A stretch of DNA of 37,591 bases, from NCBI GenBank assembly GCA_019510095.1, contig JAEKLB010000036.1, positions 1 to 37,591 of the forward strand. Direction: 5' to 3'. Of the stretch, positions 1 through 37,591 are shown one piece after another (within the stretch, counting starts at the first letter, position 1; every line of letters begins with the position of its first letter). The position numbers and the translations under genes are program-made. Under the pieces are notes generated by a model. That model searched no databases and was not told the DNA's origin. It was given only the letters and a program-made list of their open reading frames with translations. Source of the DNA: Acidobacteriota bacterium. Its GTDB lineage: Bacteria > Actinomycetota > Acidimicrobiia > Acidimicrobiales > CADCSY01.

Positions 1-48
1 GCTGCCATCGGCCTGGTGCTCAACGTGCATGCCAGGCGCTTCTCGTGA
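1..48 (+). CDS. 3' end of an upstream gene (partial, unknown)
   Basis: An open frame runs from the first base to a TGA at 46-48. It encodes AAIGLVLNVHARRFS, a hydrophobic stretch followed by a basic tail, which would fit the last membrane segment and cytoplasmic end of a membrane protein. Only 15 codons are visible, so no family can be named and even its coding status is uncertain. The next gene starts 57 bases later on the same strand. Confidence 0.3.
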   Translation, partial: AAIGLVLNVHARRFS

Positions 49-105
49 CCATTTCCGAACAAGATTTCCTCAAGTGCCTGGGGATAGCCGACGATCACAG
101 CTGGG

Positions 106-2436
106 ATGTCGAGTCGCGAGTTGATCGACGAGGGTAAGAAGGCCCGCGACTCGGCGTCGGGCCGCGTCTCGGGTGTCTTCATCGTCGTCGCCAGCACGTT
201 CGCGGTGCTCAACGCCCTTGGCTTGGTCCCGGGTCTGCGGGATTCGACGTTCGTCATCCTCGGTACGGCCAGTGTCTTTTGCACTCTTTACGGCCTTCGT
301 CACCATCGACCGAAGCTTCGCTGGCCGTGGTGGACGATCACCGTGGCGCTCGGTCTGTTCGTCGCCGGCGGCGCGGCTCGGGCGACCTTCGGCGGTGTCG
401 GTGATCTGACCGCACACCGCTCCCTGATCCCGGACTCGATCACGATCCCGGGCTACCTCCTGTTCGGCGCAGGACTGAGCGCGATCGCCACGGCTCGTCG
501 CCGCGGGCAAGAGGGCAATCTCGACACCCTGCTCGACGCACTCGTCGCGGCCATGGCGGCCATGGCGCTGGCGTGGGTCTACCTCATCACGCCGAACCTG
601 GTCCAACACCATGCCCCGCTACCCGTCCGAGTGGTGCTCGTCGCCTATCCGTCCGTCTCGGTCTTCATGGTCAGCGCGATTGCTCGCATTGCCTTCAGCC
701 CGAGCACCCGGCGAGTGCCTGCCTTCCAGCTCTTGATGGCAGCGATGGCATGCATGCTCCTTGGAGATGTGCTCTACATCCTGGTCGAGCCAGGTGTCCT
801 GATCCCGCCCCTCTGGCTGCTCGACCTGCCGTACGCCTTCGCCTTCATCCTGTTCTCGGGCTGCGTCGCGCACCCCTCGATGGCCACGCTCTGCGAGCCG
901 GTGTCAGCTGAGGAAGCCGTCCCGAGCCAGACGCGCATGAACATGGTTGCACTGGCCCTCTGCGTGCCGTCAGTCGTGATGTTGACGCGGGCTGAGACCA
1001 CGGCGAGCGACCGCATTGCTCTCTCGGCTGTGGTCATCACCCTGACCGGGCTGGCCTCCTACCGGGTCCTGCGCGCCCTACGCGCCCACGCTCGGTCCGA
1101 GGAGCGTCTTGCCCATCAGGCCATGCACGACCACCTCACCGGGCTGCCCAACCAGCTCGTCATCCGCGAGGCGCTGTCCGAGGGCTTCGCCGAGGGTCGG
1201 CGCGAGCAGATGGCGATCCTGTTCGTCGATCTCGACCGCTTCAAGCTGGTCAACGACACCCACGGTCACTCATTCGGCGACGAGCTGTTGGTCGCGGTCG
1301 CCGCTCGACTCCGGGGAGTGGACGAGGCCGCGCTCGTCGCTCGCGTTGGCGGCGACGAATTCGTGCTCGTTCTCCGGGACATCGGCTCGCGGAGCGCGGC
1401 GATAGCGATCGCCGAGCGCGTTCGTCATGTCTTCGGTGAGCCGTTCAGACTCGGGACGGCCGAGGTGTACTCGTCGGCAAGTGTTGGCATCGCCTTCGCC
1501 ATGGACGCCGGTCCCGAGGTCGATGCAGAGGACATGATCCGCGACGCGGACACCGCGATGTACGAAGCGAAGGCTCATGGCCGGGACTCTGTGGCGGTGT
1601 TCGATCCGGCCATGCGCGAGCGAGTGACTGAGCGCCTCGGCCTTGAAAGCGATCTACGCCGGGCGCTCGAGAACAGGGAGCTCCGTCTTGCGTACCAACC
1701 GGTCATTCGCTATCCGGCCGGCCCCATAGACAGCGTGGAGGCCCTCGCCCGCTGGAACCATGAAACGTGGGGCGACGTGTCGCCGACTCGGTTCGTGCCG
1801 GTGGCGGAGGACACGGGACTCATCGTGGAGCTCGGGCACTGGGTGATCCGCGAGGCGTGCAGTGCCCTGGCCGGCTGGCGGCGCACCCTTCCGGGGGCCG
1901 AGCACCTCCAAGTCGGCATCAATCTCTCCGCCCGCCAGTTCCGCGACCCAACCCTGCTCGAGGTGATCCAGCAGGCGCTCCTCGACAACGACTTGCCAGC
2001 CGAGGCGGTGTGTCTCGAGCTGACCGAGTCGCTGCTGATCGACGAGCCAGAGACGGCGACCGAGCTCCTCTCCGCGTTTCACGCCCTGGGCATCCGCCTC
2101 GCCATCGATGACTTCGGCACCGGGTACTCGTCGCTGGCGTACCTCAAGAGGTTCCCGGTCGATGTGGTGAAGATCGACCGGTCGTTCGTCGAAGGGCTCA
2201 ACCGAGCTGACAGCTCAGACGAGACGCTCGTGGCCGCGATCGTCGCCATGGCCGGTGCCATGTCCATGACGACGATCGCCGAAGGCGTCGAGACGCCGGC
2301 CCAGGAGACGAAGCTGATCGGGCTGGGTTGCGATGCCGGCCAGGGCTTCCTCTACTGCCGGCCGATCCCGGCGGAGGAGATCCCGGCAGTGTTGCGCCGA
2401 ATAGCGGCGACCGAGTCGTCACTGCCGTCCTTGTAG
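106..2436 (+). CDS. Membrane-anchored GGDEF-EAL protein (cyclic di-GMP turnover)
   Basis: This 776-residue protein has a multi-pass N-terminal membrane domain (about residues 23-320, roughly eight to ten hydrophobic segments), then a GGDEF domain and an EAL domain. The cyclase signature GGDEF is intact at residues 415-419. No RxxD inhibitory site lies at the usual distance before it, so product inhibition may be absent. The EAL signature is at 545-547, followed by DDFGTGYSS near 668, KIDRSFV near 689 and AEGVET near 725, so the phosphodiesterase side also looks catalytically complete. The family makes or degrades cyclic di-GMP; which activity dominates cannot be read from sequence. The membrane domain resembles integral sensory domains, but its ligand is unknown. 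The ATG at 106 lacks a clear Shine-Dalgarno sequence, so a slightly later start is possible. Its last 85 bases overlap the end of the convergent acyltransferase-like gene. Confidence 0.9.
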   Translation: MSSRELIDEGKKARDSASGRVSGVFIVVASTFAVLNALGLVPGLRDSTFVILGTASVFCTLYGLRHHRPKLRWPWWTITVALGLFVAGGAARATFGGVGDLTAHRSLIPDSITIPGYLLFGAGLSAIATARRRGQEGNLDTLLDALVAAMAAMALAWVYLITPNLVQHHAPLPVRVVLVAYPSVSVFMVSAIARIAFSPSTRRVPAFQLLMAAMACMLLGDVLYILVEPGVLIPPLWLLDLPYAFAFILFSGCVAHPSMATLCEPVSAEEAVPSQTRMNMVALALCVPSVVMLTRAETTASDRIALSAVVITLTGLASYRVLRALRAHARSEERLAHQAMHDHLTGLPNQLVIREALSEGFAEGRREQMAILFVDLDRFKLVNDTHGHSFGDELLVAVAARLRGVDEAALVARVGGDEFVLVLRDIGSRSAAIAIAERVRHVFGEPFRLGTAEVYSSASVGIAFAMDAGPEVDAEDMIRDADTAMYEAKAHGRDSVAVFDPAMRERVTERLGLESDLRRALENRELRLAYQPVIRYPAGPIDSVEALARWNHETWGDVSPTRFVPVAEDTGLIVELGHWVIREACSALAGWRRTLPGAEHLQVGINLSARQFRDPTLLEVIQQALLDNDLPAEAVCLELTESLLIDEPETATELLSAFHALGIRLAIDDFGTGYSSLAYLKRFPVDVVKIDRSFVEGLNRADSSDETLVAAIVAMAGAMSMTTIAEGVETPAQETKLIGLGCDAGQGFLYCRPIPAEEIPAVLRRIAATESSLPSL

Positions 2437-3254
2437 TTCGCCGCCAGGCACGCCTCGCGGACGACGGTGGCCAGGCGATCCCAATCAGGCGCGGCAACTG
2501 CTTCCTCGTGCCCGGTTCCGTGGAAGAACAGATCGTGCAGCACCGGCTTCGCGTCGAGGAGCCGGTCGCGCCACTCGGCGATGTCACACCACACCGGCCG
2601 ACTCGAGGCCGAACCCAGATAGGGCCCAGCCGCGACTCCCTCGAAGGAGCGGAACAGGCTGGCGAGCTGCCACTGGAGCATGCGGAGCACGGCGGTGTCG
2701 AGGATGGCGACGAGGAACTCGTTGCCCCAGCGGGTCCCGGTCATGAAGAGGGCCTGGTACAGCGACAGGCTGACCAGACCGGCAGCGGCTTGTCCCCGGT
2801 AGTCCGGTGAGACGGCGAGGGTGGCGACGTCCCAAACAGCGTGGGTCCGGGGTGCGCCGTCGGTGCCGGCGATCACCTCTGCCGGATCCTTGCCCCACTC
2901 GCGGGCGAGGTCGTTGAGGCTCTTGAGCCCGGCGCCTGACGGCAGGATCACCCGCATGACGCCGGCGGTCACCCGGCGGCGATGGTCGATGACGACGAAG
3001 AAGAAGCTCGACGCCTCGTACGGGTCGTACTCGGCGGCCAGCAACTCGGGGGAGTCGCCGAAGGACTCCCGGAAGACCGAGCGCTCGAGTTGGCGGCCCA
3101 GCTCGGCACCGGGCTCGTCGGATCGGAAGCCGTAGAGGCCGAATGGCTCGGTGACGCCCTCCGGTACGACCTGCCCGATGAGAACGCTCTCCTCGAGGCG
3201 GCTGAGGTCGATGGTGCGGATGTCGATGCTGTTGAAGTCGAGGATGTCGGTCAT
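2352..3254 (-). CDS. LuxI-like (acyl-homoserine-lactone-synthase-fold) acyltransferase
   Basis: A 300-residue soluble protein. Residues 56-105 carry the LuxI-type signature order: LERSVFRESFG (compare the LuxI N-terminal R..F...W region), then EYDPYE at 75-80 (compare E-[FY]-D-x-[YF]-D), then a strand SSFFFVVID, then AGVMRVILPS with Arg101 where LuxI enzymes have their conserved RLLP-like Arg. A GNAT-like segment VSPDYRGQ lies further on. LuxI enzymes (about 200 residues) join S-adenosylmethionine to an acyl group to make homoserine lactone signals; related GNAT-fold enzymes make N-acyl amino acids. This one is longer and has Glu80 in place of the second Asp, so its substrate is open. The start ATG overlaps the upstream stop (TGATG) and follows a strong AGGGAG site, so translation is coupled to the SpeH-like gene. 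The family call rests on motif reading only. Confidence 0.6.
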   Translation of the reverse strand: MTDILDFNSIDIRTIDLSRLEESVLIGQVVPEGVTEPFGLYGFRSDEPGAELGRQLERSVFRESFGDSPELLAAEYDPYEASSFFFVVIDHRRRVTAGVMRVILPSGAGLKSLNDLAREWGKDPAEVIAGTDGAPRTHAVWDVATLAVSPDYRGQAAAGLVSLSLYQALFMTGTRWGNEFLVAILDTAVLRMLQWQLASLFRSFEGVAAGPYLGSASSRPVWCDIAEWRDRLLDAKPVLHDLFFHGTGHEEAVAAPDWDRLATVVREACLAANYKDGSDDSVAAIRRNTAGISSAGIGRQ

Positions 3255-3646
3255 CAGAACTCCCTTGCCACGATCTGGTCAGCGTCGAAGAAGCGCTGGG
3301 TGAACTCGACGACCCGGGCCGGGTCGAAGGCCTTGCACGTGTAGATGTCGACGCTGAAGAACCGCACGGGTCGGTCCCAGGCGTAGAAGTGGGCGCCCGA
3401 GGTCTCCCAGTGCACCCAGCCGGCCCAGCCGTACAGCGGGGACTCATGGGTGACCGGATCGGTGAGGACGACCATGTCGGTCACGTCCCCGAGCTGTCGC
3501 AGGTAGTCGCAGATCTGCTCGCGGGAGATGAGCTCGGGGCAGGTCCCTTCGACCACCAGCCGCTGCCGGTGGATCATAGGCGCCAAATCGGGCATTTCCC
3601 CTGGTGAACGTGCGATTGTCGGGTGGGTCAACGTCGAGAGAACCAT
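3254..3646 (-). CDS. S-adenosylmethionine decarboxylase-like (SpeH-like) protein
   Basis: A 130-residue protein whose second half aligns without gaps to the SpeH active-site region: YGWAGWVHWETSGAHFYAW against the family pattern YG..G...(x)ESHLTIHTW, then SVDIYTCK against AVDVFTCG, then FDPARVVEF against DPWKA. SpeH enzymes self-cleave at a serine to form a pyruvoyl cofactor and decarboxylate S-adenosylmethionine for spermidine synthesis. The cleavage serine (Ser83) and the catalytic cysteine (Cys104) are kept, but the preceding Glu is Thr82, the following His is Gly84, and the processing His five residues after the serine is Tyr88. No spermidine synthase is in the window. The start at 3646 is favoured because TACCGT (3654-3659) ends seven bases before it, as in other leaderless genes here; Met18 (codon at 3595) and Met24 are alternatives. 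It is the first gene of a coupled pair with the LuxI-like gene. Confidence 0.65.
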   Translation of the reverse strand: MVLSTLTHPTIARSPGEMPDLAPMIHRQRLVVEGTCPELISREQICDYLRQLGDVTDMVVLTDPVTHESPLYGWAGWVHWETSGAHFYAWDRPVRFFSVDIYTCKAFDPARVVEFTQRFFDADQIVAREF

Positions 3647-3653
3647 GGATGAA

Positions 3654-3684
3654 ACGGTACGACGGACCCCAGAACCATTGTCAA
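3654..3684 (-). promoter_or_regulatory. Putative promoter of the SpeH-like/LuxI-like operon
   Basis: On the minus strand TTGACA (3679-3684) is followed after 19 bases by TACCGT (3654-3659). The ATG at 3646 then lies seven bases further, so transcription would begin at or next to the start codon. The sequence is visibly A/T-rich against a G/C-rich background. Assigned by eye from hexamers and spacing. Confidence 0.5.
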
Positions 3685-3696
3685 TTAGTCAACAAT
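3677..3696. promoter_or_regulatory. 20-bp imperfect palindrome over the -35 region (possible operator)
   Basis: The outer five bases ATTGT (3677-3681) and ACAAT (3692-3696) are perfect inverted copies, and the 10-bp half sites match at 7 of 10 positions. ATTGTC also recurs at 3695-3700. The dyad covers the proposed -35 box of the operon, which would suit a repressor or a LuxR/TetR-type regulator. No such regulator gene is visible in the window. Confidence 0.35.
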
Positions 3697-3801
3697 TGTC
3701 ATCGTTGTGACGGCCCGCGGCCGATGACATGTCCTAGTTCCAACCGCGAAGCGTGGTCAGGCGACCACAAAGTTGTTCGAGCGCCGCGGTCGGCGGGCGA
3801 A

Positions 3802-3822
3802 CCCTTGACCTGAGGTCAAGGG
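3802..3822. promoter_or_regulatory. Perfect 21-bp palindrome containing a -35-like TTGACC
   Basis: Two 10-base arms, CCCTTGACCT and its exact inverse, flank a single central G. The left arm holds TTGACC (3805-3810), and an 18-base spacer leads to TAGTGC (3829-3834), so this could be an operator overlying a promoter for the radical SAM gene. It could alternatively form a short hairpin. A second hexamer, TAGGCT (3875-3880), lies closer to that gene. Confidence 0.4.
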
Positions 3823-3891
3823 GGGGCCTAGTGCGTGTAAACGTCCCGCACCGGGCGTCGCGGCGCTGCGGCGGTAGGCTCCGTGCTGATC

Positions 3892-5820
3892 ATGACCTCG
3901 CTCTGGCCGCAGCTCGAGCCCTTGCTCGCGCAGGTGGAGAAGCCAGCCCGTTACATCGGCTGCGAGGACGGCGCCCTTGAGCCAACCCTCTCGGCAGGCG
4001 ATGTGGCGTGGCTGTTGGTCTATCCCGACACCTACGAGATCGGGTTGCCCAACCAAGGCCTCCAGATCCTCTACGAGCTGTTGAACGAGCACGCCGGTGC
4101 CATCGCCGAGCGGGCCTATGCCCCCTGGACCGATCTCGAGGCGCTGCTTCGGGACAACGGCCTGCCCTTGTTCAGCGTCGACACCCACCGCCCGGCTGGC
4201 GAGTTCGACGTCCTCGCCTTCAACCTGTCGGCGGAGCTCGTCTACACCAACGTCCTGAACTGCATCGACCTGGCCGGGGTGCCGGTGCGGGCGGCTGATC
4301 GCGCCGATCACGACCCGATCGTCATCGCCGGTGGCCACTGCACCTACAACCCCGAGCCCCTCGCGGACTTCCTCGACGCGGTGGTGTTGGGTGACGGCGA
4401 GGAGGTGATCGCCGAGATCTCCGACGTCATCGCCAGCTGGAAGGGCGCCGGCGGCGTCGAGCGACAGCAGCTCCTCATGTCGCTCGCCCAGATCACCGGT
4501 GTCTACGTTCCGAGCCTCTACGACGTCCGCTTCGACGGGCCGGCGGTGGCGTCGATCGAGCCCCGATATGTCGGTGTCCCGGCCCGGATCGAGAAGCGGA
4601 CCGTCACCGATCTGGGCGAGTGGCCCTACCCGAAGCACCAGCTGGTGCCCCTCACCGAGGTCGTGCACGACCGCCTCAACGTCGAGGTCTTCCGGGGGTG
4701 CACGCGCGGTTGCCGGTTCTGCCAGGCCGGGATGATCACCCGCCCGGTGCGTGAGCGCCCTGCGGACCAGGTCCGGACGATGGTCTCCGAGGGGCTGCGC
4801 CGCACCGGCTACGACGAGGTGGCGCTGACCAGCCTCTCGACCGCCGACTTCAGCGGCATCGAGCAGGTCGTCGGCGACATCGTGGGTTGCGGCGACAACA
4901 TCTCGGTGAGCCTGCCGAGCCTGCGGGTCGACGCGTTCACCGTCGGCATCGCCAACCAGCTCCAAGGCGGGCGGCGCACCGGCCTGACCTTCGCTCCCGA
5001 GGCCGGCACGTGGCGCATGCGCCAGGTCATCAACAAGCTGATCCGGGAAGAGGATCTCTACGCTGCCGTCGACGCTGCCTTCTCCCAGGGTTGGCGCCGG
5101 GTGAAGCTCTACTTCCTGACCGGGCTGCCGAGTGAGACCGACGAGGACACCCTCGGCATCGCCGCCCTCGCCCGCAACTGCGCTGCCATCGGCCGGAAGC
5201 ACACGTCGGGTGCGTCGGTCACCGTGTCGGTCGGTGGCTTCGTTCCCAAGCCGTTTACGCCGTTCCAGTGGTTCGGCCAGAACACGGCCGAGGAGCTCAC
5301 CCGCAAGATGTACCTCCTTCGCGACGCCCTGCGACGCGAACGGGGAGTGCAGTTCAAGTGGCACGACCCCAAGGCCACCCTCGTCGAGGGCATCGCCAGC
5401 CGAGGTGATCGCCGGCTCGGCGCCGTGATCGAGCAGGTCTGGCGGCGGGGAGGCACCTTCCAGGAGTGGTCGGAGCACTTCGACCTCAACCTCTGGCTCG
5501 ACGCCCTGGCAGACCATGGCCTCTCGGTCGAGGACCTCGTCTACCGCCACCGCGCCGAGGGCGAGACCCTGCCCTGGGACCACCTCTCCGCCGGGCTCCA
5601 CAAGGACTTCCTGTGGCAGGACTGGCGGGACGCCTTGGCCGAGGTCGGCCTGCCCGACTGCCGCTGGACGCCCTGTTACGACTGCGGCGCCTGCACCGGC
5701 TACGCGCTCGAGCACGTGGTCGCGTCGGCCGTCCCGCCGGCCGGCGGGAGCCAGGGGACCGGCCAGGACCTCTCGACCGGGGGCTGGGTGCCGGTCGAGC
5801 TGGTTGGGGTTCGGCCGTGA
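3892..5820 (+). CDS. B12-binding-like radical SAM protein (TIGR03960 family)
   Basis: A 642-residue protein. The N-terminal part (about 20-200) resembles a B12-binding region (VYPDTYEIGLPNQGLQILYE), and a radical SAM domain follows with the Cx3CxxC cluster motif at Cys270, Cys274 and Cys277 (GCTRGCRFC). The tail holds a further Cys cluster (CYDCGACTGY). Proteins of this family sit beside DUF2344 proteins and RNase E/G in many Gram-positive genomes, and the pair may form one enzyme acting on tRNA or ribosomal RNA; the reaction is not established. The same context is seen here: the next gene overlaps by GTGA and then comes rne. ATG at 3892 is chosen over the GTG at 3883 because TAGGCT (3875-3880) ends too close to the GTG to precede it on an mRNA. 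Confidence 0.9.
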   Translation: MTSLWPQLEPLLAQVEKPARYIGCEDGALEPTLSAGDVAWLLVYPDTYEIGLPNQGLQILYELLNEHAGAIAERAYAPWTDLEALLRDNGLPLFSVDTHRPAGEFDVLAFNLSAELVYTNVLNCIDLAGVPVRAADRADHDPIVIAGGHCTYNPEPLADFLDAVVLGDGEEVIAEISDVIASWKGAGGVERQQLLMSLAQITGVYVPSLYDVRFDGPAVASIEPRYVGVPARIEKRTVTDLGEWPYPKHQLVPLTEVVHDRLNVEVFRGCTRGCRFCQAGMITRPVRERPADQVRTMVSEGLRRTGYDEVALTSLSTADFSGIEQVVGDIVGCGDNISVSLPSLRVDAFTVGIANQLQGGRRTGLTFAPEAGTWRMRQVINKLIREEDLYAAVDAAFSQGWRRVKLYFLTGLPSETDEDTLGIAALARNCAAIGRKHTSGASVTVSVGGFVPKPFTPFQWFGQNTAEELTRKMYLLRDALRRERGVQFKWHDPKATLVEGIASRGDRRLGAVIEQVWRRGGTFQEWSEHFDLNLWLDALADHGLSVEDLVYRHRAEGETLPWDHLSAGLHKDFLWQDWRDALAEVGLPDCRWTPCYDCGACTGYALEHVVASAVPPAGGSQGTGQDLSTGGWVPVELVGVRP

Positions 5821-6599
5821 TCCGCTTCCGTCTCCGCCACACGAAGTTGGGGAAGCTGCGGTTCATCAGCCACCGCGACATCGCCCGGGTGTGGGAGCGA
5901 GCGCTGCGCAAGGCCGACATGCCGGTCGCCTACACCGCCGGCTTCTCGCCCCGCCCGAAGCTGGCGTTCGGGCTCGCGCTCTCCACCGGCCACGAGTCGA
6001 TGGCCGAGTACCTCGACATCGAGCTCCGCCCCGATGAGGGCCTCGAGATCGATGTCACGACCTTGCCCGAGCGGCTGAACGAACAGCTGCCACCGGGCAT
6101 CGATGTCACCGCCGCCGCCCCCTTGGCGCCGGGAACGCTGTCACTGCAGGAATCCGTGACGTCCTGCACCTGGCGGATCGAGGTCCCCGGCCTCGCTCCG
6201 GCGGCCGTCTCCGACCTGGCGACCGCGGCACTTGCCGCCGATGCCCTGGTCCTGACCCGTGTCCGCAAGGGCAAGGAGGTCACCGATGACCTCCGGCCCG
6301 CAATTCTGTCCCTGACCATCACCGGGCCCACCGCGACCGGCACCGAGCTCGAAGCAGAGCTCGCTGTCCATCCGCGCAGCGTCCGCCCCGCCGAGCTGCT
6401 CCGGGCCATATCGCCTGGTCATCCGCTCGTCGAGGGGCGCGTGCTGCGGGTCGCCCAGTGGACCTGGCGCGACGGCGCCCGGCACGAGCCGCTGGCGACG
6501 TCGCAGCCCCCACGAGAGGACCCTGATGTCCGACCCCGCGTCGCCGCTGCCGTCGAACGAGCCCAACCACAACCATTCGGAGAGCGCCTCCTCGCCTGA
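5817..6599 (+). CDS. DUF2344 (TIGR03936) protein, partner of the radical SAM protein
   Basis: A 260-residue protein beginning VIRFRLRHTKLGKLRFISHRD, the typical start of DUF2344 proteins, followed by GFSPRPKLAFGLALSTGHES. The GTG start at 5817 overlaps the stop of the radical SAM gene (GTGA), which indicates translational coupling and a stable pairing of the two products; in some bacteria the two domains are one polypeptide. The biochemical role is unknown. The C-terminal 30 or so residues look poorly structured, and their DNA also encodes the start of rne in another frame (74-base overlap), so this tail may be a by-product of read-through to the next available stop. Confidence 0.85.
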   Translation: MIRFRLRHTKLGKLRFISHRDIARVWERALRKADMPVAYTAGFSPRPKLAFGLALSTGHESMAEYLDIELRPDEGLEIDVTTLPERLNEQLPPGIDVTAAAPLAPGTLSLQESVTSCTWRIEVPGLAPAAVSDLATAALAADALVLTRVRKGKEVTDDLRPAILSLTITGPTATGTELEAELAVHPRSVRPAELLRAISPGHPLVEGRVLRVAQWTWRDGARHEPLATSQPPREDPDVRPRVAAAVERAQPQPFGERLLA

Positions 6600-8238
6600 G
6601 GACGGGGACCGCAAGCCCCGCCGGCGGGGGTCCCGGGGCGGTCGCAACCGCAACCGCCGGCCGGGGGAGATCGTCGAGGGCGGCACCCCGACCACCCCGT
6701 CGCCTGAGGCGGGCCGGCCCCGAATCGGGGACAGCCGGCCGGCGCCCGCCGTTGGCTCGACGGCCGGCCGCGCCCGGAGTGAGCGGCCGGCAGCCGAGCG
6801 GTCGGGATCAGATGGCGGCGATCCCCAGCGGCGCCGGCGCCGCCGGGGCGGTCGGAGCCGTGGCGGCGGCGGAGGCCGCTCGTCGGAGATCCGAGCTGTC
6901 GAACCGGAGCTCGACCCCGAGCTGCTCGAGCGCCGCCGGGGCCGGGAGCGGAAGGGCCGGCCGGTCGGCCGCTACCTCATGTGCGTCCACACCCGGGCGG
7001 AGGCGACCCAGATCGCCGTCCTCGAAGGCCGCTCGCTGATCGAGCACTACGTGAGCCGGCCCCAGGACGATTCCACCGAGATCCACGGCAACATCTACGT
7101 CGGGCGGGTACAGAACGTCCTTCCCGGCATGGAGGCGGCGTTCGTCGACATCGGCACGCCGAAGAACGCCGTGCTGTACCGGGGCGACGTCACCTTCGAC
7201 GCCGACGACGTCGAGAGCCGTGGAGGCGGCGGCCAGGCTCGCATCGAGCAGCTGCTCCGGCCCAAGCAGATGATCGTCTGCCAGGTCACCAAGAACCCGA
7301 TTGGCGCCAAGGGCGCCCGGCTGACCCAAGAGGTGTCCCTGCCCGGGCGGTTCGTGGTGCTGGTGCCGAACTCGTCGACGTATGGGATCTCCAAGCGGCT
7401 CTCAGACGACGAGCGCAAGCGGCTGCGGGCGATCCTCGACAAGATCAAGCCGGCCGAGCACGGCCTCATCGTCCGCACCGCGGCCGAAGGGGCCACCCGG
7501 GAGGAGCTCGAGCGCGACATGGCCCGCCTGCTGGCCCAGTGGTCGCAGATCGAGGCCACCGCCAAGCGGGCCAACTCGCCGACCCTCCTCTACCGCGAGC
7601 CGGACATGGCCGTTCGGGTGATCCGGGAGGAGTTCAACTCCTCGTACCGGGGTGTCGTCATCGACGACCCCGCCCTCTACGAGGAGGTCAGGGACTACGT
7701 CGCTTCCATCACGCCGGAGCTGGCCGACCGGGTGGAGCTGCATGACCCGGACGAGGAGTCACTGTCCCTGTTCGAGCAGTTCCACATCCACGAGCAGCTC
7801 CACAAGGCGCTCGACCGCAAGGTGTGGCTCCCGTCGGGCGGCTCGCTCATCATCGAGCGGACCGAGGCCCTGACCGTGATCGACGTCAACACCGGCAAGA
7901 ACGTGGGCACCTCGAACCTCGAGGAGACGGTCTTCCGGAACAACCTGGAGGCCGCCGAGGAGGTGGCCCGCCAGCTCCGGCTCCGTGACATCGGGGGCAT
8001 CATCGTCATCGACTTCATCGACATGGAGATCAAGCGGAACCGCGACGAGGTCATCCGGGTCTTCCGTGATGCCCTGGCCAGGGACAAGACCCGGACCCAG
8101 GTCTTCGACATCTCCGAGCTGGGCCTGGTCGAGATGACCCGGAAGCGGATCGGCGAGGGCCTGCTCGAGTCGATGTCGAGCACCTGTCCGATGTGCGACG
8201 GCCGGGGCGTGGTCGTCGACAAGTCACTGCTCGACTGA
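6526..8238 (+). CDS. rng: Ribonuclease E/G
   Basis: A 570-residue endoribonuclease that processes rRNA and starts mRNA decay. Residues 1-130 are Arg/Gly/Pro-rich and probably disordered, with RGSRGGR and RRRRRRGGR runs suited to RNA binding. An S1-like domain follows (NIYVGRVQNVLPGMEAAFVDIG), then the catalytic domain with the two metal-binding aspartates, Asp453 in VIDVNTGK and Asp496 in VIDFIDM. The zinc-link motif CPMC (Cys554, Cys557) is close to the C terminus, so the protein ends soon after the catalytic core and lacks the long E. coli RNase E scaffold. The ATG is preceded by GAGAGGA at good spacing, which supports a start inside the previous gene. Symbol rng or rne is equally defensible. 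Confidence 0.93.
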   Translation: MSDPASPLPSNEPNHNHSESASSPEDGDRKPRRRGSRGGRNRNRRPGEIVEGGTPTTPSPEAGRPRIGDSRPAPAVGSTAGRARSERPAAERSGSDGGDPQRRRRRRGGRSRGGGGGRSSEIRAVEPELDPELLERRRGRERKGRPVGRYLMCVHTRAEATQIAVLEGRSLIEHYVSRPQDDSTEIHGNIYVGRVQNVLPGMEAAFVDIGTPKNAVLYRGDVTFDADDVESRGGGGQARIEQLLRPKQMIVCQVTKNPIGAKGARLTQEVSLPGRFVVLVPNSSTYGISKRLSDDERKRLRAILDKIKPAEHGLIVRTAAEGATREELERDMARLLAQWSQIEATAKRANSPTLLYREPDMAVRVIREEFNSSYRGVVIDDPALYEEVRDYVASITPELADRVELHDPDEESLSLFEQFHIHEQLHKALDRKVWLPSGGSLIIERTEALTVIDVNTGKNVGTSNLEETVFRNNLEAAEEVARQLRLRDIGGIIVIDFIDMEIKRNRDEVIRVFRDALARDKTRTQVFDISELGLVEMTRKRIGEGLLESMSSTCPMCDGRGVVVDKSLLD

Positions 8239-8286
8239 AGGGTGATTGCCCAGGTCGGGGGGGTCGCTGGTATCGTCCACGACCCT

Positions 8287-8601
8287 ATGTACGCAGTCAT
8301 CCAGACGGGCGGCAAGCAGGCGCGGGTTGCCGAAGGCTCCCGCCTCGACGTCGAGCTGCTCGGCCAGGACGATGGGGCCGAGGTCACGTTCCGGCCCGTC
8401 CTGCTGGTCGACGGCGAGACAGTCACCTCCGCTCCTGCTGAGCTTGCCGCAGCCACGGTCACCGGTCGGGTGCTCGGCACCACCAAGGGCCCCAAGATCC
8501 GCGGCTTCACCTACAAGAACAAGTCGAACCAGCGCCGCCGGTGGGGGCACCGTCAGAAGTACACGACGGTCGAGATCACCGGCATCTCGAAGTCGAAGTA
8601 A
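8287..8601 (+). CDS. rplU: 50S ribosomal protein L21
   Basis: A 104-residue protein starting MYAVIQTGGKQ, the canonical L21 N terminus, with the KGPKIRGFTYKNKSNQRRRWGHRQ segment typical of the RNA-binding part. It binds 23S rRNA in the large subunit. The ATG at 8287 is set by homology; in-frame codons upstream are non-homologous. TATCGT (8271-8276) ends ten bases before the ATG, after TTGCCC 19 bases earlier, so a promoter with a very short leader is likely in the 48-base gap after rne. rpmA follows after 12 bases. Confidence 0.97.
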   Translation: MYAVIQTGGKQARVAEGSRLDVELLGQDDGAEVTFRPVLLVDGETVTSAPAELAAATVTGRVLGTTKGPKIRGFTYKNKSNQRRRWGHRQKYTTVEITGISKSK

Positions 8602-8613
8602 GGAAGGCGACCG

Positions 8614-8874
8614 ATGTCGAAGACCAAGGGCGGCGGCTCAACCCGGAACGGTCGTGACTCCAACGCGCAGCGCCTCGGCGTCAAGCTCTACGACGGCCAG
8701 AAGGTCAACGCCGGCGCCATCATCGTGCGCCAGCGCGGCACCCACTTCCACCCCGGCGAGAACGTCGGGCGGGGCGGCGACGACACGCTGTTCGCCCTCG
8801 CCCCGGGGCTGGTGAAGTTCGGCAACCGCAAGGGTCGCCGACTCGTCGACGTCCTCCCTGCCGCCGACCAGTAG
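8614..8874 (+). CDS. rpmA: 50S ribosomal protein L27
   Basis: An 86-residue protein starting [24 protein letters not shown], the L27 signature, with the [21 protein letters not shown] core. L27 lies near the peptidyl-transferase centre. The N terminus is the direct type without a cleavable Firmicutes-style extension. AAGGAAGG lies just upstream of the ATG. It is co-transcribed with rplU and followed by a hairpin. Confidence 0.97.
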
Positions 8875-8879
8875 AACTC

Positions 8880-8896
8880 GGCGGCTTCGAGCCGCC
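8880..8896 (+). terminator. Hairpin after rpmA
   Basis: A perfect 7-bp G/C stem (GGCGGCT / AGCCGCC) with a TCG loop lies six bases after the rpmA stop. There is no strong T-run, so it may act as a weak intrinsic terminator or an RNA-stabilising hairpin. Confidence 0.45.
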
Positions 8897-8999
8897 AGGA
8901 ACTTCCCCCGCACGGTTTCGTGCGCCCATTCCGTCGTGATTGCCGAATTTTCGGACCTGATCGCGACGAAACGAGCGCATCAAATGCGGGAGAGAGCGA

Positions 9000-9738
9000 A
9001 TGCGGCGCTTGTTTACCGCTGTCGAGTCAGGATTGTCGCCATCGGCGCTGCGATGGGGCGAGCGCCAGGGCACGTGGCGACGGCTCGACCGCGGCGTCTA
9101 CGGCGAGGGTCCGGAACCTCGATGTCGGCGGGGTGGTCAGCGACGACATCTGGGAACAGGCCCTCGAGTCAGCGCTTCGGAGGCGTCTCGTCACCATCGA
9201 TGGACTCGTAGCTGATCTTCCGCGTCTGAGTGCATCCCGGACACCAGGTGTAGCCCGCATGCGCCGGATCCTGGATCGTCGCCCGGCAGGAGCGCCCCCG
9301 ACGGAGAGCCTGCTCGAGACCTTGATGGTTCAACTCGCTCGCGGCGTTCCCAGCCTCGGTGAGCCAACCCGCCAGTTCGAGGTCATCGAGGACGGATTGC
9401 TCATCGCTCGGGTGGATCTGTGCTGGCCGGGCATAGGTCTCTTCGTCGAACTCGATGGCCAGCACCACGCCGGCCAGCCGCTGCACGACGCCCGGCGAGA
9501 GACGGCCGTCGTCGCTGCGACCGGGTGGTTGCCTGGCCGTTTCACCTGGCACGAGGTGACTCGTATCCCCCGGTCGACGACCCGTCGACTTACCGCGCTT
9601 GCCGCTCGCGCCGGCGAGCGAGCCCCCGGCCGGAGCGAATCCGCCGGTCAGGCGCCGCGAGGAAGCGCGGAGGGGTCCCAGCCGAGGCGCTCGACCGCCA
9701 GGTCGAGGGCGAAGCGGTCGGTCATGCCGCTGACGTAG
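9000..9738 (+). pseudogene. Decayed AbiEi-like/DUF559 protein gene (internal deletion plus frameshift)
   Basis: The N-terminal piece starts at the ATG at 9000 after GGGAGAGAGCGA and reads MRRLFTAVESGLSPSALRWG...RLDRGVYGEG, the helix-turn-helix start of AbiEi-like/DUF559 actinobacterial proteins. Near 9105-9120 the homology jumps to another frame and continues VRNLDVGGVVSDDIWEQALESALRRRL, then the nuclease-like DUF559 part (VELDGQHH...D.RRETAVVAATGW...RFTWHEVTRIP). In intact relatives roughly 80-100 residues separate these two parts, so an internal deletion that shifted the frame best explains the data. The open frame runs into the end of dgt on the other strand, but recognisable homology stops near 9620. 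It is probably inactive. A sequencing error alone would not explain the missing segment. Confidence 0.7.
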
Positions 9739-10682
9739 TGCACCGCCTCGGCGATCGCCTGCTCGCTCCCGGCCCCCACCGCCGGGTCGCGGGGGTGCTC
9801 GGCGAACCAGGCGGTGAGCCCGCCGATGAGGGCGATGACCTTGCTCGCCTGGTCCTGGGACGCCGGCCGTAGGTAGATCCGCTCGTAGTTGAACGCCCGG
9901 AAGGCGGCCAGGGCGTCGGCCTCGGCCCGCCGCATGGCCACCACGCCGGTGTCGGCGATCGTCTCGAGCATCGCCGAGATGAAGCCGCCCAGCTGCTGGG
10001 AGCGCCGGGTGCCGACGACTTCGGCGACCTCGGACGGCAGGTCGGCGGGCGACACGATGCCGGCGGCAACGGCGTCCTCGAAGTCGTGGCAGACGTAGGC
10101 GATGCGGTCGGCCCACGCCACCACCTCGCCCTCGGGTGTGCTGGGTGCCGGGCGGTTCCAGGAGTGGTTGCGCACCGCGTCGAGCGTCTCGGCGCAGAGG
10201 TTCAGGGGCTCGAGCACCACGTCGGCGCCGTAGACGGCGTGGTGGTAGCCCCCGGGGACGAACGGCGACAGGGCGTCCTCGCTGGCGTGCCCAGCAGGCC
10301 CGTGGCCGCAGTCGTGGCCGATGGCGGCAGCTTGGGTGAGGGCCACGTTGAGGCGGGCGCCCCGGGCGATCGACACCGCAACCTGGGCGACCTCGATCGC
10401 ATGGGTGAGCCGGGTGCGGAGGTGGTCGTCGTCGGGAGCCACGAACACCTGGCACTTGCCGGCGAGGCGCCGGAACGGCCGGCTGTGCTGGATGCGGTCG
10501 AGGTCGCGCTCGAAGCAGGTGCGGAAGCGGTCGGGCTGCTCGGCCACCGCCCTGGCGCCGGCGCCGGTTGCCCGGGTGGCCCCCGGCGCCAGCCACGCGT
10601 GCTCCGCCGCCTCTCGAGCGGCGCGCTCGAGCAGCGAGCTCTCGCCCACGGCGATGGGGGCGTGCGCCACCTGCTGGTCCAC
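9648..10682 (-). CDS. dgt: dGTPase-like HD-domain triphosphohydrolase
   Basis: A 344-residue HD-superfamily protein of the deoxyguanosinetriphosphate triphosphohydrolase type, which removes triphosphate from dNTPs and controls their pool. The metal-binding residues are visible: His94 (RLTHAIEVAQVA), His123-Asp124 with a following HGPAGH (GHDCGHGPAGHASEDAL), and a late Asp in VVAWADRIAYVCHD. RTCFERDLDRIQHSRPFRRLAGKCQV is the family's N-terminal hallmark. A longer open frame exists upstream, but the GTG at 10682 is chosen because TACCCT (10690-10695) ends exactly seven bases before it. The gene diverges from obgE with about 150 bases between starts, and its end overlaps the pseudogene. Confidence 0.9.
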   Translation of the reverse strand: MDQQVAHAPIAVGESSLLERAAREAAEHAWLAPGATRATGAGARAVAEQPDRFRTCFERDLDRIQHSRPFRRLAGKCQVFVAPDDDHLRTRLTHAIEVAQVAVSIARGARLNVALTQAAAIGHDCGHGPAGHASEDALSPFVPGGYHHAVYGADVVLEPLNLCAETLDAVRNHSWNRPAPSTPEGEVVAWADRIAYVCHDFEDAVAAGIVSPADLPSEVAEVVGTRRSQQLGGFISAMLETIADTGVVAMRRAEADALAAFRAFNYERIYLRPASQDQASKVIALIGGLTAWFAEHPRDPAVGAGSEQAIAEAVHYVSGMTDRFALDLAVERLGWDPSALPRGA

Positions 10683-10689
10683 GTCGCCG

Positions 10690-10695
10690 AGGGTA
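10690..10695 (-). promoter_or_regulatory. -10 element of dgt (leaderless start)
   Basis: TACCCT on the minus strand ends seven bases before the GTG of dgt. No convincing -35 box is seen. Spacing matches the other leaderless starts in the window. Confidence 0.5.
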
Positions 10696-10823
10696 CCGAG
10701 GGGGTGTGACCGTCCTGTTGATCCGGCCGCTGCGCCCGGGCGCTGGTCAGGTCGGCGAGAACGGGGGCGGCGTCGTTGCCGCTGGAGCCCTGGGCCGATC
10801 GCCGGTCGCCATCGGTTCGACCG

Positions 10824-10829
10824 TATCGT
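10824..10829 (+). promoter_or_regulatory. -10 element of obgE-proB (leaderless start)
   Basis: TATCGT ends six bases before the GTG of obgE; no Shine-Dalgarno sequence is present and no clear -35 box is visible. Confidence 0.5.
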
Positions 10830-10835
10830 GAGGTC

Positions 10836-12065
10836 GTGGCCGGCTTCGTCGACGAGAGCGGGCTGCACGTCAAGGCAGGTGACGGTGGCGCGGGGGCAGT
10901 GTCCTTCCGGCGCGAGGCGCACGTGGCCAAGGGCGGGCCCGACGGCGGCGACGGCGGCCGGGGTGGCGACGTGTGGCTGGTGGCCGACCGCAACGTGCCG
11001 TCGCTGCTCGGCTTCCAGGACCATCCGTTCCGCCGGGCCGACAACGGGGGCCACGGCACCTCGAAGCGGGCCCACGGGCGATCGGGGAGCGACACGGTGG
11101 TGGCGGTCCCGGTCGGCACAATCGTCACCGAGCGCGACGGCAACGTGCTCGCCGACCTCGTCAACGAGGGCGACCGGTGGCTGGCGGCCGAAGGTGGCCG
11201 CGGCGGCCACGGCAACGCCCGCTTCCTGTCCAACAAGCGACGGGCGCCGGCCTTTGCCGAGCAGGGCGAGATCGGCCAGGAGCGGTGGCTGCGGCTCGAG
11301 CTGAAGCTCATGGCCGACGTCGCCATCGTCGGCTTCCCGAACGCGGGCAAGAGCACGCTGATCTCGACCATCTCAGCGGCCAAGCCCAAGATCGCCGACT
11401 ACCCCTTCACCACCTTGGTGCCGAACCTCGGGGTGGTCCGCCTCGACGACGGCTTCGAGATGGTCGTCGCCGACATCCCCGGCCTCATCGAGGGAGCCAG
11501 CGAGGGCAAGGGCCTCGGTCATCAATTCCTCCGCCACGTCGAGCGGGCGCGGGTCATGCTCGTGCTGGTGGACCTCGCCGCGGTCGATGGGCGCTCGCCG
11601 GCCGAGCAGGAGCGGGTCCTGCTCGACGAGCTGGGGCGCTACCGGCCCGAGCTTCTCGAGCGGCCCCGACTCGTGGTCGGCTCGAAGGGCGACGTGGCGA
11701 CCGAGGAGTGGGACGGGCCGCGCCTCTCGGCGGTCACCGGTGATGGCGTCCGCGAGATGGTCGGTCGCCTCACCCAGCTCGTCGGCGAGGCGCGGGCGTC
11801 GATACCGGCACCCGACACCTTCGTCGTGCACCGGCCGGTCGGTGAGAGCTTCCGTGTCGAGCGGGAGGACAGCGGCGCCTTCGTCGTGGTCGGGCGCCAG
11901 GCCGAGCGGGCGGTCGCGGTCAACGACCTCACCAACATCGAAGCCCTGCGGTTCGTCCATGAACGGCTCAAGCGACTCGGCGTCGACCGCGCCTTGGCAC
12001 GAGCCGGGGCCAGGCAGGGTGACAAGGTCCGCATCGGCGACGTGATCTTCGACTACGAGGAATAG
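10836..12065 (+). CDS. obgE: Obg GTPase (ribosome assembly)
   Basis: A 409-residue GTPase of the Obg family, which helps large-subunit maturation and stress signalling. The glycine-rich Obg domain spans about 1-158 (GDGGAGAVSFRRE, GGDGGRGGDVWL), the G domain follows with G1 GFPNAGKST at 166-174 and G3 DIPGLIEGASEGKGLG, and an OCT domain occupies roughly the last 70 residues. The G4 motif, usually NKxD, reads SKGD at 283-286, so the guanine-specificity Asn is replaced by Ser. The GTG at 10836 is chosen because TATCGT (10824-10829) ends six bases before it and because Obg proteins begin FVDE/FVD close to the N terminus. proB follows after two bases, so the two are an operon. Confidence 0.95.
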   Translation: MAGFVDESGLHVKAGDGGAGAVSFRREAHVAKGGPDGGDGGRGGDVWLVADRNVPSLLGFQDHPFRRADNGGHGTSKRAHGRSGSDTVVAVPVGTIVTERDGNVLADLVNEGDRWLAAEGGRGGHGNARFLSNKRRAPAFAEQGEIGQERWLRLELKLMADVAIVGFPNAGKSTLISTISAAKPKIADYPFTTLVPNLGVVRLDDGFEMVVADIPGLIEGASEGKGLGHQFLRHVERARVMLVLVDLAAVDGRSPAEQERVLLDELGRYRPELLERPRLVVGSKGDVATEEWDGPRLSAVTGDGVREMVGRLTQLVGEARASIPAPDTFVVHRPVGESFRVEREDSGAFVVVGRQAERAVAVNDLTNIEALRFVHERLKRLGVDRALARAGARQGDKVRIGDVIFDYEE

Positions 12066-12067
12066 GC

Positions 12068-13165
12068 GTGCCGACCGTTGTCGTCAAGATCGGGAGCTCG
12101 TCGATCACCGACGAGCGGGGCGAGATCGCCCTCGACGCCATGGCCAAGCTGTGCGCCGAGATCGCCGACGTGCGGGAGGCCGGCCACCGCGTGGTGCTGG
12201 TGACCAGCGGGGCCATCGCCGCCGGCCTGCCCGCGCTCGGCATGCGCCGGTCGGACGCGCCCGACGTTGCCACCCTCCAAGCGATCTCCGCGGTCGGCCA
12301 GAGCCGACTGATGCGGGTCTACGACGACCTCCTCGCCTCGCACGGGCTCGTCGGCGGCCAGATCCTGATCGCGCCGCTCGACTTCATGGAGCGTTCGCAG
12401 TACCTCCACGCGCGGAGCACGCTCACCCGGTTGCTGACCCTCGGTGTCGTGCCGGTGGTGAACGAGAACGACGCCATCGCCGACGACGAGATCCGGTTCG
12501 GCGACAACGACCGGTTGGCCGCGCTGGTGGCCCACCTGGTGGCGGCCGACCTGTTGGTGCTGCTCACCGACGCGCCGGGCCTGTTCACCGCCGATCCTCG
12601 TCTCGACGCGTCGGCCAGCCTCATCGAGGAGATCGTCGAGCTCGACGCTCAGCTCGACGCGGTGGCCGGCGGATCGGGCAGCGAACGGGGGAGTGGGGGG
12701 ATGGCGTCGAAGCTGGCCGCCGCCAAGATTGCGGCGTGGTCGGGGGTGCGGGCGGTGATCGCCGGTGCCGACCGCCCGGGTGTGATCGGCGATGCCATCG
12801 CCGGTGTGCCGGGCACGGGAACCGTCGTGCACCCTCGGGCCAAGCGTCTTCCCGCCCGCAAGCTCTGGATCGCGTTCGCCGTCGGGGCTTCGGGCACGGT
12901 GGTCGTCGACGATGGTGCTCGGGACGCGCTGATCCAGCGCAACGTGTCACTGCTGCCCGCTGGTGTCCGGGAGGTGCAGGGTCGGTTCCAGGCCGACGAC
13001 GCCGTCGAGCTCGCCGGCCTCGATGGCAAGGTGTTCGCCAAGGGCCTGGTGCAGGTCGACTCGGTGACCTTGACGTCGCTTGCCGGCAGCCGCACCGCCG
13101 ACCTGCCCGACGGCATCCCCCACGAGGTCGTCCACCGCGACGATCTCGTCGTCCTCCCCGCCTGA
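12068..13165 (+). CDS. proB: Glutamate 5-kinase
   Basis: A 365-residue enzyme for the first step of proline synthesis, ATP-dependent phosphorylation of glutamate. The amino-acid-kinase domain (about 1-255) starts VVVKIGSSSITDERG and includes VTSGAIAAGLPALG, PVVNENDAIADDEIRFGDND and GGMASKLAAAKIAAWSG. A C-terminal PUA domain (about 270-360) is present, the full-length architecture. The GTG start lies two bases after obgE. The partner gene proA is not adjacent: murJ on the opposite strand and a long palindrome lie between them. Confidence 0.96.
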   Translation: MPTVVVKIGSSSITDERGEIALDAMAKLCAEIADVREAGHRVVLVTSGAIAAGLPALGMRRSDAPDVATLQAISAVGQSRLMRVYDDLLASHGLVGGQILIAPLDFMERSQYLHARSTLTRLLTLGVVPVVNENDAIADDEIRFGDNDRLAALVAHLVAADLLVLLTDAPGLFTADPRLDASASLIEEIVELDAQLDAVAGGSGSERGSGGMASKLAAAKIAAWSGVRAVIAGADRPGVIGDAIAGVPGTGTVVHPRAKRLPARKLWIAFAVGASGTVVVDDGARDALIQRNVSLLPAGVREVQGRFQADDAVELAGLDGKVFAKGLVQVDSVTLTSLAGSRTADLPDGIPHEVVHRDDLVVLPA

Positions 13166-13223
13166 CACCGAACCCGCGACGGATCGTCGACAGATCTGCC
13201 GACGATCCGTCGCGGGTTCGGTG
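13166..13223. repeat. 58-bp near-perfect palindrome between convergent proB and murJ
   Basis: A perfect 24-bp stem (13166-13189 with 13200-13223) begins at the base after the proB stop. The ten bases between hold CAGATCTG, itself a palindrome, so only one base pair (13190/13199) of the whole dyad is mismatched. It ends ten bases before the murJ stop. It probably terminates both genes, but there is no T-run and the stem is unusually long for an intrinsic terminator, so it could be a member of a dispersed palindromic repeat family. Confidence 0.8.
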
Positions 13224-13233
13224 GGAGGCGGGC

Positions 13234-14871
13234 TCAGTGGCGGCGCTGGCGGGCGCGGAGCTGGTCGACCTCGCGCACGTGCATGGCGGAGATGGCGGCG
13301 GCGAACACGACGGAGCCGACGGCGACTCCGACGGCGGTCTGCACGATGGCATCGTCACCAACGAACCGAATGGCGAGCGCGACGGTGCCACCCATGACGG
13401 CCGAGGCCACCGTGATCCGCACGAGGGTGCGAACGAGGTCGGGCCCGCCGAGCGGGCCCATCCGCGAGCGGAGCGCCGTCACCGCGAATCCAGCAGCGAC
13501 GACGTAGGCGAGGGCGAAGCTCAGGGCCAGGCCGGGTACGCCGAGCACCGGCTCGAGCGCGAAGGCCAGCACGACGTTGATGCCGTTCTCGGCGACGTTG
13601 ATGAAGAACGGGGTACGGGTGTCCTTCAAGGCGTAGAAGCCGCGCAGCGTGAAGAGATAGAGCGAGTACCCACACAGGCCGACGGCCAGGAGGGCCAGGT
13701 TGTCGGCCGTCAGATCGGCCGAGGCCCGCGTCAGGGCGCCGCGACGGAGGAGGGCGACCACGATCGGCTTGGCGAGGACCACGTAGCCGACCGAGGCCGG
13801 GATGATCACGAGCGCCATCAGCCGGACACCTGAGGAGAACCGCTCGGTGAACCGGGCCCGATCGTCAGCTCGGGCTGCCCTCGCCAGCTCGGGTTGGAAC
13901 GTCGTCATGATCGACACGGCCACAAGGGCATGCGGGAGGAGGAAGAAGATCTGGGCGCCGGTGTAGGTGGCAACGCCCCCGACCTCGCGGTTGGCAAGGA
14001 GGAGCACGATCAGCAGCGCCGCTTGGTTGTTCAGCACGTAGCCGAGGGTCCATCCGGACATGCGGCTGACCTCACGCACGGCCGGATTGCGCCAGTCGAA
14101 GTTTGGCCGGAAGCGATAGCCGCTTCGGAGCATGGGGGGCAGGAGGGCAATCGTCATTGCCGCGATGCCTGCGGTGGTCCCCAGGCCCAACAGGAGCAGC
14201 AGCCCCCGGTCGTGGTGGACGCCGTGCAGCGTGGGCGTGTGCCCAGCCACGTGGGGCAGGGCGAAGAGCATCGCGGTCACGACCAGGTTGTTGAGCACGG
14301 GCGCGTAGGCCGGGGCCGCGAACCGGCGACGGGAGTTGAGCAGGGCCGTGCCGACCGCGGTCAGGCCATAGAACGCCATCTGAGGCATGAACAGCCGGAG
14401 CAGCGAGGTGGCGACGGCTCGTTGTTCAGCAGCGACCGCGCCGTTGGCCGTCACGGTGTAGAGCCGAACGAGGATCGGTGCGGCCACGATCCCAACCACG
14501 GTGATGGCGATGAGGGCGACGGTGGTGATCGTGATCACTGCCGATGTGCTCTCGTCGTCGCGGTCCTCGTGGTGGTGCACGAAGACCGGCACGAGCATCG
14601 CCGAGAGCACGCCGCCGAGCAGCAGCTCGTACACGATGTTCGGCGTGGTGTTGGCGAGGGTGTAGGTGTCGGTCAGGGCGCCGAAACCCAGGGCGTACGC
14701 CAACGCCGCCAACTTCAGGAACCCCGTGCCGCGGGACAGGGCGGTGCCCAACGCGACGACGCCGCTCGAGCGCAGCAGAGTCGGCCCGCCGACGACCGCA
14801 TCGCCGTCGGACTGGTCGATGTCGGGCTGCTCGACGTCCGGCAAGGGCGCCGATCCTAGGAGCCCGACCAT
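13234..14871 (-). CDS. murJ: Lipid II flippase MurJ (MviN family)
   Basis: A 545-residue polytopic membrane protein of the MOP superfamily, which moves the peptidoglycan precursor lipid II across the cytoplasmic membrane. About 14 hydrophobic segments are apparent, starting with the family's N-terminal region RSSGVVALGTALSRGTGFLKLAALA and including TLANTTPNIVYELLLGGVLSAMLVPVF. The C terminus is short, without the kinase-like or protein-binding extensions of some actinobacterial homologues. The ATG at 14871 is the longest start. The TTG at 14844 is an alternative, because TAGGAT (14853-14858) ends eight bases before it, the leaderless spacing seen elsewhere. The gene diverges from proA. Confidence 0.93.
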   Translation of the reverse strand: MVGLLGSAPLPDVEQPDIDQSDGDAVVGGPTLLRSSGVVALGTALSRGTGFLKLAALAYALGFGALTDTYTLANTTPNIVYELLLGGVLSAMLVPVFVHHHEDRDDESTSAVITITTVALIAITVVGIVAAPILVRLYTVTANGAVAAEQRAVATSLLRLFMPQMAFYGLTAVGTALLNSRRRFAAPAYAPVLNNLVVTAMLFALPHVAGHTPTLHGVHHDRGLLLLLGLGTTAGIAAMTIALLPPMLRSGYRFRPNFDWRNPAVREVSRMSGWTLGYVLNNQAALLIVLLLANREVGGVATYTGAQIFFLLPHALVAVSIMTTFQPELARAARADDRARFTERFSSGVRLMALVIIPASVGYVVLAKPIVVALLRRGALTRASADLTADNLALLAVGLCGYSLYLFTLRGFYALKDTRTPFFINVAENGINVVLAFALEPVLGVPGLALSFALAYVVAAGFAVTALRSRMGPLGGPDLVRTLVRITVASAVMGGTVALAIRFVGDDAIVQTAVGVAVGSVVFAAAISAMHVREVDQLRARQRRH

Positions 14872-14914
14872 CGCGGCCCGACGAATCCGGCGAAGGGCCT
14901 GGATGCGAGGTTCC

Positions 14915-14920
14915 TAGACT
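14915..14920 (+). promoter_or_regulatory. -10 element of proA (leaderless start)
   Basis: TAGACT ends six bases before the GTG at 14927. No -35 box with good match is visible at 16-19 bases upstream. Confidence 0.5.
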
Positions 14921-14926
14921 TCGGGG

Positions 14927-16432
14927 GTGGACGGGCCCCATCTCCAACGGCTGGAAGCCGGCATGCCGATCGTGTTCGGCGGTGACCGGATCACCACCGT
15001 GCCCGCCGCCCTCGCCGACGCGTTTCGGCCGGGCGACCGGTTGGTCGTCGTCCAGTCGACCGGTGACCTGCTCCACGTGCCGGCGGCCGAGGCCGCCCTC
15101 GTCGACGAGGCAGTCACCGATGCCCGCCGGGCGTTCCAGGACCTGGGGTCGATCGCCGACGAGGCGGTCACTGCCTTCTTCGAGGCGTTCGCCCGCCGCC
15201 TGGCCGACGATGCGACGTTTGCGCCGATTCGCAGTGCCAACGACGCCGACGTGACGGCGGCCAAGGCAGGGGGGCGGTCGACCACTCGCCTGGTGCTGTC
15301 GGACACGATGCGCGCCGACATGGTGGCCGGCCTGCGCGGCTGGCGTGACGCGCCCAGCGGTCGCGATGCCCTTGTCGACACCGTCCAGCACGACGGTTGG
15401 AGGGTCGAGCTCCGCCGGGCACCCCTGGGCGTCGTCGGGTTCGTCTTCGAAGGGCGTCCCAACGTCTTCGCCGACGCCACCGGCGTCCTGCGGACCGGCA
15501 ACGCGGTTGTGTTCCGGATCGGCAGCGATGCCCTCGGCACGGCGCGGGCCATCGTCGCCCATGCCCTGGCCCCGGCGCTGGCCGACGCCGGGTTGCCTTC
15601 AGGCGCGGTCCGGCTCCTCGACACCCCGTCGCGGGCTGCCGGGTGGGCCCTGTTCGGGGACGCCCGGTTGGCCTTGGCGGTGGCTCGTGGCAGTGGCACC
15701 GCAGTGGCGCAGCTCGGCGCGGTGGCTCGGCAGTCCGGCGTACCGGTGAGCCTGCACGGCACCGGAGGCGCCTGGCTGGTGGCCGGTCAGTCGGCCGACC
15801 CGGCCGCGTTTCGCGACGCGGTGCGCCATTCGCTCGACCGCAAGGTCTGCAACACGCTCAACGTGTGCTGCATCCCGGCGGCACGAGCCGCCGAGCTGGT
15901 GCCGGTCTTCCTCGACGCCGCGGTCGCTGCTGCCGATGCTCGCGACACGGTGGTGAAGCTCCATGTCGCCGACGGCAGCCAACGGTGGGTCCCGTTCCAG
16001 TGGTTCGAGCGCCAGGTGGCCATCCGGCGGGCCGAGGGGGAGGTCAAGGAGCCTCAGGCAGAGGCCATCGCAGTCGACCGGCTCGGCGTGGAATGGGAGT
16101 GGGAGGACAGCCCAGAGGTCTCGCTCGTGGTGGTCTCGTCGGTCGAGGAGGCGGTCGAGCTCTGCAACCGGTTGAGCCCCAGGCTGGTCGGCAGCATCGT
16201 GGCCGACGATCCCGCCGAGCAGGAACGGTTCTGGGCGACCGTCGACGCGCCGTTCGTCGGCAATGGCTTCACCAGGTGGGTCGACGGCCAGTACGCCCTC
16301 GGCACCCCCGAGCTGGGCCTCTCGAACTGGGAGGGCGGCCGGCTCTTCGCCCGGTCCGGCGTCCTGAGCGGCGACTCGGTGTTCACCATCCGCGCCCGAG
16401 CCGTCCAGGACCGCCCCGACCTCCACCGCTAG
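14927..16432 (+). CDS. proA: Glutamate-5-semialdehyde dehydrogenase with N-terminal extension
   Basis: A 501-residue member of the aldehyde dehydrogenase superfamily; ProA reduces glutamyl 5-phosphate to the semialdehyde in proline synthesis. The catalytic cysteine is Cys308 in KVCNTLNVCC, and PLGVVGFVFEGRPNVFADATG and the end motif FTRWVDGQYALGTPELGLSN are typical. ProA is usually about 410-430 residues; here the recognisable domain starts near residue 62 (VDEAVTDARRAFQDLG). The first 60 or so residues form an additional, probably beta-rich segment (PIVFGGDRITTVPAAL, RLVVVQSTGDLLHV) whose role I cannot identify. The leaderless GTG start makes the extension part of the protein rather than an annotation artefact. 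Because the phosphate-binding context is divergent, a related aldehyde dehydrogenase activity is a minor alternative. Confidence 0.87.
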   Translation: MDGPHLQRLEAGMPIVFGGDRITTVPAALADAFRPGDRLVVVQSTGDLLHVPAAEAALVDEAVTDARRAFQDLGSIADEAVTAFFEAFARRLADDATFAPIRSANDADVTAAKAGGRSTTRLVLSDTMRADMVAGLRGWRDAPSGRDALVDTVQHDGWRVELRRAPLGVVGFVFEGRPNVFADATGVLRTGNAVVFRIGSDALGTARAIVAHALAPALADAGLPSGAVRLLDTPSRAAGWALFGDARLALAVARGSGTAVAQLGAVARQSGVPVSLHGTGGAWLVAGQSADPAAFRDAVRHSLDRKVCNTLNVCCIPAARAAELVPVFLDAAVAAADARDTVVKLHVADGSQRWVPFQWFERQVAIRRAEGEVKEPQAEAIAVDRLGVEWEWEDSPEVSLVVVSSVEEAVELCNRLSPRLVGSIVADDPAEQERFWATVDAPFVGNGFTRWVDGQYALGTPELGLSNWEGGRLFARSGVLSGDSVFTIRARAVQDRPDLHR

Positions 16433-16441
16433 GTCTCGCCA

Positions 16442-16458
16442 CTGAACCCCCGGTTCAG
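16442..16458 (+). terminator. Small hairpin after proA
   Basis: A perfect 7-bp stem (CTGAACC / GGTTCAG) with a CCC loop begins ten bases after the proA stop and lies before the moxR promoter. There is no T-run, so terminator strength is doubtful. Confidence 0.4.
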
Positions 16459-16467
16459 GAACAACAC

Positions 16468-16496
16468 CTGACCGGTCGGTCAAGTCCCGGTAAGTT
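16468..16496 (+). promoter_or_regulatory. Promoter of the moxR-VWA operon
   Basis: CTGACC (16468-16473), a 17-base spacer and TAAGTT (16491-16496) form the best sigma-70-like promoter in the window. The ATG of moxR follows six bases later, so the transcript should be leaderless. Confidence 0.6.
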
Positions 16497-16502
16497 CTCG
16501 GG

Positions 16503-17375
16503 ATGCCCCGTTTCGATTCCGTCCCGGCCGTCCGGGAGCGCCTGCACGACGTCAACTACCTCGCTGACGAGGGGATCGCGGGGGTCGTCTATCTGGCCGA
16601 CCGGCTGCAGAAGCCGATCCTGGTCGAGGGGCCGGCCGGTACGGGCAAGACCCAGCTGGCCAAGTCGATCGCCGAGATCACCGGCGCCCGGCTCATCCGG
16701 CTGCAGTGCTACGAGGGTCTCGACGAGTCGAAGGCCTTGTTCGAGTGGAACTACAAGAAGCAGCTCCTCCGCATCCAAGCCGAGCGGAACTCTGTCGACT
16801 GGCGCGAGGTCGAGGACGACATCTTCTCCGAGGAGTTCCTGCTCACCCGCCCGCTGCTCGAGGCCATCCGGGCCGAGGATCCGGTGGTGCTCCTGATCGA
16901 CGAGGTCGATCGGGTCGAGGTGGAGACCGAGGCCCTGCTCCTCGAGATCCTGTCCGACTACCAGGTGTCGATTCCCGAGCTGGGCACGATCGTCGCCACC
17001 CAGATCCCGCTGGTCTTCCTGACCTCGAACAACACCCGGGAGCTCTCGGAGGCGCTGAAGCGTCGCTGCCTGTACCTCCATGTCGACTACCCCGATCTCG
17101 AGCGCGAGAAGGAGATCGTGCTCACCAAGGTCGAGGGCGTGTCGGAGAACCTCGCCGACCAGATCGCCCGCATCGTGCGCTCGATCCGGTCGCTCGACCT
17201 CAAGAAGGCGCCGTCGGTGTCGGAGACCCTCGACTGGGCCCGCACGCTCGTGCTCCTCGGCATCGACAGCATCGACGAGAAGCTGGCGACCGAGACGCTC
17301 CACATCCTCCTCAAGTACCAATCCGACATCCAGAAGGCCCAGAAGGAGCTCTCGGTCGACGGAGCGCGCAGCTAG
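16503..17375 (+). CDS. MoxR-family AAA+ ATPase
   Basis: A 290-residue AAA+ ATPase with Walker A GPAGTGKT at residues 43-50, Walker B VVLLIDEVDRVE, a sensor 1 segment PLVFLTSNNTRELSEALKRRC with arginine finger, and a C-terminal lid. MoxR ATPases act as chaperones that insert cofactors or assemble complexes together with a VWA-domain partner, and the partner gene follows directly. The sequence (RFDSVPAVRERLHDVNYLADEGIAGVVYLADRLQKPILVEGP) is of the CoxD-like kind found near molybdenum hydroxylases, but no such oxidase genes are in the window, so the client is unknown. Confidence 0.9.
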   Translation: MPRFDSVPAVRERLHDVNYLADEGIAGVVYLADRLQKPILVEGPAGTGKTQLAKSIAEITGARLIRLQCYEGLDESKALFEWNYKKQLLRIQAERNSVDWREVEDDIFSEEFLLTRPLLEAIRAEDPVVLLIDEVDRVEVETEALLLEILSDYQVSIPELGTIVATQIPLVFLTSNNTRELSEALKRRCLYLHVDYPDLEREKEIVLTKVEGVSENLADQIARIVRSIRSLDLKKAPSVSETLDWARTLVLLGIDSIDEKLATETLHILLKYQSDIQKAQKELSVDGARS

Positions 17376-17377
17376 CC

Positions 17378-18811
17378 ATGCTCGACCTGATGGCGGGCTT
17401 CGTCCAGGAGCTCCGCAAGGCGGGCATCCCCGTCAGCCTCACTGAGAACCTCGACGCCATGGAGGCGGTGCAGCACATCCCGATCGAGGATCGGGAGGCG
17501 TTCAAGTTCGCGCTGGCCGCGACCATGGTGAAGAACGCCGCCCATTGGAAGGCGTTCGAGACCGTGTTCGAGGTGTACTTCTCGTACCGAGGGCATCAGT
17601 ACCTCCTCACGGAGGGCGGCGACGAGGAGGCTGAGGTCGACCTCCTGGTCCAGGAGCTCGAGGAGATGGCTCGCCAGCACCGCGAGGGTGGTGGCCTCGA
17701 GGACCTGACTCCCGAGGAGCTGGCCAAGCTGGTCGAGGAAGCCATCCTCAACGCCGACGACGCCATGATGCGAGCGCTGTCCCGGGTCGCGGTCATGCGG
17801 TTCGCGGGAATGGAGCCGGGCCGCCCTGTTGGTGGCACGTACTACCTGTACCGCACGCTGCGCGGGCTGAAGATGAACGATGTCGTCGACCGCTTGATGG
17901 AGGACGTGCGCCAACAGCGATCCGGCAACCTCACCTCGCTCGAGGAGCGGCTCGAGCGCGAGGAGTTCGAGTTCCGCGCCGATCAGCTGCGCAAGGAGAT
18001 CGAGGCCGAGATCCGGCGGCGACTGGTCGCCGATCGTGGTGTCGACGCCATGGCCAAGACGCTGCGGAAGCCCCTGCCGGAGGACGTCGATTTCATGCAC
18101 GCGAGCCGGGAGGAGATGGGTCAGCTCCGACATGCTTTGGCACCGCTGACCCGCAAGCTCGCCGTGCGCCTGGCGCGGAAGCGGCGCCACGGCCGCAAGG
18201 GCCCTCTCGACTTCCGGAACACCGTGCGCCACTCGCTTTCCTACGGCGGCGTCCCGGCCGAGCCGAAGTTCCGGTACCCCCGGCCGGCCAAGCCCGAGAT
18301 CTTCGTGGTGGCCGACATCTCTGGGTCGGTCGCCGCCTTCGCTCGATTCACCCTGCAGCTGGTGTACGCCATCTCGAACCAGTTCTCCAAGGTCCGGGCC
18401 TTCGTGTTCATCGACGGCGTCGACGAGGTCACTCGTCTCTTCGAAGGCGAAGAGGACATCAACCGCGCCGTCAACCGGGTCAACACCGAAGCTGACGTGA
18501 TCTGGGTCGACGGGCACTCCGACTACGGACACGCCTTCGAGTCGTTCTGGGAGCGGTACGGCAAGGAGATCGGTCCCAAGACCACGGTGCTGCTCCTTGG
18601 TGACGCCCGGAACAACTATCACGCGTCCCAGTCCTGGGTGGTCAAGGAGATCGCCAACCGGGGCCGCCACGTGTATTGGCTCAACCCCGAGCCCGGCTCC
18701 TACTGGAACACCGGCGACTCGATCATCGGCGAGTACGCCGCCCACTGTGACGGTGTGTACGAATGCCGCAACCTGCGACAGCTCGAGAAGTTCGTCGAGA
18801 TCCTCGAGTAG
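17378..18811 (+). CDS. VWA-domain protein (CoxE-like), MoxR partner
   Basis: A 477-residue soluble protein. The N-terminal two thirds are helical and highly charged, and the C-terminal third is a von Willebrand factor A domain with the metal-ion-dependent adhesion site DISGS at 313-317, a VFIDGVDEVT strand, and DGHSDYGHAFESF and LLLGDARNNYH further on. CoxE-type proteins work with a MoxR ATPase in metallo-enzyme maturation. The ATG lies two bases after the moxR stop, and a GGAG site sits inside the end of moxR. A frame extending further upstream overlaps moxR and is not needed. Confidence 0.85.
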   Translation: MLDLMAGFVQELRKAGIPVSLTENLDAMEAVQHIPIEDREAFKFALAATMVKNAAHWKAFETVFEVYFSYRGHQYLLTEGGDEEAEVDLLVQELEEMARQHREGGGLEDLTPEELAKLVEEAILNADDAMMRALSRVAVMRFAGMEPGRPVGGTYYLYRTLRGLKMNDVVDRLMEDVRQQRSGNLTSLEERLEREEFEFRADQLRKEIEAEIRRRLVADRGVDAMAKTLRKPLPEDVDFMHASREEMGQLRHALAPLTRKLAVRLARKRRHGRKGPLDFRNTVRHSLSYGGVPAEPKFRYPRPAKPEIFVVADISGSVAAFARFTLQLVYAISNQFSKVRAFVFIDGVDEVTRLFEGEEDINRAVNRVNTEADVIWVDGHSDYGHAFESFWERYGKEIGPKTTVLLLGDARNNYHASQSWVVKEIANRGRHVYWLNPEPGSYWNTGDSIIGEYAAHCDGVYECRNLRQLEKFVEILE

Positions 18812-18815
18812 TGAC

Positions 18816-19475
18816 GTGACCAGGCTCCTGCTCATCAGGCACGGGGAGTCGGTCGCGCAGCAGGAGAGCTTCATCGCCGGGCACGAGGGCTGCCGCGGGC
18901 TGTCCGAGCGGGGGCGTCGCCAGGTCGAAGTGCTGCGCGATCGCCTCGCCGCCACCGGCGAGCTGCACGCGGACGTGTTCCTCACCTCGAAGATGCGCCG
19001 GGCCATCGAGACGGCCGCCATCCTCTCCCCGGCAGTCGGTGGATCGGCTGCGATCGAGCAGTGCGACTTCTGTGAGATACATCCCGGTGAGACCGACGGC
19101 CTCACGTGGGCGGAGTTCGAAGCCCGCTACCGACCCGACTCGTGGACGTGGTCGCCCGACGAGCCGGTCGGCCCGGGTGGCGAGAGCTGGTCGGGATTCG
19201 TCGGGCGGGTGGGTCGAGCGATCGACGAGGTCACCACCGCGCACGCCGGCAAGACGATCGTGATTGCGTGCCACGGCGGGATCGTGCGGGCGTCGCTGCT
19301 CCACTTCTTGCCCTTCGGCGTCGACTCCGGTGAGCTGGCCATGGTGTTCAACGCGTCGGTGACCGAGTGGCGCTTCCCCGACGAGCCGCTCTACGACCGC
19401 TCCCTGCGATGGCGGCTGTGCCGGTTCAACGACCACGCCCACCTGGCGGGCACCGACCTGCTGGTGGAGTCGTGA
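18816..19475 (+). CDS. Histidine phosphatase family protein
   Basis: A 219-residue phosphoglycerate-mutase-like protein. The RHG catalytic motif is at residues 8-10 (LLLIRHGES), the second His is in IVIACHGGIVRAS, and the Arg of LTSKMRRAIETA is in place. Family members hydrolyse phosphate esters through a phosphohistidine; the substrate here is not predictable. The GTG at 18816 follows the VWA gene stop by four bases, so the gene is likely the third of the moxR operon. Confidence 0.85.
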   Translation: MTRLLLIRHGESVAQQESFIAGHEGCRGLSERGRRQVEVLRDRLAATGELHADVFLTSKMRRAIETAAILSPAVGGSAAIEQCDFCEIHPGETDGLTWAEFEARYRPDSWTWSPDEPVGPGGESWSGFVGRVGRAIDEVTTAHAGKTIVIACHGGIVRASLLHFLPFGVDSGELAMVFNASVTEWRFPDEPLYDRSLRWRLCRFNDHAHLAGTDLLVES

Positions 19476-19540
19476 TCCATATCCGCCAAGCCCCTCCAAG
19501 TCGGGACTAGACAGGGACGACCGTCAGAGGGAGGGCTGCC

Positions 19541-20104
19541 GTGCGCCACTTCTCGTTCAAGCCGACGCTCATGCTTCGGGGCAGGAAGTTCAAGGGATTG
19601 CGGGGGTGGGCCGGCAAGCCGTTGCACCCGCCGCTCACCGACATCCCGATCGGTGCCTACCTGCTCGCTGGCGGCTTCGACATCATCTCGGTGATCGGCC
19701 GCAAGGACGACTGGGGCCAGGAGTTCTTCCACGCCGGCACGTACGCCTTCATCGGCGGGGCCATCGTCTCCGTCTTCGCCGCCGTGACCGGCTTCTGGGA
19801 CTGGTGGAAGTCCTCGGAGGCGGGCACCCAGGCTCGTCGCACGATCAACGCCCACGCCTCGATCATGATCGTCGTCACCCTGCTGGCCGGGCTCAACATC
19901 ATCCTGCGGCTGTCCGACTACCACACCCGTGGGTGTCCGACGCCCTTCAACTTCGTGGTGACGCTGCTGGTCGGGCTGCTCGTCTCCGTCGGCGCCAGCT
20001 ATGGCGGCACGATGGTGTTCGACTACGGCTTCAATGTCGAGACGGCCGGCGACTCGCCGGTCTGGCACGTCAGCGAGCAGGACGTGCTGCCCGGTCAGAA
20101 GTGA
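19541..20104 (+). CDS. DUF2231 membrane protein
   Basis: A 187-residue protein with the DUF2231 features GKPLHPPLTDIPIGAYLLAGGFD and four hydrophobic segments (about 38-55, 68-88, 103-122, 137-157). Conserved HP and D residues in the first segment resemble the ligand positions in haem- or redox-linked membrane domains, but the function is unknown. The GTG start follows AGGGAGG at a suitable distance. It lies 65 bases after the histidine phosphatase and ends convergently with the next small gene. Confidence 0.8.
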   Translation: MRHFSFKPTLMLRGRKFKGLRGWAGKPLHPPLTDIPIGAYLLAGGFDIISVIGRKDDWGQEFFHAGTYAFIGGAIVSVFAAVTGFWDWWKSSEAGTQARRTINAHASIMIVVTLLAGLNIILRLSDYHTRGCPTPFNFVVTLLVGLLVSVGASYGGTMVFDYGFNVETAGDSPVWHVSEQDVLPGQK

Positions 20105-20125
20105 CCGGGCCGACCTGCTGACCGC

Positions 20126-20374
20126 CTAGAGGTAGCCGAGGGCGTCGTCGAGCAGGGACTCGTCCTTGCACGCGAGGATCAGCAGCACACCCTCGAGGCG
20201 GGCCCATCCGGCGTCGGTGTTGGGGGTTCCGAAGGCCAACGCCAGGTTCACGGCGGTGGCAGGCATGGCCGCCAGCTCGGCGCGGGCCATGGGCGACAGC
20301 TCGGCCGCCGACCGCAGCACACGATCGGCAAGGTCGGCCACGTCGAAGGCGGGCTCGAGGGTGGTCACGGTCAC
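20126..20374 (-). CDS. Small protein of unknown function
   Basis: An 82-residue acidic, Ala/Leu-rich, probably helical protein (VTVTTLEPAFDVADLADRVL...). I recognise no family. The GTG at 20374 is chosen because GGAG lies six bases upstream; an ATG at 20422 would give a 98-residue product with a basic start. A promoter-like TTGACA lies at 20446-20451. It is transcribed away from the sulfate-assimilation operon, beyond a strong terminator. Confidence 0.55.
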   Translation of the reverse strand: MTVTTLEPAFDVADLADRVLRSAAELSPMARAELAAMPATAVNLALAFGTPNTDAGWARLEGVLLILACKDESLLDDALGYL

Positions 20375-20427
20375 GGTGGGCTCCTTGTCAGGGTTGCGGA
20401 TGATCGACCGATTCGCTCCCATATCGC

Positions 20428-20451
20428 TGAGACCGATCGTCGATGTGTCAA
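20428..20451 (-). promoter_or_regulatory. Candidate promoter of the small unknown gene
   Basis: TTGACA on the minus strand (20446-20451) is followed after 17 bases by AGCGAT, with CGATAT two bases further. It lies between the terminator and the small gene. The -10 choice is uncertain. Confidence 0.35.
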
Positions 20452-20509
20452 GTATCTCGTGAATCTCTTCACAAGGCCAGGGCCAATTCCGTCACCGTCC
20501 GGAGACAGC

Positions 20510-20561
20510 AAAGGACCCCCGCCCAACTAGTCCGATCGGGCTAGTAGGACGGGGGTCCTTT
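20510..20561 (-). terminator. Long intrinsic terminator after cysH
   Basis: A 12-bp stem, AAAGGACCCCCG with its inverse, encloses a second paired part (ACTAG / CTAGT) around a GATC core, so almost all of the 52 bases can pair. The arms end in TTT on either strand. It begins nine bases after the cysH stop and should end the sir-cysH transcript. Confidence 0.8.
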
Positions 20562-20569
20562 GGGGTGGA

Positions 20570-21283
20570 TCAGGCGTCGTGCAGGCCGCACTCGGTCTTG
20601 GCCCGCCCGGCCCAGCGGCCGGAGCGGGGGTCGTTCGGGTCGGTGGGCGGCGTGGTGCACGGCATGCAGCCGATCGACGTGAAACCCTTGAGGAGCAGGG
20701 GATTGAGGATGATGTCGTGGTCGGCGATGTAGCCGTCGACGTCGTCGTCGGACCACGTGGCAATGGGGTTGATCTTCACCAGGCCCCGCACGTCGCGGCT
20801 CACGATCGGCGCCGCTGCCCGGGTGTCGGCCTCCGCCCGCCGGAGGCCGCTCATCCAGGCCAGCTTGCCCTGGAGGGCCCGATCGAGCTGGCCGACCTTC
20901 ACCGCCGAGCAGCAGTTCTCGGGGTCGACCCGCCACAGCTCCTCGTCGTGGTGGGGCACGGTCATCATCTTCAGGTTGAGGCCGTAGCGATGCCGGACCG
21001 CCTGGACCGTCTCCAGCGTCTCCGGGAAGTGGTAGCCGGTGTCGATGAACACCACCTCGATCGAGGGCTCCACCTTGTGGGCCAGGTCGATGAGCACGGC
21101 GTCGGTCATCGACGCCGAGAGCGAGAGGTAGGGGTGGAAGGTGTCGACCGCCCACCGGATGACCGTGGATGCCGGTGCCCCCTCGAAGTCCTTGGAGATG
21201 ACCGCCAGCTCCTCATCGGTGAAGCGGGGGACCGTCCGGGGGACGAGGGAGACCGCGGTGGCCGTCTCCTCGGTAACCGTCAT
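20570..21283 (-). CDS. cysH: Adenylyl-sulfate (APS) reductase, CysH family
   Basis: A 237-residue assimilatory sulfonucleotide reductase that reduces activated sulfate to sulfite. The SLSASMTDAVLIDL P-loop-like region is near 54-67. Four cysteines that bind a 4Fe-4S cluster are present: Cys124-Cys125 (NCCSAVKVG) and Cys206, Cys209 (GCMPCT). The catalytic cysteine is Cys232 in KTECGLH. The cluster cysteines point to APS rather than PAPS as substrate. The ATG at 21283 overlaps the stop of sir (ATGA), so the two proteins are co-translated and act in successive steps, sulfate activation product to sulfite and sulfite to sulfide. ATP sulfurylase genes are not in the window. Confidence 0.93.
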   Translation of the reverse strand: MTVTEETATAVSLVPRTVPRFTDEELAVISKDFEGAPASTVIRWAVDTFHPYLSLSASMTDAVLIDLAHKVEPSIEVVFIDTGYHFPETLETVQAVRHRYGLNLKMMTVPHHDEELWRVDPENCCSAVKVGQLDRALQGKLAWMSGLRRAEADTRAAAPIVSRDVRGLVKINPIATWSDDDVDGYIADHDIILNPLLLKGFTSIGCMPCTTPPTDPNDPRSGRWAGRAKTECGLHDA

Positions 21284-23049
21284 GTGGCGCACTCCGACTC
21301 GCCGACCTCGGCCACGTAGGGCCCGGTCTCGCCGTAGTCGACATAGAAGTCAGGGTTCTCGTCGGGCGTGGGGAACACGTCGAGATCCTTGAGGGTGGTG
21401 CCAACGGCCCCGGCCCCGCCGGAGCGGTCGAGCCACTGGGTGAACGTCTCGCCCGCGCCCCGCTCATCGGTGAAGCGCTGGACGACCCGCACGGTGGCGG
21501 TGGCGGCCGCCTTGGCGGGCAGGCGGGTGGCCCGCTGCCCGAACTCGATCTCGGCGTTGCCGACCCGTCCACCGAGCAGCATCGTGTAGCCGGGAGCGGG
21601 CTTGCCATGGGCCCGGCGCTCGGCGCCCGAGAAGCCGATGTCGGCGATGTGGTGCTGGCCACAGGAGTTGGTGCAGCCCGAGATGTTGACCCGCACCCCA
21701 CCGACGTCGGCCAAGCCGGCCTCCTCGAGCTGGCGCCCGATCTCGGCGGCCAGGCCCCGGCTCTGGGTCACGGCCAGGTTGCAGGTGTCGGCGCCGGGGC
21801 AGGCGACGACGTCGCGTGCAAGCTCGGCACCGGGCTCGGCCATTCCGATCGCCTCCAGCCGCTCATACAGGACCGGCAGCTGCTCTTCGGTGAGGTCGCG
21901 GAACACCAGGTTCTGCCGGTTGGTCACCCGGACCGAGGCGCCCAGCTCCCGCTGGATCGAGGCGAGGGCGCGGAACTGGTCGGAGGTGATGTCGCCGAGC
22001 GGGGCGTAGGCGTAGGCCGAGACCGTGCCCTTGGCGGCGCCCCTGACAACGTTGGCGTCATCCCATCGGCCGATGCCGCCGGAGCGGCGCACCATCACCG
22101 GGACGCCCTGGCCCATGGGGGTCGGCGTCACCGAGGTGGACACGCCGGCGGGGGCGTCGCCGTGCTCGAGCACCAGATCAGGGATGCCGCCGCGCCAGGT
22201 GGTCGAGGCCAGCAGGAACTTCCGCTCCTTCTGGATGCGGGCGCGGAGCTCGTCGATGCCCATGGTGTCGACGAGCCACTTCATCCGGGCCCGGAGCTTG
22301 TTGTCGCGGTTGCCGTAGTGGTCGAAGACCCGGAGGCATGCCTCGAGGGTGGGGAGGAGGTCTTCGCGAGCGGTGAACTCCTCGAGGGCCTGCGCCGGAT
22401 GCGGGTTGGCGCCGAGGCCGCCGGCGATGAAGATCCGGAAGCCAGCCTCGACGGTGCCGTCGGGCCGGGGCTGGTTGACGCCGATCACGCCGACGTCGTT
22501 GAACATCGCCTGGCCGCAATCGGTGGCGCAGCCCGAGAAGTTGATCTTGAACTTCCGCGGCAGGCGCTGGGCGTAGGCGTGGCGGAGGAAGTGCCGGTAC
22601 GCCGCCTCGGCCCACGGGGTGATGTCGAGCGCCTCGAACGGGCAGGCGCCGGCCAGGTGGCAGCCCTGGATGTTGCGGACGGTGTCGCCGCACGCCTCGC
22701 GGGAGGTCAGCCCGACCGAGGCCATCTCCCGCATGACCTGGGGGACGATCTCGAGGTCGACGAAGTGGAACTGGATGTTCTGCCGGGTGGTGATGTGGCC
22801 CCAGCCCCGGGAGTAGGTATCGGCGATGTGGGCGCAGGCGTCGAGCTGTTCGGGGGTCATGGCCCCGTAGGGGATCTTGACCCTGACCATCTGGTGGTGG
22901 CCGCCCTGGCGCTGGCCGTAGATGCCGTTGTTGAGGCGGAAGACCCGGAAGACGTCCTCGTCGAGCTCTCCGGCCAGGTAACGGGCGAGCTGGGTCTCGA
23001 ACTTCTCGATGTCGGCCTTGGCCGCCGGATCGATCTCGAGCTGCATCAT
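21280..23049 (-). CDS. sir: Ferredoxin-type sulfite (or nitrite) reductase
   Basis: A 589-residue haemoprotein of the nitrite/sulfite reductase family with two homologous halves. The C-terminal half has the siroheme-4Fe-4S ligands Cys417, Cys423 (CPGADTC) and Cys459, Cys463 (GCTNSC). The N-terminal half has an equally complete set, Cys130, Cys136 (CHLAGAC) and Cys174, Cys178 (CATDC), which is usually lost in the non-catalytic half. Coupling to cysH argues for sulfite reduction to sulfide. The start is set at 23049 because TTGACT (23083-23088), 19 bases, and TACGGT (23058-23063) precede it by eight bases; a longer frame from 23088 would begin inside the promoter. Confidence 0.9.
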   Translation of the reverse strand: MMQLEIDPAAKADIEKFETQLARYLAGELDEDVFRVFRLNNGIYGQRQGGHHQMVRVKIPYGAMTPEQLDACAHIADTYSRGWGHITTRQNIQFHFVDLEIVPQVMREMASVGLTSREACGDTVRNIQGCHLAGACPFEALDITPWAEAAYRHFLRHAYAQRLPRKFKINFSGCATDCGQAMFNDVGVIGVNQPRPDGTVEAGFRIFIAGGLGANPHPAQALEEFTAREDLLPTLEACLRVFDHYGNRDNKLRARMKWLVDTMGIDELRARIQKERKFLLASTTWRGGIPDLVLEHGDAPAGVSTSVTPTPMGQGVPVMVRRSGGIGRWDDANVVRGAAKGTVSAYAYAPLGDITSDQFRALASIQRELGASVRVTNRQNLVFRDLTEEQLPVLYERLEAIGMAEPGAELARDVVACPGADTCNLAVTQSRGLAAEIGRQLEEAGLADVGGVRVNISGCTNSCGQHHIADIGFSGAERRAHGKPAPGYTMLLGGRVGNAEIEFGQRATRLPAKAAATATVRVVQRFTDERGAGETFTQWLDRSGGAGAVGTTLKDLDVFPTPDENPDFYVDYGETGPYVAEVGESECAT

Positions 23050-23057
23050 CGGGCCCA

Positions 23058-23088
23058 ACCGTAGCCGAATCCCGACCATTCCAGTCAA
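23058..23088 (-). promoter_or_regulatory. Promoter of the sir-cysH operon
   Basis: TTGACT, a 19-base spacer and TACGGT on the minus strand, then eight bases to the ATG. A run of six T on the plus strand at 23090-23095 adds an A-tract just upstream of the -35 box. Confidence 0.6.
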
Positions 23089-23183
23089 GTTTTTTCCCGA
23101 CCCACGGGGTCAGGATTGGGGGACTCTTTCATGGGCGTCCCTGTCGCTGGGTTCGCCCAGATGGCTCAATTGCGCAGGTACGC

Positions 23184-24527
23184 CTAGGCCCGCAGCAGCT
23201 CGGCCAGCTGGAAGGCGAGATCAACGCCCTGGCGGCCGTTCAGCCGCGGGTCGCACATCGTCTCGTAGCGCTCGGCCAGGTCGGCATCGAGGATCTTCTC
23301 CGAGCCACCCAGGCACTCGGTCACGTCGTCGCCCGTGAGCTCGATGTGCACGCCGCCAGGCCAGGTGCCCTCGGCCCGGTGGGCGGCGAAGAAGCCGTGG
23401 ATCTCGGCCAGCACATCGTCGAACTCCCGGGTCTTGTGGCCGGTGGACGAGGTGAAGGTGTTGCCGTGCATCGGGTCGCAGGCCCAGACCACCGGGTGGC
23501 CCGACTCCCGCACAGCGGCGAGCAGGGGCCGGAGCTTCTCCTCGACCGCTCCGGCGCCCATGCGGGCGATGAGGGTCAGGCGGCCGGCGATGCGCTCGGG
23601 GTTGAGGGTCTCGCACAGGTCGACGAGCTCGTTGGGGGTGATCGAGGGACCGACCTTGCAGCCGATGGGGTTCTTGATGCCCCGGTGGAACTCGATGTGG
23701 GCCCCATCGAGCTCCCGGGTGCGTTCGCCGATCCACACCATGTGGGCGGAGCAGTCGTACCAGTCACCGGTGATGGTGTCCTGACGGGTCAGTGCCTCCT
23801 CGTAGCCGAGGATGAGCGCCTCATGGCTCGTGTAGAAGTCGACCTGGTGCAGCTGGACCTCGGTCTGCAGGTCGATGCCGCAGGCCTGCATGAACCGCAT
23901 GGCCCGCTCGATCTCGTCGGCGATGACCTCGTAGCGCTGGCCCTGGGCACTGCTGGCGACGAACTCCTGGTTCCAGGCGTGGACCCGTGAGAGGTCGGCG
24001 AAGCCACCCATGGTGAAGGCGCGGACCAGGTTGAGCGTGGCCGCCGACTGGTGGTAGGCGGTGATGAGCCGATCGGGATCGGGCTGGCGGGCATCGAGGG
24101 TCGGGGCGATGTCGTTGACGATGTGGCCCCGGAACGAGGGCAGGACGAGGTCGCCGATCGTCTCGGTCGGGGCCGAGCGGGGCTTGCCGTACTGGCCGGC
24201 GATGCGGCCGACCTTCACCAGCGGGACGCCGCTCGAGTACGTGAGCACGGCCGCCATCTGGAGGATCACCTTGAGCTTGTCCCGAATGGCGTTGGCCGAG
24301 AAGTGGTCGAAGGACTCGGCGCAGTCGCCGGCCTGGAGCAGGAACGCCTTGCCGTCGGCGACCCGGCCCAGCGCGGCCATCAGGTTGCGGGCCTCGCCAG
24401 CGAAGACCAGCGGGGGATAGGAGGCAAGGGTCTTCAGGGCGCGGTCGAGCGCGCCTGCGTCGGGCCACTCAGGTTGCTGCCCAGCGGGCTTCTCCCGCCA
24501 GGACGACGGCGTCCAGGCACTGCTCAC
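23184..24527 (-). CDS. aroG: Class II DAHP synthase
   Basis: A 447-residue plant-type 3-deoxy-7-phosphoheptulonate synthase, which condenses phosphoenolpyruvate with erythrose 4-phosphate to open the shikimate pathway. Typical stretches are PPLVFAGEARNL, LLQAGDCAESF, VGRIAGQYGKPRS, GIKNPIGCKVGPS and VWACDPMHGNTF; the Cys in AGDC and the His/Glu/Asp metal ligands near MHGN, IELTG and CDPRL are present. Length is normal for class II. The GTG at 24527 follows TACGCT (24535-24540) by seven bases. It stands alone; no other shikimate gene is near. Confidence 0.95.
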   Translation of the reverse strand: MSSAWTPSSWREKPAGQQPEWPDAGALDRALKTLASYPPLVFAGEARNLMAALGRVADGKAFLLQAGDCAESFDHFSANAIRDKLKVILQMAAVLTYSSGVPLVKVGRIAGQYGKPRSAPTETIGDLVLPSFRGHIVNDIAPTLDARQPDPDRLITAYHQSAATLNLVRAFTMGGFADLSRVHAWNQEFVASSAQGQRYEVIADEIERAMRFMQACGIDLQTEVQLHQVDFYTSHEALILGYEEALTRQDTITGDWYDCSAHMVWIGERTRELDGAHIEFHRGIKNPIGCKVGPSITPNELVDLCETLNPERIAGRLTLIARMGAGAVEEKLRPLLAAVRESGHPVVWACDPMHGNTFTSSTGHKTREFDDVLAEIHGFFAAHRAEGTWPGGVHIELTGDDVTECLGGSEKILDADLAERYETMCDPRLNGRQGVDLAFQLAELLRA

Positions 24528-24534
24528 GCCCGAA

Positions 24535-24540
24535 AGCGTA
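24535..24540 (-). promoter_or_regulatory. -10 element of the DAHP synthase gene (leaderless start)
   Basis: TACGCT on the minus strand ends seven bases before the GTG start; no Shine-Dalgarno sequence is seen. Confidence 0.5.
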
Positions 24541-24632
24541 CGGGTGCGTACCGGCGCCGCCGAATCACTTCGGCGGTACGTTCGGCCGGCGTGCCGTTCG
24601 GCCCGCCAGCGACGTGCTCCGGGGAGCCCCAC

Positions 24633-25421
24633 ATGCCTGATGACCGGATCCTCGTTGCCGCCAACGGCCCAGTGGCCACGCTGGTGTTCAACAACCCAGA
24701 GCGCCGCAACGCCGTCTCGCTGGAGATGTGGTTGGAGGTGGCCGAGCAACTCGGTCGCCTGGCGGCGGTCCCGGAGGTCCGCGCCCTGGTGGTGAGCGGC
24801 GCCGGCGGCCGGGCGTTCGTGTCCGGCGCCGACATCTCCAGGTTCGACGACGAGCGGTCGAGCCCGCAGGGCGTGGACCGGTACAACGAGGCCAGCTCGG
24901 CGGCGTACGCGGCGCTCGAAGCGTTCCCGCGCCCGACCATCGCCAAGATCACGGGCGGCTGTGTCGGCGGCGGTGTCAATCTCGCCGTGTGCTGTGACCT
25001 CCGCGTCTGCGACGACAGCGCCCGCTTCTGCGTGCCCGCGGCCAAGCTCGGCCTTGGTTACGGCTATGAGCCAGTGCGCCGCTTGGCCGCGATCGTCGGT
25101 GTGTCCAACGCGACCGACCTGCTGCTCACGGCCCGGCTGATCGATGCCGCCGAGGCGCTCCGAATCGGGCTCGTGCACCGAGTGGTCGCGGCGGCCGAGC
25201 TCGACGCGGTGGTGGACGACCTCGCGGCGTCGGTGGCAGCCAATGCCCCGTTGACCGTCGCCGCCCTGAAGGCGATCTGCAAGGCGGTGGCCGATCCCGG
25301 AGCTCCGGCTGACCGGGGGCGGCTCGACGCGTTGGTGGCGGCCTGCTTCGAGTCCGATGACTACGGCGAGGGCCGCCGCGCGTTCCTCGAGAAGCGTCCA
25401 GCCGACTTCAACGGCCGGTGA
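24633..25421 (+). CDS. Enoyl-CoA hydratase/isomerase family protein
   Basis: A 262-residue crotonase-fold protein. The oxyanion-hole regions are FVSGADIS and GGCVGGGVNLAVCCD, and a glutamate is present in LGLGYGYEPVRR at about the first catalytic Glu position. The family hydrates or isomerises enoyl-CoA thioesters in fatty-acid or amino-acid breakdown; the exact substrate is not readable. The ATG at 24633 is preceded by GGGGAG at good spacing. An alternative GTG at 24591 lies eight bases after TACGTT (24577-24582), which would give a leaderless product 14 residues longer. It diverges from the DAHP synthase gene. Confidence 0.85.
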   Translation: MPDDRILVAANGPVATLVFNNPERRNAVSLEMWLEVAEQLGRLAAVPEVRALVVSGAGGRAFVSGADISRFDDERSSPQGVDRYNEASSAAYAALEAFPRPTIAKITGGCVGGGVNLAVCCDLRVCDDSARFCVPAAKLGLGYGYEPVRRLAAIVGVSNATDLLLTARLIDAAEALRIGLVHRVVAAAELDAVVDDLAASVAANAPLTVAALKAICKAVADPGAPADRGRLDALVAACFESDDYGEGRRAFLEKRPADFNGR

Positions 25422-25433
25422 GCGGCCCGGTCG

Positions 25434-25832
25434 TCAGCCGACCGCGGCGTCGATCGTCATGCGGAGAAGCACACGACCCTCTCGCTCCATCGCGGCGCGG
25501 TAGTCGTCCCAGTCGGGGTGCTCGCCCGAGAGGGTGCGGTAGTACGCGACGAGGTGCTCCATGGCCTCAGGCAGCCGGACGATCTCCACCGGTCCGTCGA
25601 CCTGGATCCAGGGGCCGAAGAACTCACCGCTGAAGACGCACAGGGATGCACGCGGGGTGCGTTCGAGGTTGCGGACCTTCGCCAGGTGCCGGCGGCTCGA
25701 GATCACGGCGTAGCCGTCGTCATCGATGCCGACCGACACCGGCGACATCTGGGGGCTGCCGTCGCGCTTGGTGGTGGCGAGGATCGCCCGATGGTGGTGG
25801 CGGATGAAGTCCCTCGCCGCGTCGATCTCCAT
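25434..25832 (-). CDS. PPOX-class (F420/FMN-binding split-barrel) protein
   Basis: A 132-residue small beta-barrel protein resembling pyridoxamine 5'-phosphate oxidase-like, F420-dependent enzymes (family TIGR03618-like): FIRHHHRAILATTKRDGSPQMSPVSVGIDDDG, then RRHLAKVRNLERTPRASLCV and a central PWIQVDGPVEIV. Such proteins bind FMN or F420 and reduce diverse compounds. The gene begins ten bases after the end of the sigma factor gene and is probably co-transcribed with it. Confidence 0.8.
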   Translation of the reverse strand: MEIDAARDFIRHHHRAILATTKRDGSPQMSPVSVGIDDDGYAVISSRRHLAKVRNLERTPRASLCVFSGEFFGPWIQVDGPVEIVRLPEAMEHLVAYYRTLSGEHPDWDDYRAAMEREGRVLLRMTIDAAVG

Positions 25833-25842
25833 GCGGAGCTCG

Positions 25843-26670
25843 TTATGCAGCGGTGAGGGCGTCGGCGTCGAGCTTCAGCTCGTCGACGGCCCGCTTCACG
25901 ATGCGGCGGGCGGCCTCGGCGGTGACCCCGAGCACCTCGCCTACCTCGCGGAAGCTCTTCTTCTGCCCGTCGTGGAGGCCGAAGCGATGCTCGACGGCCA
26001 CGCGTGACCGGTCGTCGAGCCGGCCGAGGAGGTCGCCGACCATCTCGTCCTCCATCGCCGCGATGACGATTGCCTCCGGCCCGGGGACCTGGGCGGGGAG
26101 GATGTCGACCAGCTCCTGGTCGCCGTCGTCGCCGATCTGGCGGTCGAGGCTGGTCGGGGTCGACAGCCGGTGCAGGTGGGCGAGCTCGGCATCGAGGTCG
26201 TCGCCCTCACCGGAGACCTGGCGCAGTGCTGCCCGCAGCTGGGCCGACCGCTCGCTGGGCAGGCGGACGAGGCTGGCCTTCTGGTCGAGGGCGCGGCCGA
26301 TCGACTGGCGGATCCAGAACGTGGCGTAGGTCGAGAACTTGAAGCCCTTGCGCCAGTCGAACTTGTCGACGGCGTGCTCGAGGCCGAGGTTGCCCTCCTG
26401 GATCAGGTCAAGGAGGTCCATCCCCGGGGGGAGGGGGTAGCGGCGGGCGATGCTGACGACGAGGCGGAGGTTGGCCCGGATGAAGTGGTCCTTGGCCCGG
26501 GCGCCCTCGCGGGCGGCCCGCTTCAGCTCTGCCTTGCGCTCACCGGCGTCGAGGCGGGCCTGGGCCTCATGGCCCCGTTCGACCTTCTGCGACAGCTCGC
26601 GCTCCATGGCCGCGTCGAGCAGCGGCACCATTCCGATCTCGTGGAGGTATTGACCGACTGAATCTCTCAT
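25843..26670 (-). CDS. RpoD-like sigma factor (group 2 type)
   Basis: A 275-residue sigma-70 family protein. Region 1.2 is DSVGQYLHEIGMVPLLDAAMERELSQ, and regions 2.1-2.4 include FIRANLRLVVSIARRYP, MDLLDLIQEGNLGLEHAVDKFDWRKGFKFSTYATFWIRQSIGRAL. A region 3 follows, and region 4 (DDRSRVAVEHRFGLHDGQKKSFREVGEVLGVTAEAARRIVKRAVDEL) ends the protein. It lacks the long region 1.1 of the main housekeeping factor and looks like an alternative, stress or growth-phase sigma. An in-frame TTG at 26685 would add five residues; neither start has a clear Shine-Dalgarno sequence. It is followed by the PPOX gene and diverges from nadD. Confidence 0.9.
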   Translation of the reverse strand: MRDSVGQYLHEIGMVPLLDAAMERELSQKVERGHEAQARLDAGERKAELKRAAREGARAKDHFIRANLRLVVSIARRYPLPPGMDLLDLIQEGNLGLEHAVDKFDWRKGFKFSTYATFWIRQSIGRALDQKASLVRLPSERSAQLRAALRQVSGEGDDLDAELAHLHRLSTPTSLDRQIGDDGDQELVDILPAQVPGPEAIVIAAMEDEMVGDLLGRLDDRSRVAVEHRFGLHDGQKKSFREVGEVLGVTAEAARRIVKRAVDELKLDADALTAA

Positions 26671-26788
26671 TGCGAAGGTTCCCAACGTTCGTCACACCGA
26701 TGTCATTCCCTCGAGGTCCCGTGACTCCGGTCACGGACGGTGGAGCGTCACTGTCGCCCCTACCCCGGTGCGGTAGGCAGTAGCCACG

Positions 26789-27373
26789 ATGTCAGGGATC
26801 GGCGTGTTCGGCGGGACATTTGATCCCATTCACGTCGGTCACCTGGTCACCGCCGTCAACGTGCGGCACGCCCTGGATCTCGAAAAGGTCCTGCTGGTCG
26901 TGGCCAACGACCCGTGGCAAAAGGCCGGCACGGTCGTTGCCCCGGCCTCCGACCGGTTGGCGATGGTGACCGCCGCCGTGGCCGCGGTGCCCGGGCTGGA
27001 AGCGGACGCCACCGAGCTCGAGCAGGGCGGGCCAAGCTACACGGCCGACACCCTCAGGGTGGTGTCGGCCAGGCACCCCGGGGCTGACCTTTTCCTCATC
27101 CTGGGCTCCGACGCCGCCGCCCTGCTCGACACCTGGGAGCGGGTGGAGGAGATCCGGGCCCGAGCCACCCTCGTCATCGTCCGGCGCCCCGGGGCCGTCG
27201 AGGTGCTCCCGCCCGACGGGTGGCGGGCCCAGTCGCTCGAGGTGCCCAGGCTGGAGGTGTCGAGCACGGATCTGCGGGCCCGCTTCGCCGACGGGCGCCC
27301 GCTCGAGTGGCTGGTCCCGGAGCCCGCGATCGGCGTCGTGCGCGCCCGCGGCCTGTACGAGCCTCGCCGGTGA
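26789..27373 (+). CDS. nadD: Nicotinate-nucleotide adenylyltransferase
   Basis: A 194-residue nucleotidyltransferase of NAD synthesis that joins ATP to nicotinate mononucleotide. The family motif GGTFDPIHVGHL is at the N terminus, and SSTDLRAR near the end matches the ISSTxIR motif. Length is normal. TAGGCA (26774-26779) lies nine bases before the ATG, so a very short leader is likely. The downstream gene overlaps by GTGA. Confidence 0.95.
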   Translation: MSGIGVFGGTFDPIHVGHLVTAVNVRHALDLEKVLLVVANDPWQKAGTVVAPASDRLAMVTAAVAAVPGLEADATELEQGGPSYTADTLRVVSARHPGADLFLILGSDAAALLDTWERVEEIRARATLVIVRRPGAVEVLPPDGWRAQSLEVPRLEVSSTDLRARFADGRPLEWLVPEPAIGVVRARGLYEPRR

Positions 27374-28131
27374 CCGCGGTGCTGCCCGAGCAGGGCGACG
27401 GCAGCCGCCGCCGGCGTCGCCAGGAGGCGGTTCGCCGGCGGCGGACCCAGCGGTCGGTCGCTGCCGTGGGCCTCGGCGCCGCCCTCCTGATCGGGTATGT
27501 CGTGCTGCGGCACAACTCGCCGGGGTACTTGCGGCCGACCTTTGCCACTCCGACGACGGTGCGGGCGGCGGTCGAGGACGTGCCCGCCGGACCGCCTCCC
27601 GGTCTGGTTGCCGTGGTCGACGGGGCCGGGCAGCTCCGATCGCTGACCGTGCTGGCGGTCGCGCCGTCGGGCAGTGGCGGTGACCTCGTCCATGTCCCCA
27701 CCGGCACGCTGCTCGAGTCGTCCGCCGGCGCGGTGCCCGCCCGTGAGCTCATGGCCAGCGGCGGATTGGGCGCCGTCGGTGACGCGCTCGGCAAGCTGTT
27801 GGGCGCCGACCTGCTCGCGGTCCAGGTGTCCGTCGACCGGCTGCCGGTAGGGCTGAGTGCCTCGGGCACCGCCGATCTGGCCGCGATCGCCACCGACCAG
27901 CAGGTCTGGGACCGATGGCTGGCGGCCATCAGGGCTGGCTCGGTGAGCGAGCCGTCGCCGGCGGTGGTGGGGGAGTTGGGCAACGAGCTGCTGGCCCTGT
28001 CGACCGGCGAGGTCGACCACCATCAGCTCCCCGTTGAGTCGGTCGGCGAGGGCCTCGAGCGGGTCAGGGTCGCCGACCTCGACGGCCTGGTCGCCCGCGT
28101 CTTTCCTGGCCGGATTCCGGCGGGGCCGTGA
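27370..28131 (+). CDS. LCP-like membrane-anchored protein
   Basis: A 253-residue protein with an Arg-rich cytoplasmic start (SRRRRRQEAVRRRRTQRS), one membrane segment at about 28-45, and an extracytoplasmic part that resembles a LytR-CpsA-Psr (LCP) domain: LRSLTVLAVAPSGSGGDLVHVPTGTLLES, then a GLGAVGDALGKLLGADLLAVQVSV segment. LCP proteins attach glycopolymers to peptidoglycan. The usual conserved Arg and Asp pairs are not obvious and the domain is short, so it may be a non-catalytic relative. An LCP-type gene between nadD and rsfS is common in actinobacteria. GTG start overlaps the nadD stop. Confidence 0.55.
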   Translation: MTAVLPEQGDGSRRRRRQEAVRRRRTQRSVAAVGLGAALLIGYVVLRHNSPGYLRPTFATPTTVRAAVEDVPAGPPPGLVAVVDGAGQLRSLTVLAVAPSGSGGDLVHVPTGTLLESSAGAVPARELMASGGLGAVGDALGKLLGADLLAVQVSVDRLPVGLSASGTADLAAIATDQQVWDRWLAAIRAGSVSEPSPAVVGELGNELLALSTGEVDHHQLPVESVGEGLERVRVADLDGLVARVFPGRIPAGP

Positions 28132-28148
28132 TCCCGCTGGTCGACCCG

Positions 28149-28154
28149 TACGGT
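28149..28154 (+). promoter_or_regulatory. -10-like element before rsfS leader ORF
   Basis: TACGGT ends six bases before a GTG at 28161, the same geometry as the leaderless genes, although the next long gene (rsfS) starts 80 or more bases later. Confidence 0.4.
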
Positions 28155-28160
28155 TGGTGG

Positions 28161-28247
28161 GTGGCTTCGACGTGGGAGCCACCCGGGCCGGGTACGTGTC
28201 GGCCCATGTCCCGCCATGCCGAGCTGAGGAGCCTGCCCTGCCGTTGA
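28161..28247 (+). CDS. Possible leaderless 28-residue leader ORF coupled to rsfS
   Basis: The frame GTG GCT TCG ... ends with TGA at 28245-28247, overlapping the TTG start of rsfS at 28244. The peptide begins MASTWEPPGPGTCRPMSRHA and shows no homology I can recognise. It is placed six bases after TACGGT, so ribosomes could load on the mRNA end, translate it and restart at rsfS. Coding status is unproved. Confidence 0.3.
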   Translation: MASTWEPPGPGTCRPMSRHAELRSLPCR

Positions 28248-28618
28248 CCAGCACCGAGAAGGCAGTGATCGCCGCGCGGGCGGCTGCCGACAAGCTCGGT
28301 ACGGACACCGTCGTCCTCGATGTCGGCGAGGTGTTGTCGATCGTCGAGCACTTCGTGATCGCCGGTGCCCCCAACACCCGTCAGGTGCGGAGCATCGCCG
28401 AGGAGGTCGAGGACAAGATCAAGGAGGCCGGCGGTGATGGCCCCCTGCGGATCGAGGGCACCGACGACTTCCACTGGGTCCTGCTCGACTTCGGCGACCT
28501 GGTCGTCCATGTCTTCCTGGACGAGACGCGCGCCTTCTACGAGCTCGAGCGGCTGTGGGCCGATGTGCCGCGGCTCGACTGGGAGGCCAGCGCGGCGGCG
28601 GACGCTCGCTCTCGATGA
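28244..28618 (+). CDS. rsfS: Ribosome silencing factor RsfS
   Basis: A 124-residue protein with the RsfS/Iojap core: KLGTDTVVLDVGEVLSIVEHFVIAGAPNTRQVRSIAEEVEDKIKEAG, then IEGTDDFHWVLLDFGDLVVHVF and RAFYELERLWAD. It binds L14 and blocks joining of ribosomal subunits when nutrients run short. The start is uncertain: TTG at 28244 lies 12 bases after GAGGAG, and a GTG at 28196 would add 16 residues. It follows nadD and the LCP-like gene, the conserved order. Confidence 0.88.
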   Translation: MTSTEKAVIAARAAADKLGTDTVVLDVGEVLSIVEHFVIAGAPNTRQVRSIAEEVEDKIKEAGGDGPLRIEGTDDFHWVLLDFGDLVVHVFLDETRAFYELERLWADVPRLDWEASAAADARSR

Positions 28619-28619
28619 G

Positions 28620-28648
28620 CCGGGGGCCGCTCGCGTGAGCGGGCCCGG
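28620..28648. terminator. Hairpin between rsfS and tRNA-Ala
   Basis: Two stacked stems, CCGGG/CCCGG and CCGCTC/GAGCGG with a GCGT loop, lie directly after the rsfS stop and before the 3' end of the convergent tRNA gene. It can serve both transcripts. Confidence 0.6.
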
Positions 28649-28667
28649 TCGCCGAACGGGGGAAGAG

Positions 28668-28740
28668 TGGAGCTGAGGGGAATCGAACCCCTGACCTTCT
28701 CCATGCCATGGAGACGCTCTACCAACTGAGCCACAGCCCC
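28668..28740 (-). tRNA. tRNA-Ala (anticodon GGC)
   Basis: The minus strand folds into a full cloverleaf of 73 bases: acceptor GGGGCTG with CAGCTCC (one G-T pair), D arm around GGCTCAGTTGGTAGAGC, anticodon stem TCTCC/GGAGA with loop ATGGCAT, and T arm CAGGGGTTCGATTCCCCT. The anticodon GGC reads GCC and GCT. The 3' CCA is not encoded, so it must be added enzymatically. TAACGT (28754-28759) lies 13 bases upstream and is the likely -10 box. Confidence 0.97.
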
Positions 28741-28753
28741 GAGTGGGAGCACG

Positions 28754-28759
28754 ACGTTA
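28754..28759 (-). promoter_or_regulatory. -10 element of tRNA-Ala
   Basis: TAACGT on the minus strand, 13 bases before the mature 5' end. It is A/T-rich in a G/C-rich setting. Confidence 0.45.
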
Positions 28760-28801
28760 CCAGGCCCCGACTGGCACCCCTTCAGTGTCAGAGCCCATCT
28801 G

Positions 28802-28807
28802 TACCTT
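28802..28807 (+). promoter_or_regulatory. -10 element of the PD-(D/E)XK gene (leaderless start)
   Basis: TACCTT ends seven bases before the ATG at 28815. No Shine-Dalgarno sequence is present. Confidence 0.5.
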
Positions 28808-28814
28808 TCGAGGC

Positions 28815-29213
28815 ATGGTTGCACCGACGCCATCCGAGATCGGCTCCACGGCCGAGAGGGAGGTCGCGTACCGGCTACACCGAGCGGGGTGGGACGTGTT
28901 CGTTCCCTACTTCGCGCCGCACTCCCGGGTCGATCTTCTTGCCGGCCGTGATGCCCAGCTACTGCGGGTGCAGTGCAAGACATCGAGGCTTTCGAACGGC
29001 GCGGTGTCCTTCTCGACGTGCAGCAACACCGGCAACGAGCCGCGGAGCTATGACGGCGAAATCGACGCGTTCGGCGTGTACTCGCCTGAGCTCGATCGGG
29101 TCTTTCTGGTGCCATTCGACGGCACGCCGACTCGTCGCTGCTACCTCAGGCTCGAGCCGGCGAGGAACGGCCAATCTCTCGGGTTGCGCTCGGCCGATCA
29201 GTTCGTGGTCTGA
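28815..29213 (+). CDS. Orphan PD-(D/E)XK nuclease-like protein (intron-endonuclease family)
   Basis: A 132-residue protein resembling the group-I-intron-associated PD-(D/E)XK endonucleases (PDDEXK_5 type): STAEREVAYRLHRAGWDVFVPY, the motif VDLLAG (Asp), then LLRVQCKTS (Gln-x-Lys in place of Glu-x-Lys), followed by YDGEIDAFGVYSPELDRVFLVPF. The active-site positions D, Q/E, K are kept, so activity is possible. No group I intron surrounds it. ATG at 28815 is used because TACCTT (28802-28807) ends seven bases before it. It stands divergently beside the tRNA-Ala gene and ends 14 bases from leuS. Confidence 0.7.
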   Translation: MVAPTPSEIGSTAEREVAYRLHRAGWDVFVPYFAPHSRVDLLAGRDAQLLRVQCKTSRLSNGAVSFSTCSNTGNEPRSYDGEIDAFGVYSPELDRVFLVPFDGTPTRRCYLRLEPARNGQSLGLRSADQFVV

Positions 29214-29227
29214 CCCGCCGAGCCGAC

Positions 29228-31828
29228 TCAGACCACGATGTTGACCAGGCGGCCGGGGACGACGACGAGTCGCTTCACGTCGCGGCCGGCGATGGCGGTC
29301 TGCACGGCGGGGTCCGCCAGGGCGGCAGCTTCGATGGCCGACGTGTCGGCGTCGGCGGGGGGGGCCAGTGGGGCCAGCATCAGCACGAGCGACTCGGCCA
29401 CTTCGCGGGGCGCACCACCGAGCTCGCGGGCGATCGGGCCGAGGGCATTGTTGAGCTCGATCAGCTTGGCGACGGCAGTGTTGAACCGCAGGTCGGCCAT
29501 GTCATCCCGAACGCCAGCGATCGTCCGGTGCAGCTGGCGGCGGAGGTCCTCCGGCGCGGGCCCGTCGATGACGGTGACGTCACCCGTCTCCTCGTCGATC
29601 ACGCTCCGCCACAGGCGCTGGAGGAAGCGGTGGACGCCGACGATGTCGCGGGCGTTCCAGGGCCGCTCGGCGTCGAGCGGACCCATGGCCATCTCGTAGA
29701 GCCGGAACGTGTCGGCGCCGTACTCGGCGCAGATCTCGTCGGGTGACACCGAGTTCTTGAGGCTCTTGCCGATCTTGCCGAACTCCCGGTTCACCGGCTC
29801 GCCGCGGTAGGTGAAGCCCGACTGCTCGTTGCCCTCGACCTCGGCAGCCTCGACGTAGACGCCGCGGGTGTCGGTGAACGCCGCCGCCTGCACCATTCCC
29901 TGGTTGAACAGGCGTTGGAACGGCTCCGGTGTCGACACGTGGCCCAGGTCGAACAGCACCTTGTGCCAGAAGCGGGCGTAGAGCAGGTGCAGCACGGCAT
30001 GCTCGACGCCGCCGACGTAGAGATCGACGAGGCCGGCGTTGGGTCGTCCGTCGGCTCGGGTGCTCGACGACCAGTAGCGCTCGATCTCGGGGTCGACGAA
30101 GGCGTCCTCGTTCGTCGGATCGAGGTAGCGCAGGTAGTACCAGCACGAGCCGGCCCATTGCGGCATCGTGTTGAGCTCGCGCCGGTAGCCCTGGAGCCCG
30201 TCGCCCAGGTCGAGCTCGACCTCACGCCACGCCGCCGCTCGACCGAGGGGGGGTTCGGGCACCGACTGGTCGTCATCGGGACGCACGTCGGGAGCGAAGT
30301 CCTCGAGGTCGGGCAGCTCGACGGGCAGCATCGACTCGGGCAGCGCGTGCGGTCGGCCGTCGGCGTCGAACACGATCGGGAACGGCTCGCCCCAATAACG
30401 CTGCCGGGAGAACAGCCAGTCGCGCAGCTTGTAGTTGACGGTTCCCTGCCCCGTGCCCTCGGCAACCAGGTGGTCGATCATCGCCCGCTTCGCATCGGTC
30501 ATGGTCATGCCGTCGAGGAAGCCGCTGTTGATGCGGGGGCCGTCGGCTGTGTACGCGCCGGTCCAGCCGTCGGGCGGCTGCACGGTGCGCACGATCGGCA
30601 GGCCGAACTGCTCGGCGAACGCCCAGTCGCGATCGTCCTCCGAGGGAACCGCCATGATCGCGCCGGTGCCGTAGCCCATGAGCACGTAGTCGGCGATCCA
30701 CACCGGGATGTGGTTGCCGTTCACGGGATTGATCGCGAAAGCTCCGGTGGGAACGCCGGTCTTGGTCTTGGCGTCGACCTGGCGGTCGAGGTCGGACCGC
30801 TGCGACGTCTGGAGGCGGTACGCCTCGACCGCTTCCCGCTGCGCCGGATTGGTGATCATGTCGACCAGGGGGTGCTCCGGGGCCAGCACCATGAAGGTGG
30901 CGCCGAACAAGGTGTCGGGCCGGGTCGTGAACACCTCGATCGACTCGTCGATGCCGTCGACCGCGAACGTCACGTGGGCGCCTTCGGAGCGGCCGATCCA
31001 GTTCCGCTGCATCAGCTTCACCGGCTCCGGCCAGTCGACGAGGTCGAGGTCGGCGATGAGCCGGTCGGCGAAGGCGGTGATGCGGAGCATCCACTGCTTC
31101 AGCGGCCGGCGGTAGACCGGGAAGTTGCCCCGCTCACTGCGGCCCTCGCTGGTCACCTCTTCGTTGGCGAGCACCGTGCCCAACGCCGGGCACCAGTTGA
31201 CGGGCGCCTCGGTGAGGAAGGCGAGGCGGTGCTCGTCCGGGTCGAGGCCGGCGGGGAGCTCGGAGATCGGGCGGGCGCGCTGCCGGTCGGGATCCCACCA
31301 GGAGTTGTAGATCTGCAGGAACACCCATTGCGTCCACCGGTAGTACTCGACGTCGGTCGTCGACACCGAGCGGCGGTCGTCGTGTCCCAGGCCGATGGCG
31401 CGGAACTGGCGCCGCATGTTGGCGATGTTCGCTTCGGTGGTGACCCGCGGGTGCTGGCCGGTCTCGACCGCGTACTGCTCGGCAGGAAGGCCGAAGGCGT
31501 CGTAGCCCATGGCATGCAGCACGTTGAAGCCCGTCATCCGCCTGAAGCGGGCGAACACGTCGGTGCCGATGTAGCCCAGCGGATGGCCCACGTGGAGGCC
31601 GACGCCGCTGGGATACGGGAACATGTCGAGCACGAACAGCTTCTGCCTGTCGGCGACGCGGTCCCAGCCCTCGCGAAGCGCTCCCGAGGGATTGGGCGCG
31701 TGGTAGGTGCCCTCCTCCTCCCAGCGGTCCTGCCAGCGGGCCTCGATCTCGTTGGCGAGGGCGGCCGAGTAGCGGAACTTGGGCATGTCGGCGCCCTCGT
31801 GCGCAGTGACTCGGTCGGCGTCTGCCAT
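29228..31828 (-). CDS. leuS: Leucyl-tRNA synthetase
   Basis: An 866-residue class Ia synthetase that charges tRNA-Leu. The HIGH-type motif is in [17 protein letters not shown], an editing domain follows, and the KMSKS-type loop reads [15 protein letters not shown], a variant typical of actinobacteria. The C-terminal anticodon-binding part ends with [17 protein letters not shown]. An upstream frame extends further, but the ATG at 31828 is chosen because TACCAT (31836-31841) ends seven bases before it. Although downstream of the LLM oxidoreductase gene, it therefore has its own promoter in the 44-base gap. Confidence 0.97.
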
Positions 31829-31835
31829 GCGTCGG

Positions 31836-31841
31836 ATGGTA
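31836..31841 (-). promoter_or_regulatory. -10 element of leuS (leaderless start)
   Basis: TACCAT on the minus strand ends seven bases before the ATG of leuS; it lies in the short gap after the upstream gene. No Shine-Dalgarno sequence is seen. Confidence 0.5.
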
Positions 31842-31872
31842 CCGGCGGCCCACGAGGCCACCAGGACCGGCT

Positions 31873-32877
31873 TCAGCCCTTTCGGAGCGACTCCACCAGC
31901 TCTCGGGCGGCATCGGCGTCGGCGGATTGCGGCGGCGTGAACGGCAGGCGGGTGACGATGCTGCGGTAGCGCTCGCCGAGACGGGTGGCGATCTCGCTCG
32001 TCGGCGCCACGACCACGAACGCAGCCAACACGTCGTCGTCGATCATCTCGCCCATCTCCTTCCACCTGCCCTGCTTCGACATGGCGGTGAGCTCCTGCCC
32101 GAGGTCGCCCCAGCCATGGAGCTCGAGCACGGGTCGGTAGGCGGGTGTCGACGCGTAGAAGGCGATCTGCTCACGGGCCTTCGGCACACCGGCGGCGATC
32201 TCCTCATCGGTGCCCGTCACCGCGAAGGGGGCGCCGACGATCTCGAAGCCCTCCATCGTCTTTCCCGCCTGCCGTCGGCCCTCGGCAAGAGCCGGCAGGG
32301 TCTTCTCCTTGAGATAGCGAGCAGTGGTGAAGCCGTGGCACAGGAAGCCGTCGGCAACCCCGCCCGCCACCTTCGTCATGAGCTCGCCGACACCAGCAAG
32401 GAGCACGCGGGGCGCGCCATAGCCATGCGACTCAGGAACGAAGTGCGGTGTCATGAGGGTGTGCTGGTAGTGCTCGCCGGTGAAGTCGAGCGGGGTGCCG
32501 TCGTCCCACGACTGCCAGATGGCCCGCATGGCGAGGATGAACTCCTTCATCTGCAGGGCGGGCTTGCCCCAGGGCATGTTGAACCGGCGGGTGACATGGG
32601 CCTTCACCTGGGAGCCGAGGCCGAGCAGCAGTCGCCCCTGCGCAAAGCCCTGCAGATCGTGGGCGGTGTAGGCCAGCGTCATCGGCGACCGGGCGAACGC
32701 CACCGCGATCGAGGTGCCAAGCTCGAGCGACGACGTCGCGCTGGCGGCCACCGCGAGCGGCAGGAACGGGTCGTGGCTCACCTCCGCGGACCAGGCGCCG
32801 TCGTAGCCGGCCTCTTCGATCGCCGCGCCGGACCGCGCCGCGTTGGCCAGGTTGCCCAACCGGGCGTCGACCTTCAT
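31873..32877 (-). CDS. LLM-class F420-dependent oxidoreductase (MSMEG_2256-like)
   Basis: A 334-residue luciferase-like monooxygenase-fold protein (TIGR03617-like): [41 protein letters not shown] at the start and [50 protein letters not shown] in the core. Such enzymes use coenzyme F420 to oxidise or reduce unknown substrates in actinobacteria. The ATG immediately follows the stop of the PAC2 gene (TGAATG), so the two are translationally coupled. Confidence 0.87.
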
Positions 32878-33744
32878 TCAGTCGCCGCGCCCGACTTCTC
32901 GCAGATAGCGCTCGACCTCGGCGGCCAGGTCATCGCCCGACGGTAGTCGGTTCGGTTCGTTGGCCATGGCGTCGTAATGCTCCTCGAGCTGGCGCACCAT
33001 GGCGACGTGCTCGGGGTTGGCGCCGACGAGCTCGTCGAGGTTGTCGCGCACCGCCGCCGCGGCGGCGACCAGCGGCGTGAGGTCGACGCGCACGCCGGCG
33101 ATCTCCTCCAGCGTCTCCAGCAGCAGCGCGCTGGCGGCCGGATAGGCCATGGCCGACGCATACTGCGGGACCTGGGCCCAGAGCGTCACGTGCGGGATGC
33201 CGAGGTCGTGGCATGAATGCCCGATGACGGCGTTGAGGCCAGCTGACACATCGATCGTTGCTCGGGTCGACGTTGCCACCCGATCGACGAGATCGGCGCT
33301 GGCGCCCGAGGCCGAGAGACGACCCGGTCGGGTGTGGGGAACGGGGTTCGGGTAGGCGCCGAGAGCGATTGCCACCGTCGCGCCGAGCTGCATGGCCAGG
33401 CCAGTGACCTCCGCGCTGAACGTCCGCCACTGCACGTCGGGCTCGGCGCCGGTGAGCAGCAGCACGTCGCGCCCGCCGAGATCGCGGCCGTGCCGCAGCT
33501 CGAGCGTGGGCCACGTCAGCCCTTGGGTCACGCCCTCCACCAGATGCATCACCGGGCGGCGGGCCCGGAAGTCGAGCAGGGCTTCGGTGTCGAACCGGGC
33601 CACGACCGTGGTGTCGAGGACCGATTCGAGGTGGGCGACAGCGCCGGCGGCGGCGTAGCCGGCGTCGATCCAGCCCTCGAGACCGAGGATCAGGACGGCC
33701 TCGTGGGTATCCGGCCAGTCAACGATCTCGTGCAGCTCTGCCAT
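32878..33744 (-). CDS. PAC2-family protein
   Basis: A 288-residue protein of the PAC2 (proteasome-assembly-chaperone-2-like) family: EAVLILGLEGWIDAGYAAAGAVAHL at the start, GGRDVLLLTGAEPDVQWRTF in the middle, and CHDLGIPHVTLWAQVPQYASAMAYPAASALLLETLEEIAGV toward the end. Actinobacterial members are conserved but have no proven function; they may relate to the Pup-proteasome. TACCGT (33754-33759) lies nine bases before the ATG. It heads an operon with the LLM oxidoreductase. Confidence 0.82.
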   Translation of the reverse strand: MAELHEIVDWPDTHEAVLILGLEGWIDAGYAAAGAVAHLESVLDTTVVARFDTEALLDFRARRPVMHLVEGVTQGLTWPTLELRHGRDLGGRDVLLLTGAEPDVQWRTFSAEVTGLAMQLGATVAIALGAYPNPVPHTRPGRLSASGASADLVDRVATSTRATIDVSAGLNAVIGHSCHDLGIPHVTLWAQVPQYASAMAYPAASALLLETLEEIAGVRVDLTPLVAAAAAVRDNLDELVGANPEHVAMVRQLEEHYDAMANEPNRLPSGDDLAAEVERYLREVGRGD

Positions 33745-33795
33745 CTCCGGTTCACGGTACCGGCCAGCGAGGAGTCGACCGCGTGAAGGCGTCGG

Positions 33796-33801
33796 TAGCC
33801 T
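33796..33801 (+). promoter_or_regulatory. -10 element of the thioredoxin-TPR gene (leaderless start)
   Basis: TAGCCT ends eight bases before the ATG at 33810. It lies opposite the PAC2 promoter (33754-33759) in a compact divergent control region. Confidence 0.5.
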
Positions 33802-33809
33802 TCGATGCC

Positions 33810-34514
33810 ATGGCCGACATCACTGATGCCACGTTCGAGCAGGCCGTCATCGAGCGGTCGAAGGAGGTGCCGGTCGTCGTCGACCTGTGGGCCGAGTGGT
33901 GCGGACCATGCAAGACGTTGGGCCCGGTGATCGAGAAGGTGATCGAGGGCACCGCTGGGCAGGTCGAGCTGGCCAAGGTCGACATCGACGCCAACCCGCA
34001 GGTGGCCCGGGCGTTCCAGGTGCAGTCGATCCCCGCCGTCTACGCCCTCAAGGACGGCAAGGTCGTCGACGGCTTCATCGGCGCCCAGCCGGAGCCCGTC
34101 GTCCAACGGTTCGTCGAGTCGCTCCTGCCGACGAAGGAGCAGACCGAGGTCGAGCAGCTGATCGAGCTGGGCGACGAGGAGTCGTTGCGCAAGGCCCTGG
34201 AGATCGAGCCCGACAACCACGACGCGGTTGTCGGCCTGGCCGAGCTCTACGTCGTCGACGGCCGGCCCGACGACGCGCTCCACCTGCTGGCCCGCCTGCC
34301 CGAGTCCCCTGACACGCGGCGGGTGGCCGCGCTGGCCCGGGTGGGAGTGCCCGACGATCTCGACTCCGTCGACAGCCGCCTGGCCGGCCTCATCGATCGG
34401 GTCAAGGTCGACGACGCGGCCCGGCAGGAGTTCGTCGACCTCCTCGAGCTGCTCGGCTCCGATGATCCCCGCACCGCCGACTGGCGCAGGAAGCTCACTG
34501 CCGCGTTGTTCTAG
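33810..34514 (+). CDS. Thioredoxin-TPR protein (CnoX/YbbN-like)
   Basis: A 234-residue protein with a thioredoxin domain (about 1-108) bearing the redox motif CGPC at residues 31-34 (LWAEWCGPCK), the cis-Pro region IPAVYALKDGK, and a C-terminal helical tetratricopeptide-like part (EVEQLIELGDEESLRKALEIEPDNHDAVVGLAELYVVDGRPDDALHLL). E. coli CnoX (YbbN) is a chaperone that passes clients to DnaK and GroEL; its CxxC lacks one Cys, whereas here both are kept, so disulfide reduction is possible. The ATG at 33810 matches the thioredoxin N terminus; an earlier in-frame GTG exists. Confidence 0.88.
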   Translation: MADITDATFEQAVIERSKEVPVVVDLWAEWCGPCKTLGPVIEKVIEGTAGQVELAKVDIDANPQVARAFQVQSIPAVYALKDGKVVDGFIGAQPEPVVQRFVESLLPTKEQTEVEQLIELGDEESLRKALEIEPDNHDAVVGLAELYVVDGRPDDALHLLARLPESPDTRRVAALARVGVPDDLDSVDSRLAGLIDRVKVDDAARQEFVDLLELLGSDDPRTADWRRKLTAALF

Positions 34515-34525
34515 GTCCTGCGGGT

Positions 34526-34555
34526 CCCGCGGGTCAGCCGCGCCCCACCCGCGGG
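34526..34555 (+). terminator. Hairpin after the thioredoxin-TPR gene
   Basis: A perfect 9-bp stem, CCCGCGGGT with its inverse, encloses 12 bases and starts 11 bases after the stop. No T-run follows. Confidence 0.5.
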
Positions 34556-34630
34556 GAGCGAAGCCGGCGGGCTCGGTAGCCTCCACAGTGCCGCTTCCCC
34601 CGTGCCGCCTCCCAGCAACGAGGACCCACC

Positions 34631-35278
34631 GTGGAAGCCCCCGCCCCGCCCCAGCCGCCGTCGAGCTGGCGAGACCGACTCGACCTGATCGCCGCGGGCG
34701 TACCGCCAGCGCCGGCACAGGTCGCTGGAGCCGTCGCCGGCTTGGCGACCCTCGTGGTCGTCGGTTGGCTCCTCCTCCGGGAGCCGGCTCCACCGCCGGA
34801 GGCGTCGATCCCCCGCGCCGCGCCGGCCCTGACCTCCACCACCGCGGCCGCGACCGTTGTCGTGCACGCTGCCGGGGCAGTGCGGCGGCCCGGGATCTAC
34901 ACGTTGCCAGCTGGCGGTCGCGTGGCCGACCTCCTCGCCATGGCCGGCGGGGCGACCTCTGATGCCGACCTTGACCGGGTGAACCTGGCGGCCAAGGTCG
35001 TGGATGGCAGCCAGATCTACGTGCCCCGCCGCGGTGAGTCAGCACCTGCCGGCGCGGGCAACGGTGGCGCGGTCGCCGTGTCGGGCCCGCTCGACCTCAA
35101 CACCGCGACCGTCGAGCAGCTCGACGAGCTCCCGGGCATCGGTCCGACAACGGCGAAGGCCATCGTCGACACGCGGGAGCGGATGGGAGGCTTCCACTCC
35201 GTCGACGACCTGCTGGAGGTGCGGGGCATCGGCCCGGCCAAGCTCGACGCCATCAGGGACCTCGTCACCGTGGGCTAG
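34631..35278 (+). CDS. comEA: ComEA-like DNA-binding protein (SLBB plus helix-hairpin-helix)
   Basis: A 215-residue membrane-anchored protein. One hydrophobic segment lies at about 34-50 (AGAVAGLATLVVVGWLLL), an SLBB domain at about 75-135 (VVVHAAGAVRRPGIYTLPAGGRVADLLAMAGG), a Gly/Ala linker, and a double helix-hairpin-helix at the C terminus (LDLNTATVEQLDELPGIGPTTAKAIVDTRE, LLEVRGIGPAKLDAIRDLV). ComEA binds incoming DNA during transformation and normally pairs with the channel ComEC, which is absent here. The GTG at 34631 follows GAGGA; TAGCCT (34576-34581) may be its -10 element. It shares the bases CTAG with the stop of the convergent gene. Confidence 0.88.
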   Translation: MEAPAPPQPPSSWRDRLDLIAAGVPPAPAQVAGAVAGLATLVVVGWLLLREPAPPPEASIPRAAPALTSTTAAATVVVHAAGAVRRPGIYTLPAGGRVADLLAMAGGATSDADLDRVNLAAKVVDGSQIYVPRRGESAPAGAGNGGAVAVSGPLDLNTATVEQLDELPGIGPTTAKAIVDTRERMGGFHSVDDLLEVRGIGPAKLDAIRDLVTVG

Positions 35279-37449
35279 CCACCGCCTCGCCGCGTGGTGG
35301 AGGTCGACGTGGAGCTCGACGTGGTGGTGTTGGTGGTCGACGTGGTCGACGAGGTCGTCGGTGGCGGCGGCTGGGTCGTCGTGGTCGTGGTGGTGTTGGT
35401 GGTTGTCGTCGATTCGCTGGTGGTCGTGCTCGGCGTCGTCGAGGTCGTCGTGCTGGACGGCGGGGACGTCGACGACGTTGTTCTGTTGCCGGTCGTCGTG
35501 GTTCGGCGGTTGGTGCTCCCGCGCACCCACGTCAAGGGGCGGGCGTGCAACAGGTCACTCGGCGGTGCCACGAAGCTGCCAGTGTCGGTCCCGCCCACCG
35601 CCGCCCGCATGAACCGCTGCCAGATCGTGGCGGGGAAGGAGCCGCCGGTCACCTGCCGGCCGTGGACGTCGCTCATCTTGCGGTCAGTGCCTTCCTTGTA
35701 GCCCATCCAGACCGCGGTGCCGATCCTGGGCGTGTACCCGACGAACCAGGCGTCGGTGTGGTCCGACGTCGTACCGGTCTTGCCGGCGGCCTCGTTCCCG
35801 AACGCGGCGCCTCGTCCCGTCCCGCTGGAGATGACTCGCTGGAGGGTGTAGTTCACGAGATCGGCATCGTGTTCGGGGTACACGCGCTCCCGGTGGGGCT
35901 GCGCCCGGTACAGCGTCGAGCCGGCTCGGCTCTTGACCGTGGTCACGTAGTAGGGGTCGACGCGCATCCCCCGACTTGCAAACGTCATGTAGGAGCGGAT
36001 CATCTCCAGGGGGTTGACCTCCTGGGCTCCGAGGGTCAGCGACGGGAACGGCTGCAGCGGCGAGGTGATGCCAAGAGCGTGGGCGGTGTCGACGACCCGT
36101 TGCATGCCGGTGTTCGCAGCGAGCTGCGCGTACACCGTGTTCACCGAATGCGCCGTCGCCGAGAGGACGTCGATGCTGCCGAAGCTCTCGTTGCCGTAGT
36201 TGTGGACCTCATAGGGAGGGTTGCCGGGAAAGCGCACCTTCATCACCGCTGGTCCGGCGAACCGCTGGGTGACCGGGATGCCGCGTTGGAGGGCGGCGGC
36301 CAGCACCATGGGCTTGAACGTGGAGCCCGGCTGACGGCCGTGATTGCCGCCGCCGTCACCGATCGCCAGGTTCACCTTCGACGTGGCGAAGTCCTTGCCG
36401 CCGATCATTGCCACGATTGCTCCGTCGTCAGTGATCGACACCAGTGCAGCATCGGGGTCGTCCGGCTTGTCGAGCACGGTCTTCACTGCTTGCTCTGCCG
36501 CCTTCTGCATCGGTGACCGCAGGGTGGTGTGGATGCGCAGCCCGCCACCGAAGGCGAGGCGCTCGCCGAATCGATCGACCGCCCACTGGCGCACCTGGGC
36601 GACGAAGAACGCGGTGCTGCCCCGGAGGTCGACGGAGAGCTCCGGGCGAGGCAGCGCCTGGACCGGCTGGTGGGCGAGACCGTCGGCCGTCGCCTGGCTG
36701 AGGTCCCCGTTCCGGACCATGGCGTCGAGGACGACCGCGCGCCGCCGAGTCGCTTCCTCGGGATGAAGGGTTGGGTCGGCCAGCTCGGGGGCTCGCACCA
36801 GCCCGGCCAGGAACGACGCCTGCGGGAGTTGTAGCTCGGCCGCCGAGATCCCGAAGTACGCCCGCGCCGCCTGCTCCACGCCATAGGCGCCTCGCCCGAA
36901 GTACACGGCGTTGAGGTAGCGACGAAGGATCTCGTTCTTGCTGAAGCGCCGCTCGACCTTGACGGCCAGGACAGCCTCCTTGAACTTCCGGACGACGGAC
37001 CGCTCGGAGGTGAGGTAGGAGTTCTTCACCAGCTGCTGGGTCAGGGTCGACCCGCCCTGCAGGCTCCCGCCTCGTAGGTCGTGGAGGAGGGCGCGGCCGG
37101 TACCCACGGGGTCGATGCCACCGTGCCTGTAGAAGTTCCGGTCCTCGGCGGCGATGAGAGCCGTGCGCATGACCGGGGCCACCTTGTCGAGCGGCACGTC
37201 GATGCGGTTCTGGTCCTTGAAGAGCTCGCCAATGGTCTTGCCCTCGGCGTCGAGCACGAGGGTGGTCTGGGTGGGTGCCCGGCTCGGCAGGTCGACGACC
37301 GCGTAGCCCACCGCGAAGCTGGCGAAGAACAGGACGATGGCCCCACCTGCTGCGACGGCGAGTCGCCGCAGCCACTGGCGCCACGTCGCGCCGGTTAGCC
37401 ACGCATCGAGGCCTGGCCCGTAGGTCGGCTGTCTGACGCGGCGAGCCAC
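35275..37449 (-). CDS. Class A penicillin-binding protein with Thr/Ser-rich tail
   Basis: A 724-residue bifunctional peptidoglycan synthase. A membrane segment lies at about 31-53. The glycosyltransferase domain carries EDRNFYRHGGIDPVGTGRAL, GGSTLTQQLVKN and FSKNEILRRYLNAVYFGRGAYG. The transpeptidase domain has the SxxK motif STFKPMVL, the SVN motif (HSVNTVYAQL) and KTGTT. Both activities therefore look intact. The last 75 or so residues are almost all Thr, Ser and Pro (TTTTNTTTTTTTQPPPPTTS), an extracytoplasmic low-complexity tail encoded by near-repetitive codons. The GTG at 37449 is the first in-frame start before the membrane segment; no Shine-Dalgarno sequence is clear. Confidence 0.93.
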   Translation of the reverse strand: MARRVRQPTYGPGLDAWLTGATWRQWLRRLAVAAGGAIVLFFASFAVGYAVVDLPSRAPTQTTLVLDAEGKTIGELFKDQNRIDVPLDKVAPVMRTALIAAEDRNFYRHGGIDPVGTGRALLHDLRGGSLQGGSTLTQQLVKNSYLTSERSVVRKFKEAVLAVKVERRFSKNEILRRYLNAVYFGRGAYGVEQAARAYFGISAAELQLPQASFLAGLVRAPELADPTLHPEEATRRRAVVLDAMVRNGDLSQATADGLAHQPVQALPRPELSVDLRGSTAFFVAQVRQWAVDRFGERLAFGGGLRIHTTLRSPMQKAAEQAVKTVLDKPDDPDAALVSITDDGAIVAMIGGKDFATSKVNLAIGDGGGNHGRQPGSTFKPMVLAAALQRGIPVTQRFAGPAVMKVRFPGNPPYEVHNYGNESFGSIDVLSATAHSVNTVYAQLAANTGMQRVVDTAHALGITSPLQPFPSLTLGAQEVNPLEMIRSYMTFASRGMRVDPYYVTTVKSRAGSTLYRAQPHRERVYPEHDADLVNYTLQRVISSGTGRGAAFGNEAAGKTGTTSDHTDAWFVGYTPRIGTAVWMGYKEGTDRKMSDVHGRQVTGGSFPATIWQRFMRAAVGGTDTGSFVAPPSDLLHARPLTWVRGSTNRRTTTTGNRTTSSTSPPSSTTTSTTPSTTTSESTTTTNTTTTTTTQPPPPTTSSTTSTTNTTTSSSTSTSTTRRGGG
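35278..35500 (-). repeat. Low-complexity region encoding the Thr/Ser-rich PBP tail
   Basis: On the plus strand the DNA is a run of GTGGTG, GTCGTC, GTTGTC and GACGTC triplets, and on the minus strand it is ACC/ACG/TCG codons. Base composition is strongly strand-asymmetric compared with the rest of the gene. Such triplet runs are prone to length change by slippage. Confidence 0.75.
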
Positions 37450-37501
37450 GACGTGCTCGTGCCCGTCCGGTCTCGTCGCGAAACGATCGCTGGGTCCGCG
37501 C

Positions 37502-37507
37502 TACCGT
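37502..37507 (+). promoter_or_regulatory. -10-like element before the last gene
   Basis: TACCGT lies 39 bases before the GTG at 37547, giving a leader of about 30 bases in which a Shine-Dalgarno sequence sits. This contrasts with the leaderless genes. Confidence 0.35.
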
Positions 37508-37546
37508 CGCATCCCTTCCCCCAGTTGATCCGTCCTGGAGGGAAGC

Positions 37547-37591
37547 GTGTCCGACCGGACCGTCGTGCTCATGGCGGTACTCGTGTGTGCC
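37547..37591 (+). CDS. 5' end of a gene (partial, possible signal peptide)
   Basis: GTG at 37547 follows GGAGGGAAGC, a strong Shine-Dalgarno sequence. The 15 visible codons read MSDRTVVLMAVLVCA, a charged start then a hydrophobic run, which would suit a signal peptide or first membrane segment. The window ends here, so no family can be named. Confidence 0.6.
   Translation, partial: MSDRTVVLMAVLVCA

Follow-up and report, generated by a model that had tools for sequence, protein, structure and literature searches.

A SpeD-like protein and a LuxI-fold acyltransferase encoded beside a membrane GGDEF-EAL protein: a locus that looks like an undescribed bacterial signaling system

Introduction

LuxI-type signaling has been described chiefly from Proteobacteria. 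In CPR bacteria, 18 pairs of neighboring LuxI homologs and sensory kinases have been reported (PMC7567580); the text of that study does not mention S-adenosylmethionine (SAM), and we came across no description in it of a SpeD-like partner or of a GGDEF-EAL receptor. A different layout is found in Burkholderia and Cronobacter, in which rpfF, the gene of the BDSF synthase, is convergent with rpfR, the gene of a PAS-GGDEF-EAL receptor (PMC6361424). The class 1b SAM decarboxylase (AdoMetDC) SpeD, which also has neofunctionalized ODC and ADC forms, requires H68 for its self-processing (PMC10407285). We found no paper joining SpeD-like and LuxI-like proteins in the open-license PMC literature, in line with the first-pass annotation of the DNA studied here, which knew of no described pathway connecting the two families.

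We analyzed a stretch of 37,591 nucleotides (hereafter, the window) from contig JAEKLB010000036.1 of an Actinomycetota genome (assembly GCA_019510095.1). This window carries a SpeD-like gene (P1) followed by a gene for a LuxI/FeeM-type acyltransferase (P2). Together with a neighboring membrane sensor, the pair looks like an undescribed bacterial cell-signaling system.

Results

Organization of the locus

Both open reading frames of the first-pass annotation were recovered at the same positions (Table 1), and the TGATG overlap and AGGGAG site that it had pointed to are present. The conserved core of P1 begins around residue 18, at an internal Met (ATG at 3595-3593). A GGDEF-EAL gene, overlooked by the first-pass annotation, is convergent with P2, and the 3' ends of these two genes overlap by 85 bp.

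Table 1. Features of the locus, in window coordinates
Feature	Position	Strand	Basis
P1, SpeD/AdoMetDC-fold protein, 130 aa	3254..3646	-	Profile, fold, residue counts
P2, LuxI/FeeM-type GNAT acyltransferase, 300 aa	2352..3254	-	AF2 model, fold matches, family matches
TGATG stop/start overlap of P1 and P2	3252..3265 with ribosome-binding site	-	TGA 3256-3254, ATG 3254-3252
AGGGAG ribosome-binding site before P2	3265-3260	-	
Candidate receptor, membrane GGDEF-EAL protein, 776 aa	106..2436	+	Domain matches, adjacency
~8-TM N-terminal region of candidate receptor	106..1110	+	P163, P182, D221, G88 conserved

The SpeD-like protein P1

Profile and fold both identified P1 as SpeD-like, as initially proposed. 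P1 matched PF02675 (AdoMet_dc) with 36.6 bits, above the Pfam gathering score of 25 bits, and this family was matched by all 74 relatives (E up to 0.1). The top structural match of the AF2 model (pLDDT 92.6) was the AdoMetDC of T. maritima (1vr7; Z 14.2, 2.4 A, 106 residues). AdoMetDC emerged from this fold search; the sequence profile of P1 yielded only chance RNA-binding matches against the PDB.

The pyruvoyl-forming Ser (Ser83, equivalent to Ser63) and the catalytic Cys (Cys104, equivalent to Cys83) were kept in 90/90 P1 homologs, and both are also invariant in deep P1 relatives without P2. The position of His68 is occupied by Tyr88 (90/90) and that of Ser55 by Ala75, in essentially all of the 90 homologs. 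Because H68 is replaced by Tyr, P1 may be unprocessed. The alignment of P1 to the SpeD active-site strand had been described as gapless, which holds between the positions of S55 and W70; a one-residue insertion precedes the Cys.

SAM had also been considered as the substrate that P1 decarboxylates. The two substitutions argue against it, as do the score of P1 against the SAM decarboxylase equivalog TIGR03330 (15.4 vs 75.65 bits required) and the lack of any match to spermidine synthase SpeE (TIGR00417) in the source genome. Canonical SAM decarboxylation by P1 is thus unlikely, and the canonical spermidine pathway is ruled out by the absence of SpeE together with the TIGR03330 score. Among 25 P1-bearing genomes, just one exceeded the TIGR00417 cut-off.

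The phylogenetic tree placed P1 in a separate clade with strong support (100/99). A placement within the SpeDC ODC branch, with which P1 has a T before the Ser in common, was unsupported by this topology. Overall, P1 shares the fold and the equivalents of the pyruvoyl Ser and Cys83 with class 1b AdoMetDC/SpeD and its neofunctionalized forms (PMC10407285) but differs from them by the replacement of H68 and S55, by its separate clade, by the absence of SpeE and by its LuxI-like partner.

The acyltransferase P2

The AF2 model of P2 (pLDDT 90.5) was structurally closest to FeeM, an N-acyl amino acid synthase (Z 16.1), and matched the LuxI-family AHL synthases LasI, BjaI and RpaI with Z 14-14.6 (14.6 for both LasI and BjaI). 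By itself, the P2 of the window gave only a weak GNAT match in profile searches and did not match Autoind_synth (LuxI, PF00765) at E up to 1. Distant profile matches were found among its 78 relatives: 13 matched PF00765 (best 3.9e-5), 58 matched TIGR03694 (best 1.2e-9) and the TraI profile was matched as well. The FeeM profile (PF21926) was matched by only four of the 78 relatives, and not by the P2 of the window. FeeM is not known to have a SpeD partner. Profile searches and structure prediction, which had been suggested as checks, placed neither P1 nor P2 in an unrelated family.

We take the signature residues of LuxI to be R23, F27, W33, R70, E101 and R104 (LasI numbering). Most of the 78 P2 relatives present E, F, N, R, D and T at these positions, as read from a weak alignment to LasI (E 0.28), such that E stands at the position of R23, N at that of W33 and T/S at that of R104. 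P2 further differs from the LuxI family by extra C-terminal helices and by its SpeD-like partner. The LuxI-like family initially assigned to P2 is upheld. Lacking the LuxI signature residues, P2 is probably not an AHL synthase.

Distribution of the P1-P2 pair

We surveyed genome contigs and found a P2 homolog, counted at the profile threshold, directly downstream of P1 in 71 of 80 loci, usually within 3 bp; one further P1 locus presented a divergent P2-like gene. The same one-base overlap was found in 28 of 82 pairs, and P1 was directly upstream in 10 of the 13 P2 loci of the class genomes. The neighborhood survey shows that the homologs do occur together. The pair is conserved as a unit, and a signal or metabolite system, as originally put forward, is the best reading.

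The pair is found across phyla, in Actinomycetota, Saccharibacteria and others, with cultured carriers in Actinotalea, Blastococcus, Geodermatophilus and Paractinoplanes. This recurrence rules out that P1 and P2 are chance neighbors: the pair is real and old. P1 is also present without P2 in some loci. For two of the P1 loci (L053 and L073), a nicotianamine-synthase-like partner was considered and was unconfirmed, with no Pfam or PDB profile match. P1 is altogether missing from three genomes that have retained P2 and the candidate receptor, indicating that P1 is not always needed.

A candidate receptor next to the pair

The candidate receptor presents GGDEF (1.7e-38) and EAL (1.3e-71) domains, and the catalytic motifs were intact in 29/29 cases. 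Its ~8-TM N-terminus corresponds to no Pfam family, and no PAS domain was found in the protein of the window. The ~8-TM region was present in 13/13 class genomes with a real P2, and the wider TM-domain family was found in 57 of 296 genomes, including genomes without P2. Distances between P2 proteins and between TM domains were correlated (r 0.95).

In 40 of 86 loci, the pair has a GGDEF-EAL gene beside it; four arrangements occur, the convergent one accounting for 30 loci. Among other genes, the count was 3 of 694 (Fisher 3e-27, without correction for phylogeny). P2 genes without P1 are likewise convergent with GGDEF-EAL genes. Nine further loci have a histidine kinase next to the pair, one of them with PF16927. 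The GGDEF-EAL protein gives way to a multi-TM histidine kinase in Saccharibacteria and Mycolicibacterium; common ancestry between the TM domains of the two receptor types was undetected by hhalign (probability 0.9%). Most Actinoplanes-type loci present neither gene beside the pair. The recurrent linkage to GGDEF-EAL genes is the strongest evidence for signaling.

The convergent layout is the same as in RpfF/RpfR. In contrast to that system, the synthase is a GNAT/LuxI-fold acyltransferase with a SpeD-like protein instead of RpfF, and the candidate receptor would sense through its putative ~8-TM domain instead of the FI-PAS sensor of RpfR. The pairs of Saccharibacteria resemble the LuxI/kinase pairs of CPR bacteria (PMC7567580) in their adjacent kinase.

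Discussion

The domains and folds of the proteins, their conserved residues, the pairing of P1 with P2 and the linkage to the sensor gene are observed; we infer from them, with slightly better than even confidence, that P1 and P2 make an N-acyl signal sensed by the neighboring membrane protein. P2 would acylate an amine acceptor, with acyl-ACP or acyl-CoA as the acyl donor. P1 would be a neofunctionalized SpeD that probably self-cleaves at Ser83 to yield a pyruvoyl enzyme, and this enzyme would either decarboxylate an amino acid to provide the amine or act as a decarboxylase on the acylated product. The resulting small, presumably diffusible N-acylated molecule would act on the ~8-TM domain of the GGDEF-EAL protein and thereby change c-di-GMP, with a HisKA_7TM-type histidine kinase likely taking the receptor role in Saccharibacteria and Mycolicibacterium.

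Alternatively, P1 could have the SpeD fold but no catalytic activity, and serve as a subunit that binds P2 and regulates or stabilizes it; P2 alone would then make the acyl signal. The trypanosomatid prozyme would be a parallel, as would the N-domain of spermine synthase, which is non-catalytic. The loss of H68 and S55 fits this possibility, and so do the three genomes in which P2 and the candidate receptor are retained but P1 is missing, the presence of the human spermine synthase N-domain among the closest folds to P1 (Z 10.4) and the higher conservation of P1 relative to P2 (about 60% vs 25-45% identity). However, a pure scaffold would need neither the Ser nor the Cys that are invariant even in deep P2-less relatives, and P1 occurs elsewhere without P2; we consider a dead subunit rather doubtful.

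The pair might instead be a biosynthetic operon for a non-signaling acylated metabolite or lipid, with sensor genes that only regulate its timing. P2 is as similar to FeeM and exosortase-associated acyltransferases as it is to LuxI, and the adjacent receptor is missing from most Actinoplanes-type pairs, but this explanation is unlikely given the convergent layout, the repeated linkage to output enzymes and not to transcription regulators, and the change of receptor type between lineages. Finally, an ordinary AHL synthase (P2) next to an ordinary SAM decarboxylase (P1), brought together by chance or by a common SAM supply, is very improbable: both parent families use SAM and both folds match, yet the replaced LuxI residues, the failure of P1 against TIGR03330 in a genome without SpeE, and a pairing that spans phyla all weigh against it.

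An N-acyl signal made by P1 and P2 could tentatively be extended to a new class of cell-cell signal, in which a LuxI-fold synthase and a pyruvoyl SpeD-like enzyme would make an acylated amine and a membrane c-di-GMP enzyme would be its direct sensor. Such signaling would be used across Actinomycetota, and Saccharibacteria would have a version based on a histidine kinase; we view this broader proposal as possible but short of probable. The existence of cultured carriers makes the system directly testable. If true, Actinomycetota and the tiny Saccharibacteria would possess a signal synthase module wired straight to c-di-GMP or to a histidine kinase, whose product is probably not a homoserine lactone, and the SpeD fold would have been recruited to a role apart from the decarboxylation of SAM and of ornithine or arginine.

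Identity of the two genes

The first-pass annotation had proposed two overlapping genes, one SpeH-like and one LuxI-like, coupled as a candidate SAM-derived signal or metabolite system. Both genes are present, on the reverse strand, in contig 35 of a draft genome of 2.95 Mb (97% complete), and they meet at TGATG with AGGGAG a few bases ahead of the overlap. Conservation in the family of the upstream gene (P1) begins at residue 18-20 (MPDLAP), which suggests that its true start may be base 3595.

Coordinates of the features discussed
Feature	Coordinates	Strand	Remarks
P1, SpeD/AdoMetDC-fold protein	3254-3646	-	One base shared with P2
P2, LuxI/FeeM-type acyltransferase	2352-3254	-	One base shared with P1
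GGDEF-EAL gene (adjacency survey)	106-2436	+	3' end overlaps P2 end by 85 bp
Transmembrane domain of the GGDEF-EAL protein	106-1110		About 8 segments
Ordinary neighbour genes	3883-8238		TIGR03960 B12/radical SAM protein, TIGR03936 protein, RNase E/G
P1 with other partners	L053:8363-10641; L073:8402-10612		Micavibrio/Bdellovibrionales set
Deep P1 relatives	L134:5040-5396; L135:5001-5363		Cyanobacterial plasmids (Acaryochloris, Nostoc); Ser/Tyr/Cys kept

Profile searches and structure prediction agreed with the identities first proposed for both proteins. P1 passed the Pfam AdoMet_dc threshold (36.6 bits; threshold 25) and scored below the SAM decarboxylase equivalog TIGR03330 (15.4; cut-off 75.65). 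Its AlphaFold2 model (pLDDT 92.6) was closest to Thermotoga maritima AdoMetDC (Z 14.2, 2.4 A over 106 residues), and it formed its own clade (support 100/99) apart from canonical SpeD and the ornithine-type group in a tree whose rooting is limited by long branches. The active-site strand aligned with SpeD sequences without gaps, SpeD Ser63, His68, Ser55 and Glu62 corresponding to Ser83, Tyr88, Ala75 and Thr82, and SpeD Cys83 to Cys104, one residue being inserted before it. Self-processing of T. maritima AdoMetDC is reported to require S63, H68 and C83 (PMC10407285); P1 therefore retains two of the three. In the main rival reading, P1 is a partner of P2 without catalytic activity. Ser83, Tyr88 and Cys104 are nevertheless invariant in the 90 homologues, as are His79, His86, Arg27, Arg29 and Glu33, and the Ser, Tyr and Cys also persist in deep relatives, some on cyanobacterial plasmids, which leads us to favour a pyruvoyl enzyme that is altered yet active, rather than a dead protein. 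The Acaryochloris relative lies behind a two-GNAT protein gene on a conjugative plasmid.

The window's P2 matched GNAT below threshold. Among its 78 relatives, 58 matched TIGR03694 (best 1.2e-9), 13 Autoind_synth (best 3.9e-5), 13 TraI and four FeeM, and the predicted structure (pLDDT 90.5) resembled FeeM (Z 16.1), LasI and BjaI (both Z 14.6). This assigns P2 to the acyltransferases that include the AHL and N-acyl-amino-acid synthases. R23, W33 and R104 are typical of LuxI proteins. By a weak alignment to LasI (E 0.28), these positions are Glu57 (78/78 relatives), Asn67 (76/78; Asp in the window) and Thr/Ser145 (77/78), with F27 and R70 retained. The loss of two arginines and gain of a glutamate suggests that an acceptor lacking SAM's carboxylate, such as an amine, would suit P2.

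Distribution of the pair

P1 has at least 140 relatives among the 84,980 species genomes scanned. Among the best 80, a P2 homologue lay directly downstream at profile threshold in 71, so the proposed coupling held across genomes; a 72nd locus (L048) carries a divergent P2-like gene. Carriers include Actinoplanes relatives, Actinotalea, Geodermatophilaceae, Nocardioidaceae, Mycolicibacterium, Saccharibacteria and Acidimicrobiia, in a patchy spread of 1 to a few percent of genomes sampled, and P1 and P2 distances are correlated (r 0.74). SpeE was absent from the window's genome and above cut-off in only one of 25 P1-bearing genomes.

P2 occurs in 13 of 296 genomes of class Acidimicrobiia, ten of them with P1 directly upstream (P1 identity 58-65%); a further match (G109) was spurious. 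Three genomes (97%, 98% and 89% complete) have P2, convergent with a transmembrane GGDEF-EAL gene, without any P1, and P2 is thus the core and P1 a frequent accessory. P1 without P2 was found in six genomes. In L053 and L073, P1 has a second, distinct set of partners: in place of P2 it is followed by an unclassified protein of 255-306 aa (no Pfam or PDB profile match) and then a class I aminotransferase. P1 variants of Bacteroidota, Peregrinibacteria and an archaeal bin (L029, L033, L080, L092) stand alone, lacking P2, with motifs SGC/SGS-HFYxW and FFS(A/S)DIYTC.

Neighbouring candidate receptors

The first-pass annotation had overlooked the adjoining GGDEF-EAL gene. Of 86 non-duplicate loci, with genes outside the window called by a simple codon-score script, 40 have a GGDEF-EAL gene as direct neighbour of the pair; of the 694 other genes in these regions, three encode such a protein (Fisher 3e-27, shared ancestry ignored). 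With 10-34 EAL proteins per genome, we estimate chance adjacency at about 1%. The 40 comprise 30 convergent downstream, three co-directional downstream, five co-directional upstream and two opposite-strand upstream arrangements; the link has therefore been re-made or rearranged more than once.

Each of the 29 aligned proteins retains intact GGDEF and EAL catalytic motifs. The N-terminal ~330 residues, forming about eight transmembrane segments, matched no Pfam family. Matches to this domain occur in 13/13 class genomes with real P2 and 44/283 others (p 1.5e-10, phylogeny ignored); the top nine all fall on contigs that carry P2 itself, in part because the profile was built from linked copies. 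The wider family reaches 57 of 296 class genomes, so this may be an undescribed membrane sensor domain of broader occurrence.

The gene beside the pair in Saccharibacteria and Mycolicibacterium sphagni encodes a multi-transmembrane histidine kinase (with HisKA_7TM in L088), and Saccharibacteria carry a divergent response regulator gene upstream of P1. Actinoplanes-type pairs in the 86-locus survey mostly had neither neighbour and no evident receptor. Among such loci (L016-L028, L027-L081; Paractinoplanes, Couchioplanes and relatives), one group has an adjoining protein that starts Ser/Thr-kinase-like, and another an RsmE-like gene and a similar gene.

Relation to known systems and proposed function

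The convergent synthase/GGDEF-EAL layout is shared with rpfF/rpfR (PMC6361424). LuxI homologues adjoining kinases were already reported in CPR genomes (PMC7567580). Our search of open-licence papers found no description of a SpeD-like partner or a transmembrane GGDEF-EAL receptor, nor any pathway joining the two enzyme families, as the first reading had supposed. Adjacency, domain content and conservation are direct observations; for chemistry, ligand and direction of regulation, we infer as the best explanation that P2, usually aided by P1, would make an N-acyl compound, which the transmembrane domain of the neighbouring protein would sense, altering c-di-GMP or kinase output.
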